The position numbers were made by a program, and so were the translations under genes. This document shows, in pieces, positions 1-64,000 of a stretch of 64,000 bases of DNA. Where the stretch lies: contig CANROU010000003.1 of NCBI GenBank assembly GCA_947632325.1, forward strand, positions 1 to 64,000, given 5' to 3'. Position 1 is the stretch's first letter. Each line of letters starts with the position of its first letter. Below the pieces are notes generated by a model. That model worked only from the letters and a program-made list of their open reading frames with translations. It was not told the DNA's origin and ran no database searches. The DNA comes from an uncultured Bacilli bacterium (GTDB taxonomy: Bacteria > Bacillota_I > Bacilli_A > RF39 > UBA660).

Positions 1-95
1 AAAAAGCCAAGCAAACTTCAAATACTCGGCTTTAATAAAACCATTTTCCCAAAATGGTAACACACTACGCTATTGACTAGCCAATAACGGTGTGC
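1..95 (-). other. Three consecutive stem-loops ending in a terminator
   Basis: Read on the minus strand, the stretch folds into three stem-loops in a row. The first pairs CACAC (61-65) with GTGTG (90-94), extended by TATTG/CAATA. The second is CCATTTT/AAAATGG (41-57). The last pairs AAAGCC with GGCTTT (3-8 and 28-33) and runs into TTTTT at the window edge, which looks like an intrinsic terminator. It lies downstream of the minus-strand gene at 181-1290, so it may be that gene's 3' untranslated region or a separate small RNA. Confidence 0.45.
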
Positions 96-180
96 AAAAG
101 AAATTTTCATTTTTGAAACCCAAAAACATAATTAAGCAAGGCTTAAGCCATCAAAACTGTGTTTTTTTAATTGTAATTAT

Positions 181-1290
181 TTATTTTGAAGCAGGATTTA
201 TCTCAATATTATATAAGTTAATATTATCTATATTATCAATTTTAAATGACGAATTATTTACCAATTCTTTATAGCCGCTTTTCATAATTTCTGTTGTTAA
301 ACCAAATACTTGAGCATATGACAAATATCTATCCCATAATATAACTTCATCTGCTCTCTTATCTATAAAATTACCAAAATCATTTATAAATGCTTTAAAA
401 GAATAAAGTTTATGTAATTCTTCAATACCTTTCTTTGTTTTCTTCAAATTGTTTTCTATTATGTTTTTATAATTTATATTTTTTACTTGTTTTCCTATAT
501 TCTTAAATCCAGTTAATACATTTATTAAATAGAAAGGGATAATTAATATAATATAAGTTAATATAAAGCCAAATACACCAAAGCCTATACTTTTAAATAT
601 ATTATCATTCAATAAGAACAAAACAAAAACAAAAATTCCAATTATAATACTTATTAGTAAATGAACTTTGCTTCTTTTTTTTATTATATCTTTTGTAAGT
701 GGCGGATTATTACTAATATTTATTTCTTCGTGATAATAAAGCCCTAAATCAATACCATCTTGCACACAATAATCATACCATTGTTGATAATTTATATTTT
801 TAATATCATTTTTTATTATTAAAGTTAATATATATTTTTCATTGCTCAACAAATCAGAATCAATATTCTTTAAAACTTTAATAATATATTTATCATTTTG
901 CTTTATTAAACTAAGATATTTTCTTGCACATAAATCAAGAATTACGGCAACTATATCTTTGTAATTTTCTATAGTTGAATCAAAAAGTAAAGAAGTAACC
1001 CCTATACCAAAATTATTGGGTAAATCTCTATAATAAATATAAGGATTAGTATTTTTAATATATTTATTTTCTTTTAGGATTTGCCATTTGCCTTTTAAAA
1101 TACCTGCTATAACACCTATTAACCCAAAAAATATTAAGGTCAACAAAATTATGCAAACCAAAACTTCCAATATGTTATTAGCACCAAAAAGAAAGTGAAT
1201 TAACAAAATAGTCAAGACTACAAGGAGCAAAACTGAAAATATTGTTGCTTTTAAATTGTATGTTTTACTATATTTAGTCTCTTTATTCAT
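181..1290 (-). CDS. DUF2207-like membrane protein
   Basis: A 369-residue membrane protein. Two hydrophobic helices lie near the N terminus (about residues 15-35 and 40-65) and two more at about 210-260. Between them is a soluble part that begins with a YYRDLPNNFGIGVTSLL motif and holds a small winged-helix-like stretch (AVILDLCARKYLSLI). This layout resembles the C-terminal half of DUF2207 proteins, whose function is unknown. The start has GAGAGGAG nine bases upstream. It is 85 bp downstream of the next minus-strand gene and probably shares its transcript. The family call is by motif only. Confidence 0.5.
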   Translation of the reverse strand: MNKETKYSKTYNLKATIFSVLLLVVLTILLIHFLFGANNILEVLVCIILLTLIFFGLIGVIAGILKGKWQILKENKYIKNTNPYIYYRDLPNNFGIGVTSLLFDSTIENYKDIVAVILDLCARKYLSLIKQNDKYIIKVLKNIDSDLLSNEKYILTLIIKNDIKNINYQQWYDYCVQDGIDLGLYYHEEINISNNPPLTKDIIKKRSKVHLLISIIIGIFVFVLFLLNDNIFKSIGFGVFGFILTYIILIIPFYLINVLTGFKNIGKQVKNINYKNIIENNLKKTKKGIEELHKLYSFKAFINDFGNFIDKRADEVILWDRYLSYAQVFGLTTEIMKSGYKELVNNSSFKIDNIDNINLYNIEINPASK

Positions 1291-1375
1291 AAGAAGTTTC
1301 TCCTCTCACTATTTAGCATCTGATCTTGTTTTGTGTTTTTTAAGAACTTAATATAATTTCAATTAAGCCAAATTA

Positions 1376-2680
1376 TTAATTAAAAAATCCATTCAAATAT
1401 TCATTAAAGTCTTTTTCATTATTTATATTTTCTGTTGTACTTATTTGAAACATTTGAGTAATATTATTATCTTTTATTCCAAAGAAATTATCTTCTTCAG
1501 AATATTTAAGTTTAGAACTCAATTCTTTTGTCCATTCAACTTTATTATAAAGTTTTTCTGCATCATAATAAATATCTAACCTTTTAGTATCTAAATTATA
1601 TAATGTTACAGTTCCTTTTATATAATTACGATACTTTAACGTTGAAACTTTTGGATTTACAACTTGAATATTATCTATAAATTCATAATTTTCAATTTTT
1701 TTATTTAAGATATTAGGAACATTCATTATTTTATCAACAATATAAGGTTCTTTATTATCATCAATGGATAAAGCACTGAAAAGTTCTTTAAATCCTATTA
1801 ACATTTCAGATTTTCCTTTATTAATTGCTTCTTGGTATCCTACTTTTTCACTATCATCTACTTCAAATAGACTATTGTAATGAGCATAAAACACTTTTCC
1901 CCCTATTTGTTTAGCAAAATAGTAGTTATATGATGAATTTCCAGTCTCTTGGCAAGAGATAAACGCATATTCATCATTTGATTCAAGTATATTTATATTT
2001 TCAAAAGAAAGTTGTTTTGTTCCACCACCTAAAACACCATTTTTAAAATTATTAACAAACTCATTTACATTTGTAGAACTACTTTCATTAAATTGAAAAT
2101 GAAAATAAGTAGCACCATTTTTTTCATAATAGAAAACAACAGTGTTAAAGTTTCCAAAACTTATACTAGACAATTTTGTATTATCTTTCTGTTGAAAAAT
2201 TAATGTTGTTTCATATTCTTTAAAAGCAAATTTGCTTACTGCTTCATCAAAAGTATAGGTTGAATTAATATTTCGTGAGCTATCGCTATAGACCACATTA
2301 GCATTATTGCTTGTTATTCCATTATTATCACCTTGATTTGACGATCTATTAAATAATAATAGTGCTCCAACACCCGCAATGACTGATGTGGCTATTATAC
2401 CAATAATTAGACCAAAGTGATTTTTCTTTGGTGGTTTACTATTAAAATTCTGATTACTATTTTCACTTTCAAAAGAATTCATAGGTTGTGGTGTCGGTTG
2501 TTGCATATTCATTTGATTTGTTATTGGTTGATAATCTGCATTAACTTGTTGTTGGCTATTAAATGTTGTTTGATTAACATTGACATTTTGATTATTTTGT
2601 AATGGTTGATTATTAGGTATTCCCTTACTATTTTGCACATTAAAATTATTTTGATTTGGGTTATTTTGTTCTTGATTCAT
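1376..2680 (-). CDS. Gln/Asn-rich single-pass membrane protein
   Basis: A 434-residue protein. The first ~90 residues are low complexity, rich in N and Q with few charges, and end in a PPKK stop-transfer-like cluster. One transmembrane helix follows (about residues 90-113), then a ~320-residue exported domain with no motif I recognise. The topology suggests a disordered cytoplasmic tail and an extracellular sensor or anchor domain. I place the start at the ATG at 2680, because AGGAAGG sits 11 bases upstream; the GTG three codons earlier would be only two bases from it. It probably shares a transcript with the DUF2207-like gene downstream. Confidence 0.6.
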   Translation of the reverse strand: MNQEQNNPNQNNFNVQNSKGIPNNQPLQNNQNVNVNQTTFNSQQQVNADYQPITNQMNMQQPTPQPMNSFESENSNQNFNSKPPKKNHFGLIIGIIATSVIAGVGALLLFNRSSNQGDNNGITSNNANVVYSDSSRNINSTYTFDEAVSKFAFKEYETTLIFQQKDNTKLSSISFGNFNTVVFYYEKNGATYFHFQFNESSSTNVNEFVNNFKNGVLGGGTKQLSFENINILESNDEYAFISCQETGNSSYNYYFAKQIGGKVFYAHYNSLFEVDDSEKVGYQEAINKGKSEMLIGFKELFSALSIDDNKEPYIVDKIMNVPNILNKKIENYEFIDNIQVVNPKVSTLKYRNYIKGTVTLYNLDTKRLDIYYDAEKLYNKVEWTKELSSKLKYSEEDNFFGIKDNNITQMFQISTTENINNEKDFNEYLNGFFN

Positions 2681-2768
2681 TATTTTCACTACCTTCCTAT
2701 TATTTATTTTATCATGAAAATATTGCTTTTAAGAAGTTATTTACAAAAGTACACAAATTTGTTAGTTC

Positions 2769-2791
2769 AAAATGTAAAATATGTAGTATAA
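2769..2791 (+). repeat. Promoter-like repeat, copy A
   Basis: AAAATGTAAAATATGTAGTATAA recurs at 4014-4036 with one change. Weaker similarity extends about 20 bases upstream of both copies. Each copy ends in a TATAAC or TATAAT that could be a -10 element; the -35 match is poor. It could be a duplicated promoter or the remnant of a larger duplication. Confidence 0.4.
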
Positions 2792-2915
2792 CCATATTAG
2801 TTAGTAATTATTACTACCTATTCTAAGTAATGAAAAAAATTGTTTGACTTCTCCTTTATACGCACCATTATGATAAGAAACTTGGACTTTTCGAGTAAGA
2901 AATAGAAAAATGGGC

Positions 2916-2944
2916 TTGATAAAAGCGTGTTTTTATGTTATGAT
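2916..2944 (+). promoter_or_regulatory. Promoter of antisense RNA 1
   Basis: TTGATA (2916-2921), a 17-bp spacer and TATGAT (2939-2944). The same promoter layout followed by the same 5' sequence (GAATACGTCAAGGAAACTTG) occurs at 7949-7977. The start point should be near 2951. Confidence 0.75.
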
Positions 2945-2972
2945 GAATACGTCAAGGAAACTTGCATAAAAT

Positions 2973-3010
2973 AAAAAAAGGGAACATTCAGTTTTTGCGA
3001 GTTGAATGCC
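2973..3010 (-). terminator. Terminator of peptide 1 mRNA
   Basis: On the minus strand, CATTCA and TGAATG (3003-3008 and 2985-2990) form a stem, followed by TTCCC and seven T residues (2979-2973). It lies about 50 bases past the stop of the peptide gene at 3059. Confidence 0.5.
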
Positions 3011-3030
3011 TACCCAATTAATATTGTTTA

Positions 3031-3068
3031 GACATTTAATTCAATGAAGAATTAAGTGTCATTTTTTT
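3031..3068 (+). terminator. Terminator of antisense RNA 1
   Basis: A 12-bp stem (3031-3042 with 3049-3060, one G-T pair) is followed by a run of seven T residues. Confidence 0.75.
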
Positions 3069-3151
3069 ATTACTATTATCATAACGATAAGGAGAAATAA
3101 AATGATAGCAATGAACTTTAGAACTTTTATAACAAAAGTCTTAGTTTTCAT
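3059..3151 (-). CDS. 30-residue hydrophobic toxin-like peptide 1
   Basis: A 30-codon gene whose product has a basic start (MKTKTFVIKVLK), a hydrophobic core (FIAIILFLLIVMIIVI) and two closing lysines, as in small membrane-active type I toxins. AAAGGAGG lies ten bases upstream of the ATG. A good promoter (TTGTTT-17-TATACT) at 3218-3246 gives a leader of about 59 nt. A plus-strand RNA converges on its 3' end. The peptide lacks the conserved pattern of Fst/Ldr toxins, so the family is unknown to me. A second locus of the same plan encodes a different peptide at 8095-8172. Confidence 0.65.
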   Translation of the reverse strand: MKTKTFVIKVLKFIAIILFLLIVMIIVIKK

Positions 3152-3217
3152 CTTTATCAAACCTCCTTTCTCTAAAGATTGGAGGTAGACACTCAACAAC
3201 TGATATTCCCTATAAAA

Positions 3218-3246
3218 AGTATACTATTTATTACATACAAAAACAA
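3218..3246 (-). promoter_or_regulatory. Promoter of toxin-like peptide 1
   Basis: Minus strand: TTGTTT (3246-3241), a 17-bp spacer and TATACT (3223-3218). The predicted start near 3210 is followed at once by GGGAATATCAGTT, which can pair with the 3' end of the same mRNA. Confidence 0.7.
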
Positions 3247-3310
3247 GTGTTCGGGTAATATTTTATTAAAAAGTTGTTTAACTTCTTTCCTTAGGGCACT
3301 AGATTGATAG

Positions 3311-3420
3311 AAAAATCGAACCATTATGGTTCGATTTTTAAAATGTTCTAATCTATGCTATTAAATTGATATGTTGCCAACTTGGAAAACTCACTTACAT
3401 ATTGGCAATCTAATATGCAT
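3311..3420. repeat. Duplicated hairpin element, copy 1
   Basis: The element starts with a 13-bp perfect hairpin (AAAAATCGAACCA, loop TTA) that could terminate transcription in both directions. After it come TTCTAATCTATGCTAT, TTAAATTGATAT and an inverted repeat TTGCCAA/TTGGCAA (3374-3380 and 3402-3408). The same order of parts, with a 14-base insertion and altered but still pairing stems, occurs at 5750-5857. The conserved order and pairing suggest a structured RNA or mobile non-coding element; its function is unknown. Confidence 0.5.
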
Positions 3421-3498
3421 ATAAATTAAAATACTTTATTAATTTAATCTGTTTATGTAATAGACATTTTAAATTATTATCTTTTTATATGAGAATTT

Positions 3499-3903
3499 TT
3501 ATATAACCTTGTTGTTTTTGTTTGATTTTGCTGCTAAATCTTCAACTTCTCGATCTAAATCAGTCCAGCCTTTTCTCAAAGCTGAAGCAAAATTATATCT
3601 CATGTCATTTGATGTGCTTGCCACATTTTTAGAAGTTTCATCTTCTCTTTTTCTATATGTTTCATATCTACTATTCTCATAATTAAAGAAAATAGTTAAT
3701 TCCTCTTCAGATAGTTTCTCTAATACTTCATCACGGAATAAATCCCATAATGCTTGATCATATTGTTGACATTTTTTAAATTCAATAGAATCTAAACCTT
3801 TACTATGTTCTACAGCATATTTTGTAGCACCAGCTTGAACAAGTCTATCTAAAATCCTTTTTTCTAAACTATCATTAAAGTTTTCTGCAGTAATTTTTTC
3901 CAT
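3499..3903 (-). CDS. Unknown 134-residue protein with a poly-G promoter
   Basis: A soluble, highly charged, mostly helical protein without signal peptide or membrane segment; I do not recognise a family. Its C-terminal third (ALRKGWTDLDREVEDLAAKSNK) looks like an amphipathic helix. The start is well supported by AAAGGAGG. The interest is in its promoter: consensus TTGACA and TATAAT are separated by only 15 bp, nine of them G. Gain of two G residues would restore the optimal 17-bp spacing, so expression may switch by slipped-strand mispairing. It stands alone between non-coding repeats, which fits an acquired or variable gene. Confidence 0.6.
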   Translation of the reverse strand: MEKITAENFNDSLEKRILDRLVQAGATKYAVEHSKGLDSIEFKKCQQYDQALWDLFRDEVLEKLSEEELTIFFNYENSRYETYRKREDETSKNVASTSNDMRYNFASALRKGWTDLDREVEDLAAKSNKNNKVI

Positions 3904-3927
3904 ATATACTCCTCCTTTCCTATTTCA

Positions 3928-3954
3928 ATTATAAAATACCCCCCCCCATGTCAA
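3928..3954 (-). promoter_or_regulatory. Candidate phase-variable promoter with G9 spacer
   Basis: On the minus strand, TTGACA (3954-3949), then T, nine G (3947-3939), TATTT, then TATAAT (3933-3928). Both hexamers are perfect, but the spacer is 15 bp. The predicted start is near 3921, only 18 bases before the ATG at 3903. Homopolymer tracts in this position drive phase variation in other bacteria, such as the poly-G tracts of Neisseria porA. Confidence 0.8.
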
Positions 3955-4013
3955 TATTTTTTATCCACAATTAGCGATATAATTATGGCTAAAAATATAC
4001 AAAAACTTGCTTT

Positions 4014-4036
4014 AAAATGTAAAATATATAGTATAA
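4014..4036 (+). repeat. Promoter-like repeat, copy B
   Basis: Second copy of the element at 2769-2791, ending in a full TATAAT (4032-4037). TTGCTT at 4007-4012 gives a 19-bp spacer. If active, it would transcribe the short reading frame at 4212 and the transporter at 4367 behind a leader of about 320 nt. Confidence 0.4.
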
Positions 4037-4039
4037 TGT

Positions 4040-4211
4040 AATTAATAGACTAACCTTAAACACACCAGTGATAAATCTGTTTAAATTTTTTCGAACTTAA
4101 ACTTAATATAAAAAGGTATAAAAGATATTTGATATCATCAATACTTAGATACTGCAAATAATAAAATATTAATTCATTTATATTAGCATTTGCGATTATT
4201 TAAGAGTAGAT
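4040..4211. other. AT-rich leader region, no gene seen
   Basis: Very AT-rich stretch between the promoter-like repeat and the short reading frame at 4212. It contains TTTTTTCGAACTTAAACTTAA, similar to the TTCGAAC stretches in other spacers of this island. I see no coding potential. Confidence 0.4.
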
Positions 4212-4316
4212 ATGAATAAATATTCAAAATTATTGGGCCTAAAAAATAATGTTGTTGTAACTCTAAATGCCATTAGTTATACAAATGAAGCTATACAAAA
4301 TACTTTTGTAGAATAG
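4212..4316 (+). CDS. Possible 34-residue peptide ahead of a transporter
   Basis: ATG to TAG encodes 34 residues, beginning MNKYSKLLGLKNNVVVTLNA. The only ribosome binding signal is a weak AAGAG five bases upstream. It sits 50 bp ahead of a transporter gene, the place of a leader peptide or of the precursor of an exported peptide. It has no Cys and no clear leader cleavage motif, and no modifying enzyme is nearby. It may be a chance reading frame. Confidence 0.3.
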   Translation: MNKYSKLLGLKNNVVVTLNAISYTNEAIQNTFVE

Positions 4317-4366
4317 GCAAAAAATATAAAAGAAGAAAAGATATAGAAGAAAGATAGGAAAAACAA

Positions 4367-5617
4367 ATGAATCACAATCATGTATGGAAAAATTTTTTAA
4401 TATCTGATTTAGCAGGAAAAGTTATAAGTGTTTTTAAAGATGTATTTTTAGGAATTTATTTTTTAAAAATAACAGAAGGAAGTATAGTCAATGTTTCCTT
4501 GTATTATATAACTTTCTTTTTAACTTACTTAGTCTGCTTAATAATTGTAAACAGACTACAAAAATTAAATTTAGTTTCTATGTTTAGAATAGGAATATTT
4601 TTAAATTTAATGCAGTGCATAGTCTTATTAATAGTTGGTAAAAAAATTTCAAATTATATAATCCTTTTTGCAATATTTGCCAGTATAGGCAATGCATTTT
4701 ATTATTATCCCGAGCAAATATTAATAAAAAGAATAAATAAAGAAGAAAATTTTCAAAACTATATTACTAAAGATCAAATTTTAAAATACATAATAAGTAT
4801 TATATTCCCTATTGTTTTAGGTTACTGTATTAGCAAGAATTCATATGAATTAGCTTTTATAGTATTAATAGCAGTAATTTCAATTAGCTTTATTTTTTCA
4901 TTATTTATAAAAGGATTGGATTTAAAGCATGAAAAAATAAATTTAAAAAGATTTTTTGCAAATATTAATAAAAAAGGAAATAAAAAAATAATGACATTAT
5001 TAAGTTTGAGAACATTATTTAGAAGTCTAAGTTCTTTTGGCGTTCTATCAACGTTGATTACTATTATAACTTTTCTTGTAGTTTCAACTGAACTATCATT
5101 AGGAAGTATCAGTAGCTTTATAACTGTTATTTCTATTCTAGTTATATATTGTATCAATAAATTTATAAAAAAGGAAAATTTATCTAAAGTATTTATTCCA
5201 TTGTCTATTATACAAAGTATAGTGGTTATAATCCTTACATTTAGTATGATGTATCTTGATATAAATAATATGATTCATATTGGCACAATAACTATAAATA
5301 TTGGTTTTTTATTAATACTTTTATATAATGTAGTTAATGGAATAAGTAATCCTATTTTTGAAACATCAAATTCAGTTGTATATTACGAATGTATGTGTAA
5401 ACAAAACATTAATATAGAAGATGAACCTAATTATGTATTTTGGTTTGAAGTTATGACCAATATTTCAAGGAGTTTAGGCTATTTAATTTTAATATTTGTT
5501 TCGAAAATAGGATTTAACTTAAATATTATTTCAATTTTAATTGTTGCATTTACTTTAATGTACATAGCTTTTGCATATACATTAAACAAAATAAATAAAG
5601 ATTATTTATTAAACTAA
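4367..5617 (+). CDS. MFS-type transporter
   Basis: A 416-residue protein with about twelve membrane helices across its whole length and a basic cytoplasmic loop near the middle (RFFANINKKGNKK). Length and layout fit a major facilitator superfamily permease of the type annotated in Bacillota as putative MFS transporter; the substrate cannot be told. AGGAAAAACAA precedes the ATG. Its only close co-directional neighbour is the possible 34-residue peptide upstream. Codon use is extremely AT-rich (ATA, TTA), even relative to the rest of the window, which is consistent with an accessory gene. Confidence 0.65.
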   Translation: MNHNHVWKNFLISDLAGKVISVFKDVFLGIYFLKITEGSIVNVSLYYITFFLTYLVCLIIVNRLQKLNLVSMFRIGIFLNLMQCIVLLIVGKKISNYIILFAIFASIGNAFYYYPEQILIKRINKEENFQNYITKDQILKYIISIIFPIVLGYCISKNSYELAFIVLIAVISISFIFSLFIKGLDLKHEKINLKRFFANINKKGNKKIMTLLSLRTLFRSLSSFGVLSTLITIITFLVVSTELSLGSISSFITVISILVIYCINKFIKKENLSKVFIPLSIIQSIVVIILTFSMMYLDINNMIHIGTITINIGFLLILLYNVVNGISNPIFETSNSVVYYECMCKQNINIEDEPNYVFWFEVMTNISRSLGYLILIFVSKIGFNLNIISILIVAFTLMYIAFAYTLNKINKDYLLN

Positions 5618-5749
5618 TAAAGTGATTGAACAACCTAACTCCATTTATACATATTCTTGTTCTTTCTCATATTAAATTTGTTTTTCTAGATTAATATAAG
5701 TATTATTTTTAAATTCAAGTTTCTAATAAATTTGTCTAAAAAAATTTCA

Positions 5750-5857
5750 CTTGAACTGTTATGGTTCGAGTTTTACAAATTTCTAATATATGCTATAATT
5801 TTTATAGTTTAAATTGATATAGTGTCAATTCAGAAAATACATTTGCATATTGTCACA
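5750..5857. repeat. Duplicated hairpin element, copy 2
   Basis: Second copy of the element at 3311-3420: stem CTTGAAC/GTTCGAG (5750-5756 with 5763-5769), TTCTAATATATGCTAT, a 14-base insertion, TTTAAATTGATAT and a stem GTG-T-CAAT/ATTG-T-CAC (5822-5829 and 5849-5856). The arms differ in sequence from copy 1 but still pair. It ends about 55 bases before the start of the HExxH gene. Confidence 0.5.
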
Positions 5858-5912
5858 GATAACATATTATACGCACATATTAATAAGTGATATATGCTGG
5901 AAAAGAGGTACC

Positions 5913-6794
5913 ATGAGTGTTGATGCCATTAAAAATGATTTAACAAGTACTATCAATAAAAAAATAAAAGATTATTCTAGTATCATTATAGACTCTTTTG
6001 TTGAATTTTATGGTAAAGAATATAGACCAATTATAATGGATAGGTTTAATAATATAAGTTATTTATATTATATAACTGATTTAGATATTTTTTATATTGC
6101 GAAAGAATTACCAAAGATAACTAATGAAGAATATAAAAATATAATTTTTACTATTCCATATATCACATATTTACTTCAAAATAAATTTTACAAGCAAAAA
6201 GTTACACCACATAATTTTTATGAATTGGGTTTAAATAAAATCATAGGAGCATCTAGTAATGATTTGTTCTCTAAAAACTTAAGTCAATATTCGATTGCAT
6301 TAGCACTTCGCGATGACAATGAAAATTCTTATGAGGTTAATATACCTATGAATAACGATATTAAACGAATTATTGCTTTACCAATTTTTGCAGCTAGTGA
6401 TAAAAATTTATTTCATGAGTTAAATCATGCAATATGTTCACAAATGATTTTTAGAGATAAAAAGCCAATAATTAAGTGTGGATTAGAGTATGAAGATATG
6501 GATAAATTGTATATATATGAAATTATAAATGATAAAATATCACTAGAAATTTATGATATATTCAAGTCAAAATGTCGTGATAAAATCTTGAATTTTAATA
6601 TTTTAAGCAAAGAATTAACAAATGTATATGAAAATTATCATTATTTGATTGATTCGTTTTATGAACACTATAAAGAAAAATTAAAGTTATCAAGCATTGA
6701 TAATATTCCCTTTCAAATAGTAGGAAAAGATTCAAAACAACAATTTAAAGATTTATCTAGTATAATAGAAAATAAGAAATCAAACAAAAAATAA
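5913..6794 (+). CDS. Unknown protein with HELNH metalloprotease-like motif
   Basis: A 293-residue soluble protein without signal peptide. Residues 168-172 read HELNH, the HExxH zinc motif, in a hydrophobic context (DKNLFHELNHAIC). About 35 residues on, a helix with NDKISLEIYDIF could provide the third ligand. A cytoplasmic metallopeptidase is therefore likely, but I do not recognise the family; M78/ImmA-type proteins are one possibility. I chose the ATG at 5913 because AAAGAGG precedes it; an in-frame ATG at 5850 lies inside the repeat element and has no ribosome binding site. A terminator hairpin follows at 6868-6916. Confidence 0.55.
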   Translation: MSVDAIKNDLTSTINKKIKDYSSIIIDSFVEFYGKEYRPIIMDRFNNISYLYYITDLDIFYIAKELPKITNEEYKNIIFTIPYITYLLQNKFYKQKVTPHNFYELGLNKIIGASSNDLFSKNLSQYSIALALRDDNENSYEVNIPMNNDIKRIIALPIFAASDKNLFHELNHAICSQMIFRDKKPIIKCGLEYEDMDKLYIYEIINDKISLEIYDIFKSKCRDKILNFNILSKELTNVYENYHYLIDSFYEHYKEKLKLSSIDNIPFQIVGKDSKQQFKDLSSIIENKKSNKK

Positions 6795-6867
6795 TTTGTT
6801 GTGCGTCTTCCTTTAGGTCACTATTGATGAATCTATTCGAACTTTTTCGAACATAGTATTAAAAAAC

Positions 6868-6916
6868 AACCCCTTAGGTTATTTTGATACACTTGTCAAA
6901 ATATCCATGGGTCTTT
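6868..6916 (+). terminator. Terminator downstream of the HExxH gene
   Basis: A long, interrupted hairpin: ACCCCTTAGGTTATTTTGA pairs with TCAAAATATCCATGGGT, and a run of seven T follows. Confidence 0.7.
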
Positions 6917-7115
6917 TTTTGCATTAATGACGCCCTATTATTTTTGTTAATTTTATCTATATTCTCAGTTAAATTGTTTATTTAAACTTATTTTAAATAA
7001 AAAGACAACAATATCGCTTACGATTAATTTGTGATATGTTGCTTAAATGAGATTTCAAAAGGATTTTATCACTTTGAACACATCTAAGTTGATTTGTCGA
7101 TTTAGTAGTGTGTTT

Positions 7116-7135
7116 ACTATATCGTACGATATAGT
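7116..7135. repeat. Perfect 20-bp palindrome
   Basis: ACTATATCGTACGATATAGT equals its own reverse complement. There is no loop, so a protein binding site for a dimer is as likely as a hairpin. It lies beyond the lipoprotein terminator, with no promoter recognised next to it. Confidence 0.6.
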
Positions 7136-7184
7136 TAAAAAGCAGAAATCCGTTAGTTATGGTATTTCTTTCCGGATTTCTGCT
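7136..7184 (-). terminator. Terminator of the lipoprotein gene
   Basis: AGCAGAAATCCG (7141-7152) and CGGATTTCTGCT (7173-7184) form a 12-bp perfect stem, followed on the minus strand by five T (7140-7136). Confidence 0.85.
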
Positions 7185-7211
7185 TCAAAAATTTAAAAAT
7201 AATATAAGTAA

Positions 7212-7691
7212 TTATCTTGTTTTTTCATTAGTTTCTTCAGTAGTTGGCTCCATAGTTCTTCTAACAATAGCAATTATATCATTATTATCTAATTCGCCTT
7301 GCATGGCCTTTGCTATTTCATTAGGTGTTAAATAACGAGTAATACTTTCTTCATTAGTAATTCCATAATAACGAAATGCAGGGCTATTAGTGCTTTTTGA
7401 AATACATTTTTCACTTGCAAAACATTCTCCTGATATAACGCTACGATAATGATGATAATATTTACCAGTATTAGTATCAACTATACAATCCGTAAGTGTA
7501 ACAGCAATATCTTTAGCTCCATCTTCAAAAGTAACTACACAGGTATCTTCTAAAATAGTTCCTTCTAAAAAATTGTTTTTATCATTTCTTCCACATCCTG
7601 TTAGTGTTGTAGCTGCAAGAGTACCAACTAGCACACAAGCCGCTAGTTTAGATACCGCTTTTTGATTAATTTTAAAATTCCTAATTTTCAT
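7212..7691 (-). CDS. Small lipoprotein of unknown function
   Basis: A 159-residue protein with a long signal peptide. The basic n-region ends in KAVSK, the h-region is LAACVLVGTLAATTLTG, and the lipobox TLTGC puts the lipidated Cys at about residue 33. The mature part of about 125 residues has Cys pairs (CVVT, CIVD, GECF, EKC) and a TYHHYR-like patch, but no family I recognise. The start has AAAGGAG nine bases upstream and a promoter TTGACT-17-TAAAGT. It is a single-gene transcript with its own terminator. Confidence 0.7.
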   Translation of the reverse strand: MKIRNFKINQKAVSKLAACVLVGTLAATTLTGCGRNDKNNFLEGTILEDTCVVTFEDGAKDIAVTLTDCIVDTNTGKYYHHYRSVISGECFASEKCISKSTNSPAFRYYGITNEESITRYLTPNEIAKAMQGELDNNDIIAIVRRTMEPTTEETNEKTR

Positions 7692-7721
7692 AATTATTTT
7701 CTCCTTTAGAAATTGAGTAAT

Positions 7722-7750
7722 ACTTTACCATACATCACGTAAAAAGTCAA
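7722..7750 (-). promoter_or_regulatory. Promoter of the lipoprotein gene
   Basis: Minus strand: TTGACT (7750-7745), a 17-bp spacer, TAAAGT (7727-7722). The same two hexamers with the same spacing precede rpmB at 50503, so this looks like a common strong promoter form here. Confidence 0.75.
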
Positions 7751-7948
7751 ACATGTTTATCTCAACCTCTCTTGTATAAAACTTATTATAGTGCTTATTG
7801 TTTTCCATTCTTTGTCAGATTCAATAGGTTTTAGTTCTAAAGTACCTTTATTAAATTATATGTTGAAGCATATAATTTTAACTTCCCTTCATCGTTCGCA
7901 CAAGATTGATAGCAAACTACAAAAATTCGGGTAAAATAGTAAAAAGGC

Positions 7949-7977
7949 TTGTTAAAAAATCATTCTTATGTTATTAT
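7949..7977 (+). promoter_or_regulatory. Promoter of antisense RNA 2
   Basis: TTGTTA (7949-7954), a 17-bp spacer, TATTAT (7972-7977). The promoter and the following GAATACGTCAAGGAAACTTG match the first locus; upstream similarity extends back to about 7880. Confidence 0.7.
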
Positions 7978-8004
7978 GAATACGTCAAGGAAACTTGCAT
8001 AAAA

Positions 8005-8045
8005 TAAAAAGGATACATTTGATTGTAGGAATCAGATGTTATCCC
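8005..8045 (-). terminator. Terminator of peptide 2 mRNA
   Basis: On the minus strand, AACATCTGATT and AATCAAATGT form a stem, extended by GGAT/ATCC, and are followed by TTTTTATTTT. The last arm, TCAAATGTATCC, is the exact complement of the predicted 5' end of the same mRNA. Confidence 0.6.
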
Positions 8046-8056
8046 TTATTGGATTT

Positions 8057-8093
8057 CATCTGAAATCAACAATAGTTGAGATCAGATGTTTTT
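8057..8093 (+). terminator. Terminator of antisense RNA 2
   Basis: CATCTGA...TCAGATG outer stem with TCAAC/GTTGA inner stem, then TTTTTATT. Confidence 0.75.
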
Positions 8094-8094
8094 A

Positions 8095-8172
8095 TTATTT
8101 AAATAGTAAGGTGATTACTATAAAGAATAATAGTAGAATTATAAAAAATTGAGAAAATTCTCTTTTTGTCAT
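8095..8172 (-). CDS. 25-residue hydrophobic toxin-like peptide 2
   Basis: Encodes 25 residues: a charged start (MTKREFSQ), a continuous hydrophobic stretch (FFIILLLFFIVITLLF) and a closing Lys. AAAGGTGGTGG precedes the ATG by six bases. A promoter TTGTAT-17-TATAAC lies at 8251-8279, which gives a leader of about 72 nt. The peptide differs in sequence from the one at 3059-3151, but the genes have the same size class, strand, convergent antisense RNA and leader/terminator pairing. I infer a type I toxin; no toxicity can be shown from sequence. Confidence 0.65.
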   Translation of the reverse strand: MTKREFSQFFIILLLFFIVITLLFK

Positions 8173-8250
8173 AATGAACCACCACCTTTCTTTTATCCTT
8201 TGATAATAGAAAGGGAAAACACCTGATATATTTCAAATGTATCCAATAAT

Positions 8251-8279
8251 GTTATATCAAACATTTGTTCTTGATACAA
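8251..8279 (-). promoter_or_regulatory. Promoter of toxin-like peptide 2
   Basis: Minus strand: TTGTAT (8279-8274), 17 bp, TATAAC (8256-8251). The start is expected near 8244, so that the mRNA would begin with GGATACATTTGA. Confidence 0.6.
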
Positions 8280-8316
8280 TACTTTTATTATGTAAAAAAA
8301 AAATAAAATCATAATA

Positions 8317-8338
8317 AAAAGCACAAGTATGTGCTTTT
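8317..8338 (-). terminator. Terminator of the CmpB-like gene
   Basis: AAAAGCAC/GTGCTTTT, an 8-bp stem, then TATTAT on the minus strand, just past the stop codon. Confidence 0.75.
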
Positions 8339-8339
8339 C

Positions 8340-8978
8340 TCATTTAAATGACATATAATGAACGCCTAATTTAGAATAAATATCATAAGCCCTTGGTAAG
8401 TGAAATAATCTAGCTATAAAACAGTTATATACTTCATCTATAAAAAATATAGCACATAAAGTAATTGTTATACTTAAAAAAACTTTTTTATTAACCTTCT
8501 TAGCTATATAAAAACACAATGGTATCAAGCCATAAATCAAAATCAATCCAGAAAGGCCGAAGAATAACACGCTTCTTAAACAAACATATCCCCCGATGTT
8601 ACCAAAATTCCATATTTCTTGATTGTAATCCCAACAGCGATTACCAGCTCGTACTATATCCATTACCCACCCTGTTACAAATTCTAAGACACCACATAAT
8701 AACATACTAATCAAAAATACTTTAACTGGATGTTTTCTTTGTTTATAGGCAGCAAAATAAATACCTAAACTCCCATAAGCATAAATATTAATCCATGGTA
8801 AAAAATGACCACCACGCCAATAAAAATATTGTCTGCCCCCATTTAAATAATAAAAAATATACTCGTATAAAAAACCATAAATTCCTGTAATCACAATCAA
8901 CAAACATAAAATACCTAACAACGTCTTCCAATCAAAAGAATGATCTTTCATAAGATAATTTTTGTATTTTTCTGTCAC
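8340..8978 (-). CDS. CmpB-like putative ABC transporter permease
   Basis: A 212-residue protein with about five membrane helices. The central block (GWVMDIVRAGNRCWDYNQEIWNFGNIGGYVCLRS) fits the signature of the family PF06541, named putative ABC transporter permease CmpB, in which a W-D-Y group and N-x-x-G-x-x-C-L lie between helices. No ATPase partner is adjacent, and the family's true role is not established. It is 37 bp downstream of the FAD oxidoreductase gene and probably the last gene of the scpA-scpB transcript. Confidence 0.7.
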   Translation of the reverse strand: MTEKYKNYLMKDHSFDWKTLLGILCLLIVITGIYGFLYEYIFYYLNGGRQYFYWRGGHFLPWINIYAYGSLGIYFAAYKQRKHPVKVFLISMLLCGVLEFVTGWVMDIVRAGNRCWDYNQEIWNFGNIGGYVCLRSVLFFGLSGLILIYGLIPLCFYIAKKVNKKVFLSITITLCAIFFIDEVYNCFIARLFHLPRAYDIYSKLGVHYMSFK

Positions 8979-9015
8979 ATAACCACTTCCATTCCACTAT
9001 TTCATTATAAAATTA

Positions 9016-10413
9016 TCATTTACAAGATTTTAAAATATCTCTAGCAGCAATTAAACCTGTAGCGGCCGCTGTAACAATATTACCAGCTTTACCAGCGCCA
9101 TCACCAATGAAATACAAATTTTTATTTTCTAATTTCATATTAGAATTAGTATCTATTTCGTTACTAAAAAATTTTATCTCTGGTCCATATAACAAAGTTT
9201 CGCCATTATTTACCCCCGGTATAATTTTATCTAATATTTCAATTCCTTCCAATATATTTTTTATTATACGATGAGGTAGTACTAAAGCTAAATCACCAGC
9301 AACTACATCCTTCAATGTTGGTTCAATAAATCCTTTTTCAATACGATGGATATTACTTCTTCTACCTAATCGTAGATCTCGTAATGTTTGAACAATTGGT
9401 TTACCAGCTCCTAGAGTATTAGCAATCTTGGCGATGCATTCACCATACTCTCTAGTATTAGTCACAGGTTCGGTTAAATTAACTTTGGAAATAAAAGCAA
9501 AATTGGAATTTTGTGATTTAATATCTTTTAGAGCATGACCATTTACACAAATATAACCATTGTAGTTTTCCTTAGTAACAAAGCCACCGGGATTAGTACA
9601 AAATGTCCTAATTTCATCATTATATGTATTAGTTTTAATAAATATAGTAGGGTCATAAATAATATCCGTTATAGGATCTAATATCTCTTTTCTTACTTCT
9701 ACCCGTACACCAATTTCTATACTTTGCGAAGTATAATTAATATTATATTTATCAGCTATTTCCTGTAACCATTTGGCACCTGTTCTACCAGGGGCAACGA
9801 TGACATATTTTGTTTTTACATTATAGTTTTTATTATCTTTTTTATATTGTATTTCATATTGATTTTTATCATGTTCAATAATATCAAAAACATCAGCTGT
9901 CTCTAAAAGTGTAACGTTTTGTTTTTCTAAATAATCCGTAATATTTTGAATATAACCTGCGAGTTTATCACTACCCAAGTGTTTTTGTTTAATTATTAAT
10001 AAGGAAGCACCTGCCCTAGTAATTTGTTCTTCTAATTCTTTAGCTTTAGTATTATTAGTAGGATATACTTTAGCATCCATATTAAATTTATTAAAAATCT
10101 TTTCCGTATCATCAATTAATCGATAAGCTTCACTTCTATCCATATATTTAAATAAATCAGATTTACCAAGTTTAGGTATAAAATTTAATTTACCATCTGA
10201 AAAAGTTCCTGCACCACCATAACCAGATAATATACCACAGGGATTACAATTAACACAGTATCCTGTTTTTTTATTATTCATAGGACAAAGTCTATTTTTA
10301 GCGTATCTACCTTTATCTAATAAAAGAATTTTTAAATTTTTATTATTTTCACTTAATTCATAAGCAGCAAACAATCCTGCCGGTCCCGCTCCTATAATAA
10401 CAACATCATACAT
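9016..10413 (-). CDS. FAD-dependent oxidoreductase (COG2509 type)
   Basis: A 465-residue flavoprotein. The N terminus has the FAD-binding Rossmann motif IIGAGPAGLFAAYEL, and a Cys-rich segment follows (CPMNNKKTGYCVNCNPCGI). The C terminus has a second flavin contact (LYFIGDGAGKAGNIVTAAATGLIAARDIL). Length and order match the uncharacterised FAD-dependent dehydrogenases of COG2509; the substrate is unknown. The start has TGGAG eight bases upstream. It follows scpB by 46 bp and is likely cotranscribed with it, although no functional link to chromosome condensation is known. Confidence 0.8.
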   Translation of the reverse strand: MYDVVIIGAGPAGLFAAYELSENNKNLKILLLDKGRYAKNRLCPMNNKKTGYCVNCNPCGILSGYGGAGTFSDGKLNFIPKLGKSDLFKYMDRSEAYRLIDDTEKIFNKFNMDAKVYPTNNTKAKELEEQITRAGASLLIIKQKHLGSDKLAGYIQNITDYLEKQNVTLLETADVFDIIEHDKNQYEIQYKKDNKNYNVKTKYVIVAPGRTGAKWLQEIADKYNINYTSQSIEIGVRVEVRKEILDPITDIIYDPTIFIKTNTYNDEIRTFCTNPGGFVTKENYNGYICVNGHALKDIKSQNSNFAFISKVNLTEPVTNTREYGECIAKIANTLGAGKPIVQTLRDLRLGRRSNIHRIEKGFIEPTLKDVVAGDLALVLPHRIIKNILEGIEILDKIIPGVNNGETLLYGPEIKFFSNEIDTNSNMKLENKNLYFIGDGAGKAGNIVTAAATGLIAARDILKSCK

Positions 10414-10459
10414 TTTATCTACTCCATTTCAGCTTTATTATATTTCCCCTTATAATCGT

Positions 10460-11032
10460 TTATTCTTGATATTTGGATTCATATAAATCTGTCTCTGTAT
10501 CTATTTCAAGATCATCATCTTGATTTACAAAATGTTCAAATTTAGGCAAATCTTCGATGGTGGCTAAGCCAAAGCAATCTAAAAATTCACTAGTTGTTTT
10601 ATATAAAATAGGTCTCCCTGGTAAATCACTACGCCCCAATTCTTTTACCAATCCTTTAGCTACTAATTTCCTAATCATTTGAGAACTAGAAACACCTCTT
10701 ATCTCATCTACTTGTATCCTTGTCACTGGTTGATTATAAGCTATAATAGCCAAGGTTTCCAATGCCGATTGACTTAAGATATTTGTTTCTGGATTTTCAA
10801 TTAATTTTTGAAAATATTCTTTATGTTCTTTTTTAGTAGTAAGTTTAAAAGCATTCCCTAAAAAATCAATTCTAATACCCCTATCATCAGTCTCATAACT
10901 TTTTTTCAAGTCCAATAAAAGCTCTTTAGCTTCATCTTCGGTTAATGACAAAATATCTTCAATTTGGCTAAGAGTCAAACCCTCCTCACCAACCACAAAT
11001 AATAAACCTTCTAGTATTGCCTGCTTATTCAT
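10460..11032 (-). CDS. scpB: Segregation and condensation protein ScpB
   Basis: A 190-residue protein with the two winged-helix domains of ScpB: the N-terminal ILEGLLFVVGEEGLTLSQI helix block and the conserved ALETLAIIAYNQPVTRIQVDEIRGV motif at about residues 88-113. A further conserved LVKELGRSDLPGRPILYKTT stretch follows. ScpB dimers bind ScpA, which bridges the Smc heads in the chromosome condensation complex. Its start overlaps the end of scpA by 8 bp, the usual arrangement. The C-terminal acidic tail is variable in the family. Confidence 0.95.
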   Translation of the reverse strand: MNKQAILEGLLFVVGEEGLTLSQIEDILSLTEDEAKELLLDLKKSYETDDRGIRIDFLGNAFKLTTKKEHKEYFQKLIENPETNILSQSALETLAIIAYNQPVTRIQVDEIRGVSSSQMIRKLVAKGLVKELGRSDLPGRPILYKTTSEFLDCFGLATIEDLPKFEHFVNQDDDLEIDTETDLYESKYQE

Positions 11033-11741
11033 GATTCACCTCACACATGATCTCATCAAAATTATTCTCTTGTGTTATTCTTATTTCACCCTCTTTAGCC
11101 ATCTCCAAAATAGCTAAAAAAGTTACCACAATATATTCCTTAGTCAACACGTCAAATAACTTAAAAAAAGAAATTTTATGATGACGTCGTAAAATTTGAC
11201 TAATATCACTACGTCTTTTTTTAATAGAAAGTTCCTTAGTAGTCACTTTAGTATGAAGAGGCCGATTTTCTTTTTGTCTTAATAAAAATTTTTCAAAGGC
11301 CTCCATCAAATCATCTAAAGAAACATCTGTATTAATAGAAATAGATTTCTCGACATAGTTACTTAAATTCTCACTTGGTTTAGTATATATATTACGTCTT
11401 TCTCTTTCTTTCTCCTTAAGAGCTTCGGTAATTTCTTTATACTGTTGATATTCCAAAAGACGATTAACTAAGTTCTCTCGTGGATCTTCTTCATTTTCTT
11501 CTTCCTCTTCATGTCTTGGAAGTAATAATTTACTTTTCATCTCGATTAATTCGCTAGCCATAACTAAATAACTACTAGCAATCGTCAAATTCATTTTTTC
11601 CATTTTTTCAATATAACTTAAATATTGATTGGTTATTTCTTCTATTTTAATATCAAAAATATTCATTTTATTTTCTTTAATCAAATGTAATAACAAATCC
11701 AGTGGTCCTGAAAAAGTATCTATGGTAAAATCAACGTTCAT
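11025..11741 (-). CDS. scpA: Segregation and condensation protein ScpA (kleisin)
   Basis: A 238-residue kleisin. The N-terminal signature FSGPLDLLLHLIKENKMNIFDIKIEEIT is clear, followed by the helical Smc-binding part. A charged linker (EEEEENEEDPREN) and a C-terminal winged-helix domain complete the usual ScpA layout. It joins Smc heads with ScpB. It heads the minus-strand transcript scpA-scpB-oxidoreductase-CmpB and faces the RNHCP gene; both have TATGATATAAT-like -10 sequences in the 76-bp gap, the scpA one on the minus strand. Confidence 0.95.
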   Translation of the reverse strand: MNVDFTIDTFSGPLDLLLHLIKENKMNIFDIKIEEITNQYLSYIEKMEKMNLTIASSYLVMASELIEMKSKLLLPRHEEEEENEEDPRENLVNRLLEYQQYKEITEALKEKERERRNIYTKPSENLSNYVEKSISINTDVSLDDLMEAFEKFLLRQKENRPLHTKVTTKELSIKKRRSDISQILRRHHKISFFKLFDVLTKEYIVVTFLAILEMAKEGEIRITQENNFDEIMCEVNHE

Positions 11742-11817
11742 TATATCACATCCACAATTCTACATTTATTATATCATAAACTCATCTACCTATGATATAA
11801 TTTTTTTGGTGATATAA

Positions 11818-12120
11818 ATGAAGAATTTTACGATGAAAGATGAACCATTTATCTGTGACAATTGTGGTAAGAAAGTATCTATCCTTGGTTATACAGCTAG
11901 AGACCATTGCCCTTTTTGTTTATATTCTAAGCATGTCGATGTCTTCCCAGGGGATCGAAAAAACGCCTGTGGTGGTCTACTTAAACCTATTGATATTGAA
12001 AAATTCAAAGATACTTATAAAATAATTTATCAATGTACACGATGTAAAGAATTCCATAAAAATATTATGGCCAAAGACGATAATATTGATTTATTAATCG
12101 CTTTATCAAAAAAAGACTAA
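11818..12120 (+). CDS. RNHCP zinc-ribbon protein
   Basis: A 100-residue protein with two Cys pairs (CDNCGKK and CPFCLYSKHVD), then PGDR, CGG and a third pair CTRCKEFH. The HCPFCL-S-HVD-PGDR core defines the RNHCP domain family, in which the paired cysteines and histidines are expected to bind zinc; the function is unknown. In this protein RNHCP is RDHCP. A TATAAT sits at 11796-11801, 16 bases before the ATG. The gene is alone on the plus strand, between scpA and spoVAE, and shares a bidirectional terminator with spoVAE. Confidence 0.8.
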   Translation: MKNFTMKDEPFICDNCGKKVSILGYTARDHCPFCLYSKHVDVFPGDRKNACGGLLKPIDIEKFKDTYKIIYQCTRCKEFHKNIMAKDDNIDLLIALSKKD

Positions 12121-12142
12121 AAGCATAAACTTTTAATCTTTT
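12111..12142. terminator. Bidirectional terminator between RNHCP gene and spoVAE
   Basis: AAAAGACTAAAAG and CTTTTAATCTTTT pair around a CATAAA loop, overlapping both stop codons. Confidence 0.7.
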
Positions 12143-12483
12143 GGTTTAAAAAACAAAGCAAATATAAAAGTAAAGACAATAGCTGAGGTAATACCTGACG
12201 CTGTTAAATCAAACATGCCCATTACTAGACCAATAAAGCCAAAATCACTGGCTTTTTCTAATGCCCCATGAATTAACAAATGACCAAAACTAGTAATAGG
12301 TACTAGTGCTCCTCCCCCAACATGAGCTACTATCATATCATAAATACTAAATGTATCTAGAAAAGCTCCTACTATTACAAAAATGCTGGTAATATGTCCA
12401 GGTGTTAATTTAGTATTATCTAAAATCAGTTGCCCAATTAAACAAACAAACCCGGCAAAGAGAAAAGAATATAGATAAATCAT
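12133..12483 (-). CDS. spoVAE: Stage V sporulation protein AE
   Basis: A 116-residue protein with four hydrophobic helices, similar in style to SpoVAC (LIGQLILDNTKLTPGHITS; GGGALVPITSFGHLLIHGA). It belongs to the SpoVA membrane complex of the spore inner membrane, which moves dipicolinic acid into the forespore and out at germination. It overlaps spoVAD by 4 bp and ends the spoVAC-spoVAD-spoVAE transcript at the shared terminator. SpoVAA, SpoVAB and SpoVAF are not encoded here, which fits the minimal C-D-E set of many spore formers. Confidence 0.9.
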   Translation of the reverse strand: MIYLYSFLFAGFVCLIGQLILDNTKLTPGHITSIFVIVGAFLDTFSIYDMIVAHVGGGALVPITSFGHLLIHGALEKASDFGFIGLVMGMFDLTASGITSAIVFTFIFALFFKPKD

Positions 12484-13478
12484 TTTATCGCCTCCAAACT
12501 TATCGCGTGGGCAATACTTAAAATATTTTCTTTTTGATAAACAAAGGTTGGACTAAACAAAGCTCCTGTGACTACTAACAAAACTCTTTTTAATTTGCCT
12601 TGCTCTAGTAATTTTAAAATATGACTATAATTAACCAAGGCACTACATACAGGACCACTTCCACCTGCCATGACTTCTTTTTGATCTTTTAAATTATAAA
12701 GTATAGTTCCACAGTCATCATAATTATTAGAAATATCTATACCATATTCGTTTTTCATATAATCAATTAAGATTTGTTTACCATAAACCCCTAAATCACC
12801 TGTTAAAATTAAATCATAATCACTAGGTTTTCTGTTCATATCTATTAAATGCCTATAAATAGTATCAGCAGCCCCTGGTGCCATAACAGCTCCCATATGA
12901 TATGGATCAGTTTGTCCCATATCGATAACTCGACCTATAGTAGAACTTTCTACTTTGATATTACTTTTGGTGTTAGATAGATACAAACTGGCTCCACCTG
13001 TAGCTGTAAAAGTAGCCGTTTTTGGTTTAGGAGCACCATACTCAGTAGGATTTCTAAATTGTTTTTCACTTGACATATTATGTGAACTAGTAGCTGTTAA
13101 ACAATTGTTTATCTTACCACTATCTATGAGAGTTGCTCCTATAATTACGCCTTCATTACTAGTAGCACAAGCACTATAGATACCTAAAAATGGTACTTTA
13201 AATTTTTCAACAGCATAACTAGAAGAAGTAATTTGATTTAACAAATCACCTGCGACAATTAAATCTAATTCTTCCTTAGTTTTATTAACTTTCTTTAAAA
13301 CAATATCCATACTTTCTTTAAGCAATCCAACTTCTGCTGTCTCCCATGTTTTTTCACCATTATACAAATCACTATATGTTTTATCAAACAAATTACCTAA
13401 AGGACCCTTTGCTTCATATGGTCCAGCTACAGTACTCGCTCCATTAATATATACATTATTATATTTAAATGTCATCAT
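12480..13478 (-). CDS. spoVAD: Stage V sporulation protein AD
   Basis: A 332-residue protein with a thiolase-like fold. Recognisable parts are NVYINGASTVAGPYEAKGPLG at the N terminus, GIYSACATSNEG around the former active-site Cys, and GGSGPVCSALV near the end. SpoVAD is the soluble subunit that binds dipicolinic acid in the SpoVA complex. Length matches Bacillus and Clostridium SpoVAD (about 338). The start overlaps the spoVAC stop by one base and has GGGAGG-type sequence upstream, so translation is probably coupled. Confidence 0.95.
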   Translation of the reverse strand: MMTFKYNNVYINGASTVAGPYEAKGPLGNLFDKTYSDLYNGEKTWETAEVGLLKESMDIVLKKVNKTKEELDLIVAGDLLNQITSSSYAVEKFKVPFLGIYSACATSNEGVIIGATLIDSGKINNCLTATSSHNMSSEKQFRNPTEYGAPKPKTATFTATGGASLYLSNTKSNIKVESSTIGRVIDMGQTDPYHMGAVMAPGAADTIYRHLIDMNRKPSDYDLILTGDLGVYGKQILIDYMKNEYGIDISNNYDDCGTILYNLKDQKEVMAGGSGPVCSALVNYSHILKLLEQGKLKRVLLVVTGALFSPTFVYQKENILSIAHAISLEAIK

Positions 13479-13918
13479 TATCCTCCCATTATTAATAATC
13501 TAAGCAATCCAAAAAACCATGCTGAAACAACTCCATATAAAATAACGGAACCCGCTAATTTAAAAATATTGCTACCCAAGCCAAAAATAGGTCCTTCTTT
13601 TCGATATTCAATACCAGCACTAGTCATAGAATGAGCAAAACCCGTGATAGGTATTAATAGTCCGCAACGAGCAAAGCTTACCCATTTATCAAAAAAACCT
13701 AACGCTGTAAATAAGGAAGCAAAAAAGATTAAAGTTACAATCATGAATACAGAAGCATCTTTAGTAGAAATATCTAAATTATAAGAATAAAACTCAATTA
13801 ATAGTTGCCCTATTACGCCAACTAATCCACCTGTAACAAAAGCAATGAAAGCATTCTGGGCTCTTGTTTCAGTTGGTTTATGTGTGTTAACAATATTATC
13901 ATACATTTTCTTTTCCAT
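13478..13918 (-). CDS. spoVAC: Stage V sporulation protein AC
   Basis: A 146-residue protein with four membrane helices. The conserved NAFIAFVTGGLVGVIGQLL and LLIPITGFAHSMTSAGIEYRKEGPIFGLGSN stretches identify SpoVAC, a membrane channel subunit for dipicolinic acid. I take the ATG at 13918, five bases after AGGTG; an in-frame ATG 12 codons earlier would lie over the -10 region of the forespore promoter. It is first in the spoVAC-AD-AE transcript, separated from sigF by a terminator. Confidence 0.93.
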   Translation of the reverse strand: MEKKMYDNIVNTHKPTETRAQNAFIAFVTGGLVGVIGQLLIEFYSYNLDISTKDASVFMIVTLIFFASLFTALGFFDKWVSFARCGLLIPITGFAHSMTSAGIEYRKEGPIFGLGSNIFKLAGSVILYGVVSAWFFGLLRLLIMGG

Positions 13919-13933
13919 ATCATCACCTATGGT

Positions 13934-13963
13934 TATTATGCAAAAGATAGCCATATTTTATAC
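13934..13963 (-). promoter_or_regulatory. Forespore sigma-F/G-type promoter of spoVA
   Basis: Minus strand: GTATA (13963-13959), an 18-bp spacer, CATAATA (13940-13934). This fits the sigma-G pattern gnATr-N18-CATnnTA known from B. subtilis, where spoVA is sigma-G dependent. The -10 lies 16 bases before the spoVAC ATG. Confidence 0.65.
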
Positions 13964-14008
13964 AAAAAAAAGATAAGTCTATTATATTAAACACATAACT
14001 TATCTTTT
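13963..14008 (-). terminator. Terminator between sigF and spoVAC
   Basis: AAAAGATAAGT (13968-13978) pairs perfectly with ACTTATCTTTT (13998-14008), and a T run follows on the minus strand. The stem overlaps the sigF stop, and the T run overlaps the -35 of the spoVA promoter. Confidence 0.75.
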
Positions 14009-14655
14009 AATTTCGTTAAAATTTTATTTTCTTTTCGTGATACTTGTACTTGACTAATACCTAATACTTGTGAAGTTTCTTGTTGTGTCTTATCTTCAAA
14101 ATACCTAGTCATAATCAATTGTTGTTCCTCGGGTTCTAAATGTCGTAGTTGTTCCTTTAAATCTAAAATATTAGCATGATAGCCCTTTTCTTCCTGTTGA
14201 ACAGCATCATATAAATTAATTTCCTTACCATCATCCGCTAGAGAAAAATCTAAACTTCGTACAAATTCAGTAGCATTCTTTGCCTCTATTATTTTGCTTT
14301 CTTCTATCCCTAAAAACAATGATAATTCCGTATAACTTGGTTCTCTCATTAATTTTTGCGTCAAACTTTCTTTGGCTTTTTCAATGGCAGCGTTTAATTT
14401 TAACATATCTTTACTGACCTTAATACTTTTATCTTCTCTAATATATTTACAAACCTCTCCTAAAATATGCGAAAAAGCATAAGTAGAAAATTTAACACCA
14501 TATTTATCATCAAAATGCCGATAAGCATATAACAAGCCCATCATTCCCACTTGATATAAATCATCTTGATCATAAAAATGTTCATATTTTTTAATGATAG
14601 AATAAACAAGTCGTTCATTTTCCATTAATACTTCAGCTTCCCTATCCGTAATCAT
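13987..14655 (-). CDS. sigF: Sporulation sigma factor, SigF type
   Basis: A 222-residue sigma-70 family factor. Region 2 is DLYQVGMMGLLYAYRHFDDKYGVKFSTYAFSHILGEV, and region 4 ends in TQQETSQVLGISQVQVSRKENKIL, close to SigF/SigG of Bacillus. Region 3 (about residues 95-145) is present. In Bacillus SigF is the first forespore-specific sigma and is held inactive by SpoIIAB. Here the gene follows spoIIAA directly with a 9-bp gap; AGGAGG in that gap is its ribosome binding site. No spoIIAB lies in the cluster. SigG is the alternative identity, but the spoIIAA neighbour favours SigF. Confidence 0.85.
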   Translation of the reverse strand: MITDREAEVLMENERLVYSIIKKYEHFYDQDDLYQVGMMGLLYAYRHFDDKYGVKFSTYAFSHILGEVCKYIREDKSIKVSKDMLKLNAAIEKAKESLTQKLMREPSYTELSLFLGIEESKIIEAKNATEFVRSLDFSLADDGKEINLYDAVQQEEKGYHANILDLKEQLRHLEPEEQQLIMTRYFEDKTQQETSQVLGISQVQVSRKENKILTKLKDKLCV

Positions 14656-14664
14656 GGCATCCTC

Positions 14665-14994
14665 CTATATATTAATCATTTTAAAAACACCTAATTCATT
14701 ACTACTTTGATAAAGATCATTAAATATAGTTCTTAATCCCTTATTATGCATACCACATAATACTAATTGACCATCAAAAGACAGTATTTGTTGATAGTTC
14801 TTTCTAATAGTATCAATTCCTTCTTCTGTTATTTGGACTAATCCTGCTAAATTAAAGGTAAAATATCTAATGCCCTTCTCTTTTATCATTTTATCTATCT
14901 TACTAGTTAAGGTTTTGGACGTTTCTTTATTTAATACTCCTATCAAACGTATAAATAAAATTCCCCTCCTAAATTCCATATTTATCTCTAACAT
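14665..14994 (-). CDS. spoIIAA: SpoIIAA-like STAS protein with Glu at the phosphosite
   Basis: A 109-residue STAS protein that aligns with B. subtilis SpoIIAA almost without gaps (INMEFRRGILFIRLIGVLNKET against [22 protein letters not shown]). SpoIIAA is the anti-anti-sigma factor; dephosphorylated, it removes SpoIIAB from sigma-F. The phosphorylated Ser of the DSSG motif is replaced: residues 56-59 read TEEG, so Glu57 stands at the Ser58 position. The protein cannot be phosphorylated there and carries a charge that mimics phosphate. The kinase gene spoIIAB, normally next, is missing. GAGGTGAT precedes the ATG. Confidence 0.85.
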   Translation of the reverse strand: MLEINMEFRRGILFIRLIGVLNKETSKTLTSKIDKMIKEKGIRYFTFNLAGLVQITEEGIDTIRKNYQQILSFDGQLVLCGMHNKGLRTIFNDLYQSSNELGVFKMINI

Positions 14995-15057
14995 ATTATC
15001 ACCTCGCTCATTTAATATAGAATATATTTTTTATTAAATATACCTATTCGACAAAAC

Positions 15058-16461
15058 TTATGATTTTTTTCTGTCGACAATTTTTTTTAAACTATAAACC
15101 ATCAAGATTATCCCCAACAGTAATATAAGAAACCAAACAATTTGTTTACTATTTAATTTCGATTGACTAGTAGAAACACTAATATCATTTTTATTAGCAA
15201 TAGGCACTACTTTAGGTTTTTGTGTAGATTCTTTATTATTAGTATCTTCCTTCACACCATTAACTTCTTCTAACGCATAATCATAAATGATAGGAATTCT
15301 AACATGTAAACCTGAATATAAAATCTCAATCATATATTGCCCTGGAACATTCCAATTGATATTATTACGAATCATCAAATTACTAATAGGAACTGTTGAA
15401 TAAGTAATAATATCATCTACATCTAGATAATTTTTAGTAATATGAATATCATCATTAACTATAATTTTTTCTCTTGACCTTTGATAATAAACAGAAATTT
15501 TATTCTCATCATCCCTTACCCAATTATCTAAATATGAAAAAAAATAGTTATCAGTATAATCTCTTACCATTTGATAATACAAATATTTAGTATCCTGATA
15601 GCGATAATAAGTAACTGGTTCTAAAGGATAAACATCAATACTTTTTGATACTTCTTCATCACTTTCATAAATAGTATCTTCCCAATGAGGATTAACCATA
15701 TAATCTAACAATTTAATACGATCAATAAAAACATCTCCTGGGCTAGAATGAATCCAATAAGCTCTTTTAGCCATAACATAATAATCATTATTAACGTAAT
15801 CATTAACAGTAACAGTAAAATTAGAATCACCACTATCCAAAGGATCAGCAATATAAACATTAATAGCTAAATCTTTTAAATCATACTTTTGTAATAAATC
15901 AAGGCGTAATTTATCACTAGGATATAAGTAACTTAATTTAGTATCATCTTGCTTTGTATCATTATCATTAAACCACTCTAATTTTATATTAGAACAACCT
16001 TCACAACTAATATTAAAAGGTATTTTTTCGTTTTTATATAATACTTCAATTTCTGTAATCCACAACTTACCACCAGATCCAAGTGCATCAAAAATAGTAA
16101 GTGAATTAATCTGTTGTAATATTTGATAAGGATAAACCGTCTTTTCTTCAATTACTCTATCTTCTTGCTCCTCTGGTTTTTCAATAGACCATAGTGAAAA
16201 ATCCATAACTTTTTTCTCTAAACTTTTATATGGATAATCAAGAGGATTTTCTAATAGTCCATAATAATCCTCCGTAAAATTTTGTCTTTCTTGATAAAAC
16301 TTATATTTATACTCAACCTTACCTTCTTGTAGTTCCGTATTATCAACCATATTAGATGTTTCCTGCCAATCACCATAGGCACTATAAAACGTTTGGGCTC
16401 TAACTGTGTAAGATGTTAAACAAAGTAATAATAAAAAGACGAGTATTTTTTTCATCATCAA
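15058..16461 (-). CDS. Exported membrane-anchored protein, unknown
   Basis: A 467-residue protein with a cleavable signal peptide (MMMKKILVFLLLLCLTSYTVRAQ) and a C-terminal transmembrane helix (IVWFLILLLGIILMVYSLKKI) with a basic tail, hence a cell-surface protein with a large outer domain. Residues 30-400 are rich in Tyr, Asp and Asn and look beta-rich; YPSDKLRLDL and WNVPGQYMIEILYSGLHVRIPIIYDYA recall Ig-like folds. A DTNNKESTQKPKV linker precedes the helix. There is no LPxTG motif. It lies just upstream of spoIIAA and downstream of another surface protein; no family is recognised. Confidence 0.6.
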   Translation of the reverse strand: MMMKKILVFLLLLCLTSYTVRAQTFYSAYGDWQETSNMVDNTELQEGKVEYKYKFYQERQNFTEDYYGLLENPLDYPYKSLEKKVMDFSLWSIEKPEEQEDRVIEEKTVYPYQILQQINSLTIFDALGSGGKLWITEIEVLYKNEKIPFNISCEGCSNIKLEWFNDNDTKQDDTKLSYLYPSDKLRLDLLQKYDLKDLAINVYIADPLDSGDSNFTVTVNDYVNNDYYVMAKRAYWIHSSPGDVFIDRIKLLDYMVNPHWEDTIYESDEEVSKSIDVYPLEPVTYYRYQDTKYLYYQMVRDYTDNYFFSYLDNWVRDDENKISVYYQRSREKIIVNDDIHITKNYLDVDDIITYSTVPISNLMIRNNINWNVPGQYMIEILYSGLHVRIPIIYDYALEEVNGVKEDTNNKESTQKPKVVPIANKNDISVSTSQSKLNSKQIVWFLILLLGIILMVYSLKKIVDRKKS

Positions 16462-16535
16462 TCACCTCAATACTATTCTTTGCACCTTAAAAGAAAAAAC
16501 CTCTAAAAAATATCATTTTATATTTTTTTTATGAT

Positions 16536-16563
16536 AATAGATAAAAAGTCCCATAAAGGACTT
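16536..16563 (-). terminator. Terminator of the VPDTG protein gene
   Basis: AAAAGTCC/GGACTTTT around TTTATG, then a short T-rich stretch on the minus strand. Confidence 0.6.
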
Positions 16564-16589
16564 TTAGTTTTTATATAAATAATAGCAAA

Positions 16590-17279
16590 TTATTTAGCGT
16601 GTTTTAAGCAAACAAAATATAACATAGATCCCATTACGATAATTATTATTCCCGCAAATGAATTATTAGATTTTACAATACCTGTATCTGGAACTTGAGC
16701 ACTCGGCGTATTTTCTAAAGCTATTTCTCTATTCCATAATAAACTACCACCGGCACGATCAGCTGTTAATGTTACTTTATAAGGATCAATGATTACTGTT
16801 ACTGTTTGTTCATATGTGCCATCATTAGCCCAGTCAAAGTAAAATTTATATTCAATATTCGCTTGCTGTTTCACAGCAGTCAACAACTTATCCTTATTGA
16901 TACCAACATAATAATCTCCATCTGAATAATCCTCTGGTGTTCCATTACCAACTTTTACTTTAGCTTTACCACCTTGTGCATTAACACCCGATGGTGCACT
17001 AATATGAAATCCCAACCATGCATAACCACTTGGCCTATTATCCTGTTCATTTAAGGTATTAACTTTTACTTCACCAAAACGCATTACCACATTTTGCGTC
17101 TCATTACCTGTGATATCTACTGAATAACCGTCTTCTTTATTCCATACAGAATCAGCATTTGATATATCCGTAATTTTACCATAAAGACTACTCTGGGCGT
17201 GTACTAAAATAATATTAGAACTAATAAATAATATCGTTATGGTTAACATAGTAATATATGACATCCAATGTTTCTTCAC
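16590..17279 (-). CDS. Surface protein with VPDTG sortase-type signal
   Basis: A 229-residue protein with a signal peptide (ending VHAQ) and a classical cell-wall sorting tail: VPDTG, then a hydrophobic helix (FAGIIIIVMGSMLYFVCL) and KHAK. VPDTG is a plausible variant of the LPxTG motif cut by sortase. The mature domain is about 160 residues and beta-rich, with many Gly and Asn. Translation starts at GTG 17279, seven bases after GGAAGGAGG; the upstream in-frame ATG has no such site. No sortase gene is in the window, so the anchoring is inferred. Confidence 0.65.
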   Translation of the reverse strand: MKKHWMSYITMLTITILFISSNIILVHAQSSLYGKITDISNADSVWNKEDGYSVDITGNETQNVVMRFGEVKVNTLNEQDNRPSGYAWLGFHISAPSGVNAQGGKAKVKVGNGTPEDYSDGDYYVGINKDKLLTAVKQQANIEYKFYFDWANDGTYEQTVTVIIDPYKVTLTADRAGGSLLWNREIALENTPSAQVPDTGIVKSNNSFAGIIIIVMGSMLYFVCLKHAK

Positions 17280-17502
17280 TTTTTTACCTCCTTCCACTAC
17301 TTTTAAGTATATAACCAATTAATATACAGCCACAGCATTACTAAAATTTTATATACTCATTTATAGTATGGTTTCACTTTTAATTCCAATACAAAAATTT
17401 TTAAAAAAATTTTTTTAAATTTTAATTAAAAATATTAAAAAACTAGTAATTCTTTTATAGTTTGTCTCAGTTATAGCTATAACATACAAAAATTACCAAA
17501 AA

Positions 17503-17528
17503 AATAACATCACTTTAAATGGTGATGC
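17503..17528. terminator. Terminator downstream of the hybrid kinase gene
   Basis: CATCAC/GTGATG hairpin with T runs on both sides, so it can work in either direction. Confidence 0.6.
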
Positions 17529-17534
17529 TGTTTT

Positions 17535-19364
17535 TTATAACATTTCATCAAGAATTAAACTAACTGTTTCTTGAAAGCGAATTTTAGTAAATGGTTTAGC
17601 AATATATCCTACGAATCCTTCACTTAAATATTTCTCTTCTGCTCCTGCTTCTACATCGGCTGTTACGGCAATAACAGGTGTTTTAAATAAAGGATCCTCT
17701 TGTAATTTTTTTAAAGTTTCTACGCCATCCATCTCAGGCATCATTATATCCATAAGAATCAAATCATAATTTGTTCCATTATGAATTTTGTCAATCGCTT
17801 CTTTCCCAGATGTACACTCATCTATTTCAAAATTAAAATCAACTAATGCCATACGGGCAACTTTAATATTCAACTGATTGTCATCGACAATCAATACTCT
17901 CTTTTTTGTATGTTTTTTAAATGTAATATCTTCTTTAATAGCTTGCGTTTTAATAGGATTAATGTTTTTCTGTGGTAATTGAGCCATAAACAAGCTTCCT
18001 TTACCATATTGACTTTGTACGTTGATTTTACCACCCATCATTTCAACCAAACTTTTGGTAATAGCAAGCCCTAATCCTGTTCCCTCTATCGTTGTATTTA
18101 ATTCAACATCTAATCTCTCAAACTTATTAAACAATTTATCAATATCCTTAGCTTTAATACCTCTACCTGTGTCTTCAACACTGATAAATAATAAACATTT
18201 TTCTTTATCATTGATACATTTGATAGTCAAATCAACTGTTCCTTTATCTGTATATTTAATAGCATTGGTCAATAAGTTCATAATAATTTCTTTGACATGA
18301 ACTTTATCACCCAGTAACCTTTCAGGAACATCATCCGCTATAACATAATTTAGTTTAATAGGTTTTGATCCAATTTTAGATTGAACCATCTTAATTAAAA
18401 TTTTTACCTCTTCTCTAAGATCATATTCCACTTCTTCAAAAGTCATATGATTACTTTCAATACGATTAATATCCAATATATTACCAACAATCTCAACCAA
18501 AGTTCTTGATGCATCTAAAATATCTTCGTTATTCTCCACCACATTAGATGGAAGTTGATCTTTATATGTCATATTATCTTCACTAAGTCCCATAATAGCA
18601 TTAAGAGGTGTCCTAATTTCATGAGACATGCTTGATAAGAAATCACTCTTGGCTCGATTGGCCTTTTCAGCACTATCTTTGGCTAGATTTAATTGATCAA
18701 TTAACTTTTTATCTGGATTTTCTATCGTAAAATACATTGTATAGCAAATAAATGTTCCAATCATATTAGTAATTAAAATACTAGGATCTATAGAATTTAG
18801 CAAAGTCATAAATATTAAACATATAATTACTAAATATATTGGTAAGTATTTTTTATTTTTTAATTTTTTATAATTTATTAATAACAATATTACATATAAA
18901 CTGATTTGAACAACAATATATCCTTTAAGCACATCAAGTGCTAATCCTTCTATATACATTTTTGATGTATCATAATATCTGGTATATGGAGTAATAAACA
19001 AAATTACTGTAATAATTACTTCTACTAAAGCTACAAATATCTTACTTGTATGAATCTTTTTCTCATAATTCTTTTTTGCTCTATTAAAGCAAATAATAAA
19101 TACATACATTGTAAATAAAGAATATGATATCGTTATAGAAATTAAATATAATCTGCAAATAATATCTACTAGTATATAATTTATTCCAAGAGTTCTAACC
19201 AATATTTGTAGAGGAATTTCAATCAAATATCCTATTAAATTAGCCATAAGTATATATTTAAAAATTTTATTTTCTTTAGAAGGAATAACCTCTTTTGGAT
19301 AAAAAACTGCAATTAAAAGTATTATAAATATAGCACCAGTTATTAGATAAATCAAATTCCACAT
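17535..19364 (-). CDS. Hybrid sensor histidine kinase/response regulator
   Basis: A 609-residue protein. Residues 1-215 form about seven membrane helices with short loops, a membrane sensor of the 7TM kind. After a short coiled-coil linker, the HisKA box has the phospho-acceptor His in MSHEIRTPLNAIMG (about residue 245). The ATPase domain has N-box NLLTNAIKYT and G-boxes DTGRGIK and GTGLGLAIT. The C-terminal receiver runs from VLIVDDNQLNIKVARM through LILMDIMMPEMDG (phospho-Asp) to AKPFTK. It follows an AMP-forming ligase gene by 12 bp in one operon; no output regulator is adjacent. Confidence 0.9.
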   Translation of the reverse strand: MWNLIYLITGAIFIILLIAVFYPKEVIPSKENKIFKYILMANLIGYLIEIPLQILVRTLGINYILVDIICRLYLISITISYSLFTMYVFIICFNRAKKNYEKKIHTSKIFVALVEVIITVILFITPYTRYYDTSKMYIEGLALDVLKGYIVVQISLYVILLLINYKKLKNKKYLPIYLVIICLIFMTLLNSIDPSILITNMIGTFICYTMYFTIENPDKKLIDQLNLAKDSAEKANRAKSDFLSSMSHEIRTPLNAIMGLSEDNMTYKDQLPSNVVENNEDILDASRTLVEIVGNILDINRIESNHMTFEEVEYDLREEVKILIKMVQSKIGSKPIKLNYVIADDVPERLLGDKVHVKEIIMNLLTNAIKYTDKGTVDLTIKCINDKEKCLLFISVEDTGRGIKAKDIDKLFNKFERLDVELNTTIEGTGLGLAITKSLVEMMGGKINVQSQYGKGSLFMAQLPQKNINPIKTQAIKEDITFKKHTKKRVLIVDDNQLNIKVARMALVDFNFEIDECTSGKEAIDKIHNGTNYDLILMDIMMPEMDGVETLKKLQEDPLFKTPVIAVTADVEAGAEEKYLSEGFVGYIAKPFTKIRFQETVSLILDEML

Positions 19365-19376
19365 AAATATACCACA

Positions 19377-21380
19377 CTACTTCCTAATCAAAGACTTAAC
19401 CTTATTATTTGATATTATAACACATTTTGATGAGTATTTACCATCTTGATTTAAAGTAAATTCTATATTATGCATTTTGCCACCCTTTACTTGAATATAA
19501 CCGGATGTTTGCTTTGACATTTTATTCTTATCCTTTTTTAATGTTGTTGGAGAATATGGTAACATTAAATCATGAACAGCATATGCTGACACCTCTACTT
19601 CATTAGGCAAAAAATCATCTAATTTTTCGTTCATTTTTTCTATATAATCTTCTTTTTCAGACTCTAATACATTAGCTTCCCAAACAATATGAGCCACTAA
19701 ATTATTATCATTTTCTTCAGTAGGCATCGGTAAAACAACAACATCATGTATAAAATCATTTTCCCTTATTTTATTTTCAACATCAAATAAATATAATTCT
19801 TTCCCATCACTTAATTTCAAAGAATCATTTGCTCGTCCCCAAACGTAAAGGAAACCATTTTCATCGATTTCAACTATATCACCAGTTTTAACCCAACCAT
19901 CTACTAAAATTTGATTAGTTAATTCTGATTTATTATAATAGCCTTTCATTTGTGACTTAGCTCTAACCCGCAACTCCCCTCTTTGATTATATGATAATTC
20001 ATTACCATCTTTATCAAAGACACCAGCAATCATACCAGCTTGTATTAAACCGACACTGGCAATTGGTTTGGAATAATTATGTTCAATATCAACTCTATCA
20101 ATGCTTATTCCAGAAAATGTTTCAGAAAGTCCATATCCACCATAAATACCATTAGCACCACAATTATGCATTATATTATTCCATTTTTCAAAGCTTTTAA
20201 TATTAGTTCCTTCACCGCCAACCATCCAACCTTTAGCATATTCAAAATTAAATTTTTTACCTTGTTGCATTTCTTGAGTAATGCGATTAAAAAACGCTTC
20301 CCACATACTACTAGTGTTTATACAAATATTTGGCTTTAATTTTACTAATTGATTATAAAAATCTTTTTCTGATACTCTTGGATCAATAATAACGGTTGCG
20401 CCATTCATTAAAGCAACTAAAAACAAAGAATTTAATGATGTAGATGCAGTAGGTGGAAAGTGATTTAATGTTCTATACCCTTTTTTATATGGTATATCAG
20501 AATATGTAGTACTATACATTTGTGAAATTATTGATTCATTTGTTGCTACTACACCTTTTACAAGTCCACCAGTGGTACCACTGGAAGAAGTTATAACAGC
20601 ATCTCTATTTTTTACAAATGGAACTTTCACTTCACCAGTATAATACTCAGCCATCTTTTTAGCTTGATCAACCCATATATATTTTTTATAATCTGGTATT
20701 TTGGATTTATCTTTCATAGATTGTATTTTACTTAAAAATGAAACAATTTGTTTTTTAGGGCTAGGCATATTTGCCCAAGCCGTGGCAACTATAACATTTT
20801 TAAATTTATCTTTTTCAAACTCTAACGCAACATTAGGCCACATTTCGTCAAAAACAATTGCTATTTTTGCTGCTCTTGTTTCTTCTTCTAAAGCTTTTTG
20901 GCTCATAGCTAATTTTAAGAAATAAGGGCAAGCACCTATCATATTAAGCGCAAAAAACATGGCACATATATCAGGTACAAATGGTCCATATATTGGAACA
21001 ATTTCATTTTCTTCAATACCAATAGCTCTAAAAGTTTTAGCCCATGTATAACACAAGTCTATGAATTCTTGTTTGGAAAAAACCTTTCCAAAATATTCAA
21101 GTGCTGGTACATCGTAAAATTCCAACAATTTTTCTTCTATAACATCCCAAACGGTTTTTTCAACAGGAATATTGTTAGCTAAATTTTCTGCGCCTTCTTT
21201 ATAATACTTTAACCATACCTTATCAACAGAAGGATATCCTGTTAATCCTTTAGAAAAATATATGGCCAGTTCTTTAGGCATATTTACTATGGATTTAATT
21301 ACCTCTATTTCTTGAATATTATTTTCCTCTACTGCTTTAGTTAATCTTTTCTTAAGATCTAATAGAAATTCTTTTTTCAA
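19377..21380 (-). CDS. AMP-forming synthetase/ligase (ANL superfamily)
   Basis: A 667-residue adenylate-forming enzyme. The ATP loop is SSSGTTGGLVKG (about residue 275); YGGYGLSET and KTGDIVEIDENGFLYVWGRANDSLKL are the A5 and A7/A8 motifs. Such enzymes activate a carboxylate as an acyl-adenylate, often for CoA ligation; the substrate here is unknown. It has an unusual N-terminal ~90-residue helical part (KELAIYFSKGLTGYPSVDKVW) and a C-terminal basic tail. Translation starts at TTG 21380 after AGGGGG. It is the first gene of a two-gene operon with the hybrid kinase. Confidence 0.85.
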   Translation of the reverse strand: MKKEFLLDLKKRLTKAVEENNIQEIEVIKSIVNMPKELAIYFSKGLTGYPSVDKVWLKYYKEGAENLANNIPVEKTVWDVIEEKLLEFYDVPALEYFGKVFSKQEFIDLCYTWAKTFRAIGIEENEIVPIYGPFVPDICAMFFALNMIGACPYFLKLAMSQKALEEETRAAKIAIVFDEMWPNVALEFEKDKFKNVIVATAWANMPSPKKQIVSFLSKIQSMKDKSKIPDYKKYIWVDQAKKMAEYYTGEVKVPFVKNRDAVITSSSGTTGGLVKGVVATNESIISQMYSTTYSDIPYKKGYRTLNHFPPTASTSLNSLFLVALMNGATVIIDPRVSEKDFYNQLVKLKPNICINTSSMWEAFFNRITQEMQQGKKFNFEYAKGWMVGGEGTNIKSFEKWNNIMHNCGANGIYGGYGLSETFSGISIDRVDIEHNYSKPIASVGLIQAGMIAGVFDKDGNELSYNQRGELRVRAKSQMKGYYNKSELTNQILVDGWVKTGDIVEIDENGFLYVWGRANDSLKLSDGKELYLFDVENKIRENDFIHDVVVLPMPTEENDNNLVAHIVWEANVLESEKEDYIEKMNEKLDDFLPNEVEVSAYAVHDLMLPYSPTTLKKDKNKMSKQTSGYIQVKGGKMHNIEFTLNQDGKYSSKCVIISNNKVKSLIRK

Positions 21381-21473
21381 TCTAATTTCCCCCTATTTGT
21401 TAACATAAGATTTACTGCAAGATTATTCTAGCATTTTTTCTTCTTCACGTCAAATATTCCTTTTATTAAACCA

Positions 21474-21499
21474 AAATAAAGATCATAAGATCTTTATTT
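21474..21499 (-). terminator. Terminator of the dacF-type gene
   Basis: An 11-bp perfect stem AAATAAAGATC/GATCTTTATTT with an ATAA loop, 55 bases past the stop codon. Confidence 0.65.
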
Positions 21500-21553
21500 A
21501 TTTAATATAATTATAAAACTTCCTTAATAAGCAAATAACTTAAACCTTTACCC

Positions 21554-22717
21554 TTATAGTCTTATTGAAATATCACCTGTTACAATATCTTCAAAATTTT
21601 TTAATAATAATCTTAAAAAGCTACTCTTTTTTAAATCTTCTTCGGGTGTAACTGATATTTCTTCAACCACTTTATTATTATCCAATATTTGAGCCTTACC
21701 AATAACATCTCCTGCTTTAATAGGCAAAGTTATATTATCTAATTTAACCTTAATCTCATACTTCTTATCATCTTCCGCTTTTTTCTGTAAAATACCCGCG
21801 TCATTTTTTAAAATAATATTTATTTTTTCTTTATCAGCTTTATCTAAAGAAAGTTGTCCTACTACATCACCTTTCTTTTTTAATAATTGCATTTCATAAT
21901 TACTAAAACCATAATCTAATAAATTCATAGTTTCTTGATTTCTTACTTTACTAACTTCTTCTCCTAAAACGATAGCAATTAATCGCATATTATTTCTTTT
22001 AGCTGTACCAGCGAGACAATATAAGGCATTATCGGTATGTCCCGTTTTTAGTCCATCAGCGCCTTCATAAAAACGTACTAATTTATTAGTGTTAACTAAC
22101 CAAAATTTATTAGGAGTATCTGTGCGTAAATAATCTTCATATACTCCTGAAAAATTCAGTATCTCCTCATGTTGCAACAATTCTTGGGCAATCATAGCCA
22201 GATCATACGCTGTCGAATAATGATTTTCTTCATCTAACCCTGTACTATTAACAAAATGCGTATTTTTTAATCCTAATTGCTTAACTTTATCATTCATCAT
22301 CTTGACAAAATTTTGTTCTGTTCCCCCAATTTTCTCAGCCATGGCCACTGTTGCATCATTAGCGCTAGCCATAGAAATACCTTTCATCAAATCACGAATG
22401 CTCATCACTTCTCCGGTGGATAAATAAATTTGACTACCACCCATTCCTGATGCATTTTCACTAGCAGTAACCTTATCCTCCCATTTTAGCTTTCCTTGCT
22501 CTATTTGTTCTAAAATTATAATTTGAGCGACCATTTTTGTTAATGATGCCATTGGCAATTTCTCATCTTTATTCTTTTCAAATAATATTTTTTTAGTCGT
22601 TGCCTCTATCAAAATACCACTTTTAGCCCCTGCTAGTAATTCAGTACCTTGCGCCCTAACTTTAGTAACAGGCAATAAAACACTTAAAATTAATAATATT
22701 AGAAGGAATTTCTTCAT
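21554..22717 (-). CDS. dacF: D-alanyl-D-alanine carboxypeptidase (S11, DacF type)
   Basis: A 387-residue penicillin-binding protein of low molecular mass. The signal peptide ends VRAQ. The active-site motifs are SLTKM (SxxK) at about residue 58, SAN (SxN, ASANDA) and KTG (DGLKTGHTD). A C-terminal beta-rich PBP5-type domain (about residues 270-360) and a final amphipathic helix for membrane association follow. It trims the terminal D-Ala from peptidoglycan peptides. In Bacillus dacF lies next to spoIIA; here it is about 6.5 kb upstream of spoIIAA, so the name is chosen by neighbourhood, and a general dacA role is possible. Confidence 0.85.
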   Translation of the reverse strand: MKKFLLILLILSVLLPVTKVRAQGTELLAGAKSGILIEATTKKILFEKNKDEKLPMASLTKMVAQIIILEQIEQGKLKWEDKVTASENASGMGGSQIYLSTGEVMSIRDLMKGISMASANDATVAMAEKIGGTEQNFVKMMNDKVKQLGLKNTHFVNSTGLDEENHYSTAYDLAMIAQELLQHEEILNFSGVYEDYLRTDTPNKFWLVNTNKLVRFYEGADGLKTGHTDNALYCLAGTAKRNNMRLIAIVLGEEVSKVRNQETMNLLDYGFSNYEMQLLKKKGDVVGQLSLDKADKEKINIILKNDAGILQKKAEDDKKYEIKVKLDNITLPIKAGDVIGKAQILDNNKVVEEISVTPEEDLKKSSFLRLLLKNFEDIVTGDISIRL

Positions 22718-22832
22718 ATCATCACTCCTATAACCATCTTTATGTTAATTAATAAATATCTATGAATATTTCCTGTTATTTTTTGTCATAAATAATCGTT
22801 TTTATGATACTATTAAAAAGAAGGAGGAACCC

Positions 22833-23705
22833 ATGAAGAAAACATTATTACCTTTTATTATTATAATTATATTAATTATCAGTGGCAGTATTTATTGGCT
22901 CAAAAAACAAAATATAACTAAAGAAGAAACTCCTACAGAAGATACTTATACTAAAGAAGAAAAAGAAAAATTAGCTAAGTTAGATAATATTAACGAAAAA
23001 ATTGATTATTTCAATATGGATTACTTATCACGATATCTTACTTATCAACAAAAAAATCCTAATTTAAAAATAGAAGATATTATTACAAGAGTCAATATTG
23101 GTCTAGATCAACCCTATTACACCAATGTTAAAATGGCGCCCTATTTAAACCAAATTTACATTCTTAGCAATAAATATTTAGCTTTAGGCGAAAATTATGT
23201 TCCAGATAATTTAGAAACTTTATCTAGTGAATGTGCCAGAAGTGGTATGCAACTAGTTCATGAAGCCAAAGAAAAGTTTGAAGAATTGTGCCTAGCAGCT
23301 AAAAAAGATGGTTATACTATTCGAGCCATGTCCAGTTATCGTGATTATAATTATCAATTAAATCTATATAACCGTTATGTAAAACAAGATGGCAAAGAAG
23401 CCGCTGATACTTATTCTGCTCGTGCTGGTCATTCTGAACATCAAACAGGATTAGTAGTAGATGTTGATAATAATCAAATTGACTATACTTTATTTGAACA
23501 AACAAAGGAATATAAGTGGATGCAAGAAAACGCTTATAAATATGGCTTCATCATGCGCTATCCTAAAGATAAAGACAATATCACGGGTTATGAATATGAA
23601 TCATGGCATTATCGTTATGTAGGAAAAGAGATTGCTACTTACATTAAAAATAATAATATCACTTTTGATGAATATTATGTTAGATTTATTGAAAACAAAA
23701 AATAG
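22833..23705 (+). CDS. D-alanyl-D-alanine carboxypeptidase, VanY/M15B family
   Basis: A 290-residue protein: an N-terminal membrane anchor (LLPFIIIIILIISGSIYWL), an acidic linker, and an M15B zinc peptidase domain. The metal site is visible as SxRxxxxQ (MSSYRDYNYQ), SEHQTGLVVDV (SxHxxGxAxD type, His and Asp ligands) and ESWHYRYVG (WHxR, third His). These enzymes remove D-Ala from the stem peptide outside the cell. It is divergent from dacF, which has the same activity with a serine active site. GAAGGAGG precedes the ATG; a possible TATGAT lies at 22803. Confidence 0.9.
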   Translation: MKKTLLPFIIIIILIISGSIYWLKKQNITKEETPTEDTYTKEEKEKLAKLDNINEKIDYFNMDYLSRYLTYQQKNPNLKIEDIITRVNIGLDQPYYTNVKMAPYLNQIYILSNKYLALGENYVPDNLETLSSECARSGMQLVHEAKEKFEELCLAAKKDGYTIRAMSSYRDYNYQLNLYNRYVKQDGKEAADTYSARAGHSEHQTGLVVDVDNNQIDYTLFEQTKEYKWMQENAYKYGFIMRYPKDKDNITGYEYESWHYRYVGKEIATYIKNNNITFDEYYVRFIENKK

Positions 23706-23723
23706 AAGCCGAAGCTTCTTTTT
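23704..23723. terminator. Bidirectional terminator between vanY-type and NAGPA-type genes
   Basis: AGAAGC-CGAA-GCTTCT with T runs on both strands, between convergent genes. Confidence 0.8.
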
Positions 23724-24721
23724 TATTCCTTAACCATCCAAAAAGTAGGTAATTTTCGTAGTCCATTTTTACCACTAGCTACAGGATGGTTAATAATCTT
23801 ATTATTAATCACCAATGAAGTAGAACTACCACCATCTAAATTAGCCGCATTATAAGCACCATAACGTTGCATAATCTTAGTTAAGTCTAACATATCAGCT
23901 CCAATACTACTAACTATTCGACCATCTATAACCACTAGTAAAACAATACCATCTTTTCTTTGACCAATGGCTGTTCGAGGCGCAATTCCCCAACCACCAT
24001 TACCACTGATAAATGATGCCTTTCCATTAACAATTAAAAAAGGTCCAAATTCAATCGCGTCACGATATTTAATGGTTAATGCTTCTTCAGTAGTCATTTT
24101 ACCTAATATCAATTTATTATCATAATTAAAACCAATAAAGCCACCACCTACAGGAGCATCACTATAATCACTAATAACTTTACCATCTTTAATTACCGTA
24201 CCATGTGCCATACCACCTTCACTACTAAAATTAAGATCATAAAACCCACTTGCGTTTATTACTACTTTAGCTTTATAATCTTTTGCTATTTCTAAAGTAG
24301 TTTGACCTTTATTTCCTAAATATTTACTAGTAGCCAAAACTACTTTTGAAGGATCATAAATGGCCACTAAATAACCTCTATATCCTAATCCCTTTATAGA
24401 AAGTACTTTATATAAGTCATTCCCCTTGTCTTTAGTCAAGATTTGTTTATCATAAACAGATGCATTATAAGTTTTACTCATATCAATTAATTCGGGTTTT
24501 GTTATACCAACAACCTCTTCTATTTTATTTTTATCAAGCACTTTTTGAATCGTTTCATCACTATAAAACCACGTAGCTAAATATTGATGATTTTTACTAG
24601 TCATAGCCGTAGTAATTAAAGTATCCCTAATATAACTATATGGTCCATAAAGTAAAAACAATCCTATTACTATTGTACTTATAATTATAGTGAAAATTAT
24701 TTTCTTTTTACTTATTTTCAT
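23723..24721 (-). CDS. Phosphodiester glycosidase family protein (NAGPA-type)
   Basis: A 332-residue protein with an N-terminal membrane anchor (residues 8-28). The C-terminal ~220 residues have the phosphodiester glycosidase pattern: VVINASGFYD, APRTAIGQRKDGIVLLVVIDGR and NAANLDGGSSTSLV, with the conserved Asp and Gly groups. Members cut sugar-1-phosphodiester bonds, as in human uncovering enzyme; bacterial ones act on surface or teichoic-acid-like polymers. It is the last gene of the polysaccharide cluster, which fits trimming of the exported glycan. Confidence 0.8.
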   Translation of the reverse strand: MKISKKKIIFTIIISTIVIGLFLLYGPYSYIRDTLITTAMTSKNHQYLATWFYSDETIQKVLDKNKIEEVVGITKPELIDMSKTYNASVYDKQILTKDKGNDLYKVLSIKGLGYRGYLVAIYDPSKVVLATSKYLGNKGQTTLEIAKDYKAKVVINASGFYDLNFSSEGGMAHGTVIKDGKVISDYSDAPVGGGFIGFNYDNKLILGKMTTEEALTIKYRDAIEFGPFLIVNGKASFISGNGGWGIAPRTAIGQRKDGIVLLVVIDGRIVSSIGADMLDLTKIMQRYGAYNAANLDGGSSTSLVINNKIINHPVASGKNGLRKLPTFWMVKE

Positions 24722-24747
24722 TTAATTTCATCCTTAATAACAACTAA

Positions 24748-26199
24748 TTATTTGTGATAGAAAATAAAATATTGCCAATGGTTATCTATCAAATTAACTT
24801 TAACATCTTTATCTATATGATAATATTCCTTAAATTTTTCTAAGTGATAACTATTTTCAGGATTAATATTACAATTAACATAATAAGGATATTTAACAAT
24901 ATTTAGTATCTTTTGTTTATCTTCCTTCATCTTTTTAATTATCTGTTCATTATCATAATTTAATCTAGCCACATTAATATATAAAATACCATAAAAACAT
25001 ATACCTACTAGCAATACAACCGATAATATCCTAATAATCAATTTATGCTCTGTAATATATTTGTCTATAATTATTAAAGCAGAAAGGCAAAGAAAAACAT
25101 AAGAACCAAAATCAGTTCTAAACCCCCATGTTGGAGAAATAAGCATCACTAAATTACTAACTAATCCTAACATAAAGAAAAATAAACCTTTAATATCCTT
25201 CATTTGTTTATAATTATATAATAACAATATAAAGTACATGATAGTAAAAACTATAAAGTACAAGATAACACCAATATTATTTTGATAATTAAAAGATATT
25301 CCTTTTATACAAGCAAAAAGATAATATAAAGTTATTATGAAAGCTGGAATAGATAAAATATATATTCCTATTTTAAATATTTTAGATGAAATAGCTTTCG
25401 CTAAATAATAAATAGTTAAACATAAAAGTACAACTAGATAAGGATTAACAATATATGTATAATATACAAAATTAGGTAAATTATAACTAATCTTAGCTAA
25501 TAGATTCAACTTATTAAAGTATGGATTTTCAATCATACTACGCTTCATTGATCCAGGACTGATTAATACAATAACTAAACCTAATAGGGAACACAATAAA
25601 TAACATAATATAGCTTTATTTAATTTTTTGTTTTTTAGATAATCAAATAATAATAAACATATATTAGCAAACACTAAACATACTCCCATATGTTCCACAA
25701 ATAAAGGCATAATAATATTAAGAAAAGATAATAATACAATCATTTTATAGCTATATTTTTTATGATGATAAACAATATATAAATAACCAAGTAAAAGAGG
25801 AATGACAAATAAATAAGTAATATTTCCGGCAACCCAAACAATCACTTGTGAAAAGGTAAAAACATTCATCCCTAAAATTACAAATGTGGTTAATAAAAAC
25901 ATGGTTTTAGGATGACGAGGTTTAATGATTTGCATAATCAAATAAATAATAGACACTATTAAAACAGCATTAACAATATTCCATAAAAATTTATGGTAAG
26001 TAAAAAAATTAATTAAAAGGCGACTAATTATCCTACTTTCCCAATCAAAATACATTCCTAAAGCTTGCCCTATCATGTGACGAAAGCCTAGGCTACCTAC
26101 TAGATAGTTACCCCAATCATCACCACTAATAGGACTTAAAAACAAAAGAAAACAAAAGAAGATAATCAATAATATATATTTAATGTAATCCTTTTTCAT
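24748..26199 (-). CDS. DUF6056-like polytopic membrane protein
   Basis: A 483-residue protein with about eleven to twelve membrane helices and a short C-terminal extracytoplasmic tail. Near the N terminus it has SGDDWGNYLVG, a conserved acidic first loop of the DUF6056 and related GT-C-like families, followed by a second loop with DWESRIISRLLINF. Such proteins transfer lipid-linked sugars outside the membrane. It sits 15 bp downstream of a GtrB-like glycosyltransferase, the usual pairing of a lipid-P-sugar synthase and a GT-C enzyme. The specificity is unknown. Confidence 0.65.
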   Translation of the reverse strand: MKKDYIKYILLIIFFCFLLFLSPISGDDWGNYLVGSLGFRHMIGQALGMYFDWESRIISRLLINFFTYHKFLWNIVNAVLIVSIIYLIMQIIKPRHPKTMFLLTTFVILGMNVFTFSQVIVWVAGNITYLFVIPLLLGYLYIVYHHKKYSYKMIVLLSFLNIIMPLFVEHMGVCLVFANICLLLFDYLKNKKLNKAILCYLLCSLLGLVIVLISPGSMKRSMIENPYFNKLNLLAKISYNLPNFVYYTYIVNPYLVVLLCLTIYYLAKAISSKIFKIGIYILSIPAFIITLYYLFACIKGISFNYQNNIGVILYFIVFTIMYFILLLYNYKQMKDIKGLFFFMLGLVSNLVMLISPTWGFRTDFGSYVFLCLSALIIIDKYITEHKLIIRILSVVLLVGICFYGILYINVARLNYDNEQIIKKMKEDKQKILNIVKYPYYVNCNINPENSYHLEKFKEYYHIDKDVKVNLIDNHWQYFIFYHK

Positions 26200-26214
26200 A
26201 ACATTTATCCTCTA

Positions 26215-27165
26215 TTAGTTATGTTCTTTCGTAGTTACATTGTCCATCTCTTTAACAATATAAATAGGTCTATTCTTAGTTTCTAAATAAGTTTTAGATA
26301 AATAAGCACCAATAACACCAATACAGAACAATTGAATACCACTTAGAAAAAACATAATACAAACCATACTAGGCCATCCACCTACAGGATCACCAAAACA
26401 CAAAGTTTTAATGATGATAACCACAATCATTATAAAGGAAATAACACAAAATAGACTACCTATTAATACCGCTATCATTAAAGGAGCTGTTGAAAAGGCA
26501 ATTATTCCATCAAAACCATAAAGTAATAACTTCCAAAAATTCCATTTAGTCGCTCCCGCAACTCTTTGAACATTTTCATATTCTAACCATTTTGTTTTAA
26601 ACCCAACAAAACTAAATAATCCCTTAGAATAACGATTATATTCTTTCATAGACAAAATAGCCTCAACCATTTGTCTAGTCATCAAGCGAAAATCTCTCGC
26701 ACCGTCTACCATTTCTACTTTACTCATCTTATTGATAATCTTATAAAAACATCTGGCAAAAAAACTCCTAATAGGCGGTTCACCACGTCTAGTAACACGT
26801 CGAGTAGCTACACAATCATAATCTTCTTTTTTAATAATGTTATACATTTCTTTTATCAAATATGGCGGATCTTGTAAGTCAACATCCATAGTAGCTACAT
26901 AGTCACCTGTGGCATGTTCTAATCCAGCATAAATAGCGGCTTCTTTCCCAAAATTTCTAGAAAAAGATAAGTATTTGATGGTTTTATCCTTTTTAGACAG
27001 TTGACGTAAGATCGTCAAAGTATCATCACTACTACCATCGTCTATAAATAATACTTCATAAGTTATTTTTTTCATATCTTTAAATACTTTTTTTATTTCC
27101 TCATAAAATAATGGTATGGTAGCTTCTTCGTTATAACAAGGAACTATAATCGATATTTTTTCCAT
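26215..27165 (-). CDS. GtrB/DPM1-like glycosyltransferase family 2
   Basis: A 316-residue protein. The N-terminal GT-A domain shows SIIVPCYNEE, FIDDGSSDDT, MDVDLQDPP (the DxD) and QRVAGATKW. Two C-terminal membrane helices (about residues 225-290) anchor it. It resembles GtrB/ArnC-type enzymes, which load a sugar onto undecaprenyl phosphate for use outside the membrane. I chose the ATG at 27165 because AGAGGTG precedes it; an in-frame ATG 11 codons upstream lacks a site. Its downstream neighbour is the DUF6056-like protein, a likely user of the lipid-linked sugar. Confidence 0.85.
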   Translation of the reverse strand: MEKISIIVPCYNEEATIPLFYEEIKKVFKDMKKITYEVLFIDDGSSDDTLTILRQLSKKDKTIKYLSFSRNFGKEAAIYAGLEHATGDYVATMDVDLQDPPYLIKEMYNIIKKEDYDCVATRRVTRRGEPPIRSFFARCFYKIINKMSKVEMVDGARDFRLMTRQMVEAILSMKEYNRYSKGLFSFVGFKTKWLEYENVQRVAGATKWNFWKLLLYGFDGIIAFSTAPLMIAVLIGSLFCVISFIMIVVIIIKTLCFGDPVGGWPSMVCIMFFLSGIQLFCIGVIGAYLSKTYLETKNRPIYIVKEMDNVTTKEHN

Positions 27166-27194
27166 ACTTTTCACCTCTTTTAGTTTGCTTATTA

Positions 27195-27674
27195 TCATAT
27201 ATTATCTATATATTCTTCTATTATAGTAATAACATTTTGTGTATTACTTTTAAAAGGTTTAGGAACAAAATGTTCAGCTTTTTTTAACACACTAGCAAAA
27301 CGATTTAAATCTTTTAAAGCTATAAGATAGCCTCTACGAGAAAATTGTTCAATAATTTGCAATTGATGATCATTAGTATGTTCCTTATACTTAGCTAACC
27401 TTGGCACCGCAATAACTTTTTTACCAAGTTTAAGACCTTCTGTTATAGAGCCAACACCTCCATGGGTGATCAATATATCGCATTTTTTCATCAATTTTTG
27501 TAATTCACAATTAGGCATAAAGTCAAAGATCTGCATATTGTTACTATCATATTTTGTATGACCAGCTTGAACAATTACCTCATCTTTAATAACACCTTTT
27601 TCTATTTGCTTATCAATAGCTTCTAATAATCGTTGGAAACTTTTATCCTGTGTTCCTAATGTAACTAATATCAT
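27195..27674 (-). CDS. Alg13/PssE-like glycosyltransferase half
   Basis: A 159-residue protein: MILVTLGTQDKSFQRLL at the start, and THGGVGSITEGLKLGKKVIAVPR, the nucleotide-sugar binding signature of family 28 glycosyltransferases. This is the catalytic half that works with an Alg14/PssD-like membrane partner; the partner is encoded at 28855-29325, separated by two genes. ATG 27674 has AAGG eight bases upstream; GTG six codons earlier is the alternative. The pair probably adds the second sugar of the repeat unit. Confidence 0.8.
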   Translation of the reverse strand: MILVTLGTQDKSFQRLLEAIDKQIEKGVIKDEVIVQAGHTKYDSNNMQIFDFMPNCELQKLMKKCDILITHGGVGSITEGLKLGKKVIAVPRLAKYKEHTNDHQLQIIEQFSRRGYLIALKDLNRFASVLKKAEHFVPKPFKSNTQNVITIIEEYIDNI

Positions 27675-27734
27675 AAAATCATCCTTCACCAAAATTATAC
27701 TACAACCATCTATGTTTGTCTAATTGATAAATAA

Positions 27735-27757
27735 GACCTTGACAATGTCAAGATCTT
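27735..27757. terminator. Hairpin after the DUF2304 gene
   Basis: CTTGAC/GTCAAG with outer AAGA/TCTT pairs. T runs are better on the plus strand, so on the minus strand it may only weaken read-through into the Alg13-like gene. Confidence 0.4.
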
Positions 27758-28082
27758 ACTTTTTTTCATTCTTTAAGATGGCTACATTTTGTGCTAACTC
27801 AATTATCTTCTCTTGTTGTTCAGCAATTTTTTTACTGTTTCGAAAATTGATAAACAATAAGAATAAAATACACAATACAAATAATAATGATGGTGGATAA
27901 GAAATATTTAAGAGTTTAGCTATCTTATCAATTGAGTAAGGAAAAATAGCTAATATCAACATGATAATAGAACTTATCACCCACCAAAAACTTTCTTTAA
28001 TAGAAAACCTCTTTTTTCTAACTTCCATAACAATATATATCAAAATAAACAAAGCAATAATTACAAAATATATATTTCTCAT
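27756..28082 (-). CDS. DUF2304 membrane protein
   Basis: A 108-residue protein with three membrane helices (about residues 3-20, 33-50, 66-82) and a C-terminal coiled coil (KKIAEQQEKIIELAQNVAILK). The FSIKESFWWVISSIIMLILAIFP stretch is typical of DUF2304 proteins, which often sit next to family 2 glycosyltransferases. They are thought to be accessory to lipid-linked sugar synthesis. It overlaps the glycosyltransferase gene upstream by 4 bp, so translation is coupled. Confidence 0.8.
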   Translation of the reverse strand: MRNIYFVIIALFILIYIVMEVRKKRFSIKESFWWVISSIIMLILAIFPYSIDKIAKLLNISYPPSLLFVLCILFLLFINFRNSKKIAEQQEKIIELAQNVAILKNEKK

Positions 28083-28801
28083 TTGTTATCCACCTTCTTT
28101 TGTCTAGGAGTTGATATCAATATAAAAAATATTGAATAAAACATTTCTATCATATATTTAATAGGTTTAATAATACCGCCGTGCATACTAACACCTGCTT
28201 CTCTAAGGCGCATTTTAGTAGGAATTTCGACAATATTATAACCTTTTTTTAACATTTCAATAACCAAATTAGCATCAGGATATTCAGGATAATTACCCAT
28301 TTTAGAATAATATTCAATAACCCGAGCATTCAAACATTGAAACCCACTAAGAGGATCAGCAATTGTTTTATGACAAAATAATTTTATTAATAGTGAAAAT
28401 ATCTTAGTACCAATGCGTCTAAAGAATGGACATGGATATCCTGTATCAACCAAATATCTTGAACCAATTACAATATCCGCTTTACCTTTTTTTATCTCAT
28501 CTAACAACTTAATAGCTTCCTTAGCAATATGTTGTCCATCAGCATCAAATTGTATAACATAATCATAACCATTTTCATATGCATACTTAATACCTGTTTG
28601 AATTGCCATAGCATAACGCATATTAAAAATATTAGTTATACAAGGGACTTTCTTTTTTTCTACTATTTCCTTAGTCCTATCTTTAGAACAATCATCAATA
28701 ACTAATATATCGGCAAAAGAAGCATCTTTTCTTAATTCATCCAATACTTTACCAATATTTTCTTCCTCATTATAAGCTGGTATTACAAATAAAACTTTCA
28801 T
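28079..28801 (-). CDS. Glycosyltransferase family 2, DPM1-like
   Basis: A 240-residue GT-A enzyme: FVIPAYNEEENIGKVLDEL, VIDDCSKDRT, QFDADGQH (DxD). It ends with a basic stretch and a short hydrophobic segment but has no full membrane anchor; the DUF2304 protein encoded with a 4-bp overlap probably supplies it. It likely makes a polyprenyl-phosphate-sugar for the polysaccharide. Confidence 0.85.
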   Translation of the reverse strand: MKVLFVIPAYNEEENIGKVLDELRKDASFADILVIDDCSKDRTKEIVEKKKVPCITNIFNMRYAMAIQTGIKYAYENGYDYVIQFDADGQHIAKEAIKLLDEIKKGKADIVIGSRYLVDTGYPCPFFRRIGTKIFSLLIKLFCHKTIADPLSGFQCLNARVIEYYSKMGNYPEYPDANLVIEMLKKGYNIVEIPTKMRLREAGVSMHGGIIKPIKYMIEMFYSIFFILISTPRQKKVDNK

Positions 28802-28854
28802 TTACATCTCTCCATACATCTATTATATCATATTTATGATTTCAACACTACTCA

Positions 28855-29325
28855 CTAATATATCCAACCACAATAAACAGCTTTAGGATATAATTTTAAC
28901 ATTTGCTCCCACTGTACTAAGAATAAATCAGCAAAATGATAGATCAGTCTACCAGTAATAGTTTTAGTATTTATATTAGCAAATGTTTCAACATAAATAA
29001 TTTTACTTCCTAATAATTTGCCAATACAACACATGGGACCTGCGGTATGAGCACCAGTGGTAATAATAACTTTAGGTCTTATTTTGATAAATAAATAAAT
29101 GCTTTTAAAACAATTAGCTAACAGTTTAAAAGGATATGTTAACAAATGATCCTTAGTACCATAGATAAGATAATCTACTTTTTTAGGATACTGCTCTTGT
29201 AAAACCAAATTAGCTTTTGTTTTTTCTGTTATAATATGATAGTCATACTTCTTAAATAACGGAGATAATTGTAACATTTCTGATAAATGCCCTCCGGTTG
29301 AAGAGATAAATAAAACCTTTTTCAT
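28855..29325 (-). CDS. Alg14/PssD-like glycosyltransferase half
   Basis: A 156-residue protein with the Alg14 start (MKKVLFISSTGGHLSEML), a central membrane-associated helix and IITTGAHTAGPMCCIGKLLGSKIIYVETFA. Alg14-like proteins recruit the Alg13-like catalytic half to the membrane; that half is encoded at 27195-27674. The gene order Alg14-GT2-DUF2304-Alg13 is unusual, because the halves are most often adjacent or fused. The start overlaps the upstream gene's stop by 4 bp. Confidence 0.8.
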   Translation of the reverse strand: MKKVLFISSTGGHLSEMLQLSPLFKKYDYHIITEKTKANLVLQEQYPKKVDYLIYGTKDHLLTYPFKLLANCFKSIYLFIKIRPKVIITTGAHTAGPMCCIGKLLGSKIIYVETFANINTKTITGRLIYHFADLFLVQWEQMLKLYPKAVYCGWIY

Positions 29326-30536
29326 TTTATCTTCCTTTCTAATAACTCATACCATTTTTTTAATACAATTGGCTCAGTATATTGTCTAACAGCTCTACGA
29401 CCATTTTGTCCCATTTTTATCCGCTGTTTATCATCAGTCATCAATAATTTAACCTTATCAATATACATTTGAAAATCCCTGTTAGTAATTAAATACCCTG
29501 TTACATTATCTTCGATAATTTCTAAGGCTCCCCTTGCTGAAGTAAAAGCTACACAAGGTAGGCCATTAGACATTGCCTCTAATAATACTAAACCAAAGGA
29601 TTCAGTATATGAACTCATCAAATAAATAGAACTTTTTAACATTTTCTGTTTAATATATTTTTGATCTTTAAAGCCATGTAATGTCACGTAATTAGTTAAA
29701 TTATTTTGTTCTAGGTATTTTTCTAATGACTCTCTTTCATCACCATCACCAATAATATCTAATTTCCAACTATTATCATAAGCTAAAAGTTGTTTATACA
29801 TTTTAAGCAAATCTAAGTAACCTTTTTCTTTGGATAAACGTCCAACTGAAATAAAATGCTTTGAGGTCAAATCTGCTGATTTAGTTGGAATATCAGGAAT
29901 CATGTTAGGAATGTAAAGCACTTGACATCTACTATTAATATTTGTCATTTGTTCTTGATAAAAAGATGTCAATTCTTGCGATACCAAAACCAAGTAATCT
30001 AGATTTTTACTAGAACTTACTACTTTATTTATATAACTTTGATCATTATTGTGATGATTATGTTCCCAACCAATTTTTAAACAATCAATTCTACCACACT
30101 TAGCTAATATTTCATTTAAAAAATCTCTGGTGGAAATAATAACATCACTATCACAATTTTTAACACTACTTTCCATTACCATTCGTCTTTTACGGTACAT
30201 TCCAATACCTTGTATCCCATCTTTAAACAAAGCTATAAATTTACCCTTAATAATGTAATCATGTCCAATAGCTCCTAAAAGTTTTATTATTCTACCTTTT
30301 TTTAATAATAATTTATAAGTAGCTACTCTCTTTGGTAAATCACTTTCAATTAAATATGTTATTTTAACTTTCTTATCAATGAGAAAAGCTGGCTCTGATG
30401 ATAACTTATAAATAGAAATAATTTCAACATCATAATCTTTACACAGACCATTAGCTAAAGTAACAATAGCTCGTTCAATCCCTCCATAATCCAAATGAAG
30501 CGCTAAAAGAGAAACTTTTTTTCGCTTGTTTTCCAC
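29322..30536 (-). CDS. Glycosyltransferase family 4
   Basis: A 404-residue GT-B enzyme. The N-terminal half opens with ALHLDYGGIERAIVTLANGL, and the C-terminal half has FISVGRLSKEKGYLDLL and the family 4 E-x7-E motif in ESFGLVLLEAMSNGLPCVA. Such retaining enzymes transfer a sugar from a nucleotide donor to the growing lipid-linked chain on the cytoplasmic face. It overlaps the Alg14-like gene by 4 bp. Confidence 0.9.
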   Translation of the reverse strand: MENKRKKVSLLALHLDYGGIERAIVTLANGLCKDYDVEIISIYKLSSEPAFLIDKKVKITYLIESDLPKRVATYKLLLKKGRIIKLLGAIGHDYIIKGKFIALFKDGIQGIGMYRKRRMVMESSVKNCDSDVIISTRDFLNEILAKCGRIDCLKIGWEHNHHNNDQSYINKVVSSSKNLDYLVLVSQELTSFYQEQMTNINSRCQVLYIPNMIPDIPTKSADLTSKHFISVGRLSKEKGYLDLLKMYKQLLAYDNSWKLDIIGDGDERESLEKYLEQNNLTNYVTLHGFKDQKYIKQKMLKSSIYLMSSYTESFGLVLLEAMSNGLPCVAFTSARGALEIIEDNVTGYLITNRDFQMYIDKVKLLMTDDKQRIKMGQNGRRAVRQYTEPIVLKKWYELLERKIK

Positions 30537-30550
30537 TAAATCACTTCCTC

Positions 30551-30901
30551 TTATTTCGTTCCAAAAGCCATTACAATAATACCAGCGATAATCATCATTG
30601 CCCCAATTAAAGATACTACACTTAGTGATTCTTTAAAAATGAAATGACCTGCTAGTAAAACTAAGATTTGAACAATTCCTGTGACAATGGGAACCATTGT
30701 AGATAAATCATATTTAACAATCATTCTCTGCCATAATAGAAAACTAACTAAATACAAGAAAAAACCAATAAAGGTCAAAAAACCAATTTTGAAGGTAAAA
30801 CCACCTTTTAATGACAACTTAAGGGAATCGCCCCCCAATTTCATAAAAGTAATTCCACCTGTAGTACATGCTAAATAAATTAACGTTAATATATATTTCA
30901 T
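30551..30901 (-). CDS. Small multidrug-resistance-type membrane protein
   Basis: A 116-residue protein with four membrane helices, similar in layout to EmrE and to ArnE/ArnF. GAMMIIAGIIVMAFG is the usual last helix. The conserved membrane Glu of EmrE is not obvious in helix 1. Inside a polysaccharide operon, an ArnEF-like role in flipping a lipid-linked sugar is more likely than drug export; this is inferred from context. Confidence 0.65.
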   Translation of the reverse strand: MKYILTLIYLACTTGGITFMKLGGDSLKLSLKGGFTFKIGFLTFIGFFLYLVSFLLWQRMIVKYDLSTMVPIVTGIVQILVLLAGHFIFKESLSVVSLIGAMMIIAGIIVMAFGTK

Positions 30902-30963
30902 TTTATTCTCCTTTAAATTATTTATGTAACTGGATTATATAAAGACATATAATAGTTATTATT

Positions 30964-32478
30964 TTATCTTAAAAATATAAATATGGAATATAACGAGTTT
31001 ATATTTATTAAAAACAAAATAATAAAGCAAACAATATTAGTATATTTAAATTTAACATACTTATCGCGATTCACTAATGTTAATAGACTAAGGAAAATAA
31101 TTGGTATAAAATACCTACCTTGTACTCCTTCAATAATAGATCCATAAACACTAGTCCAACTTAAATACATAGCACCTATAACAAAATTACAAGCTAATAT
31201 AGCAATAATATTTACAAATAATTTTTCCTGTTTAGTTAAACTATATTTAGAATCCTCCAAAAAAGGTGCTATAACAAATAAAACAACTAACACTAAGGTT
31301 GAAATATAAGCACCACTGATATTAAGCCAACCTAAATATTGTCCCATAAAAGTTGTTATATAAAATTCGTGGCGGTGCACTAAGCTATGAATTAAAGTTA
31401 CTACATAAGTTTTAGGATGAGAAATGACAAACTTTAACTGTTTTATAGCATCAATATTATTCATTTTTATATACTGTTCATGAAATAAGAAACTACTATT
31501 ATAAATATAGCTACCAATCGCCATCAATACAGATAATATCAAGCTAATATATATAATTTTCTTTATTTTAGCATCTGCTGACTTTGTTTTATTCTTTAAA
31601 AGTAACATTAAAAAGCAAAGTGGCAAATATACAACCTTACAACAAGCAATTAATAAGGAACAGCAACACAAAATAACAGCTTGTTTGCAAGATATTGTTT
31701 TTACCTTATCATTAAATTTGAGATGTAATAAGTAGCTAACAAAAAATAATGAAATAACATTTATAAAGTTATCTGCTGAACAAGATGCTGCTTGATGCAA
31801 TACCATTGGTGTCAACAAATAAACAAACATAACTAGTTTCCCAAAAGGAATTATTTTAATGATAAAATATGAAACTATAACGAAAAAAATCAGATTACAT
31901 AATTTAGCTAAATAACTAGTTAAATAAACATTTAAATGCAATAATCTCCCCACATTAATACCAATGCTAGGTATTAAATACATACCAAAAAAATATCCTG
32001 CAGCACTATTGGCTTTGGTTATTTCAGTATCATTATAATCAGTTTTTACTTGAATAAAGTCCTTTAAATTTCTATAATTGTTAATCTTTGCCGCAGAATA
32101 AGTTTGTAACTGCTTGGGTAATTCTATTAATGATTCACCTCTTTCATTTTTTTCCGGAAAAAGCTTAAAATCTGCTACTGAATAAGCTTTGGCAATATGA
32201 ACACCTTCATCTGGAGCAAAATTGGGAATTAAAAAAAAGCAATATCCTAAACCAATGGGAATAACAAAAATAATAAACAACATTTCCAAACGTGTCTTAT
32301 TATTCCAAAGTAATGCGGCTATATTTAATATAAATAAAAGTCCAATAAAAACCAATAGAGGTTTAGCAGAATGCAAAGCACCCTTATATATTAAAAAGAA
32401 AATAATCAAAGTGAACATTAATTCTAAAAATAATAGTATTTTGTTATTATTAAGTAAATTAGTTAACTTTTTTTTCAT
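30964..32478 (-). CDS. DUF2142-type polytopic membrane protein
   Basis: A 504-residue protein with about twelve membrane helices. After the second or third helix comes a conserved outer loop with FLIPNFAPDEGVHIAKAYSVADF, the PDE(x)xH pattern of DUF2142 proteins. They are thought to be GT-C-like glycosyltransferases of surface polysaccharides. I take the ATG at 32478: GGAGG is 11 bases upstream, whereas the ATG six codons earlier overlaps that site. Confidence 0.7.
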   Translation of the reverse strand: MKKKLTNLLNNNKILLFLELMFTLIIFFLIYKGALHSAKPLLVFIGLLFILNIAALLWNNKTRLEMLFIIFVIPIGLGYCFFLIPNFAPDEGVHIAKAYSVADFKLFPEKNERGESLIELPKQLQTYSAAKINNYRNLKDFIQVKTDYNDTEITKANSAAGYFFGMYLIPSIGINVGRLLHLNVYLTSYLAKLCNLIFFVIVSYFIIKIIPFGKLVMFVYLLTPMVLHQAASCSADNFINVISLFFVSYLLHLKFNDKVKTISCKQAVILCCCSLLIACCKVVYLPLCFLMLLLKNKTKSADAKIKKIIYISLILSVLMAIGSYIYNSSFLFHEQYIKMNNIDAIKQLKFVISHPKTYVVTLIHSLVHRHEFYITTFMGQYLGWLNISGAYISTLVLVVLFVIAPFLEDSKYSLTKQEKLFVNIIAILACNFVIGAMYLSWTSVYGSIIEGVQGRYFIPIIFLSLLTLVNRDKYVKFKYTNIVCFIILFLININSLYSIFIFLR

Positions 32479-32589
32479 AATCTCTTTATCCTCCATAATA
32501 AATATATAATTTAATCAAAACAACTTCGTCTTAATTATAAAACGATTAGTAGTAAGTGTCAAGTTGACTAACCTGTTAAGGACACAGTA

Positions 32590-32613
32590 AAAGATTAGAT
32601 ATCTCTAATCTTT
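32590..32613 (-). terminator. Hairpin at the end of the two-domain glycosyltransferase gene
   Basis: A 10-bp perfect stem AAAGATTAGA/TCTAATCTTT, overlapping the stop codon. The T run on the minus strand is short, so partial termination is likely. Confidence 0.5.
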
Positions 32614-34740
32614 TTGCTTACCCTTATCTAACATAAAATTTCTTTTTTTGCTATAATTTAAATTATAAAAAGAATCATTATTAAGTAGGTTCGCCCATTT
32701 TTTATACATATATTCCCGTTCTTTAATGAAAAGATTGTATTTTTCTTTAGTAGTAACCATTCCTCTTGACTTTGATTCATAATGATAAAGTTCTACTTGA
32801 GGTAAAAAAACATTATAATAACCCTTTTTGAGTAATTTCAAACATAAATCAACATCATTATATGATACTTTTAATTGTTCTTCAAATCCACCAACTTCTA
32901 AAAACTTCTTTTTTTCAATCATCATACAAGCAGCCGTTACCGCACTATAATTGTAAGGGACTACCAATCTTCCATAAATACCAAAAGAATTCGCATCCTG
33001 TTTTAAAAAAGCATGTGTTGCTACACCTCCTACTCCTAAGATCACACCTCCGTGTTGAATCGTTTCATCTGGATATAACAATTTCACCCCAACAGCGCCA
33101 ATGTGATCTTGCATAGCGTAACCAATCATAATATTTATCCAATTATCTTGTAATATTTCTGTATCATTATTCAAAAAAAGCAAATATTCACCCTTTACTT
33201 TGTCAATAACATCATTATGTATCTTGGAATAATTAAATTCTCCTGGAACATCCATGACAAAAAAATTTTTATGATGTTTCTTATAGAATTTGAATAATTC
33301 ATAAGTATCTTTTTCTTTGCTATCATTATTTATAATAATCACTTCAAAATTTTTATAAGTTGTCATCTTATAAATAGAATCAACGCATGTTTTTAAAGTA
33401 GAAGAAAAATCCCTTGTTGGAATTAGAATAGAAACTTTAGGTTCTTTCTTGTAACAATAATTCACAATATAATGGGTTGAATGAATAGGTACATCTACCT
33501 TAGCATCATATCCTCTTCTTTTTAGGGCATCTTCGACAGCCTTCTTTCCATTCAAAATAGCATAATCTTTATTTTCAATAGTATCCGCTGTAGAACCAGG
33601 CACCTTACGCCAATGATATAGTATTTTGGGGATATGATAAATCTTATCCGGAGTAGTTTTTTCAATAAATCTTAAAAACAAATCAAAATCTTGTGCCCCA
33701 ACATATTTATCTTTAAAGCCACCAATTTCCTCCATAATACTTTTTCTTAATATTTCAAAATGACAGATATAATTTCCTCCGTACAAACTGTCTGGAGAAT
33801 AATCAGGTTTAAAGTGTGGTTCGCACCTTCTTCCTTTCATATCCAACTTATCTTCATCACTATATATTAAATCGTATTTTTTATTTTGATTTAAAACATA
33901 CACCATTTCATATAATGCATTCTCAGTTAACACATCATCATTATCCATTAAGGCTACAAATTCTCCAGAAGCCATTTTTAAAGCATCATTCGTGGTTTTA
34001 GAAATATGTCCATTCTTACTACGATACTTAACTTTAACTCTATTATCTTTCTGTTTATATTCTTCCAAAGTCTGTTTTGTTTCCTCTAAAGTAGAACAGT
34101 CATCAACCAGACAAATTTCAAAATTTTGATAATGTTGATTTAATATAGAATCTAGACATTCGCTCAAGTATTTTCTTTGAATGTTATATACTGGAATTAA
34201 AATAGAAATTAATGGTTGATAAGTTAAGTCCTTATAAACAGGTTTTGGCTCCTTCTTCTTAGTCCAAGCAATAAAATCTTTTTGGCGGAAAGGATCATAA
34301 CAATCCATGCGCAAAACCCTCTTAATTTTATTTAAAATCCTAACACTATACTCTTTCCATAAGAAAGGTGGAACTAAGAAATGATGTTCAATCCACAAAT
34401 ATTTAATCGAATTACCTAATTTAGCAAAAAACTTTCCTACTGAACTAAAAATAGCTCCTATTCTACCAATAATTCTTCTAATTAACGTATTTTTTAAAAT
34501 AAACAACTGCATTTTTTTGCTTTTTTCAACTGCATAAACAGTAATATATTTATCTTTTTTGTTCAAAATGGCCATGAAGACTTTTTTTCTATTAGATCCA
34601 ATTACAGATATAGGAAGTTTCTTTTTTTCATTCCATATTTCCAAAGTAATATTTTTATTCTTGATAATTACCTCAATACAAACTTGAGGATGTATAACAC
34701 CTGATATCTTTTTTCTTACAACATAAATTTCATTTAACAT
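32605..34740 (-). CDS. Two-domain glycosyltransferase family 2 protein
   Basis: A 711-residue protein. An N-terminal ~170 residues of unknown fold precede the first GT-A domain (ISILIPVYNIQRKYLSECLDSIL, LVDDCS, MDNDDVL). A second GT-A domain follows (VSILIPTRDFSSTLKTCVDSI, LFLNNDTEI, AACMMIEKKKFLEVGGF). Tandem family 2 domains occur in rhamnan and O-antigen type synthesis, each making one linkage. The real start is ATG 34740 after GAGGAG, one base past the permease stop, so the two genes are translationally linked. Confidence 0.88.
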   Translation of the reverse strand: MLNEIYVVRKKISGVIHPQVCIEVIIKNKNITLEIWNEKKKLPISVIGSNRKKVFMAILNKKDKYITVYAVEKSKKMQLFILKNTLIRRIIGRIGAIFSSVGKFFAKLGNSIKYLWIEHHFLVPPFLWKEYSVRILNKIKRVLRMDCYDPFRQKDFIAWTKKKEPKPVYKDLTYQPLISILIPVYNIQRKYLSECLDSILNQHYQNFEICLVDDCSTLEETKQTLEEYKQKDNRVKVKYRSKNGHISKTTNDALKMASGEFVALMDNDDVLTENALYEMVYVLNQNKKYDLIYSDEDKLDMKGRRCEPHFKPDYSPDSLYGGNYICHFEILRKSIMEEIGGFKDKYVGAQDFDLFLRFIEKTTPDKIYHIPKILYHWRKVPGSTADTIENKDYAILNGKKAVEDALKRRGYDAKVDVPIHSTHYIVNYCYKKEPKVSILIPTRDFSSTLKTCVDSIYKMTTYKNFEVIIINNDSKEKDTYELFKFYKKHHKNFFVMDVPGEFNYSKIHNDVIDKVKGEYLLFLNNDTEILQDNWINIMIGYAMQDHIGAVGVKLLYPDETIQHGGVILGVGGVATHAFLKQDANSFGIYGRLVVPYNYSAVTAACMMIEKKKFLEVGGFEEQLKVSYNDVDLCLKLLKKGYYNVFLPQVELYHYESKSRGMVTTKEKYNLFIKEREYMYKKWANLLNNDSFYNLNYSKKRNFMLDKGKQKD

Positions 34741-34741
34741 C

Positions 34742-35515
34742 TTATAACTCCTCTGCAAAACCTTTTTCCAATTTTCTAAAAATAGCCAAACCAATAAACA
34801 ATATTAATAAAGCAATTAACAAAACATAAATAATACCTTCAAGCGATGGTAATTGATGGTACATAAATACACTACGATAAGCATCGATAATTTCTGTCAT
34901 GGGATTAAGTTGTAATACCCACCTAATTTTCTCAGGAAACAAAGTCGAAGAATATAAAATCGGTGTAGCATAAAATAATAAATTAAGAATGAATTGCACA
35001 ATATATTCAGTATCTTTAACATAAATATTTATAGCGCTTAAAGCTAAAATCAATCCTAAACTAAACAAGAATTGGATAATTCCAATTAAAGGAAAAAGCA
35101 AGAAATGCCACGTTATACCTATTCCCCCAAATAAACAAAACAGTAAAATAATAATACAACTAATCATGAAATTAACTAAACCACTGATAGCTACTGATAT
35201 AGGTAATATTTCCCTTGGAAAATATACTTTTTTAATAATACCTGCGTTCATACGGACAACAATCATACCCTGATTTATGACTGTAGTAAAAAAAGTCCAC
35301 GGAATTATTCCAATAATTAAGTATTGAAGATAATGATCAGTTTGCACCCGCATAATATAAGGAAAAACAATCGCATATACCGCCACTTGTAATAATGGAT
35401 TAATAAAAGACCACAGAACGCCTAAAAAAGAGCCTTTATATTTACCTCTTATTTCTTTTTTTACATTACTTTTAAGTAATTCCCTATATTGATATAAATT
35501 TTGTATTAATTGCAT
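34742..35515 (-). CDS. ABC-2 polysaccharide exporter permease (TagG/Wzm type)
   Basis: A 257-residue permease with about six membrane helices. The N-terminal cytoplasmic start ends in EIRGKYKGSFLGVLWSFINPLLQVAVYAIVF, the typical ABC-2 polysaccharide exporter motif. It forms the channel with the ATPase encoded 11 bp upstream. It exports a lipid-linked teichoic-acid- or O-antigen-like polymer. The substrate cannot be told, as no TagA/TagO or rhamnose genes lie in the window. Confidence 0.9.
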   Translation of the reverse strand: MQLIQNLYQYRELLKSNVKKEIRGKYKGSFLGVLWSFINPLLQVAVYAIVFPYIMRVQTDHYLQYLIIGIIPWTFFTTVINQGMIVVRMNAGIIKKVYFPREILPISVAISGLVNFMISCIIILLFCLFGGIGITWHFLLFPLIGIIQFLFSLGLILALSAINIYVKDTEYIVQFILNLLFYATPILYSSTLFPEKIRWVLQLNPMTEIIDAYRSVFMYHQLPSLEGIIYVLLIALLILFIGLAIFRKLEKGFAEEL

Positions 35516-35526
35516 GTTTTCATCAC

Positions 35527-36267
35527 CTACTTACATTCTTCTAGATATTGATCAATAACCTTATTAGCTTCCCCATCTATTTTAATAACCCCATCTTTAA
35601 TCCAAATGGCTCTTTTACATAATTGTCTTACAGATCGTAAATTATGACTAACAATAACAATAGTTTTATCACTATCTTTTAACTCATGTAATTTTTTAAA
35701 ACATTTATCCTGGAAATGTTGATCACCAACCGCTAAAATCTCATCTATCAACAAAATATCCGCATTAACATTAATTGCTACTGAAAAAGCAAGACGCATA
35801 TACATTCCTGAGGAATAAGTACGTACAGGATTATCAATGAACTCTCCTAATTCCGAAAAAGCAATAATATCTTCCATCTTATCTTCAATTTCATTTTTTG
35901 TTAAACCAAAAATAGAAGCGTTAAAATAGATATTTTCTCTACCCGTGAAATCATCATGAAAACCAGCACCTAATTCCAATAGCGATGTTAACTTACCATT
36001 AGTTATAATTTTACCTGAAGTAGGATAGATGATTTTAGTCATCAATTTCAACAAAGTACTCTTACCACTTCCGTTAGTCCCAATTAAAGCTACTACTTCA
36101 CCTTTATTAATATCTAAGGAAATATCTTTTAAAACGGTCCTCTCTTCAGCATTAGAACTTTTCCAAAAACATAATCTTTCCTTCAATGTATTTGGTTTAT
36201 CATAATATACCTTAAACTTTTTCGTTACCTTATGTACTTTAATAGCACAATCTTCATTTTTCTTCAT
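35527..36267 (-). CDS. ABC polysaccharide exporter ATPase (TagH/Wzt type)
   Basis: A 246-residue ATPase. Walker A is GTNGSGKST, the signature is YSSGMYMRL, Walker B is ILLIDEILAVGD, and the H-loop is IVSHN. The LLELGAGFHDDFTGRENIYFN stretch is the mark of polysaccharide-exporting ATPases. It lacks the extra C-terminal domain of many Wzt or TagH proteins, so substrate selection by a carbohydrate-binding domain is not expected. It pairs with the permease gene directly downstream. Confidence 0.92.
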   Translation of the reverse strand: MKKNEDCAIKVHKVTKKFKVYYDKPNTLKERLCFWKSSNAEERTVLKDISLDINKGEVVALIGTNGSGKSTLLKLMTKIIYPTSGKIITNGKLTSLLELGAGFHDDFTGRENIYFNASIFGLTKNEIEDKMEDIIAFSELGEFIDNPVRTYSSGMYMRLAFSVAINVNADILLIDEILAVGDQHFQDKCFKKLHELKDSDKTIVIVSHNLRSVRQLCKRAIWIKDGVIKIDGEANKVIDQYLEECK

Positions 36268-36331
36268 AATTTTTCCTTCTTAATCAAATTTTCCACATCA
36301 ATTATAACATGAATCACTAATTTTAACAAAA

Positions 36332-37195
36332 TTAACTATTTCCCTTTTTACCAATTAAACGTATTTTTAAAATTATTAGGGATAATTGCCTTGTTATCCA
36401 TAAACATGCCAGCTGAAAAGAATTGGCCTTTAGATAGTTTTTAACATAATATCTTTGACTTTCTTTTAGTATGTTATATTTTTTTAATCTATTAATACTC
36501 TTATCGATACTAACAGAATGATCATGTATTATTTTAACAGTATTATCAATAGCTATCTTCTTCTTATCTTCCTGCACTTTTACTGAAAAGATAGCCTCTT
36601 CATAATATAAAAAGGTTTGATGATCAAAATAATTTATTTTCTTTAAAAAAGCAGCATCAACCATAAAAAAGCACCCTGATACTACATCAACTAATGAAAG
36701 CTTATCTTTATAATGTTTTTCATCATAAAACAACAATTTCCTACGAAAATAACGACTAATTAAAGGTAAATTAAGTAAAATTTCCGTACCTACTGATGTT
36801 TTTTTCCAACCCCTATTATAATTATCATGTTCCACTATAACAGGTGCGACAACCTTAATATCTTTATCAATATCATTAGCTAACCATTCAATATCTTGTT
36901 CTTTTTCAATAATAATATCCGAATTAGAGAAAATAATACAACCATTTTTAAGTTCTCTCATAAGTTTTTTAGCGCCTAAATTCATCCCAGAAGCATAGCC
37001 ACTATTATCTTTGTTTTGCACAACACTAATTTTATTATTGGCCAACTTTTTTAATTTTTTAAATGAATCATCTGTAGAATGATTATCAACTACCACTATT
37101 TTTTTCAAACATTGATAATTTTTAATGTTATCTAATAATCTATACGTTGTCTCAAAATCATTATAATTAATAATTACCATTCCTATATCTTTCAT
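36332..37195 (-). CDS. Glycosyltransferase family 2, rhamnosyltransferase-like
   Basis: A 287-residue GT-A enzyme: GMVIINYNDFETTYRLLDNI, VVDNHSTDDS, NSGYASGMNLG, FSNSDIII in the DxD place, and VSGCFFMVDAAFLKKINYFD. The C-terminal basic helix may touch the membrane. It resembles WbbL/RfbN-type transferases that act on lipid-linked intermediates. Its start lies 2 bp before the polymerase-like gene's stop region, in the same operon. Confidence 0.85.
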   Translation of the reverse strand: MKDIGMVIINYNDFETTYRLLDNIKNYQCLKKIVVVDNHSTDDSFKKLKKLANNKISVVQNKDNSGYASGMNLGAKKLMRELKNGCIIFSNSDIIIEKEQDIEWLANDIDKDIKVVAPVIVEHDNYNRGWKKTSVGTEILLNLPLISRYFRRKLLFYDEKHYKDKLSLVDVVSGCFFMVDAAFLKKINYFDHQTFLYYEEAIFSVKVQEDKKKIAIDNTVKIIHDHSVSIDKSINRLKKYNILKESQRYYVKNYLKANSFQLACLWITRQLSLIILKIRLIGKKGNS

Positions 37196-37197
37196 AG

Positions 37198-38478
37198 TTA
37201 GTCACTCCTTTTTCCATTTTCCACAATATCTTTTGATTTAATTAATAAAAGCACCACTATAGCGTAAATGCTAACATTAGGAGAAGTTAGTACATGACCT
37301 TGAAATAATGATAAAGCTAATATAAGTAACAGTACAACTCGATAAATATATTGCTGAAAGTTAAGTTTATTATGGATATTCTTAATAAAAACAGTATATA
37401 AAACACTTACTAACGGCAAGATAAAAAGAATGAAACCAACAATTCCCTGCTCTAAAAAAACATCATAATAATCCATTTCTACTGACTTAGTAAGCCCTTC
37501 TTCATCGTATATACCTAAACCTAATATTTTTTGAGGCCAACTACTATGATGATAATCTATTATTCTATTGCTTAAAAAAGTAATCCTTTGACTAAAAACA
37601 AAATGATCAATTAACTCCACATTAGAAAATAGTTCTTGGATACTATCAATTTCTAAGAATGCTAAATGCACCTTAATATTCTTATAAAAATTAGTCTTAG
37701 GAACAATTAAAATCAATATACTTGTAAGTACAATAATACCACTACCTAAGATAGCTATCCTATTATATTTTTTCTGTCTTATACAAGCAATAACAAAATA
37801 TATTGCTCCAAAGAATAATATAAACACAATAGCTAATAAAGGTACTTTTGTTCCCATTGTTAAAACAGAATAACCATATATCAACAAGCCGATTACTTTT
37901 AACCATAAATATTTTGAATGCCTAAAACTAAGCAAAAAGAAAGGAAATAAAATAGCTAAAATAGCTCCTATTTCATTAGCGGAATGAAACCATCCTATAC
38001 TACCATACTTAGTAATTTCATAGCTTTTAAAACCAATATTAAAAATAGTTGGTAAAAAGAAACCTAATAGATAAACTCCAAATAAAATAGCTAATGTAGT
38101 ATAAGAAATTTTTAATTTATCTTTCATAACTATTAATGATATTAATAATAGTGGAAAATAAAATATTTTCAAAACATTTTGTAATTCCAAAAACCAAAAG
38201 CTATGATCCTTAGTTAAAATAGTTAACAATAAATATAAAATTATATACGCTAAACAACTACCATAATATATTAAAACCTTCTTTTTCTTAAATACAAAAA
38301 TACTACTATATAAACAAAACAAAAGAAATAAAAATCGAATAACCATTCCTATGGTAAAATGTATTTTAAAATAGCCAAGCATAACTCCTGTTATAATATC
38401 TATTATAGGCCCCAGGCAAAGAAATATAAGGAATAATTTAGAAAAATTTTTAGCTATAAATCCATTAATCTGTCTCAT
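37198..38478 (-). CDS. O-antigen ligase/polymerase-like membrane protein
   Basis: A 426-residue protein with about eleven membrane helices. A long outer loop (about residues 290-340) ends in HHSSWPQKILGLGIYDEEGLTKSVEMDYYDVFLEQGIVGFILF, the pattern of the O-antigen ligase/Wzy family (GxG loop and EMDYxxxxxxxGxxG). It polymerises or ligates glycan repeat units outside the membrane. The start is ATG 38478 after AAAGGAG; an in-frame ATG at 38532 lies inside the promoter. It is the first gene of the polysaccharide operon. Confidence 0.82.
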   Translation of the reverse strand: MRQINGFIAKNFSKLFLIFLCLGPIIDIITGVMLGYFKIHFTIGMVIRFLFLLFCLYSSIFVFKKKKVLIYYGSCLAYIILYLLLTILTKDHSFWFLELQNVLKIFYFPLLLISLIVMKDKLKISYTTLAILFGVYLLGFFLPTIFNIGFKSYEITKYGSIGWFHSANEIGAILAILFPFFLLSFRHSKYLWLKVIGLLIYGYSVLTMGTKVPLLAIVFILFFGAIYFVIACIRQKKYNRIAILGSGIIVLTSILILIVPKTNFYKNIKVHLAFLEIDSIQELFSNVELIDHFVFSQRITFLSNRIIDYHHSSWPQKILGLGIYDEEGLTKSVEMDYYDVFLEQGIVGFILFILPLVSVLYTVFIKNIHNKLNFQQYIYRVVLLLILALSLFQGHVLTSPNVSIYAIVVLLLIKSKDIVENGKRSD

Positions 38479-38503
38479 TTTTAACTCCTTTATAATCACC
38501 CCA

Positions 38504-38532
38504 ATTATAACAAAACAATATAAGCAAAGCAA
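38504..38532 (-). promoter_or_regulatory. Promoter of the polysaccharide operon
   Basis: Minus strand: TTGCTT (38532-38527), 17-bp spacer, perfect TATAAT (38509-38504). Confidence 0.65.
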
Positions 38533-38621
38533 GTGTCTAGTTATGTCAATATAACTAATAACAATTTCTAATTTAATATTTTTGTTATATAATAGAGATA
38601 GATAAAGAATAGGTGGTTGTT

Positions 38622-40406
38622 ATGAAGGAAAAACCTAATAAGTTTAAATTTAAAATAGTAGCCTTAATCTGTGCTGTAGTTACGACCATTATTTATTTTG
38701 GCTACACCGTTTTACACAGTATGGACATGCCTGAGAGATTGACGGCAATTATTGCTGTAGGTATTTTAACTTTGTTTGTTTGTTGTTTTTGCTTTGTAGG
38801 CTTAAAACAAAATAGCAAAAATCAAAAATATGTTATTCTTACTGCTCTACTAATGACCCTTTATAGTAGTTTTCAATTATTAACTAACATGAATATTTTA
38901 AAATTACCAATGCAAGAGACAGTTAAAGATTTTACTAATAAATCATCAGTTGAAGTGTCTAAATGGGCTACTAAAAATAATATCTCGTTAAATCAAGAAT
39001 TTGAATATAGTGATAGCGTTGATGAATATTATGTCATTAGCCAAGATGTACAAGCCGGGACATTGGTTAAAAAAGTAGATGAAATGGCTATTACAGTATC
39101 TGATGGACCTAATTTAGAAAAAGAAGTTATTATTCCTAATATGGTTGGCTGGAAAGCTGAGGATGTATTAGATTTTATCAAAAAAAATCATTTATCAAAT
39201 GTTGATGTAGAATTTGTTTTATCAGATAAAACGAAAGATACGGTAATTGCTCAAGATGTTTATGGTAAAAGAAAAAGATCCGATCCATTAAAACTTACTT
39301 TTTCCCTTGGTAGCGAAGCTGACATTAAACCAACGAAAATGATTGATTTAACTAACAAAAGTAAATTTGAAGCTACTTTTTGGCTAAAACAACACGCTAT
39401 TAAATATCAAGAAAAAACAGATTATAGTGAGACAATTAGACGAAACTATGTTATGGCGCAAAGTATCAAAAAAGGAATAACAGTGGACCCTAATAAAGAT
39501 AGTATAGATATTACTATTTCCAAAGGAAGTAAAATAATTGTACCAGATTTAATGAAAATGTCTCTAGCGGAAATCACGGAATGGATTACAGCTAATAAAC
39601 TTAAAATTGAAATTACTGATAAATATGATGAATCTATTAAAGTAAACATGCCTATTGAAGTCAATTATAAAGCTGGTGATGTAATTGAAGAAGGAACCAT
39701 TATCAAACTAATCATTTCTAAAGGAAAATTAGTAATGGAAGAATTTACTTCTTTAGCTGATTTTAAAACTTGGGCTGATCAATATGGTATAAAGTATAAT
39801 GAAGAATATGAATTTAGTGATACTGTAGCTCAAGGAGATATTATTAAATGGTCTCATAAAAAAGGTGATGTCTTAAAAAATAACGATGCTGTTACAGTAA
39901 CTATTTCACAAGGTCGAAAAACCTCTGTTCCTGATTTTTCAGGTAAAACTAAAAACGAATGTAATAAGCTATGTAATCAATATAGTTTATCTTGTTCTTT
40001 CTTATATAAATACAATAATAGTGTAGCCGAAGGCAAAGCTTTTGCTCAATCTAAATCAGCTGGACTTGAAGTAGCCGAAAATACCTCTGTATCTATTACC
40101 TTAAGCAATGGTAAAGCTCCTGCTAACAGCGGTAGTTCCAATAATAATAGTGGATCTAGTAATACCAATCCAACTCCAAGTTGTGATACCTCTAAAGGAG
40201 CTAAGTTCTATATAGCAGCTGGAAATAATGGTCGACAAGTATTTGAAGCTACAAAAAATCAAAATCCTGGATTTAATATTACAGCTAATTATGTCCAAAG
40301 TTGTCCAAACGGATCAACAGCCAGTGGCTCTGTATGTAACAGTAGTCAATATCATGGAAAATGGATTTCCTACTGTACGACTATCACATTAACAATAGTA
40401 GAATAA
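38622..40406 (+). CDS. Membrane-anchored PASTA-repeat protein without kinase
   Basis: A 594-residue protein. Residues 1-105 contain three to four membrane helices, and the rest is outside the cell. It holds about six PASTA-like repeats (e.g. VIIPNMVGWKAEDVLDFIKKN, IIVPDLMKMSLAEITEWITAN, TSVPDFSGKTKNECNKLCNQY), each closing in a VTISxG strand, then a Ser/Asn linker and a ~75-residue Cys-containing C-terminal domain. PASTA domains bind peptidoglycan fragments and normally sit on PknB-type kinases or PBPs; here no kinase or PBP domain is present. ATG 38622 follows AGGTGG. The operon's terminator overlaps its stop. Confidence 0.82.
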   Translation: MKEKPNKFKFKIVALICAVVTTIIYFGYTVLHSMDMPERLTAIIAVGILTLFVCCFCFVGLKQNSKNQKYVILTALLMTLYSSFQLLTNMNILKLPMQETVKDFTNKSSVEVSKWATKNNISLNQEFEYSDSVDEYYVISQDVQAGTLVKKVDEMAITVSDGPNLEKEVIIPNMVGWKAEDVLDFIKKNHLSNVDVEFVLSDKTKDTVIAQDVYGKRKRSDPLKLTFSLGSEADIKPTKMIDLTNKSKFEATFWLKQHAIKYQEKTDYSETIRRNYVMAQSIKKGITVDPNKDSIDITISKGSKIIVPDLMKMSLAEITEWITANKLKIEITDKYDESIKVNMPIEVNYKAGDVIEEGTIIKLIISKGKLVMEEFTSLADFKTWADQYGIKYNEEYEFSDTVAQGDIIKWSHKKGDVLKNNDAVTVTISQGRKTSVPDFSGKTKNECNKLCNQYSLSCSFLYKYNNSVAEGKAFAQSKSAGLEVAENTSVSITLSNGKAPANSGSSNNNSGSSNTNPTPSCDTSKGAKFYIAAGNNGRQVFEATKNQNPGFNITANYVQSCPNGSTASGSVCNSSQYHGKWISYCTTITLTIVE

Positions 40407-40429
40407 CACAACGGTGTTATTCTTTTTTT
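40401..40429 (+). terminator. Terminator of the PASTA protein gene
   Basis: GAATAACAC-AACG-GTGTTATTC, a 9-bp stem followed by seven T. Confidence 0.85.
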
Positions 40430-40445
40430 GCAAAAAAAAAGCAAA

Positions 40446-40605
40446 TTAATTCGCTTTATTGATTTTTTGTAAACATTTAATGCCCTCGTTTATTCTTGTT
40501 TCAATTTCTCCAAACTTCTTAGGAGTTTTAATATTTACTCCTTTTACATTTTGATCAAACAAGCAATTATATCTTGAATCATTGCTATCTATTTTAAAAA
40601 CATAT
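40446..40605 (-). pseudogene. Out-of-frame remnant of the 28-residue repeat protein
   Basis: Minus-strand reading from about 40605 to a TAA at 40446 gives a peptide of about 53 codons including FKIDSNDSRYNCLFDQNVKGVNIK, clearly one more unit of the repeat found in the gene just upstream, then a helical tail ending LQKINKAN. It has no start codon and is out of frame with that gene. It is therefore either a C terminus cut off by a frameshift or the remnant of a deleted paralogue. Confidence 0.7.
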
Positions 40606-40606
40606 T

Positions 40607-41245
40607 CTACTGTTTATTAGACACATGCTTCAACTTAAGAATTTTCTGATGTATTTCATAAAGAACAGACTCCTTATAAAAAGCCTTTTTAAACGCGTTT
40701 AAATAATGGGTATCATTACTGTTGATTATAACTTCACCATGCGCTCTTATGTCAGCTTCTTTTACATCTTTAGCAAACAAATAATTAAATTTTGGATCTT
40801 GACTATCTATTACTACTTGTTCATGAGCTTTTATATCCGCTCCTTCTACATCTCGGGCAAACAAATAATTGAATTCTGGATCTTTACTATCTATTATTAC
40901 CTTACCATGAGCTCTTATATCCGCTCCTTCTACATCTCGGGCAAATAAATAATTGAATTCTGGATCTTTACTATCTATTATTACCTTACCATGAACTTTT
41001 ATATCCGCTCCTTTTATACCAGCAAACTTACAATTATATTCTAGATCTTTACTCTCTATTACTACCTGTTCGTGCGCTTTTATATTAGCTCCTTTTATCC
41101 ACAGTGCAAAGCGATGAGATAATTTGGGGTTATGCACTTCCAAAACATCCTCTTCAAGTTCTTTAAGTATAAGATCATCCTCAATCCCATTTTCACGGGC
41201 CTTTTTAATAGCAATTATAATTTCATTAACAGCATCTTCACCCAT
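40607..41245 (-). CDS. Tandem 28-residue repeat protein
   Basis: A 212-residue cytoplasmic protein. After an acidic N-terminal helix (about 35 residues) come five near-regular repeats of 28 residues with consensus DPEFNYLFARDVEGADIKAHEQVVIDSK, and a partial sixth, then a helical basic end. The pattern suggests an alpha-solenoid, like other repeat proteins of gut Bacillota with ADI-K motifs, usually of unknown role. Neighbouring units are almost identical in DNA (84-bp period), so the copy number may vary. The gene probably once extended into the out-of-frame fragment at 40446-40605. GAGAGGAG lies 10 bases before ATG. Confidence 0.7.
   Translation of the reverse strand: MGEDAVNEIIIAIKKARENGIEDDLILKELEEDVLEVHNPKLSHRFALWIKGANIKAHEQVVIESKDLEYNCKFAGIKGADIKVHGKVIIDSKDPEFNYLFARDVEGADIRAHGKVIIDSKDPEFNYLFARDVEGADIKAHEQVVIDSQDPKFNYLFAKDVKEADIRAHGEVIINSNDTHYLNAFKKAFYKESVLYEIHQKILKLKHVSNKQ
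40770..41050 (-). repeat. 84-bp tandem repeats
   Basis: The units around 40840-40920 and 40925-41005 are nearly identical over 84 bp, and flanking units are more diverged. They encode the 28-residue repeats. Confidence 0.75.
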
Positions 41246-41343
41246 AATTTACCGCTCCTCTCAAATACTGTTTCCTATTATATTTATATATTTTAAAAAA
41301 GTCAAGTTAACTAATATCTAGATAATCCTTGTTTAATTAAATA

Positions 41344-41367
41344 AAAAGTGAACATCAGGCCACTTTT
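41344..41367 (-). terminator. Terminator of the glucosaminidase gene
   Basis: AAAAGTG/CACTTTT stem, then TTATTT on the minus strand; it overlaps the stop codon. Confidence 0.65.
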
Positions 41368-44300
41368 AATTCTATTGTATTACCTTTTTCAAAATTTAAT
41401 TTAAACTGGTATGTTTTATCAGCAATAGTAGCTTTTACATCACTTAAATCACGACCCATTAAATCAGTTAATTCAGCGATATCCGTAACATTTGATGTTG
41501 TAGTAATATAAACCTTATAATCTCCCTTTGGTAATTGACTTATATCAAGTGTAGTATCATACCAAGCCCTTGTTTTATCATATCCATCAGCAACAGGTAA
41601 TGCCACTTTATATAAGCCATTAGTTATACTACCCAAATTAAATTGATAAGTTTTAAACGTCTTTTTATTTTCAAAGATAATTTTTCGATTAACAGTCGTA
41701 TTATCCGCTAAATTCATGCCATATGAATAACTTACACCTTTTAAATATAATCTTTCATTTTTAAATTCCAAAGTATCCCAAACATCATATTGATTATAAT
41801 AACTATCTACTGTTTTAAGTGGTATCGATATATTATCTCTTATATATAAAGTTACTGCACTACTACGATTACTATAATTATTTTGAATATTTACCACTTT
41901 ATTGCTTGATTGATAACTAGTAATTTCTTCTGTAAATAATTTATTATTGACTATTGATTGTGAATAAGTATCCTTTCCTTCTGCTTTTATATACATAATA
42001 TAATTACCAACAGGAAGCGAATCAATATCTAAATTAATTAAGAACCAAGCATGTGTATAAGTATAACCATCAGGTGAATAAATAGGATTATCAATTCCTT
42101 CTAAATTTGTAATTCTCGTAGCTTCTTGTTCGTAAATATTATTTTCATTTTCAGTATTAACGAAGATAATCTTATATTGTATATCATTGTCTAAAGTGTT
42201 ATCCATACCTTGTATAGTCATATAGCCTCGAAGTTGTAAATTAGTATCCATCTTTTTTAAATAATCAAAATAGAACACACCCTCAACTTCACTTTTATCA
42301 ATAACTTCTACGGTGATAGTTTTAGTTGTTATGTTTTTATAACTATCCTCTACTTGATAAGTAACTTCATAACTACCCAATTTATCTGTTTTTACTTCAT
42401 TTTTAACAACCTCAATACTATCTGTTAAATCTCCATCTTCAAAATCGATAGCGCTAACGCCCTCTTTTGGATTAAAAGTCGATTCTATAGTAATAGTATG
42501 ATCAGAAGCATAAATAACAGGTGCCATATTTTCCTTTACTTCAAGAGTAATAGTTTTCTTAACTATATGCCCAAAAGAATCCTTAACTTGATAAGTAACT
42601 TCATAACTACCTAATTCATTATATTTTACTTTACTATCATCAAAACTAACTTGACTAGATAAATCGCCATCTTCCTTATCCATAGCCTCTACATTATCAA
42701 GTAAATTTGGTTTTGGACTACCAAGAGTTGTCATTATATCTTTGGCGGTAATAGTTGGTTCTTCATCTTTTAAGACAGTAACTACTATGGTTTTAGAAAC
42801 CGTATGTCCATAATTATCTTTTACAGTATAAGTAACTTGATATTGTCCAGGGCTATTTACATCAACTGTTTTAGTAACGTCAATCTTAGTTATATTGCCA
42901 TCTTCCGGATCAGTGGCACTAACGCCTTCAAAATAATCAAATTCTCTTCCTTGGATAATGGTTTTATCACTGGCTGTGATAGTTGGTTCTTGATCAATGT
43001 AAGTACCTTGATAATATGTAACACTACATCCCCCAGCTGGATCACTCGCTAAAACATATCCCATTGTACCATTCATATCAGCAGGAACCTGATACCATTT
43101 TACACCATTAACAACTACTTCATCTAAAATTGGGAAATACGTATTTTTATAAAAACCACTAATAACCGTCTCTCTAGTATCGACTGGAGTCGAATTAACC
43201 CAAGCCCAATGACGTCCAGGATCAACGTTTTCTTTGCCATAACTAAGTCCCATAAACTGAATGGCATCGGCAGCAACCCAATCTTCTTGATTGTGTTTAT
43301 AATCAGATGTTATTAAGTACGCTACGGGTTTACCGTTTTCATCTTTAGCTTCAGCATAGACCATTACATAAGTATTAGCTCTAGCACTAGTAATTCTAGT
43401 AGAACCATCATCACTGAATACACTACTTTGTACTGGTGTGGTTAAAGCTGCATCATAATAGAAAGTTACATCTTTTTTCAATTTAGCTACTTTAGGGATA
43501 CTAACAGTATCTTTATCATAAAGGTTATTACTACTAGAATAGATATTATACGTATAATCATAATCACCATAATGGTATACTTCACTTGGATCAATAAAGC
43601 CATGTTTACCATTGTTAATTTTATATACTACATCAACTGGTACATAAACATAACTATTTTTCCAATCATAAGGACCATCAGCAATTTGATTTTTATTAGC
43701 GTCAATATTTAAATCACTAACAACCTTATACCAAGCGCCTTCTTGTTTTACAATAATCATAGGGAAATCTCGGCGATCATAAGAATATACTTTCTTACTA
43801 TCATAACTAGCAGAGGCATAAGCATAAACTTTATCGGTGGTTGTAACTCCTAGTTGATAAAAATTATAATCATTACGAGCGTAATCAAATTCATTATAAT
43901 ATTTAGCTGCTTTTTCACTCCAATATGGATCAGATGCATATTGAACATTCATTCCCACACCCTTATTACCTAATACACTACCGTTATAACGCCAATCATA
44001 AGGATTAGAATATCCATAAGTAAATAAATTACGGGCATAAGCATAAATAGAATTAGCAAAAGAAGCATAAGTTTTAGCGGCTTTATAAGCATCACCATCA
44101 ATAGCTCCATCACCAAAACCATTATTTTTATCTACCGAAATAGCACTACGCCCATTAGCTGATTCATTTCTCGTAATACCGAGCATCACAATAGCATTAA
44201 CACCATAATATTGTTGAGCATTATATAAAAATGTTCCTTGACCATATAGTTTAGAAATATACCCATTTAGATAAGAAGCTTCATCGAACGTCGTAGCTGA

Positions 44301-45185
44301 ATATTTTAATTGATTACGAATATAATTATCAATATCAGTAGCAGAATATGTAGTCCTAGAGTGTTGTGGTAAGAACATATAATAGTTATAGTAAGGATAA
44401 TCCCTATTAACAGCTCTAGTATAAACTTTTTGTCTATAATCTTGTAACATTGTTCTAAGATCAGTATAAAAATATTTACCATCATAACTGTAATATGTTC
44501 CTGGAGATAACATATCAGGTTTTGGTCCAATATTAATACAATATGATTCAGCCACAGGTGTATAAATATCCTTAGTTAAACAATGCCTGATAGCATCATC
44601 GCTAACTGTATAATAATTACTAGATTTTACCCAATTAAGTGGTACTATTTGATAATCATTAGTCAACCAGTTAGTCCAAGAGCTAATAAAATTTACCCAT
44701 CCATCATAACCCGCTATTTTAACATGAGCTACTCTGTTTGGCCAATTTACTTCCACAAAAGCTCCATCAACCGAACGATATAAAGATCCCGTATCCATAT
44801 AATTGTCTTTACCAGTTAAATCTCCAGCATCAGGGAAAAACAGACTATAAGCCTTTTGCGTATTAACTGATAAATCCAATAAAGCCACCTTAGCATCCGC
44901 AATTTCTGTTCTAGTTTCCCCATAAACTTTATTATAAGCTCTAGCTAAAACAACTAAATTATCGTCACTACTACTATTCATAGCGTTTTTAGCACTATAA
45001 TAATCACCATAGCAAGCTACAGTAGTAAGAGAACCATCAGTATTAGCTGTTGCTAATTCATATTGATCTCCACAAACCATACGATTTTTAAAATCTACAG
45101 GTTTCATAGCATACACTGGAGTAAGAGATAATAACATCAAAAAACCACTAAAAAATAGATATTTTAATAACCATCTTTTTTGCAT
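41355..45185 (-). CDS. Large secreted N-acetylglucosaminidase with Ig-like domains
   Basis: A 1276-residue secreted protein. The signal peptide ends VYA (residue 26). The N-terminal ~300 residues are unassigned. The glucosaminidase domain (about residues 300-440) shows GITRNESANGRSAISVDKNNGFGDGAIDG with the catalytic Glu, and YASDPYWSEKAAKYY. SH3-like segments follow (to about 730), then three DUF5011-type Ig domains (PTITASDKTI, PTITAKDIMT, PVIYASDHTI, each with YEVTYxVxDxxG), and two related beta domains (about 970-1260). It cleaves peptidoglycan during growth or separation. AAAGGAGG precedes the ATG, and a TATAAT lies upstream. Confidence 0.85.
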   Translation of the reverse strand: MQKRWLLKYLFFSGFLMLLSLTPVYAMKPVDFKNRMVCGDQYELATANTDGSLTTVACYGDYYSAKNAMNSSSDDNLVVLARAYNKVYGETRTEIADAKVALLDLSVNTQKAYSLFFPDAGDLTGKDNYMDTGSLYRSVDGAFVEVNWPNRVAHVKIAGYDGWVNFISSWTNWLTNDYQIVPLNWVKSSNYYTVSDDAIRHCLTKDIYTPVAESYCINIGPKPDMLSPGTYYSYDGKYFYTDLRTMLQDYRQKVYTRAVNRDYPYYNYYMFLPQHSRTTYSATDIDNYIRNQLKYSATTFDEASYLNGYISKLYGQGTFLYNAQQYYGVNAIVMLGITRNESANGRSAISVDKNNGFGDGAIDGDAYKAAKTYASFANSIYAYARNLFTYGYSNPYDWRYNGSVLGNKGVGMNVQYASDPYWSEKAAKYYNEFDYARNDYNFYQLGVTTTDKVYAYASASYDSKKVYSYDRRDFPMIIVKQEGAWYKVVSDLNIDANKNQIADGPYDWKNSYVYVPVDVVYKINNGKHGFIDPSEVYHYGDYDYTYNIYSSSNNLYDKDTVSIPKVAKLKKDVTFYYDAALTTPVQSSVFSDDGSTRITSARANTYVMVYAEAKDENGKPVAYLITSDYKHNQEDWVAADAIQFMGLSYGKENVDPGRHWAWVNSTPVDTRETVISGFYKNTYFPILDEVVVNGVKWYQVPADMNGTMGYVLASDPAGGCSVTYYQGTYIDQEPTITASDKTIIQGREFDYFEGVSATDPEDGNITKIDVTKTVDVNSPGQYQVTYTVKDNYGHTVSKTIVVTVLKDEEPTITAKDIMTTLGSPKPNLLDNVEAMDKEDGDLSSQVSFDDSKVKYNELGSYEVTYQVKDSFGHIVKKTITLEVKENMAPVIYASDHTITIESTFNPKEGVSAIDFEDGDLTDSIEVVKNEVKTDKLGSYEVTYQVEDSYKNITTKTITVEVIDKSEVEGVFYFDYLKKMDTNLQLRGYMTIQGMDNTLDNDIQYKIIFVNTENENNIYEQEATRITNLEGIDNPIYSPDGYTYTHAWFLINLDIDSLPVGNYIMYIKAEGKDTYSQSIVNNKLFTEEITSYQSSNKVVNIQNNYSNRSSAVTLYIRDNISIPLKTVDSYYNQYDVWDTLEFKNERLYLKGVSYSYGMNLADNTTVNRKIIFENKKTFKTYQFNLGSITNGLYKVALPVADGYDKTRAWYDTTLDISQLPKGDYKVYITTTSNVTDIAELTDLMGRDLSDVKATIADKTYQFKLNFEKGNTIELKVA

Positions 45186-45283
45186 ATTATCCCTCCTTTT
45201 TCTTTATCTATATTATAACATAAAATCACTTTATAGTATAGTAATAGCCCCATTATAAATTATTGTTTACATCTATATAGACA

Positions 45284-45309
45284 TAAAAAAAGTACTATTA
45301 CTAGTACTT
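45284..45309 (-). terminator. Terminator of rplU-rpmA
   Basis: AAGTACT/AGTACTT stem (45290-45309), followed by seven T on the minus strand; it overlaps the rpmA stop. Confidence 0.8.
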
Positions 45310-45589
45310 ATTCAGCAACAGGATAAACACTTACCTGTTTTTTATCTTTTCCACGTCTTTCGAATTTTACAATACCATCAACTATGGCATATAAAGTATC
45401 ATCATTACCTCTTTTAACGTTATCCCCTGGATATACTTTAGTTCCTCTTTGACGATATAAAATATTACCAGCGGTAACAAATTCACCATCAGCAGCCTTG
45501 CTACCTAATCGACGTCCTATTGAATCACGTCCATTAGAAGTAGATCCTTGACCTTTGTGATGAGCAAATAATTGTATATCTAATCTCAT
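45308..45589 (-). CDS. rpmA: 50S ribosomal protein L27 with cleavable extension
   Basis: A 93-residue L27. The body [37 protein letters not shown] is typical; its N terminus reaches the peptidyl transferase centre. It begins with [13 protein letters not shown]: the MRLDIQLFA part is the extension found in Bacillota that the cysteine protease Prp must remove (cut after FFA in S. aureus). The prp gene, usually between rplU and rpmA, is absent; the gap is only 26 bp. It is cotranscribed with rplU and ends in a clear terminator. Confidence 0.95.
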
Positions 45590-45615
45590 GTTACTCTTCT
45601 CCTTCCAACTGTATA

Positions 45616-45921
45616 TTATCCAATCTTTGTAATTTCAATTTTAGTATATGGTTGTCTATGTCCTTGTGTTAGTCTATTTGATTTATTAGATTTTGACTTA
45701 TATTTGTATACTTTAATTTTTTTACCTTTACCATTTTTGATGACCTTACCTTCTACTGTAGCACCTTTAATATAAGGATTACCTACCTGACCATCTTTCA
45801 TTAATACTTCATCAAAACTAACAACATCATTTTCTAAAGCATCGATTTTTTCAATATAAATAACCGATCCTTCTGTTACATAATATTGTTTCCCTCCTGT
45901 TTTAATAACAGCATTCATCAT
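45616..45921 (-). CDS. rplU: 50S ribosomal protein L21
   Basis: A 101-residue L21: [23 protein letters not shown] at the start, and [30 protein letters not shown] at the end, with the expected RNA-binding beta barrel. AAAGGAGG precedes the ATG. It is first in an rplU-rpmA operon whose leader resembles the L21 leader, so autogenous control is likely. The second Met of MMNAV may be the real start. Confidence 0.95.
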
Positions 45922-45924
45922 ATT

Positions 45925-46008
45925 ACCTCCTTTATTATACTAAGACTCGCTCTTAAGGTACCAATGGTTTCTACCTTTTCAATGCGGTTTGAGCTTGAGG
46001 CGTCAAAC
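45925..46008 (-). ncRNA. L21-type ribosomal leader
   Basis: The leader between promoter and rplU contains TTGACGCCTCAAGCTCAAACC, GGTAC/GTACC and CTTAAGAGCGAGTC. This order of parts recalls the L21 leader of Bacillota, a structured RNA ahead of rplU thought to bind L21. The match is from memory, not from a covariance search. Confidence 0.6.
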
Positions 46009-46014
46009 AAGAAG

Positions 46015-46043
46015 AGTTTACCATATTTTTTATGTATCGTCAA
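46015..46043 (-). promoter_or_regulatory. Promoter of rplU-rpmA
   Basis: Minus strand: TTGACG (46043-46038), 17-bp spacer, TAAACT (46020-46015). Confidence 0.75.
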
Positions 46044-46072
46044 ACTCTTTTAGAACTTTTTCGCAAAATTAT

Positions 46073-47485
46073 TTAAATTTCTTCAATTTTCATAAAATTA
46101 GTCTTATGACAATTTACTGGAAAACCACCCGTTATGATAATATAATCTTTATTTTTCAAATGTAACATATCTATAGCTGTTTTTTTACAACTATCTACTA
46201 TTTCATCTGTAGAATGACATTCCTCTATTAATTTTGGATAAATACCAAAATATAAAGTTAATGACCGAACTGTATGTCTGTTAGGACTAGTCGCTACAAT
46301 TGGACATCGTGGACGAAACCGACTGATTTTTTTGGCCGTATTACCAGAATTAGTAGAAGTCACAATAGCTTGCACTTTTAATCTATTGGCACTATCTACT
46401 ACTGAATGAGCAATACAAGAAGTTATATCAGGGTGCGTACTAAACATCGTATCATCTAAAAGATCAATATAATTAATATCTTCTTCAGCACTTTTAATAA
46501 TTTTGTTCATCATTTCAACCGTTTCCACAGGAAAATTACCAATAGTCGTTTCACCAGATAACATAACGGCATCACTACCGTCTATTACGGCATTATAAAC
46601 ATCAGTAATCTCTGCTTTAGTTGGTAAATTATCATTTTCCATGGTAGACAACAATTCCGTAGCTACAATTCCTATTTTACCTTCAACATTAACCTTTTGT
46701 AACATCATCTTTTGTAACCCTGGTAATTTTTCAATAGGAACCTCTACGCCCAAATCACCTCTTGCGACCATAATGCCATCACTATGTTTGATTATTTCAT
46801 CCAAATCATCTATGGCTTCATTGTTTTCAATTTTACTAATAAGTTGTATATTATCATCACCTAATTCAATTAAATAATCATTAACATCTAATACATCAAA
46901 ATGATCCCTTACAAAAGAAAGAGCTAAAAAATCAATCTTTTGTGAGACAGCAAAACGAATATCTTCTTTACTACTTGTAGATAAATAATCTAATTGTAAA
47001 TTACTATCAGGAAAATGAACAGTACGATTACTATAAATAGGTCCTTCTTGTTCTACTTCACACACCACATAATCTTCATGTTGTTCTTGAACCTTTAAAG
47101 ACACTTTACCATCAGAAAGTAATAAATGCATATTAGGATGTAATAAAGAGATAATATCACAGTAATTAACAGAAAACTCTTGATTGGTTCCTAAAATATC
47201 ACGATTTACAATCTTAACATGACTTCCTTCTTTTAAAAAGCATTTTCCATCAGTCATTTCTCCCAAACGTACTTCAGGACCATTCATATCCATCATAATA
47301 CCGATGGCTTTATGATATTCATCTTCTAATTGATGAATTTTAGCAATAATCTCTTTACACTGTTCTTCGGTCGCATGTGATAAATTAAACCGCGCTACAT
47401 CCATCCCTGATTCTATCATCTTTCTTAATATTTCTATGTCATTACTTGCTGGACCAATTGTACAGATAATTTTTGTCTTTTTCAT
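46073..47485 (-). CDS. pyk: Pyruvate kinase
   Basis: A 470-residue pyruvate kinase: KIICTIGPASNDIEILRKMIESGMDVARFNLSHA at the N terminus, DGIMVARGDLGVEVP with the active-site residues, and KVNVEGKIGIVATELLSTM. It converts phosphoenolpyruvate and ADP to pyruvate and ATP. Length matches the short form; the extra C-terminal domain of Bacillus Pyk (about 585 residues) is absent. It follows dnaE with a one-base gap, an operon pattern also seen in other Bacillota, where dnaE and pyk are neighbours. Confidence 0.96.
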   Translation of the reverse strand: MKKTKIICTIGPASNDIEILRKMIESGMDVARFNLSHATEEQCKEIIAKIHQLEDEYHKAIGIMMDMNGPEVRLGEMTDGKCFLKEGSHVKIVNRDILGTNQEFSVNYCDIISLLHPNMHLLLSDGKVSLKVQEQHEDYVVCEVEQEGPIYSNRTVHFPDSNLQLDYLSTSSKEDIRFAVSQKIDFLALSFVRDHFDVLDVNDYLIELGDDNIQLISKIENNEAIDDLDEIIKHSDGIMVARGDLGVEVPIEKLPGLQKMMLQKVNVEGKIGIVATELLSTMENDNLPTKAEITDVYNAVIDGSDAVMLSGETTIGNFPVETVEMMNKIIKSAEEDINYIDLLDDTMFSTHPDITSCIAHSVVDSANRLKVQAIVTSTNSGNTAKKISRFRPRCPIVATSPNRHTVRSLTLYFGIYPKLIEECHSTDEIVDSCKKTAIDMLHLKNKDYIIITGGFPVNCHKTNFMKIEEI

Positions 47486-47486
47486 T

Positions 47487-50441
47487 TTACACCCTCTTTT
47501 CTAATTTTTCTATTTTTTGAACCACAATCTGCCATGAATTAAATCGTCTTTCTACTACACCAATGATTTTTAACAATTGCCCTGTTTGTAAATCGGGATA
47601 TTGTTTCAACACACTAGGGAAAAGCACAAATGTTGAACTTGTCGTATCATCACTACCTGTCAAAAAAGCCATCTCTTCTTTATTTTTTGTGGTTATGATC
47701 TTAATTTTTTCAACTAAAATAAGCACTGTTACTTTTTGACTGATATTACTTAAATTATCTATTTCATTTAAAGATAATGCTTCTTGATATTGATACTGAT
47801 AAGCTGTAATAGGATGGGCACTCATATAAAAGCCAAATAATGCTTTTTCCTGTTGCAAAAGTTCCTCTTTTGTATATTCAGTAGATATTTCTATTTCTGG
47901 TTTTATTACTAAAGATGGATCTAAATCTTTAGTCAATTCAGCATAATTAATCAAATTACTCAAATTATTAATCAATGTTTTTTTATTGTAACCAAAGGAA
48001 CTAAAAGTTCCAGCTAAAATCAATGTTTCTAAATTTTTAGAACCCACGTTTCTAGAATAGATACGACTAATAGTATCATAAATATCTTGGAAATTTTCCT
48101 TAGATCTTTCTTTTATTATTTCATTACTAACAGTCTGTCCAATACCTTTAATATTTGATAACGGAAATAACAACCCCTCATCTACTACCCTAAAACTAGT
48201 CGTACTTCTTTTTATATCAGGAGGTATAATCGTAATATGCCGATTTCTAGCCTCCATAATATAATCTTTAGTTTTACTTTCACTACCTATAACACTAGAT
48301 AATAAATTACTATAAAAATATTTAGGAAAATGAGCCTTTAAATAAGCCATTTTGTAAGCAATAAGCGAATATGCCACCGAATGTGAACGATTAAATCCAT
48401 AACTAGCAAAATTTAAAATCAATTGAAATATCTGTTTAACGGTTTTAGGATCATGTCCCAATGCTACACTCTGCTTAATAAATTTTTCCTCTTCATTTTT
48501 TAAAAGAGATACTTTCTTTTTACTCATGGCCCTTCGTAAAATATCAGCTTCTCCTAAACTATAGCCCGCTAAAACATTGGCAACTTGCATTATTTGTTCT
48601 TGATAAATTAAAATACCATATGTATTATCTAAAATAGGTTTTAAGGCTGGATCCAAATAACTAATTGGTTCTTTTCCTTGTTTCCTTCTAATGTAGCTAT
48701 CAATATTCACAGCTGGACCAGGGCGAAAAAGGGCAATAGCCGCAAAAATATCTTCAAAAGTAGTTGGTTGTAATTTTTTTAAAAACTGTCTCATACCACT
48801 TGATTCAAACTGAAATATTCCCGTAGTATCAGCAGTCTTAAATATTTCAATAGCATCCTCATCATTTAATGGAATCTTTTGAAAATCAACACTTATTTTT
48901 TCTTTATCTTTTATATCATTCAAAATATTCATAATGGTAGTCAAATTCTTTAATCCCAAAAAATCCATCTTCAATAGTCCTAATTCTTCTAGATATTCCA
49001 TAGAATATCCTGTTAAATACATATCTTGATTTTTAACTAGAGGAATTATTTCGTCTAAGTCAACGTCACACATGACAATTCCTGCAGCATGAATAGAAGT
49101 ATGTCTTGGGAAACCTTCCAGTCTATCAGCAATTTTAAACATTTTAGATAATTGTGGATCACTTTCAACCATTGCCCTTAAAGATGGAATGTTTTTATAC
49201 AAAACACTCAGTTTATCCTTAGTGATATTAGGTATTAATTTACAGACAGCATCTACTTTATAAAGAGGAATATTAAGAGTTCTTGACACATCCCTAATGG
49301 CTTGTTTAGCTCCTAATGTACCAAAGGTAATTATACCCGCTACCCGCTTTTCACCATAACGATCAATAACATATTTTATTACCTCATCTCGATAACAATC
49401 AGGAAAATCTGTATCTATATCAGGCATAGTTATCCTCTCTGGATTAAGAAAACGTTCAAATAATAAATCATATTTCATGGGATCAATATCCGTTATACCA
49501 AGTGAATAGGCCACCAAAGATCCAGCAGCACTTCCTCTTCCTGGACCTACTAAAATATTTTTTTGTTTAGCATATTTAATAAAATCATAGACTACTAAAA
49601 AATAATTAGAAAACCCCATTTTCTTAATAACACCAAGTTCATACATGAGCCGTTTTTGATAAGCAACAGGAACTTCATTGTTCAATCTCTTTTTAAGGCC
49701 CTTTTTACTAAGTTCCAATAAATAAGTATCATCATCTAAACCCTTATTTTGCGAATATTTAGGTAATCTTACTTTAGCTTTAGGAAATTCCAAATTACAA
49801 CTATCTGCAATCTTATTACTATTGTAAAGTATCTCATTTGGAAATTTAGTATATTCTAAATCATTAATTATAAAAGGTTTATCACTATTAGGAACAAAAA
49901 CATTATCAGCTATCGTTTTACCATCACGAATCATTAACAAGTAGGTCAAAAATTGCCTATCTGTCTCCTTAAAATATGTACTTTTAGGCAAATAAACAAT
50001 CTCTTTATCTTTGGGAATAGTTTGATATTGTTCTAAGGTCGCAACACCAATATATAAATCTTCTAATGCAACTAACTTATCATATAATTCTATACATTCT
50101 ACCACAATCTTGATTGTTCCCTTACTATATTGTTTTAAATCATCTATAGTAATCATTCTTTCGCTTTGAATAGTTGCTAATTTAATTAAATTTTGATAAC
50201 CTTTATAATCTTTGGCAAAATATAAAACGATATCCTTTTCTAAAAACATTTCTAAACCAATTAATGGCTTAATATTATTTTGTTTGCATTTATGATAAAA
50301 TTCCATTGCCCCATACATATTACAATCACAAATAGCTATGGAGGTTAAATGTTGTGCTTTACTAAATTCAATCAATTCATCAATTGTTATTAAACTAGAT
50401 AATAACGAATAGTTCGTTTTAACATATAATGGTGTATACAT
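47487..50441 (-). CDS. dnaE: DNA polymerase III alpha subunit, DnaE type
   Basis: A 984-residue C-family polymerase. The palm has GPGRGSAAGSLVAY and the catalytic PDIDTDFPD; later FQFESSGMRQFL, ALFRPGP, GILIYQEQIMQ and the OB-type domain follow. It is shorter than B. subtilis DnaE (about 1115). The N-terminal PHP domain is degenerate: the usual HVHS-YSLLDG metal motif reads YVKTNYSLLSS, and TDH is CDC, so metal binding and proofreading by PHP are not expected. In Bacillota, DnaE extends primers before PolC; polC is not in this window. Confidence 0.93.
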   Translation of the reverse strand: MYTPLYVKTNYSLLSSLITIDELIEFSKAQHLTSIAICDCNMYGAMEFYHKCKQNNIKPLIGLEMFLEKDIVLYFAKDYKGYQNLIKLATIQSERMITIDDLKQYSKGTIKIVVECIELYDKLVALEDLYIGVATLEQYQTIPKDKEIVYLPKSTYFKETDRQFLTYLLMIRDGKTIADNVFVPNSDKPFIINDLEYTKFPNEILYNSNKIADSCNLEFPKAKVRLPKYSQNKGLDDDTYLLELSKKGLKKRLNNEVPVAYQKRLMYELGVIKKMGFSNYFLVVYDFIKYAKQKNILVGPGRGSAAGSLVAYSLGITDIDPMKYDLLFERFLNPERITMPDIDTDFPDCYRDEVIKYVIDRYGEKRVAGIITFGTLGAKQAIRDVSRTLNIPLYKVDAVCKLIPNITKDKLSVLYKNIPSLRAMVESDPQLSKMFKIADRLEGFPRHTSIHAAGIVMCDVDLDEIIPLVKNQDMYLTGYSMEYLEELGLLKMDFLGLKNLTTIMNILNDIKDKEKISVDFQKIPLNDEDAIEIFKTADTTGIFQFESSGMRQFLKKLQPTTFEDIFAAIALFRPGPAVNIDSYIRRKQGKEPISYLDPALKPILDNTYGILIYQEQIMQVANVLAGYSLGEADILRRAMSKKKVSLLKNEEEKFIKQSVALGHDPKTVKQIFQLILNFASYGFNRSHSVAYSLIAYKMAYLKAHFPKYFYSNLLSSVIGSESKTKDYIMEARNRHITIIPPDIKRSTTSFRVVDEGLLFPLSNIKGIGQTVSNEIIKERSKENFQDIYDTISRIYSRNVGSKNLETLILAGTFSSFGYNKKTLINNLSNLINYAELTKDLDPSLVIKPEIEISTEYTKEELLQQEKALFGFYMSAHPITAYQYQYQEALSLNEIDNLSNISQKVTVLILVEKIKIITTKNKEEMAFLTGSDDTTSSTFVLFPSVLKQYPDLQTGQLLKIIGVVERRFNSWQIVVQKIEKLEKRV

Positions 50442-50502
50442 ACTTTACCTCCATTCTAATCATATTTTATCATATGTTTGGCATAAAATACAGTGTTAAT
50501 AT

Positions 50503-50531
50503 TTGACTTTCCTAAAATTATGTGATAAAGT
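50503..50531 (+). promoter_or_regulatory. Promoter of rpmB
   Basis: TTGACT (50503-50508), 17-bp spacer, TAAAGT (50526-50531). Confidence 0.75.
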
Positions 50532-50568
50532 TATTAGGCAATGAAACTGTATTAAAGGAGGAGAAAAA

Positions 50569-50769
50569 ATGCCAGTTAAAGTAACATCTAAAAAACCACT
50601 TTCAGGAAATTCTAGAAGTCATGCTTTAAATGCTACTAAGAGACAACAAAAGGTTAATTTACAAGTACAACGTTTAAGTGACGGTACTAAAGTACGTTTA
50701 AGTGCTAGAGAAAAAAGAACCTTAAGAAAAGATGATAAAATAGTAGAAGATGAACAGACGAACGTTTAG
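50569..50769 (+). CDS. rpmB: 50S ribosomal protein L28
   Basis: A 66-residue basic protein. SGNSRSHALNATKRQQKVNLQVQRL followed by KVRLSAREKRTLRK matches L28 (SGNxRSHAxNxTKRxxxxNLQ and SARALR). The first zinc-type Cys pair of some L28 is absent (C-minus form). An acidic ten-residue tail is unusual. GGAGGAG precedes ATG; promoter and terminator make it a single-gene unit, as is common for rpmB. Confidence 0.88.
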   Translation: MPVKVTSKKPLSGNSRSHALNATKRQQKVNLQVQRLSDGTKVRLSAREKRTLRKDDKIVEDEQTNV

Positions 50770-50801
50770 TAATTTATACTACCACAATATTGTATTTAAA
50801 A

Positions 50802-50826
50802 CAGTCAAGTAATGACTGCTTTTTTT
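50802..50826 (+). terminator. Terminator of rpmB
   Basis: CAGTCA/TGACTG stem followed by seven T. Confidence 0.8.
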
Positions 50827-50898
50827 GTAAAAAGATGAAAAGACATTGTAAAACAGCTATCTATTAGATATAATATATACTAGTTGGAGGTTATTAAA

Positions 50899-53043
50899 GT
50901 GAAGAAAGAAAAAGAAGAAAAAAGGAAAATAAGCAAAGCCTGGACTATTATTTTAACTATCATAACATGTATTGCTTTAGTTACAAATGCTTATTCTATT
51001 TATAATATTTTATTACTAGGTCCAATTGAACCACTTATTCGCTATATTATAGTAGGAATCATGATCCTAATTGATTTAATAATCATAATTAAATTATTTA
51101 TTATCTATAAACGTCATAGAAATCCAAAACATTCTATCCTGATGTTATTCTTATTATTAATATATATATTAATTAATGTATTAATAGGTTATATGATTAA
51201 TAGAGTATATGGATCTATCAATTCTATGAATAAGGGATATATAACCTATACTACTGATTTAATTACCTTAAAAGATTCTAAAATAAATGATATTGCTGAT
51301 GTTAAAGATTTAGAAATTGGTATCATTGATGACAAAGAATCGATAGATGGCTATGTAATCAGTCAAGAAATTATAAAAGAAAACAAATTAAGTGAAACTA
51401 ATGATATAAATTCATATTCTGATTACTCATCAATGATGGATGATTTATATAACAAAAAAATTGATGCACTATTTATTTCTGATAATTATCCCTCTATGTT
51501 TCAGGGCATTAGTCAATATGAAAATATTAAAGATGATACTAAAATAATTTTTAGTAAAAATAAAAAGGTAAAAAAAGATAATGCTGATTCTACTTTGTTA
51601 GCTACTAATAAGCCTATTACAGAACCATTTACTATACTATTAATGGGTGTAGATTCAGAAATGGATGGACTTGATAAAAATAGTGTTGGAAATGGTGATG
51701 CCTTAATATTGATTACTTTTAACCCTAAGACATTAAATGCCACTATGCTTAGCATCCCACGTGATACTTATGTACCAATTGCTTGTTTTGCTAATCAGAT
51801 TGAAAATAAAATAACTCATGCTGCATGGCATGGTGAAAGTTGTATGATTAAAACTATTCAAAACTTTACAGATATTAATATTGATTACTATGTTAAAATC
51901 AATTTTAAAGGTGTTGTAGGATTAGTCGATGCTTTGGGAGGAATTGATGTTGAAGTTCCACAAAGGCTTTGTACTGATGATAGTAATCGAGGCAAAACAG
52001 TATGTATTAATGAAGGATTACAACATTTAGATGGTGAAGGAGCATTAGTTCTATCAAGAAATCGTAAACAGTTAGATAATGGTGATATAGGTCGTGGTTT
52101 AAATCAGCAGCTTGTAATTCAAGCCATGATTAATCAAATTAAAAACATTAATAATGTTAATAAACTATTAGAAATATTAGATATGGTTTCTAGAAACATG
52201 GATACCAATCTTACAACTGAACAAATTCTATCTTTCTATAATATTGCTAAAGATATTTTAAGTCGCAAGTTAGATAAGGAAAATGGTGAAATTGTTAACG
52301 TACAACATTTGTTTATTCAGGGTAATGGTCAAATGATCTATGATGAGAATACTAGAATGGTTTTATGGAATTATGTACCTGTTCAAAAGAGTATTGATGA
52401 TGTTGTTGATGCTATGAAAGTTAATTTAGCTTTGAAAGATTATGAATTAATTAAAGAATTTGATTTCTCTATTAATGAAGATTATGAAAAAGAAATTATT
52501 GGTGAAGGACCTTATAAGAGCAATAATAATTATACCCTTCTACCTGATTTTACTGGTGATACAAAGGAACAAGCTACTAAATGGGCTAGTGCTAATGGTG
52601 TAAAAGTAACATTTGTTACTGAAGAAACCAATGCATATCCAAACGGTACTGTATTTAAACAATCAGAACCCGCTAATAAGAGAACTGATAAACTTAAAGG
52701 TAGTGTGACATTAACTTTAGCGGCTAGCAAAAAGAGCAATGACACTACTACTGATGAAATAGATTGTAGCAAAGATAAAAAGAACAAAGCTTGTTTAGTA
52801 CCTGATTTTACTAAAATGACTAAACAAGAAATTATATCATGGGTAAAACCTTTAAAAAATGTTAATATTAAATTTGAAGAAGTTGTATACCCTGGAGCTA
52901 CAGCTGGACAAATTGTTTCCCAAAGTGTAAGTGCTAATACCTATTTAGGAGATACTATCAACATTACTATAGGTATTGCCAAAGACAATCAAGAAACAGT
53001 GGAACCGGATGATAATGATACTACGGAAGAAACCGATGAATAG
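50899..53043 (+). CDS. LytR-CpsA-Psr family protein with PASTA domains
   Basis: A 714-residue protein. Three membrane helices (residues about 15-105) are followed by a solute-binding-like segment (about 115-225), then the LCP catalytic domain (about 245-440) with ILLMGVDSE, LSIPRDTYV (the Arg pair region), HAAWHGE and GLVDALGGIDVEVP. Two PASTA-like repeats follow (about 545-700) and an acidic tail. LCP enzymes attach teichoic acid or capsule to peptidoglycan, so it may anchor the polymer made by the 23.7-38.5 kb cluster. The GTG at 50899 is the start; TTGGAGG upstream is its ribosome binding site, so the in-frame TTG at 50884 is not a start. Confidence 0.85.
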   Translation: MKKEKEEKRKISKAWTIILTIITCIALVTNAYSIYNILLLGPIEPLIRYIIVGIMILIDLIIIIKLFIIYKRHRNPKHSILMLFLLLIYILINVLIGYMINRVYGSINSMNKGYITYTTDLITLKDSKINDIADVKDLEIGIIDDKESIDGYVISQEIIKENKLSETNDINSYSDYSSMMDDLYNKKIDALFISDNYPSMFQGISQYENIKDDTKIIFSKNKKVKKDNADSTLLATNKPITEPFTILLMGVDSEMDGLDKNSVGNGDALILITFNPKTLNATMLSIPRDTYVPIACFANQIENKITHAAWHGESCMIKTIQNFTDINIDYYVKINFKGVVGLVDALGGIDVEVPQRLCTDDSNRGKTVCINEGLQHLDGEGALVLSRNRKQLDNGDIGRGLNQQLVIQAMINQIKNINNVNKLLEILDMVSRNMDTNLTTEQILSFYNIAKDILSRKLDKENGEIVNVQHLFIQGNGQMIYDENTRMVLWNYVPVQKSIDDVVDAMKVNLALKDYELIKEFDFSINEDYEKEIIGEGPYKSNNNYTLLPDFTGDTKEQATKWASANGVKVTFVTEETNAYPNGTVFKQSEPANKRTDKLKGSVTLTLAASKKSNDTTTDEIDCSKDKKNKACLVPDFTKMTKQEIISWVKPLKNVNIKFEEVVYPGATAGQIVSQSVSANTYLGDTINITIGIAKDNQETVEPDDNDTTEETDE

Positions 53044-53057
53044 GTTTCTTTTTTTAT
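53027..53057 (+). terminator. Terminator of the LCP gene
   Basis: AAGAAACC/GGTTTCTT, an 8-bp stem, then a T run; it overlaps the stop codon. Confidence 0.8.
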
Positions 53058-53065
53058 TAATAATT

Positions 53066-53102
53066 AAAAAAAAGAAAGACCATAACACTATGTATCTTTC
53101 TT
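53066..53102 (-). terminator. Terminator of the LTA synthase operon
   Basis: Minus strand AAGAAAGA/TCTTTCTT stem (53095-53102 with 53072-53079) followed by six or more T. A second hairpin, GTTAGAA/TTCTAAC, lies at 53104-53122. Confidence 0.65.
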
Positions 53103-53155
53103 CGTTAGAAATAAATTCTAACAGTAAAGTATATGTAATAAACTAATTAATATGC

Positions 53156-53767
53156 TTAATCCATTTCTACAACTACCAATTTAATATCATCATGAACTAA
53201 AGTAATTGTGGCTTCATTTTCATATCCTAAATCTTTAGCGTACTCCCAATTTACTTTTACTTTATAAGCATTTTCATCAGTTGTATCCAAGTAATCAAAA
53301 GAAGTATTACTAATATCTTCTACTGTTACTTTTTTAACATATGGTAATTCTTGTTTTCTTTCATTATAAATATTGCTTTGAACATACTTATAAACTGTAT
53401 CCATTGCTTTTTCTAAGAAATCATCAAGTTCATCAGGATGAACAAAATCAGCTCCGCCTACATCTGTTTTAGCTACTTTATTATCTAAGGTATAAAAGTC
53501 TAAGATAAACATTTTACTAATCAATTCAGCATACTTTTTTTCATCTACGACGTCTTCTTTTAAAACATTTTCTAATTCCTTAAATAAGGCTTGATATTCC
53601 TTACTTTTATTATCATGTAATTGGTAACCATATTTTTCAATCTCACTTACTACTTGTGCTTCACTGACTTTTGATTTAGGGCGAAAACCCAAATACCATA
53701 CTACGCATCCTATTATCAACAATACTACTATAACAATTATTATTTTTGCTTTCTTTTTCAATTTCAT
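53156..53767 (-). CDS. Membrane-anchored protein after LTA synthase gene
   Basis: A 203-residue protein with a basic start and one N-terminal membrane helix (IIIVIVVLLIIGCVVWYLGF), then a helical, acidic outer domain of about 170 residues. No family is recognised. Its start overlaps the end of the LTA synthase-like gene by 4 bp (ATGA), so the two are translated together, and a role in the same wall process is a fair guess. Confidence 0.65.
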   Translation of the reverse strand: MKLKKKAKIIIVIVVLLIIGCVVWYLGFRPKSKVSEAQVVSEIEKYGYQLHDNKSKEYQALFKELENVLKEDVVDEKKYAELISKMFILDFYTLDNKVAKTDVGGADFVHPDELDDFLEKAMDTVYKYVQSNIYNERKQELPYVKKVTVEDISNTSFDYLDTTDENAYKVKVNWEYAKDLGYENEATITLVHDDIKLVVVEMD

Positions 53768-55845
53768 TTTTCATTCTCCTTATTAAACAATTCAGTTTGT
53801 TGTCTATCTCTTAATATCAAATCATAAACGATTATATCATTAGAAACATCTAATAAAGATTCTGAATACTCATTACATTTTTGAATATCTTCTTCACTAA
53901 TCGCTTCATCTCTTAATGATAAATACTCTCCCTTTTGACTATTGTAGTATACAGTATTGGTCACCCAGTTACCATTTGGGAAGACAACAATATTATCATC
54001 TTTAATAGAAAAAATATCATGTCCTAATTGATAAGGATTATTAACACCTAACATATTACTAAGAGTTGGTAAAACATCATACATGCCCATGACATTACTA
54101 TTAATAGTTACATGTTCACCCGTTGGATCCCAAATAATAAATGGCACTTTACGATTGAGTTCATATTGATAACTATCAAAATCATAATAGTTAGGATCAT
54201 CTTTATCTAATACACTATCAGTAAGTTTATCATAATTGTAAAGACGAACATAATCATTTTTAGGTAATCTAGCATCATGATCACCATAGAGAACAATAAT
54301 TGTATTATCTAATAAACCATTATTTCTTAAATCCGTAATAAATTGACCTAAAGCAGCATCAGCATAATGAATAGATTTTAAATAATTACCTAATTTAGTA
54401 CCTTCCATATAAGGATAGCTTATCTCCTCTACCTGCCCTTGCTCATTGGTAATGGTCTCCTTGATATCTACATCAAAAGGATCATACTTTTCTACATCCG
54501 AAAATGGTGTATGGTTAGTAAGAGTTATAAAAGTGCCAAAGAAAGGAACACCTTTATTTTTAATTTCTTGTAAATAAGGAATAGCTTGACTAAAGAAAGA
54601 TTTATCAGAAAGACCCAAGCCAATAGTATTATCTTTGGTTACCTCAAAATCTTTTTTACTATAAAAACGTTCATAGCCCAATTTTTCATGCATAACCCGC
54701 CTATTCCAAAAATCAGCCGTATTCGCATGCATACTAAAAGTATAATAACCTTTTTCTTTTAAAAGTAATGGCATACTAATATAAGTACGATCAGAATAAC
54801 TAACAAAGGCTGTACCATTGTGAGTAGGCATTAATGATGTATTAACAGTTAATTCCGTATCACTACTTGTTCCAACACTCACTTGAGAATAGAAATTATT
54901 AAAAAACATACCTTCTCGAGCTAATTTATTTAAGTTAGGCGTAACTTCCTGCCCGTTGAATGATAAATTCATGACAAATGATTGCATACTTTCAGCATGT
55001 ATCGCAATAACATTTTTACCCTCAAAAATACCTGTATATTCATTTGCTGTATGCTCTTTTCTATTAGCAAAATAATCATGAAACTTCTTAGTGGCATTAT
55101 CTAATCCAAATAATGATGATACTTTAGGTTGAACGCTTGTAATAACATCATTAATCTGGTAAGTATAAATACCAAAACGCATAACAATATATTCTCTATT
55201 CCATTGCTTACTAAAACGACCAATTTCTAATGAGGTTAAAGTAATCGTAAAAAGTGCCACACAAATACCACCAACTAATAAATGCTTAAAAGTTTTTTTC
55301 TTACGTTGACTAAAAGGTAAATTACGCTTATAATCCGCTCTTTTCTTAAGTTTTAAATGAACAATAACAAAAACAATAGGTCCCCATAAATAAATAAGAT
55401 CTTTAAGTTGTAAAACATTTTCTACTACAGCATCTCCCACTGGCGCAATAAACTGCGTAAGCGATAGCATCGAAACAGAGGCAAAAGAAGTATAAAAAGT
55501 ATAATAAATAGAATTAATAAGACAAATAGCCGTAAAAATAATTTCCCATACTAAATAATATATAAAACTCTTATCTTTCTTAAACAAATAACCTATGCTT
55601 CCAATAATAACCACAATAGCAAAATCAGCCAAAATAGGTTTAAAAGCAAGATAATTTTCCATTGTCTTCATAGTAAAAAATCTTAACAAAGTAGCATTTA
55701 TAACACAAGTAAAAACATATGTCAAAAACAAAACATTGTTAGTTACATATGTTTTTATTCTCTTTTTCAAATATAGCAATTTCCCTTTTGGATCCTTTTT
55801 AATATTTAAACAAAAGTTTTTAATTTTTGTTCTTATCTTTTTCAT
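53764..55845 (-). CDS. LTA synthase family sulfatase-like membrane protein
   Basis: A 693-residue protein. Five membrane helices fill about residues 30-215, and the outer sulfatase-like domain follows. NVIAIHAESMQSFVM has the metal Glu, and SVGTSSDTELTVNTSLMP gives the nucleophile Thr region of LtaS (GKTSDSE). DHDARLP is the later metal site. LtaS polymerises glycerol phosphate from phosphatidylglycerol. The start is ATG 55845, not further upstream: a TTGAAA-17-TATAAT promoter covers 55865-55893. Confidence 0.87.
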   Translation of the reverse strand: MKKIRTKIKNFCLNIKKDPKGKLLYLKKRIKTYVTNNVLFLTYVFTCVINATLLRFFTMKTMENYLAFKPILADFAIVVIIGSIGYLFKKDKSFIYYLVWEIIFTAICLINSIYYTFYTSFASVSMLSLTQFIAPVGDAVVENVLQLKDLIYLWGPIVFVIVHLKLKKRADYKRNLPFSQRKKKTFKHLLVGGICVALFTITLTSLEIGRFSKQWNREYIVMRFGIYTYQINDVITSVQPKVSSLFGLDNATKKFHDYFANRKEHTANEYTGIFEGKNVIAIHAESMQSFVMNLSFNGQEVTPNLNKLAREGMFFNNFYSQVSVGTSSDTELTVNTSLMPTHNGTAFVSYSDRTYISMPLLLKEKGYYTFSMHANTADFWNRRVMHEKLGYERFYSKKDFEVTKDNTIGLGLSDKSFFSQAIPYLQEIKNKGVPFFGTFITLTNHTPFSDVEKYDPFDVDIKETITNEQGQVEEISYPYMEGTKLGNYLKSIHYADAALGQFITDLRNNGLLDNTIIVLYGDHDARLPKNDYVRLYNYDKLTDSVLDKDDPNYYDFDSYQYELNRKVPFIIWDPTGEHVTINSNVMGMYDVLPTLSNMLGVNNPYQLGHDIFSIKDDNIVVFPNGNWVTNTVYYNSQKGEYLSLRDEAISEEDIQKCNEYSESLLDVSNDIIVYDLILRDRQQTELFNKENEK

Positions 55846-55864
55846 TATTTTCAACCTCTTCATC

Positions 55865-55893
55865 ATTATAACACTGTAAGTTATGTTTTTCAA
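55865..55893 (-). promoter_or_regulatory. Promoter of the LTA synthase-like gene
   Basis: Minus strand: TTGAAA (55893-55888), 17-bp spacer, TATAAT (55870-55865). The expected start near 55858 leaves a leader of about 12 bases, which contains AGAGG. Confidence 0.8.
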
Positions 55894-55913
55894 GTATAGC
55901 TAAATCACTAATT

Positions 55914-56741
55914 TTATTTCTTTACTTCTTCATTATGAATAGTATTAATAGCCATACCTAATACAAAAACATAAGCTAAAACGTATACCCACAATAATAA
56001 AATTAAAATATTAGAAATACTTCCATAAAAAATATCGTATTTAGCAAAAATCTCAACATAAACAGAATATATTTCAGTAGCTATTATCCAAGTGATGGTT
56101 GTAAAAATAGCTCCATATGTAGTAGTACTACTTTTTATCTTAACATCAGGAGCAATAGTATATAAGAGTTTAATATTAAAATAAATTAAGAAGATAGATA
56201 AAGGATATTTTAAAATTTGATACAACTTATAAATTAAAAGTACTATCTCATCACCATGAAAAACAGTCCTTATGATGTTAAAAATAAAATCACCAAAAGC
56301 CGGCACTAATAGCACAAAAATAAGTAGTAACACTAAAATAAAAGTCATCAAAATTGCCTTAATTCTTCTTTTCAATAGATTAGAATCTGGGGTTTTATAT
56401 AATTGATTAGAAGCAATAATCATCGAATGAGTTCCATTGGATGCCAAAACAAAAGCCGAAGCAAAAAAGATAATCATATTAAAATTTAATCCTTTACCAG
56501 ATACAATAGACAAAAGCAAAGTAGAAGCACTCCCTGGTACAGATTTTATAATAAATTCTTTGATAGTATCCATAGAAAGGGAGAAGAGGGAGGCAATCCC
56601 TCCTACTAACGCAATCAATGGAATAATGGATAAAACAAAGAAGAAAGCTAATTGACCTGGTAAAATACGCATTTCCGGTTTAGTAGCTGCTCCAACCAAT
56701 TGCTTTCCTATATCCTTGAACCGTTCTTTTATGGATTTCAT
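55914..56741 (-). CDS. YihY/virulence factor BrkB family membrane protein
   Basis: A 275-residue protein with six membrane helices. GQLAFFFVLSIIPLIALVGGIASLF near the N terminus and YGAIFTTITWIIATEIYSVYVEIFAKYDIFYGSISNILILLLWVYVLAYVFVLGM near the C terminus are typical of YihY/BrkB. The family was once taken for RNase BN; the true role is unknown. Its start overlaps the GGDEF gene by 4 bp (ATGA), so it ends the gatC-gatA-gatB-led operon. Confidence 0.88.
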   Translation of the reverse strand: MKSIKERFKDIGKQLVGAATKPEMRILPGQLAFFFVLSIIPLIALVGGIASLFSLSMDTIKEFIIKSVPGSASTLLLSIVSGKGLNFNMIIFFASAFVLASNGTHSMIIASNQLYKTPDSNLLKRRIKAILMTFILVLLLIFVLLVPAFGDFIFNIIRTVFHGDEIVLLIYKLYQILKYPLSIFLIYFNIKLLYTIAPDVKIKSSTTTYGAIFTTITWIIATEIYSVYVEIFAKYDIFYGSISNILILLLWVYVLAYVFVLGMAINTIHNEEVKK

Positions 56742-58780
56742 TTATATTCCTCTTTATTAGTCCTCATATCTAATACTGCTTCATTAATAGCATCATCAAT
56801 CGTTTTAATTTCATCACGGATCATACTAAAACCAATAGCCGCTCCAAATTGATGTGGCAATTCCTTTAATTCTTTAGATAACTTCTTAGTATAAGTTGAT
56901 ACCTGCTGTTCACTATATCCCATTAAATATATCAAAAATTCATTACCATCTGTTCTAATAATTTCACTATTTTCTAGTTGTGTATTAACCAAAATAGCCG
57001 CAGCTTTAATAATTAAATCATCACCTGCTTCATGGCCATAATTATCATTAACATATTTAACATTATTTAAATCAATAATAACAATAGCTTGAGGAAAAAT
57101 ATTACACTCTTCCCATTTTTTCATATTCAAATTCAAGTAATTACGGTTTTTAAGAGATGTTAACATATCTGTATATTTACGGCGTTCTTCTTTCCTTACT
57201 GTTTTCTGCTGCTTTTTCTTATGTAGTAAGAAATAAACTATTCCAGCAACAATAGCCACCAACACAATAATAACTATGATAATTAAATATAATTGCCAAA
57301 GAGTAACTTTACTTAATATTGGTTGTGAAAGAGTTTCCATAGCTGTATTACGGTAACGGTAATAAGAATTAGTGTTAATAATATAATTAAATAAATCATA
57401 GAATGTCTCATTATCTTTTTTTACCATGAATTTATAATCATTCATCATAGTATCAATATATAAAATCTCATATTTAGCAAATTTAGAAGAGCGATAATAA
57501 TTATAAGTTTCTCTATCTACTATAATAATAGAATTTTTACTCTTTTTAATTAATGTGTTTAAATCTTCATATGGTTCAATTATAGCCTTACTATTATTAA
57601 CAAAATAATCATACAAAGCATTCCCTTTAAGCATAGATATCGTCTCATCTTTTAAACTTTCTAGTGATGAAACAATATGATTACTATTAGGAAGAGCTAA
57701 AACAACATAATCTTCAACAAAAGTTGAAATAGTCGTTAAATAATCATCATCAACCATATTATAATAATCAAAATAAAGGTCTACTTCTTTATTGTCAATA
57801 GCTTGTTTTAAATCATCGACACTAGTATACTTCTTATAAGTAAATTCAATATTTGTTAAACGTTTCATACGTTGTAAATATTCACTAGCAATACCCAAGG
57901 GTTCATGATTAAAGGTAACATCATATGGAGCATTCTCAACATAACCATATACATAATTTTTAGAAATTAAATCCGCCCTAGTCTTATCATTGATATTATT
58001 TTCTAATACATAATAATCTAAATAAGCCTCATTATACTCTTCAACATAATTGTTTTCTTTCCAATTTGTATAATATTTTTGAATTATCTCATTTAATCGT
58101 TTATCACTATCTTCACTTAAAGTCAAAACCACCTTTTTGTTCATTTCGGTAAAATAATAATTAATGTAATAATTTTCTTGACCAATTAATTTATCTAAAT
58201 ACATCATGTTAGGAATAATAATCATCCCAACATCACCATTATCTAAAGCTTTGTACAATTCATCGATAGTATTATAAGTTTTATAAGACAAATCAGTACC
58301 TGATTTTAGATAATAACTAAGTTCTCCAACATCCTCATTAAACACACCAAAAGTTATATCTTTTAAATCACCGAGATGATTAATCTTTTGGTAAGATCTT
58401 CCTACCATTACATAGCCATCTTCAAATATTAATAAATCTTGATTACTAAGTTTTTCATCATTATTTAAAATACGAATACGATAACCATTAGTAGAAGGCT
58501 TATCTTCTTTTAAATAAGGAATACGATTGAACTCTAGGCCAACATTTTCTTCAAAATCATCTAAAAATTGGAATAAGACACCCTCGCCTTCCATACCATA
58601 AAGAGGAAAATTATTAACAATTTCAAAATCAACAACAGTGTCTTGATTATTTTCTAACCAACGTTTCTCAATAACATTTAAGGAAGTTTTTTTATCAACA
58701 GTATGATAATATGCATAACCTGATAAAATGCCTCCTATAACTAATACCACACCAATAAATATAAATATCTTTTTTTTCAT
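56738..58780 (-). CDS. Sensor protein with degenerate GGDEF domain
   Basis: A 680-residue protein. An N-terminal anchor (residues 5-25) is followed by two solute-binding-like domains of the SBP_bac_3 type (about 30-260 and 265-480), a membrane helix (about 500-525), and a GGDEF domain. The first metal site is intact (IVIIDLNNVKYVNDNYGHEAGDDLI), but the signature reads RTDGNEF instead of RxGGDEF, at about residue 610, and there is no RxxD inhibitory site. It may bind GTP without making c-di-GMP. The start overlaps the upstream gene's stop by 4 bp (ATGA). Confidence 0.8.
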   Translation of the reverse strand: MKKKIFIFIGVVLVIGGILSGYAYYHTVDKKTSLNVIEKRWLENNQDTVVDFEIVNNFPLYGMEGEGVLFQFLDDFEENVGLEFNRIPYLKEDKPSTNGYRIRILNNDEKLSNQDLLIFEDGYVMVGRSYQKINHLGDLKDITFGVFNEDVGELSYYLKSGTDLSYKTYNTIDELYKALDNGDVGMIIIPNMMYLDKLIGQENYYINYYFTEMNKKVVLTLSEDSDKRLNEIIQKYYTNWKENNYVEEYNEAYLDYYVLENNINDKTRADLISKNYVYGYVENAPYDVTFNHEPLGIASEYLQRMKRLTNIEFTYKKYTSVDDLKQAIDNKEVDLYFDYYNMVDDDYLTTISTFVEDYVVLALPNSNHIVSSLESLKDETISMLKGNALYDYFVNNSKAIIEPYEDLNTLIKKSKNSIIIVDRETYNYYRSSKFAKYEILYIDTMMNDYKFMVKKDNETFYDLFNYIINTNSYYRYRNTAMETLSQPILSKVTLWQLYLIIIVIIVLVAIVAGIVYFLLHKKKQQKTVRKEERRKYTDMLTSLKNRNYLNLNMKKWEECNIFPQAIVIIDLNNVKYVNDNYGHEAGDDLIIKAAAILVNTQLENSEIIRTDGNEFLIYLMGYSEQQVSTYTKKLSKELKELPHQFGAAIGFSMIRDEIKTIDDAINEAVLDMRTNKEEYK

Positions 58781-59247
58781 TGTGTGGCCTCCCGATTTTT
58801 AGTCCAACTATAACTATCTTTAGCATGGTGTTTATACGCTATAATTGGAAAATCGCTAATTTCTTCATTATTTTTCTTAATTAATACCTGAAAATCATAA
58901 AATTTCTTTTGATTATCTTCAAAATAATTTAATAATTTATCAGCTAATACTCTAGCATCTGCCACTGATGCTTCATCAGCAACAGTTATAATAAAGTTAA
59001 TTAATTTGCCTTTTGTTTCTTGAGAAATATCAACAACAAGGCCTTCTTGTTTCATTTCACCAATTATTTGTTCATATTTTGAATCTTTAATCTTAACCTC
59101 TTCTATGCCATCTAAACGATCTCCATAAACTGCATTGCCTGTATCAGGGAAAAAGATTTGCATTGCTTTAGCAGCAATAAATATCAATAAAACAAAAGCC
59201 ACAATTACTATAATAGTATACTTATTTCTTTTAACAAACTTCTTCAT
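58777..59247 (-). CDS. Single-pass membrane protein in gat operon, unknown
   Basis: A 156-residue protein: basic start, one membrane helix (TIIVIVAFVLLIFIAAKAMQIFF) and an outer domain of about 120 residues in which VADARVLADKLLNYFEDNQKKFYDFQVLIKK is predicted helix-strand. No family is recognised. ATG 59247 has AGGATG eight bases upstream; an in-frame ATG 17 codons earlier has no binding site. It lies between gatB and the GGDEF protein, with a 4-bp overlap to the latter, so it may be a partner of that sensor. Confidence 0.6.
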   Translation of the reverse strand: MKKFVKRNKYTIIVIVAFVLLIFIAAKAMQIFFPDTGNAVYGDRLDGIEEVKIKDSKYEQIIGEMKQEGLVVDISQETKGKLINFIITVADEASVADARVLADKLLNYFEDNQKKFYDFQVLIKKNNEEISDFPIIAYKHHAKDSYSWTKNREATQ

Positions 59248-59299
59248 TCTATCACATCCTATTATACCTATTATACAACATCTTTTAACATCTGGCAAT

Positions 59300-60721
59300 T
59301 TATACTTTCTTTAATTCTTCTTGTAATAACTTATTAGCTACAGCGGGATTAGCCGCTCCTTTTGTTTCCTTCATAATTTGACCCATGAGGTATTTAATAG
59401 CTCTATCATGACCATTATGATATGCTTCAACACTTTCGGGATTATTCTCTATTATATTCTTAATAATTTTAATTAGAAGTTCTGTATCATTGATATTCTC
59501 AATGCCTTTTTCTTTTAATAATGTATCAACATCTTTAGTAGTCTCTAGATAATCAATTAAAATATCTTTTATATTCTTATTAGTAATCTTGCCTTCTTTT
59601 AATGATGTTAAAAGCTCAAGACACCTGGTTTTAGACAAATTAGTATCTGTTAAATCCTTCATTGTTCTATTAAGATAAGCACTAATATCCCCTAATAATA
59701 AATTACTTAAAACAACAAAATCAATATCTTCATCTAAAAATAAATTTATATAATCACTTAATGGTTTATTTTGTAAAAGTTTTTTAATATTAATATCACT
59801 AATATTGCGTTTCTTATAAGCTTCTATTCTATCATCAGGTAACATAGGCATATTATCTTTAGTATCCCTGATAAATTCCTTGCTTAGATGTAATTTAGGA
59901 ATATCTGGTTCTGGGAAATAGCGATAATCATTACCAATTTCTTTAACCCTCATCAAAATAGTGGTACCACTGACATCGTCAAAACGTCTCGTTTCTTCTT
60001 GAATAACAATACCTTGATTTAACAATTCCTCTTGTCGTGTGGCTTCTTTATCTATAGCAATACCAACATTTCTAATGGAGCTGATATTTTTAATCTCTGT
60101 CCTAGTGCCTAATTGTTCGGTTTTACTAATCGAAACATTAACATCACAACGCATACTGCCTTCTTCCATCTTACAATCTGAAACATCAGCGTAAAGAAGT
60201 AATTGTCTTAGTTTTTCTAAATATAACATTGCTTCATCACTACTAGTCATGTCCGGTTCTGTGACAATTTCAATCAAAGGAACTCCTGCTCTATTAAAAT
60301 CGAGATATGAGTGATCCGTTTGATGAACACTTTTGGCTGTATCTTCTTCAATATGAATATCATGAATCCTAATTTTTTTGCTATTTTCATCTTCACCAAT
60401 TTCTACATATCCATTAATTCCAATGGGTGTTCTTGCCTGGGTAATTTGATAACCCTTTGGTAAATCGGGATAAAAATAATTTTTACGATCAAAAAACATA
60501 TCTTCATTAATCTCACAATTAAGCGCTAAAGCAGCTCTAAGGGCTAACATAACCGCACCATAATTGACAGTAGGAAGAGTTCCAGGATAAGCCAAATCAA
60601 GTAACGTAATATTAGAATTAGCTTCATCTCCATAAGCATTAGCTGCTGAAGAAAACATTTTAGTATTAGTTTTTAATTCACAGTGGACTTCGATACCAAC
60701 TGTTTTTTTATAATCACTCAT
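59300..60721 (-). CDS. gatB: Asp-tRNA(Asn)/Glu-tRNA(Gln) amidotransferase subunit B
   Basis: A 473-residue GatB: VGIEVHCELKTNTKMFS at the N terminus, RKNYFYPDLPKGYQITQ, DFNRAGVPLIEIVTEPD, EGSMRCDVNVSI, RYFPEPDIP, and a C-terminal YqeY/GatB domain. With GatA and GatC it converts misacylated Glu-tRNA(Gln) or Asp-tRNA(Asn) to the correct amides. Its start overlaps gatA by 8 bp. Confidence 0.97.
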   Translation of the reverse strand: MSDYKKTVGIEVHCELKTNTKMFSSAANAYGDEANSNITLLDLAYPGTLPTVNYGAVMLALRAALALNCEINEDMFFDRKNYFYPDLPKGYQITQARTPIGINGYVEIGEDENSKKIRIHDIHIEEDTAKSVHQTDHSYLDFNRAGVPLIEIVTEPDMTSSDEAMLYLEKLRQLLLYADVSDCKMEEGSMRCDVNVSISKTEQLGTRTEIKNISSIRNVGIAIDKEATRQEELLNQGIVIQEETRRFDDVSGTTILMRVKEIGNDYRYFPEPDIPKLHLSKEFIRDTKDNMPMLPDDRIEAYKKRNISDINIKKLLQNKPLSDYINLFLDEDIDFVVLSNLLLGDISAYLNRTMKDLTDTNLSKTRCLELLTSLKEGKITNKNIKDILIDYLETTKDVDTLLKEKGIENINDTELLIKIIKNIIENNPESVEAYHNGHDRAIKYLMGQIMKETKGAANPAVANKLLQEELKKV

Positions 60722-62183
60722 CCTTTATCCCTCCTTCCCTATAGTTAGGTTGTAAAGATAATTTTAATATTTCCTCTAAACGAGAGGCAAGCTGATACAT
60801 TTTAGCTTCTTCAAAATAATTACCAATAATATGAAGGCCAATAGGCATATGATCACGAGAAAAACCAACAGGAATATTCATCCCTGGTAAGCCGGCCATA
60901 TTAACTGGTATTACTAATACATCGTCTAAGAAGGCTTTTAAAGGATTATCCATATCTTCTCCTAGATTATACGCTACTGTGGTAGTAGTTGGACCAATGA
61001 TCATATCATATTTAGCAAAACACTTGGCAAAACTTTTACAGATATCATCACGAATCATAAGGGCTTTATCATAGTATGTTTTAGCATTCTCTCCACTTAA
61101 TAAATAAGACCCTACCATGATTCTTCTTTTTACTTCATCACCAAAACCCTCTTGCCTACTTTTAAGATATAAATCATCTAAATTTTGACATTTATCATAT
61201 GAATAGCCATAACGAATACCATCAAAGCGTGCCAAATTACTACTAGCTTCTCCCATAGCAATTATTTGATAAAGGGTTACTGACTTATCTAAATATGGCA
61301 AATCGACATAATCGACTTGTACCCCTTCTTTTTCTAGTAATGATGCCACGTCATGTACTTTTTCAACAATCTCCTTATCAACTATCTCACTAACAAAATA
61401 ATTAGGTATAGCGATTTTCATCCCTTTTATATCTTGTTTCATAAACCGAGTAAAGTCTTCATCTTCTTTATCTACACTGGTTAAATCATGTTCATCTTTA
61501 CCCACTATCGCATTTAACAGTAACGCATTATCATAAACATTACGTGTCATAGGCCCAATTTGATCTAAACTAGATGCAAAAGCAATCAAACCATAACGAG
61601 ACACTCTACCATAAGTAGGTTTCATTCCCACAATACCTGTATAGCTAGCTGGTTGTCTAATACTACCACCAGTATCGCTACCAAGGGCTAAAGGAGTCAT
61701 TCTACTAGATACAGCTACAGCACTACCACCAGATGAGCCACCCGCAATGCGTTTTAGATTCCATGGATTATGTGGTGCTTTAAAGTAACTTGTTTGAGAG
61801 GTAGATCCCATGGCAAATTCATCCATATTAGTTTTACCTATAATAATCATATGTTTATTTTTTATTTTTTCAACAACGCTTGCATTATATATAGGTACAA
61901 AATTAGCTAACATCTTAGAAGCACAGGTAGTTCTTAAATCTTTTGTAACTATATTGTCTTTAATCGCTATAGGAATGCCAAATAATAGATTATCTACTTC
62001 CGCCATCTCTAATTCTTTAGCGTCTTTAATAGCTTGTTCTTTGTTTAAAGTGATAAAAGCATTAAGTTCTTTATTTTGTTCAATTCTATCAAATGATTCC
62101 ATTACCAAATCTAAAGGACTTATTTCTTTATTTTTTAATTTTTCATTAATTTCAGTGATACTTAGATCTAAATATTTACTCAT
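60714..62183 (-). CDS. gatA: Asp-tRNA(Asn)/Glu-tRNA(Gln) amidotransferase subunit A
   Basis: A 489-residue amidase: catalytic Lys in PIAIKDNI, Ser-rich loop RIAGGSSGGSAVAVSSRMTPLALGSDTGGSIRQPASY with the cis-Ser and nucleophile Ser, and MGSTSQTSYFKAPHNPWN. It releases ammonia from glutamine for GatB. It overlaps gatC and gatB by 8 bp each, a tightly coupled operon. Confidence 0.97.
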   Translation of the reverse strand: MSKYLDLSITEINEKLKNKEISPLDLVMESFDRIEQNKELNAFITLNKEQAIKDAKELEMAEVDNLLFGIPIAIKDNIVTKDLRTTCASKMLANFVPIYNASVVEKIKNKHMIIIGKTNMDEFAMGSTSQTSYFKAPHNPWNLKRIAGGSSGGSAVAVSSRMTPLALGSDTGGSIRQPASYTGIVGMKPTYGRVSRYGLIAFASSLDQIGPMTRNVYDNALLLNAIVGKDEHDLTSVDKEDEDFTRFMKQDIKGMKIAIPNYFVSEIVDKEIVEKVHDVASLLEKEGVQVDYVDLPYLDKSVTLYQIIAMGEASSNLARFDGIRYGYSYDKCQNLDDLYLKSRQEGFGDEVKRRIMVGSYLLSGENAKTYYDKALMIRDDICKSFAKCFAKYDMIIGPTTTTVAYNLGEDMDNPLKAFLDDVLVIPVNMAGLPGMNIPVGFSRDHMPIGLHIIGNYFEEAKMYQLASRLEEILKLSLQPNYREGGIKDE

Positions 62184-62472
62184 GAATCATCACCGGCACT
62201 TCTATTAAATTTCCACTAGTATGAGGTATATTATCTCTTACTAAAGAGAAAGAAATAGTATCCTTTTCCACATCAGGACGCATCTTAATTTCTTCTTTCA
62301 CAGGTGTAATCATCATATCTTTATCATAGTTAGTTACATCCTTAATTTTATCTACTTCATCTAATAATTCCTTTAGTTGTACCCGATACTTTTCAATCTC
62401 AGCATCATTAATATTAATTCTAGCCAAATGAGCCACATGTAATACTTCTTCTCTACTTAATTTATCTGTCAT
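62176..62472 (-). CDS. gatC: Asp-tRNA(Asn)/Glu-tRNA(Gln) amidotransferase subunit C
   Basis: A 98-residue GatC: LSREEVLHVAHLARININDAEIEKYRVQLKELLDEVDKIKDV is typical, with a C-terminal LRDNIPHTSG-like end (VRDNIPHTSGNLIEVP). It links and stabilises GatA and GatB. ATG 62472 follows AGGAAGAGG; an in-frame ATG nine codons upstream is less likely. It leads the operon gatC-gatA-gatB-membrane protein-GGDEF-yihY. Confidence 0.95.
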   Translation of the reverse strand: MTDKLSREEVLHVAHLARININDAEIEKYRVQLKELLDEVDKIKDVTNYDKDMMITPVKEEIKMRPDVEKDTISFSLVRDNIPHTSGNLIEVPVMIHE

Positions 62473-62507
62473 TAGCCTCTTCCTTTCTTCTACACACATA
62501 GTATATC

Positions 62508-62530
62508 AAAAAAATACCAAAGATGGTATC
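62508..62530 (-). terminator. Hairpin ahead of gatC
   Basis: Minus strand ATACC/GGTAT stem followed by seven T, upstream of gatC. It is a second stop signal after the protein at 62613, or an attenuator for the gat operon. Confidence 0.5.
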
Positions 62531-62590
62531 TTTATATTCATATTATAACTTAATTAATATTTATTTTTTAATTCCAATAATTTTGGACAA

Positions 62591-62613
62591 GAAAAACACT
62601 TTATTTAAGTGTT
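62591..62613 (-). terminator. Terminator after the tRNA_anti-like protein gene
   Basis: AACACTT/AAGTGTT stem (62595-62613) and a short T run on the minus strand, at the stop codon. Confidence 0.6.
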
Positions 62614-63317
62614 TAACGCATAAAGCAATCTCGCATAATTATTTGATTAGGATTTTTACTATTAGCATCAACAAATCCTGAGACACTTCCTACAAATGAT
62701 ACCGTAGTATCTACGCCATAGCCAGATAAATCAATATCCTTATCATACATATTACCTACTACATCTAAAGTATATTTACCATCTGGATCGGTATAACGAA
62801 TTGTTAATACTTTCTTTTGATTATCTACTGTATAAACAGAACCTGTTAATTTTAGATATTCATCATAATATTTTTGATATGTTTCCTTGGGATAATTACG
62901 ATACGCAATAGCTAAATCCAATATATCAATGTTTGTTTCATGAGCAGTATATGGCATTGTCCAAAAACCTACCTTAGTACCATGTTTGCCTTCTTCTTGA
63001 TTATATTTTATTACTTTATAACCAATACCGTAATAAACCTTAGTACCACCATCTTTATACACATTAGTGCGTACAGCAAAGAAAGGTCCAACGTGAAATT
63101 TTAAAACACATATTAAATCAATGGTTATAATGGCCAATATTGCGATAATAGCAATAAAAATTATATTAATTATTTTTTTATAATTTATTATTTTCTTTTC
63201 GCCATTAACCTTTTTACTTTTCTTATCTTTCTTATAACTTTTTCTAGTTTTTATTTCTTTAATGCTTTTATGTTTCTTTTCTGCTTGTTGTTCTTCTGTA
63301 ACCAATCCCTTTCTCAT
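62613..63317 (-). CDS. Membrane protein with possible OB-fold domain
   Basis: A 234-residue protein. A very basic cytoplasmic N terminus (residues 1-48) is followed by one membrane helix (about 48-75) and an outer domain. FFAVRTNVYKDGGTKVYYGIGYKVIKYN is a conserved-looking motif, and KLTGSVYTVDNQKKVLTIRYTDPDG recalls the tRNA_anti-like OB fold. The function is unknown. It lies directly downstream of ligA. Confidence 0.6.
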   Translation of the reverse strand: MRKGLVTEEQQAEKKHKSIKEIKTRKSYKKDKKSKKVNGEKKIINYKKIINIIFIAIIAILAIITIDLICVLKFHVGPFFAVRTNVYKDGGTKVYYGIGYKVIKYNQEEGKHGTKVGFWTMPYTAHETNIDILDLAIAYRNYPKETYQKYYDEYLKLTGSVYTVDNQKKVLTIRYTDPDGKYTLDVVGNMYDKDIDLSGYGVDTTVSFVGSVSGFVDANSKNPNQIIMRDCFMR

Positions 63318-63371
63318 ATTATCACCTCAATTTTAATTATATAATAAGTAACTATTTTTAGCTATATTTTT

Positions 63372-64000
<629 letters not shown>

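Follow-up and report, generated by a model that had tools for sequence, protein, structure and literature searches.

Does a run of nine G residues between two consensus promoter hexamers act as a length-dependent gene switch in an uncultured bacterium of the Bacilli? We studied this question at positions 3928-3954 of a 64-kb stretch (the window) with which a 99-kb contig begins. The contig belongs to an assembly (G000, the host genome) of 1.05 Mb, 35 contigs, and about 28% GC. We conclude that the site is in all probability a sigma-70-type promoter for a gene of 134 amino acid residues, switched by slippage, and one of a genome-wide set of such promoters.

Promoter and downstream gene in the window

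The minus strand from 3954 to 3928 reads TTGACA-T-GGGGGGGGG-TATTT-TATAAT (Table 1). The initial annotation had described perfect hexamers 15 bp apart with nine G residues between them, aimed at the gene at 3499-3903 through a ribosome-binding site, and direct reading of the minus strand confirmed each of these points. The spacer consists of T, G9, and TATTT, and the homopolymer thus lies between the hexamers, as in phase-variable promoters of the porA/opc type. Four sites in the window have the form TTGACN-12..22-TATAAT, and the three other than the poly-G site all have a 17-bp spacer. In 64 kb, about 0.03 runs of at least 9 are expected under a first-order Markov model.

We take the 134-codon ORF as a real gene, since its stop-free length is very improbable by chance at the local base composition and its ribosome site is strong. 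The predicted product is hydrophilic and shows neither an evident signal peptide nor an evident transmembrane segment. No credible relative was found in Pfam, NCBIfam, PHROGs, PADLOC, or the PDB sequences, nor among plasmids, phages, and viral contigs. A search of 291 genomes of the family gave chance matches only; of the three weak matches, two were short stretches in unrelated-looking proteins and one lay in a stop-containing frame, and all were judged to be chance. AlphaFold without an alignment gave a helical model of low confidence (pLDDT 53). The hairpin beyond the gene is probably a bidirectional terminator that ends its transcript, so the gene looks monocistronic. An Rfam search of window positions 1-9000 gave no match.

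Table 1. Features of the promoter region in the window and positions of intragenic G tracts in the host genome
Feature	Position	Strand	Basis or remark
-35 hexamer TTGACA	3954-3949	-	exact consensus
First spacer base, T	3948	-	
G9 homopolymer tract, putative variable element in the promoter spacer	3947-3939	-	sequence
TATTT, spacer on the -10 side	3938-3934	-	
-10 hexamer TATAAT	3933-3928	-	exact consensus
Ribosome-binding site AAAGGAGGAG, 5 nt 5' of the ATG	3918-3909	-	sequence
ATG start codon of the 134-codon ORF	3903-3901	-	sequence
134-aa ORF, orphan, downstream of the poly-G promoter	3499-3903	-	ORF translation
13-bp hairpin flanked by A/T runs	3311-3339		-15.5 kcal/mol, z = -5.8
MFS family gene	4367-5617	points away from the 134-aa gene	neighbour on the other side
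Intragenic G9/G10 tracts, host genome	C1:130740, C1:132197, C2:113036, C3:78863, C6:57614, C8:25767, C12:5		

G tracts in promoters and coding regions of the host genome

The G9 tract had also been noted as the only long G or C run in the window. This statement holds, since no other run there reaches 7, but the tract is not unique in the host genome, which contains 13 runs of at least 8, among them 12 of at least 9; in that genome, the stretches around the tracts were examined in detail. Five of the 13 tracts (G9 or G10) lie inside TTGAC-...-TATAAT spacers of 15-18 bp, and seven are located at the 5' end of the coding sequence in a family of surface-protein genes. Besides the window promoter (G9, 15-bp spacer, orphan gene), the promoters precede genes assigned by eye: a CalY/TasA-like secreted protein on C1 (G9, 18 bp), a membrane-anchored protein with an InlB-like repeat on C7 (G10, 18 bp), an IspD/TarI-like cytidylyltransferase on C10 (G10, 17 bp), and UDP-galactopyranose mutase followed by a glycosyltransferase on C19 (G9, 17 bp). 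At the C10 locus (L024), an IS30-like transposase gene lies upstream of the promoter, in the opposite orientation to the cytidylyltransferase gene.

The seven intragenic tracts (Table 1; loci L004, L006, L008, L013, L016, L021, and L027) are located at about codons 7-9 of genes for proteins with LRR-like repeats, as judged by eye, in the context ATGAACAAAAAGTTAACCT-G9-TCATTAAATAA. In the readable copies, the long frame opens on the loss of one G or the gain of two, and in the assembled form a stop is reached after about 12 codons. All of these copies are out of frame in the same direction, by one base, which is an apparent all-OFF state of the family in the assembly. The contig edge lies 4 bases past the tract in the C12 copy, so its frame is unreadable. 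In a related gene of the congener G002 (L186), G9 stands in an open frame. An OFF majority has been reported for some BspA-like genes of Candidatus Mycoplasma girerdii (PMC5476646). A common 5' flank, AACAAAAAGTT(G/A)AC-N-T-G9, was seen at promoter tracts (L002 and L024) and at intragenic tracts (L004 and L016), as well as in relatives from the genome G105.

Sister promoters and distribution of the design

Tract lengths differ between promoters that are otherwise nearly identical, the lengths being those of assembled copies and not population counts. The C7 and C19 promoters of the host genome are copies of each other (88.6% identity over 105 bp) and carry G10 and G9, respectively. In the genome G614, promoters that share TTGACTCC...TGTTATATAAT, with leaders of about 110 nt that are almost the same, have tracts of G7, G8, and G9. 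A promoter pair in Lapin-018 bin38 has G11 and G10, with zero mismatches in 70 flanking nucleotides. In G002, the lengths are G10 and G9 (L193 and L194) and G10 and G13 (L180 and L188). The promoter of the orthologous glf gene, for UDP-galactopyranose mutase, has G9 in the host genome and G10 in G002, and the proteins are 71% identical. At the level of the assembled sequences, it is clear from the sister and orthologous promoters compared that the tract changes more rapidly than the sequence on either side of it.

In the 291 family genomes, the pattern TTGACAT-G7+-...-TATAAT was found at 11 sites in five genomes, and its reversed control at none. In 395 genomes of the class, the search used a broader pattern that admitted either G or C in the tract. 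Among the matches listed, homopolymer tracts occurred in seven family genomes (35 sites in G105, 9 in G019, 5 each in G000 and G614, 2 in G131, and 1 each in G060 and G115) and in one genome outside the family (G411). All of these homopolymers were G on the coding strand, the remaining matches listed were mixed G/C, and none had a C tract; the reversed pattern was almost absent. The spread is patchy: tracts of at least 8 number 21 in G002 versus 1 in its congener G001, and 43 in G105 versus 3 in its congener G231. The lone tract of G001 sits outside any promoter, an observation that counts against the explanation we prefer.

A scan of 84,980 GTDB species genomes for TTGACA-N-G8+-N-TATAAT, admitting spacers of 12-25 bp, gave at least 115 stretches. 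The matches listed came mostly from gut Bacilli and Clostridia and were scattered in other phyla, where some may be due to chance. Spacers of 15-21 bp were found in 95 of the 105 distinct sites among the matches listed, where chance would give half (p = 2e-18). Among these matches, 90 distinct genes downstream of the promoter had a ribosome site; an N-terminal hydrophobic segment was present in 68 of them, versus 125 of 467 other ORFs of the same loci (p = 4e-18, by a simple hydropathy score, and with p-values inflated by the kinship of the genes). The genes downstream of poly-G promoters thus appear to be mostly those of secreted or surface proteins, and the 134-aa gene is an exception among them. 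In the wider set, no compensation was found between the length of the tract and that of the remaining spacer (Spearman -0.15, p = 0.14), so the length in an assembly does not necessarily reflect a selected state.

Two further observations were made in the scans. In a rabbit-gut MAG, CANRHM01 (Lapin-032 bin119), about twenty near-identical promoters have G8-G10 tracts, most of them in front of genes for secreted proteins whose N termini are CalY-like (for example L057, L063, L064, L089, L138, and L139, and on other contigs). On each of the two viral contigs L158 and L159, a G9 promoter precedes the gene for one and the same secreted protein of 153 aa.

The G tract might instead be a fixed promoter or operator element, that is, a protein-binding or DNA-structure motif by the -35 box whose conservation would serve binding rather than changes of length. 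The class survey, with G only on the coding strand and at a fixed position after TTGAC, and the A-rich upstream sequence common to several loci are what such an element would predict. However, tract lengths range from 7 to 17 among the sites and differ by one or two between promoters with stable flanks, G tracts also occur within genes of the same genome, and the same design is found in unrelated phyla; we consider a fixed element unlikely. Control by a G-quadruplex was also considered and is not favoured, as an isolated run of nine G residues does not readily fold by itself into a four-stranded structure.

A constitutive promoter of the ordinary kind in which a G run arose by chance, with neither switching nor any function of the tract, is still less likely. 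Both hexamers are consensus, as such a promoter would have them, but the composition of the window predicts about 0.5 runs of at least 9 in the host genome where 12 were found, and finding five of the 13 in such spacers by chance has a probability of about 1e-15, a value that treats the tracts as independent though two of the promoters are copies. An artefact of two-colour poly-G sequencing or misassembly is very improbable: some tracts do lie at contig ends (C2 and C12), and G tracts are difficult to sequence (PMC9187656), but the window tract lies 3.9 kb inside its contig, surrounded by a promoter, a ribosome site, and an ORF that form a coherent whole, and the same design recurs in many independent assemblies, including that of the isolate Helicobacter labacensis.

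For the class of poly-G promoters, the phase-variable reading put forward in the initial annotation is therefore well supported by these genome comparisons, namely by the five loci of one design in the host genome, the differing tract lengths in near-identical and orthologous promoters, the clustering of spacers, and the strong bias toward secreted and surface genes. Very likely, the window promoter belongs to a set of switches of this kind that turn genes on or off at random.

Proposed switching and comparison with known systems

In the proposed phase-variable mechanism, replication slippage would add or remove G residues in the G9 tract, and each G gained or lost would shift the spacing of the hexamers by 1 bp. 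Transcription of the 134-aa gene would rise or fall with the spacing, and these changes would be random, heritable, and reversible. Sigma-70 promoters prefer a spacing of about 17 bp. The earlier suggestion that G9 is suboptimal and G11 ideal would fit this canonical spacing: the assembled 15-bp form is expected to be weak ('OFF' or low), and the G10 (16 bp) and G11 (17 bp) forms stronger. As the other four G-tract promoters of the host have spacers of 17-18 bp, the window promoter may be in a low state. The switched set of the host would comprise at least five G-tract promoters, of surface or envelope genes and one orphan, and the seven genes with an intragenic tract.

A broader proposal, which we offer tentatively and rate at somewhat below even, is that, in uncultured gut Bacilli and Clostridia, poly-G promoter spacers constitute a major phase-variation system that has so far gone unrecognised. 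A cassette of an A-rich upstream element, TTGAC, G9, and TATAAT would have spread by duplication, and in each spacer the fixed portion outside the G tract would set the number of slips between OFF and ON, giving each gene its own duty cycle. The window gene, needing two extra G residues, would then rarely be ON.

The many G-tract promoters before surface genes in uncultured gut bacteria suggest that part of the surface variation is set by slippage. A single assembled genome would then represent one of many expression states, and the lengths of the tracts are directly accessible in metagenome reads that already exist.

Phase switching by homopolymers is best known from pathogenic proteobacteria. 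The mechanism proposed here is of the porA/opc kind, in a lineage for which, provisionally, we found no report in the open-access journal literature. The homopolymer switch of a gut commensal found in the same search is intragenic, and a 2025 review (PMC11868660) names neither Firmicutes nor Bacillota, its Clostridia passages concerning C. difficile. In Bifidobacterium breve, replication slippage in a G tract (G9-G12) switches sortase-dependent pili (PMC9187656). This system likewise concerns surface structures of a gut commensal, and its logic matches that of the seven intragenic tracts; however, it is intragenic and translational, whereas the window site would be transcriptional. Candidatus Mycoplasma girerdii has phase-variable BspA-like proteins and a G8 tract in a mod gene (PMC5476646). 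It resembles the host in its small genome, its broad group, and the repeat tracts in a surface-protein family whose majority form is often OFF, but its repeats are mostly dinucleotides inside genes, and the word promoter does not occur in that report. The invertons of gut bacteria also switch promoters of surface genes at random, but by recombinase-driven inversion; no inversion element was noticed here, where the G tract suffices as an explanation.

The porA promoter of Neisseria meningitidis contains a poly-G tract. In the poly-C tract of the opc promoter of the same species (Sarkari 1994, as cited in PMC6389960 and PMC3447861), a change from 11C to 12C raises Opc expression (PMC3447861). 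The poly-G class resembles these two promoters, in which the length of a promoter-region homopolymer sets the transcription of a surface protein. It differs from them in that both hexamers are consensus, the tract is G on the coding strand, the bacteria are uncultured Bacilli and not Neisseria, and up to 35 such promoters occur in one genome (G105).
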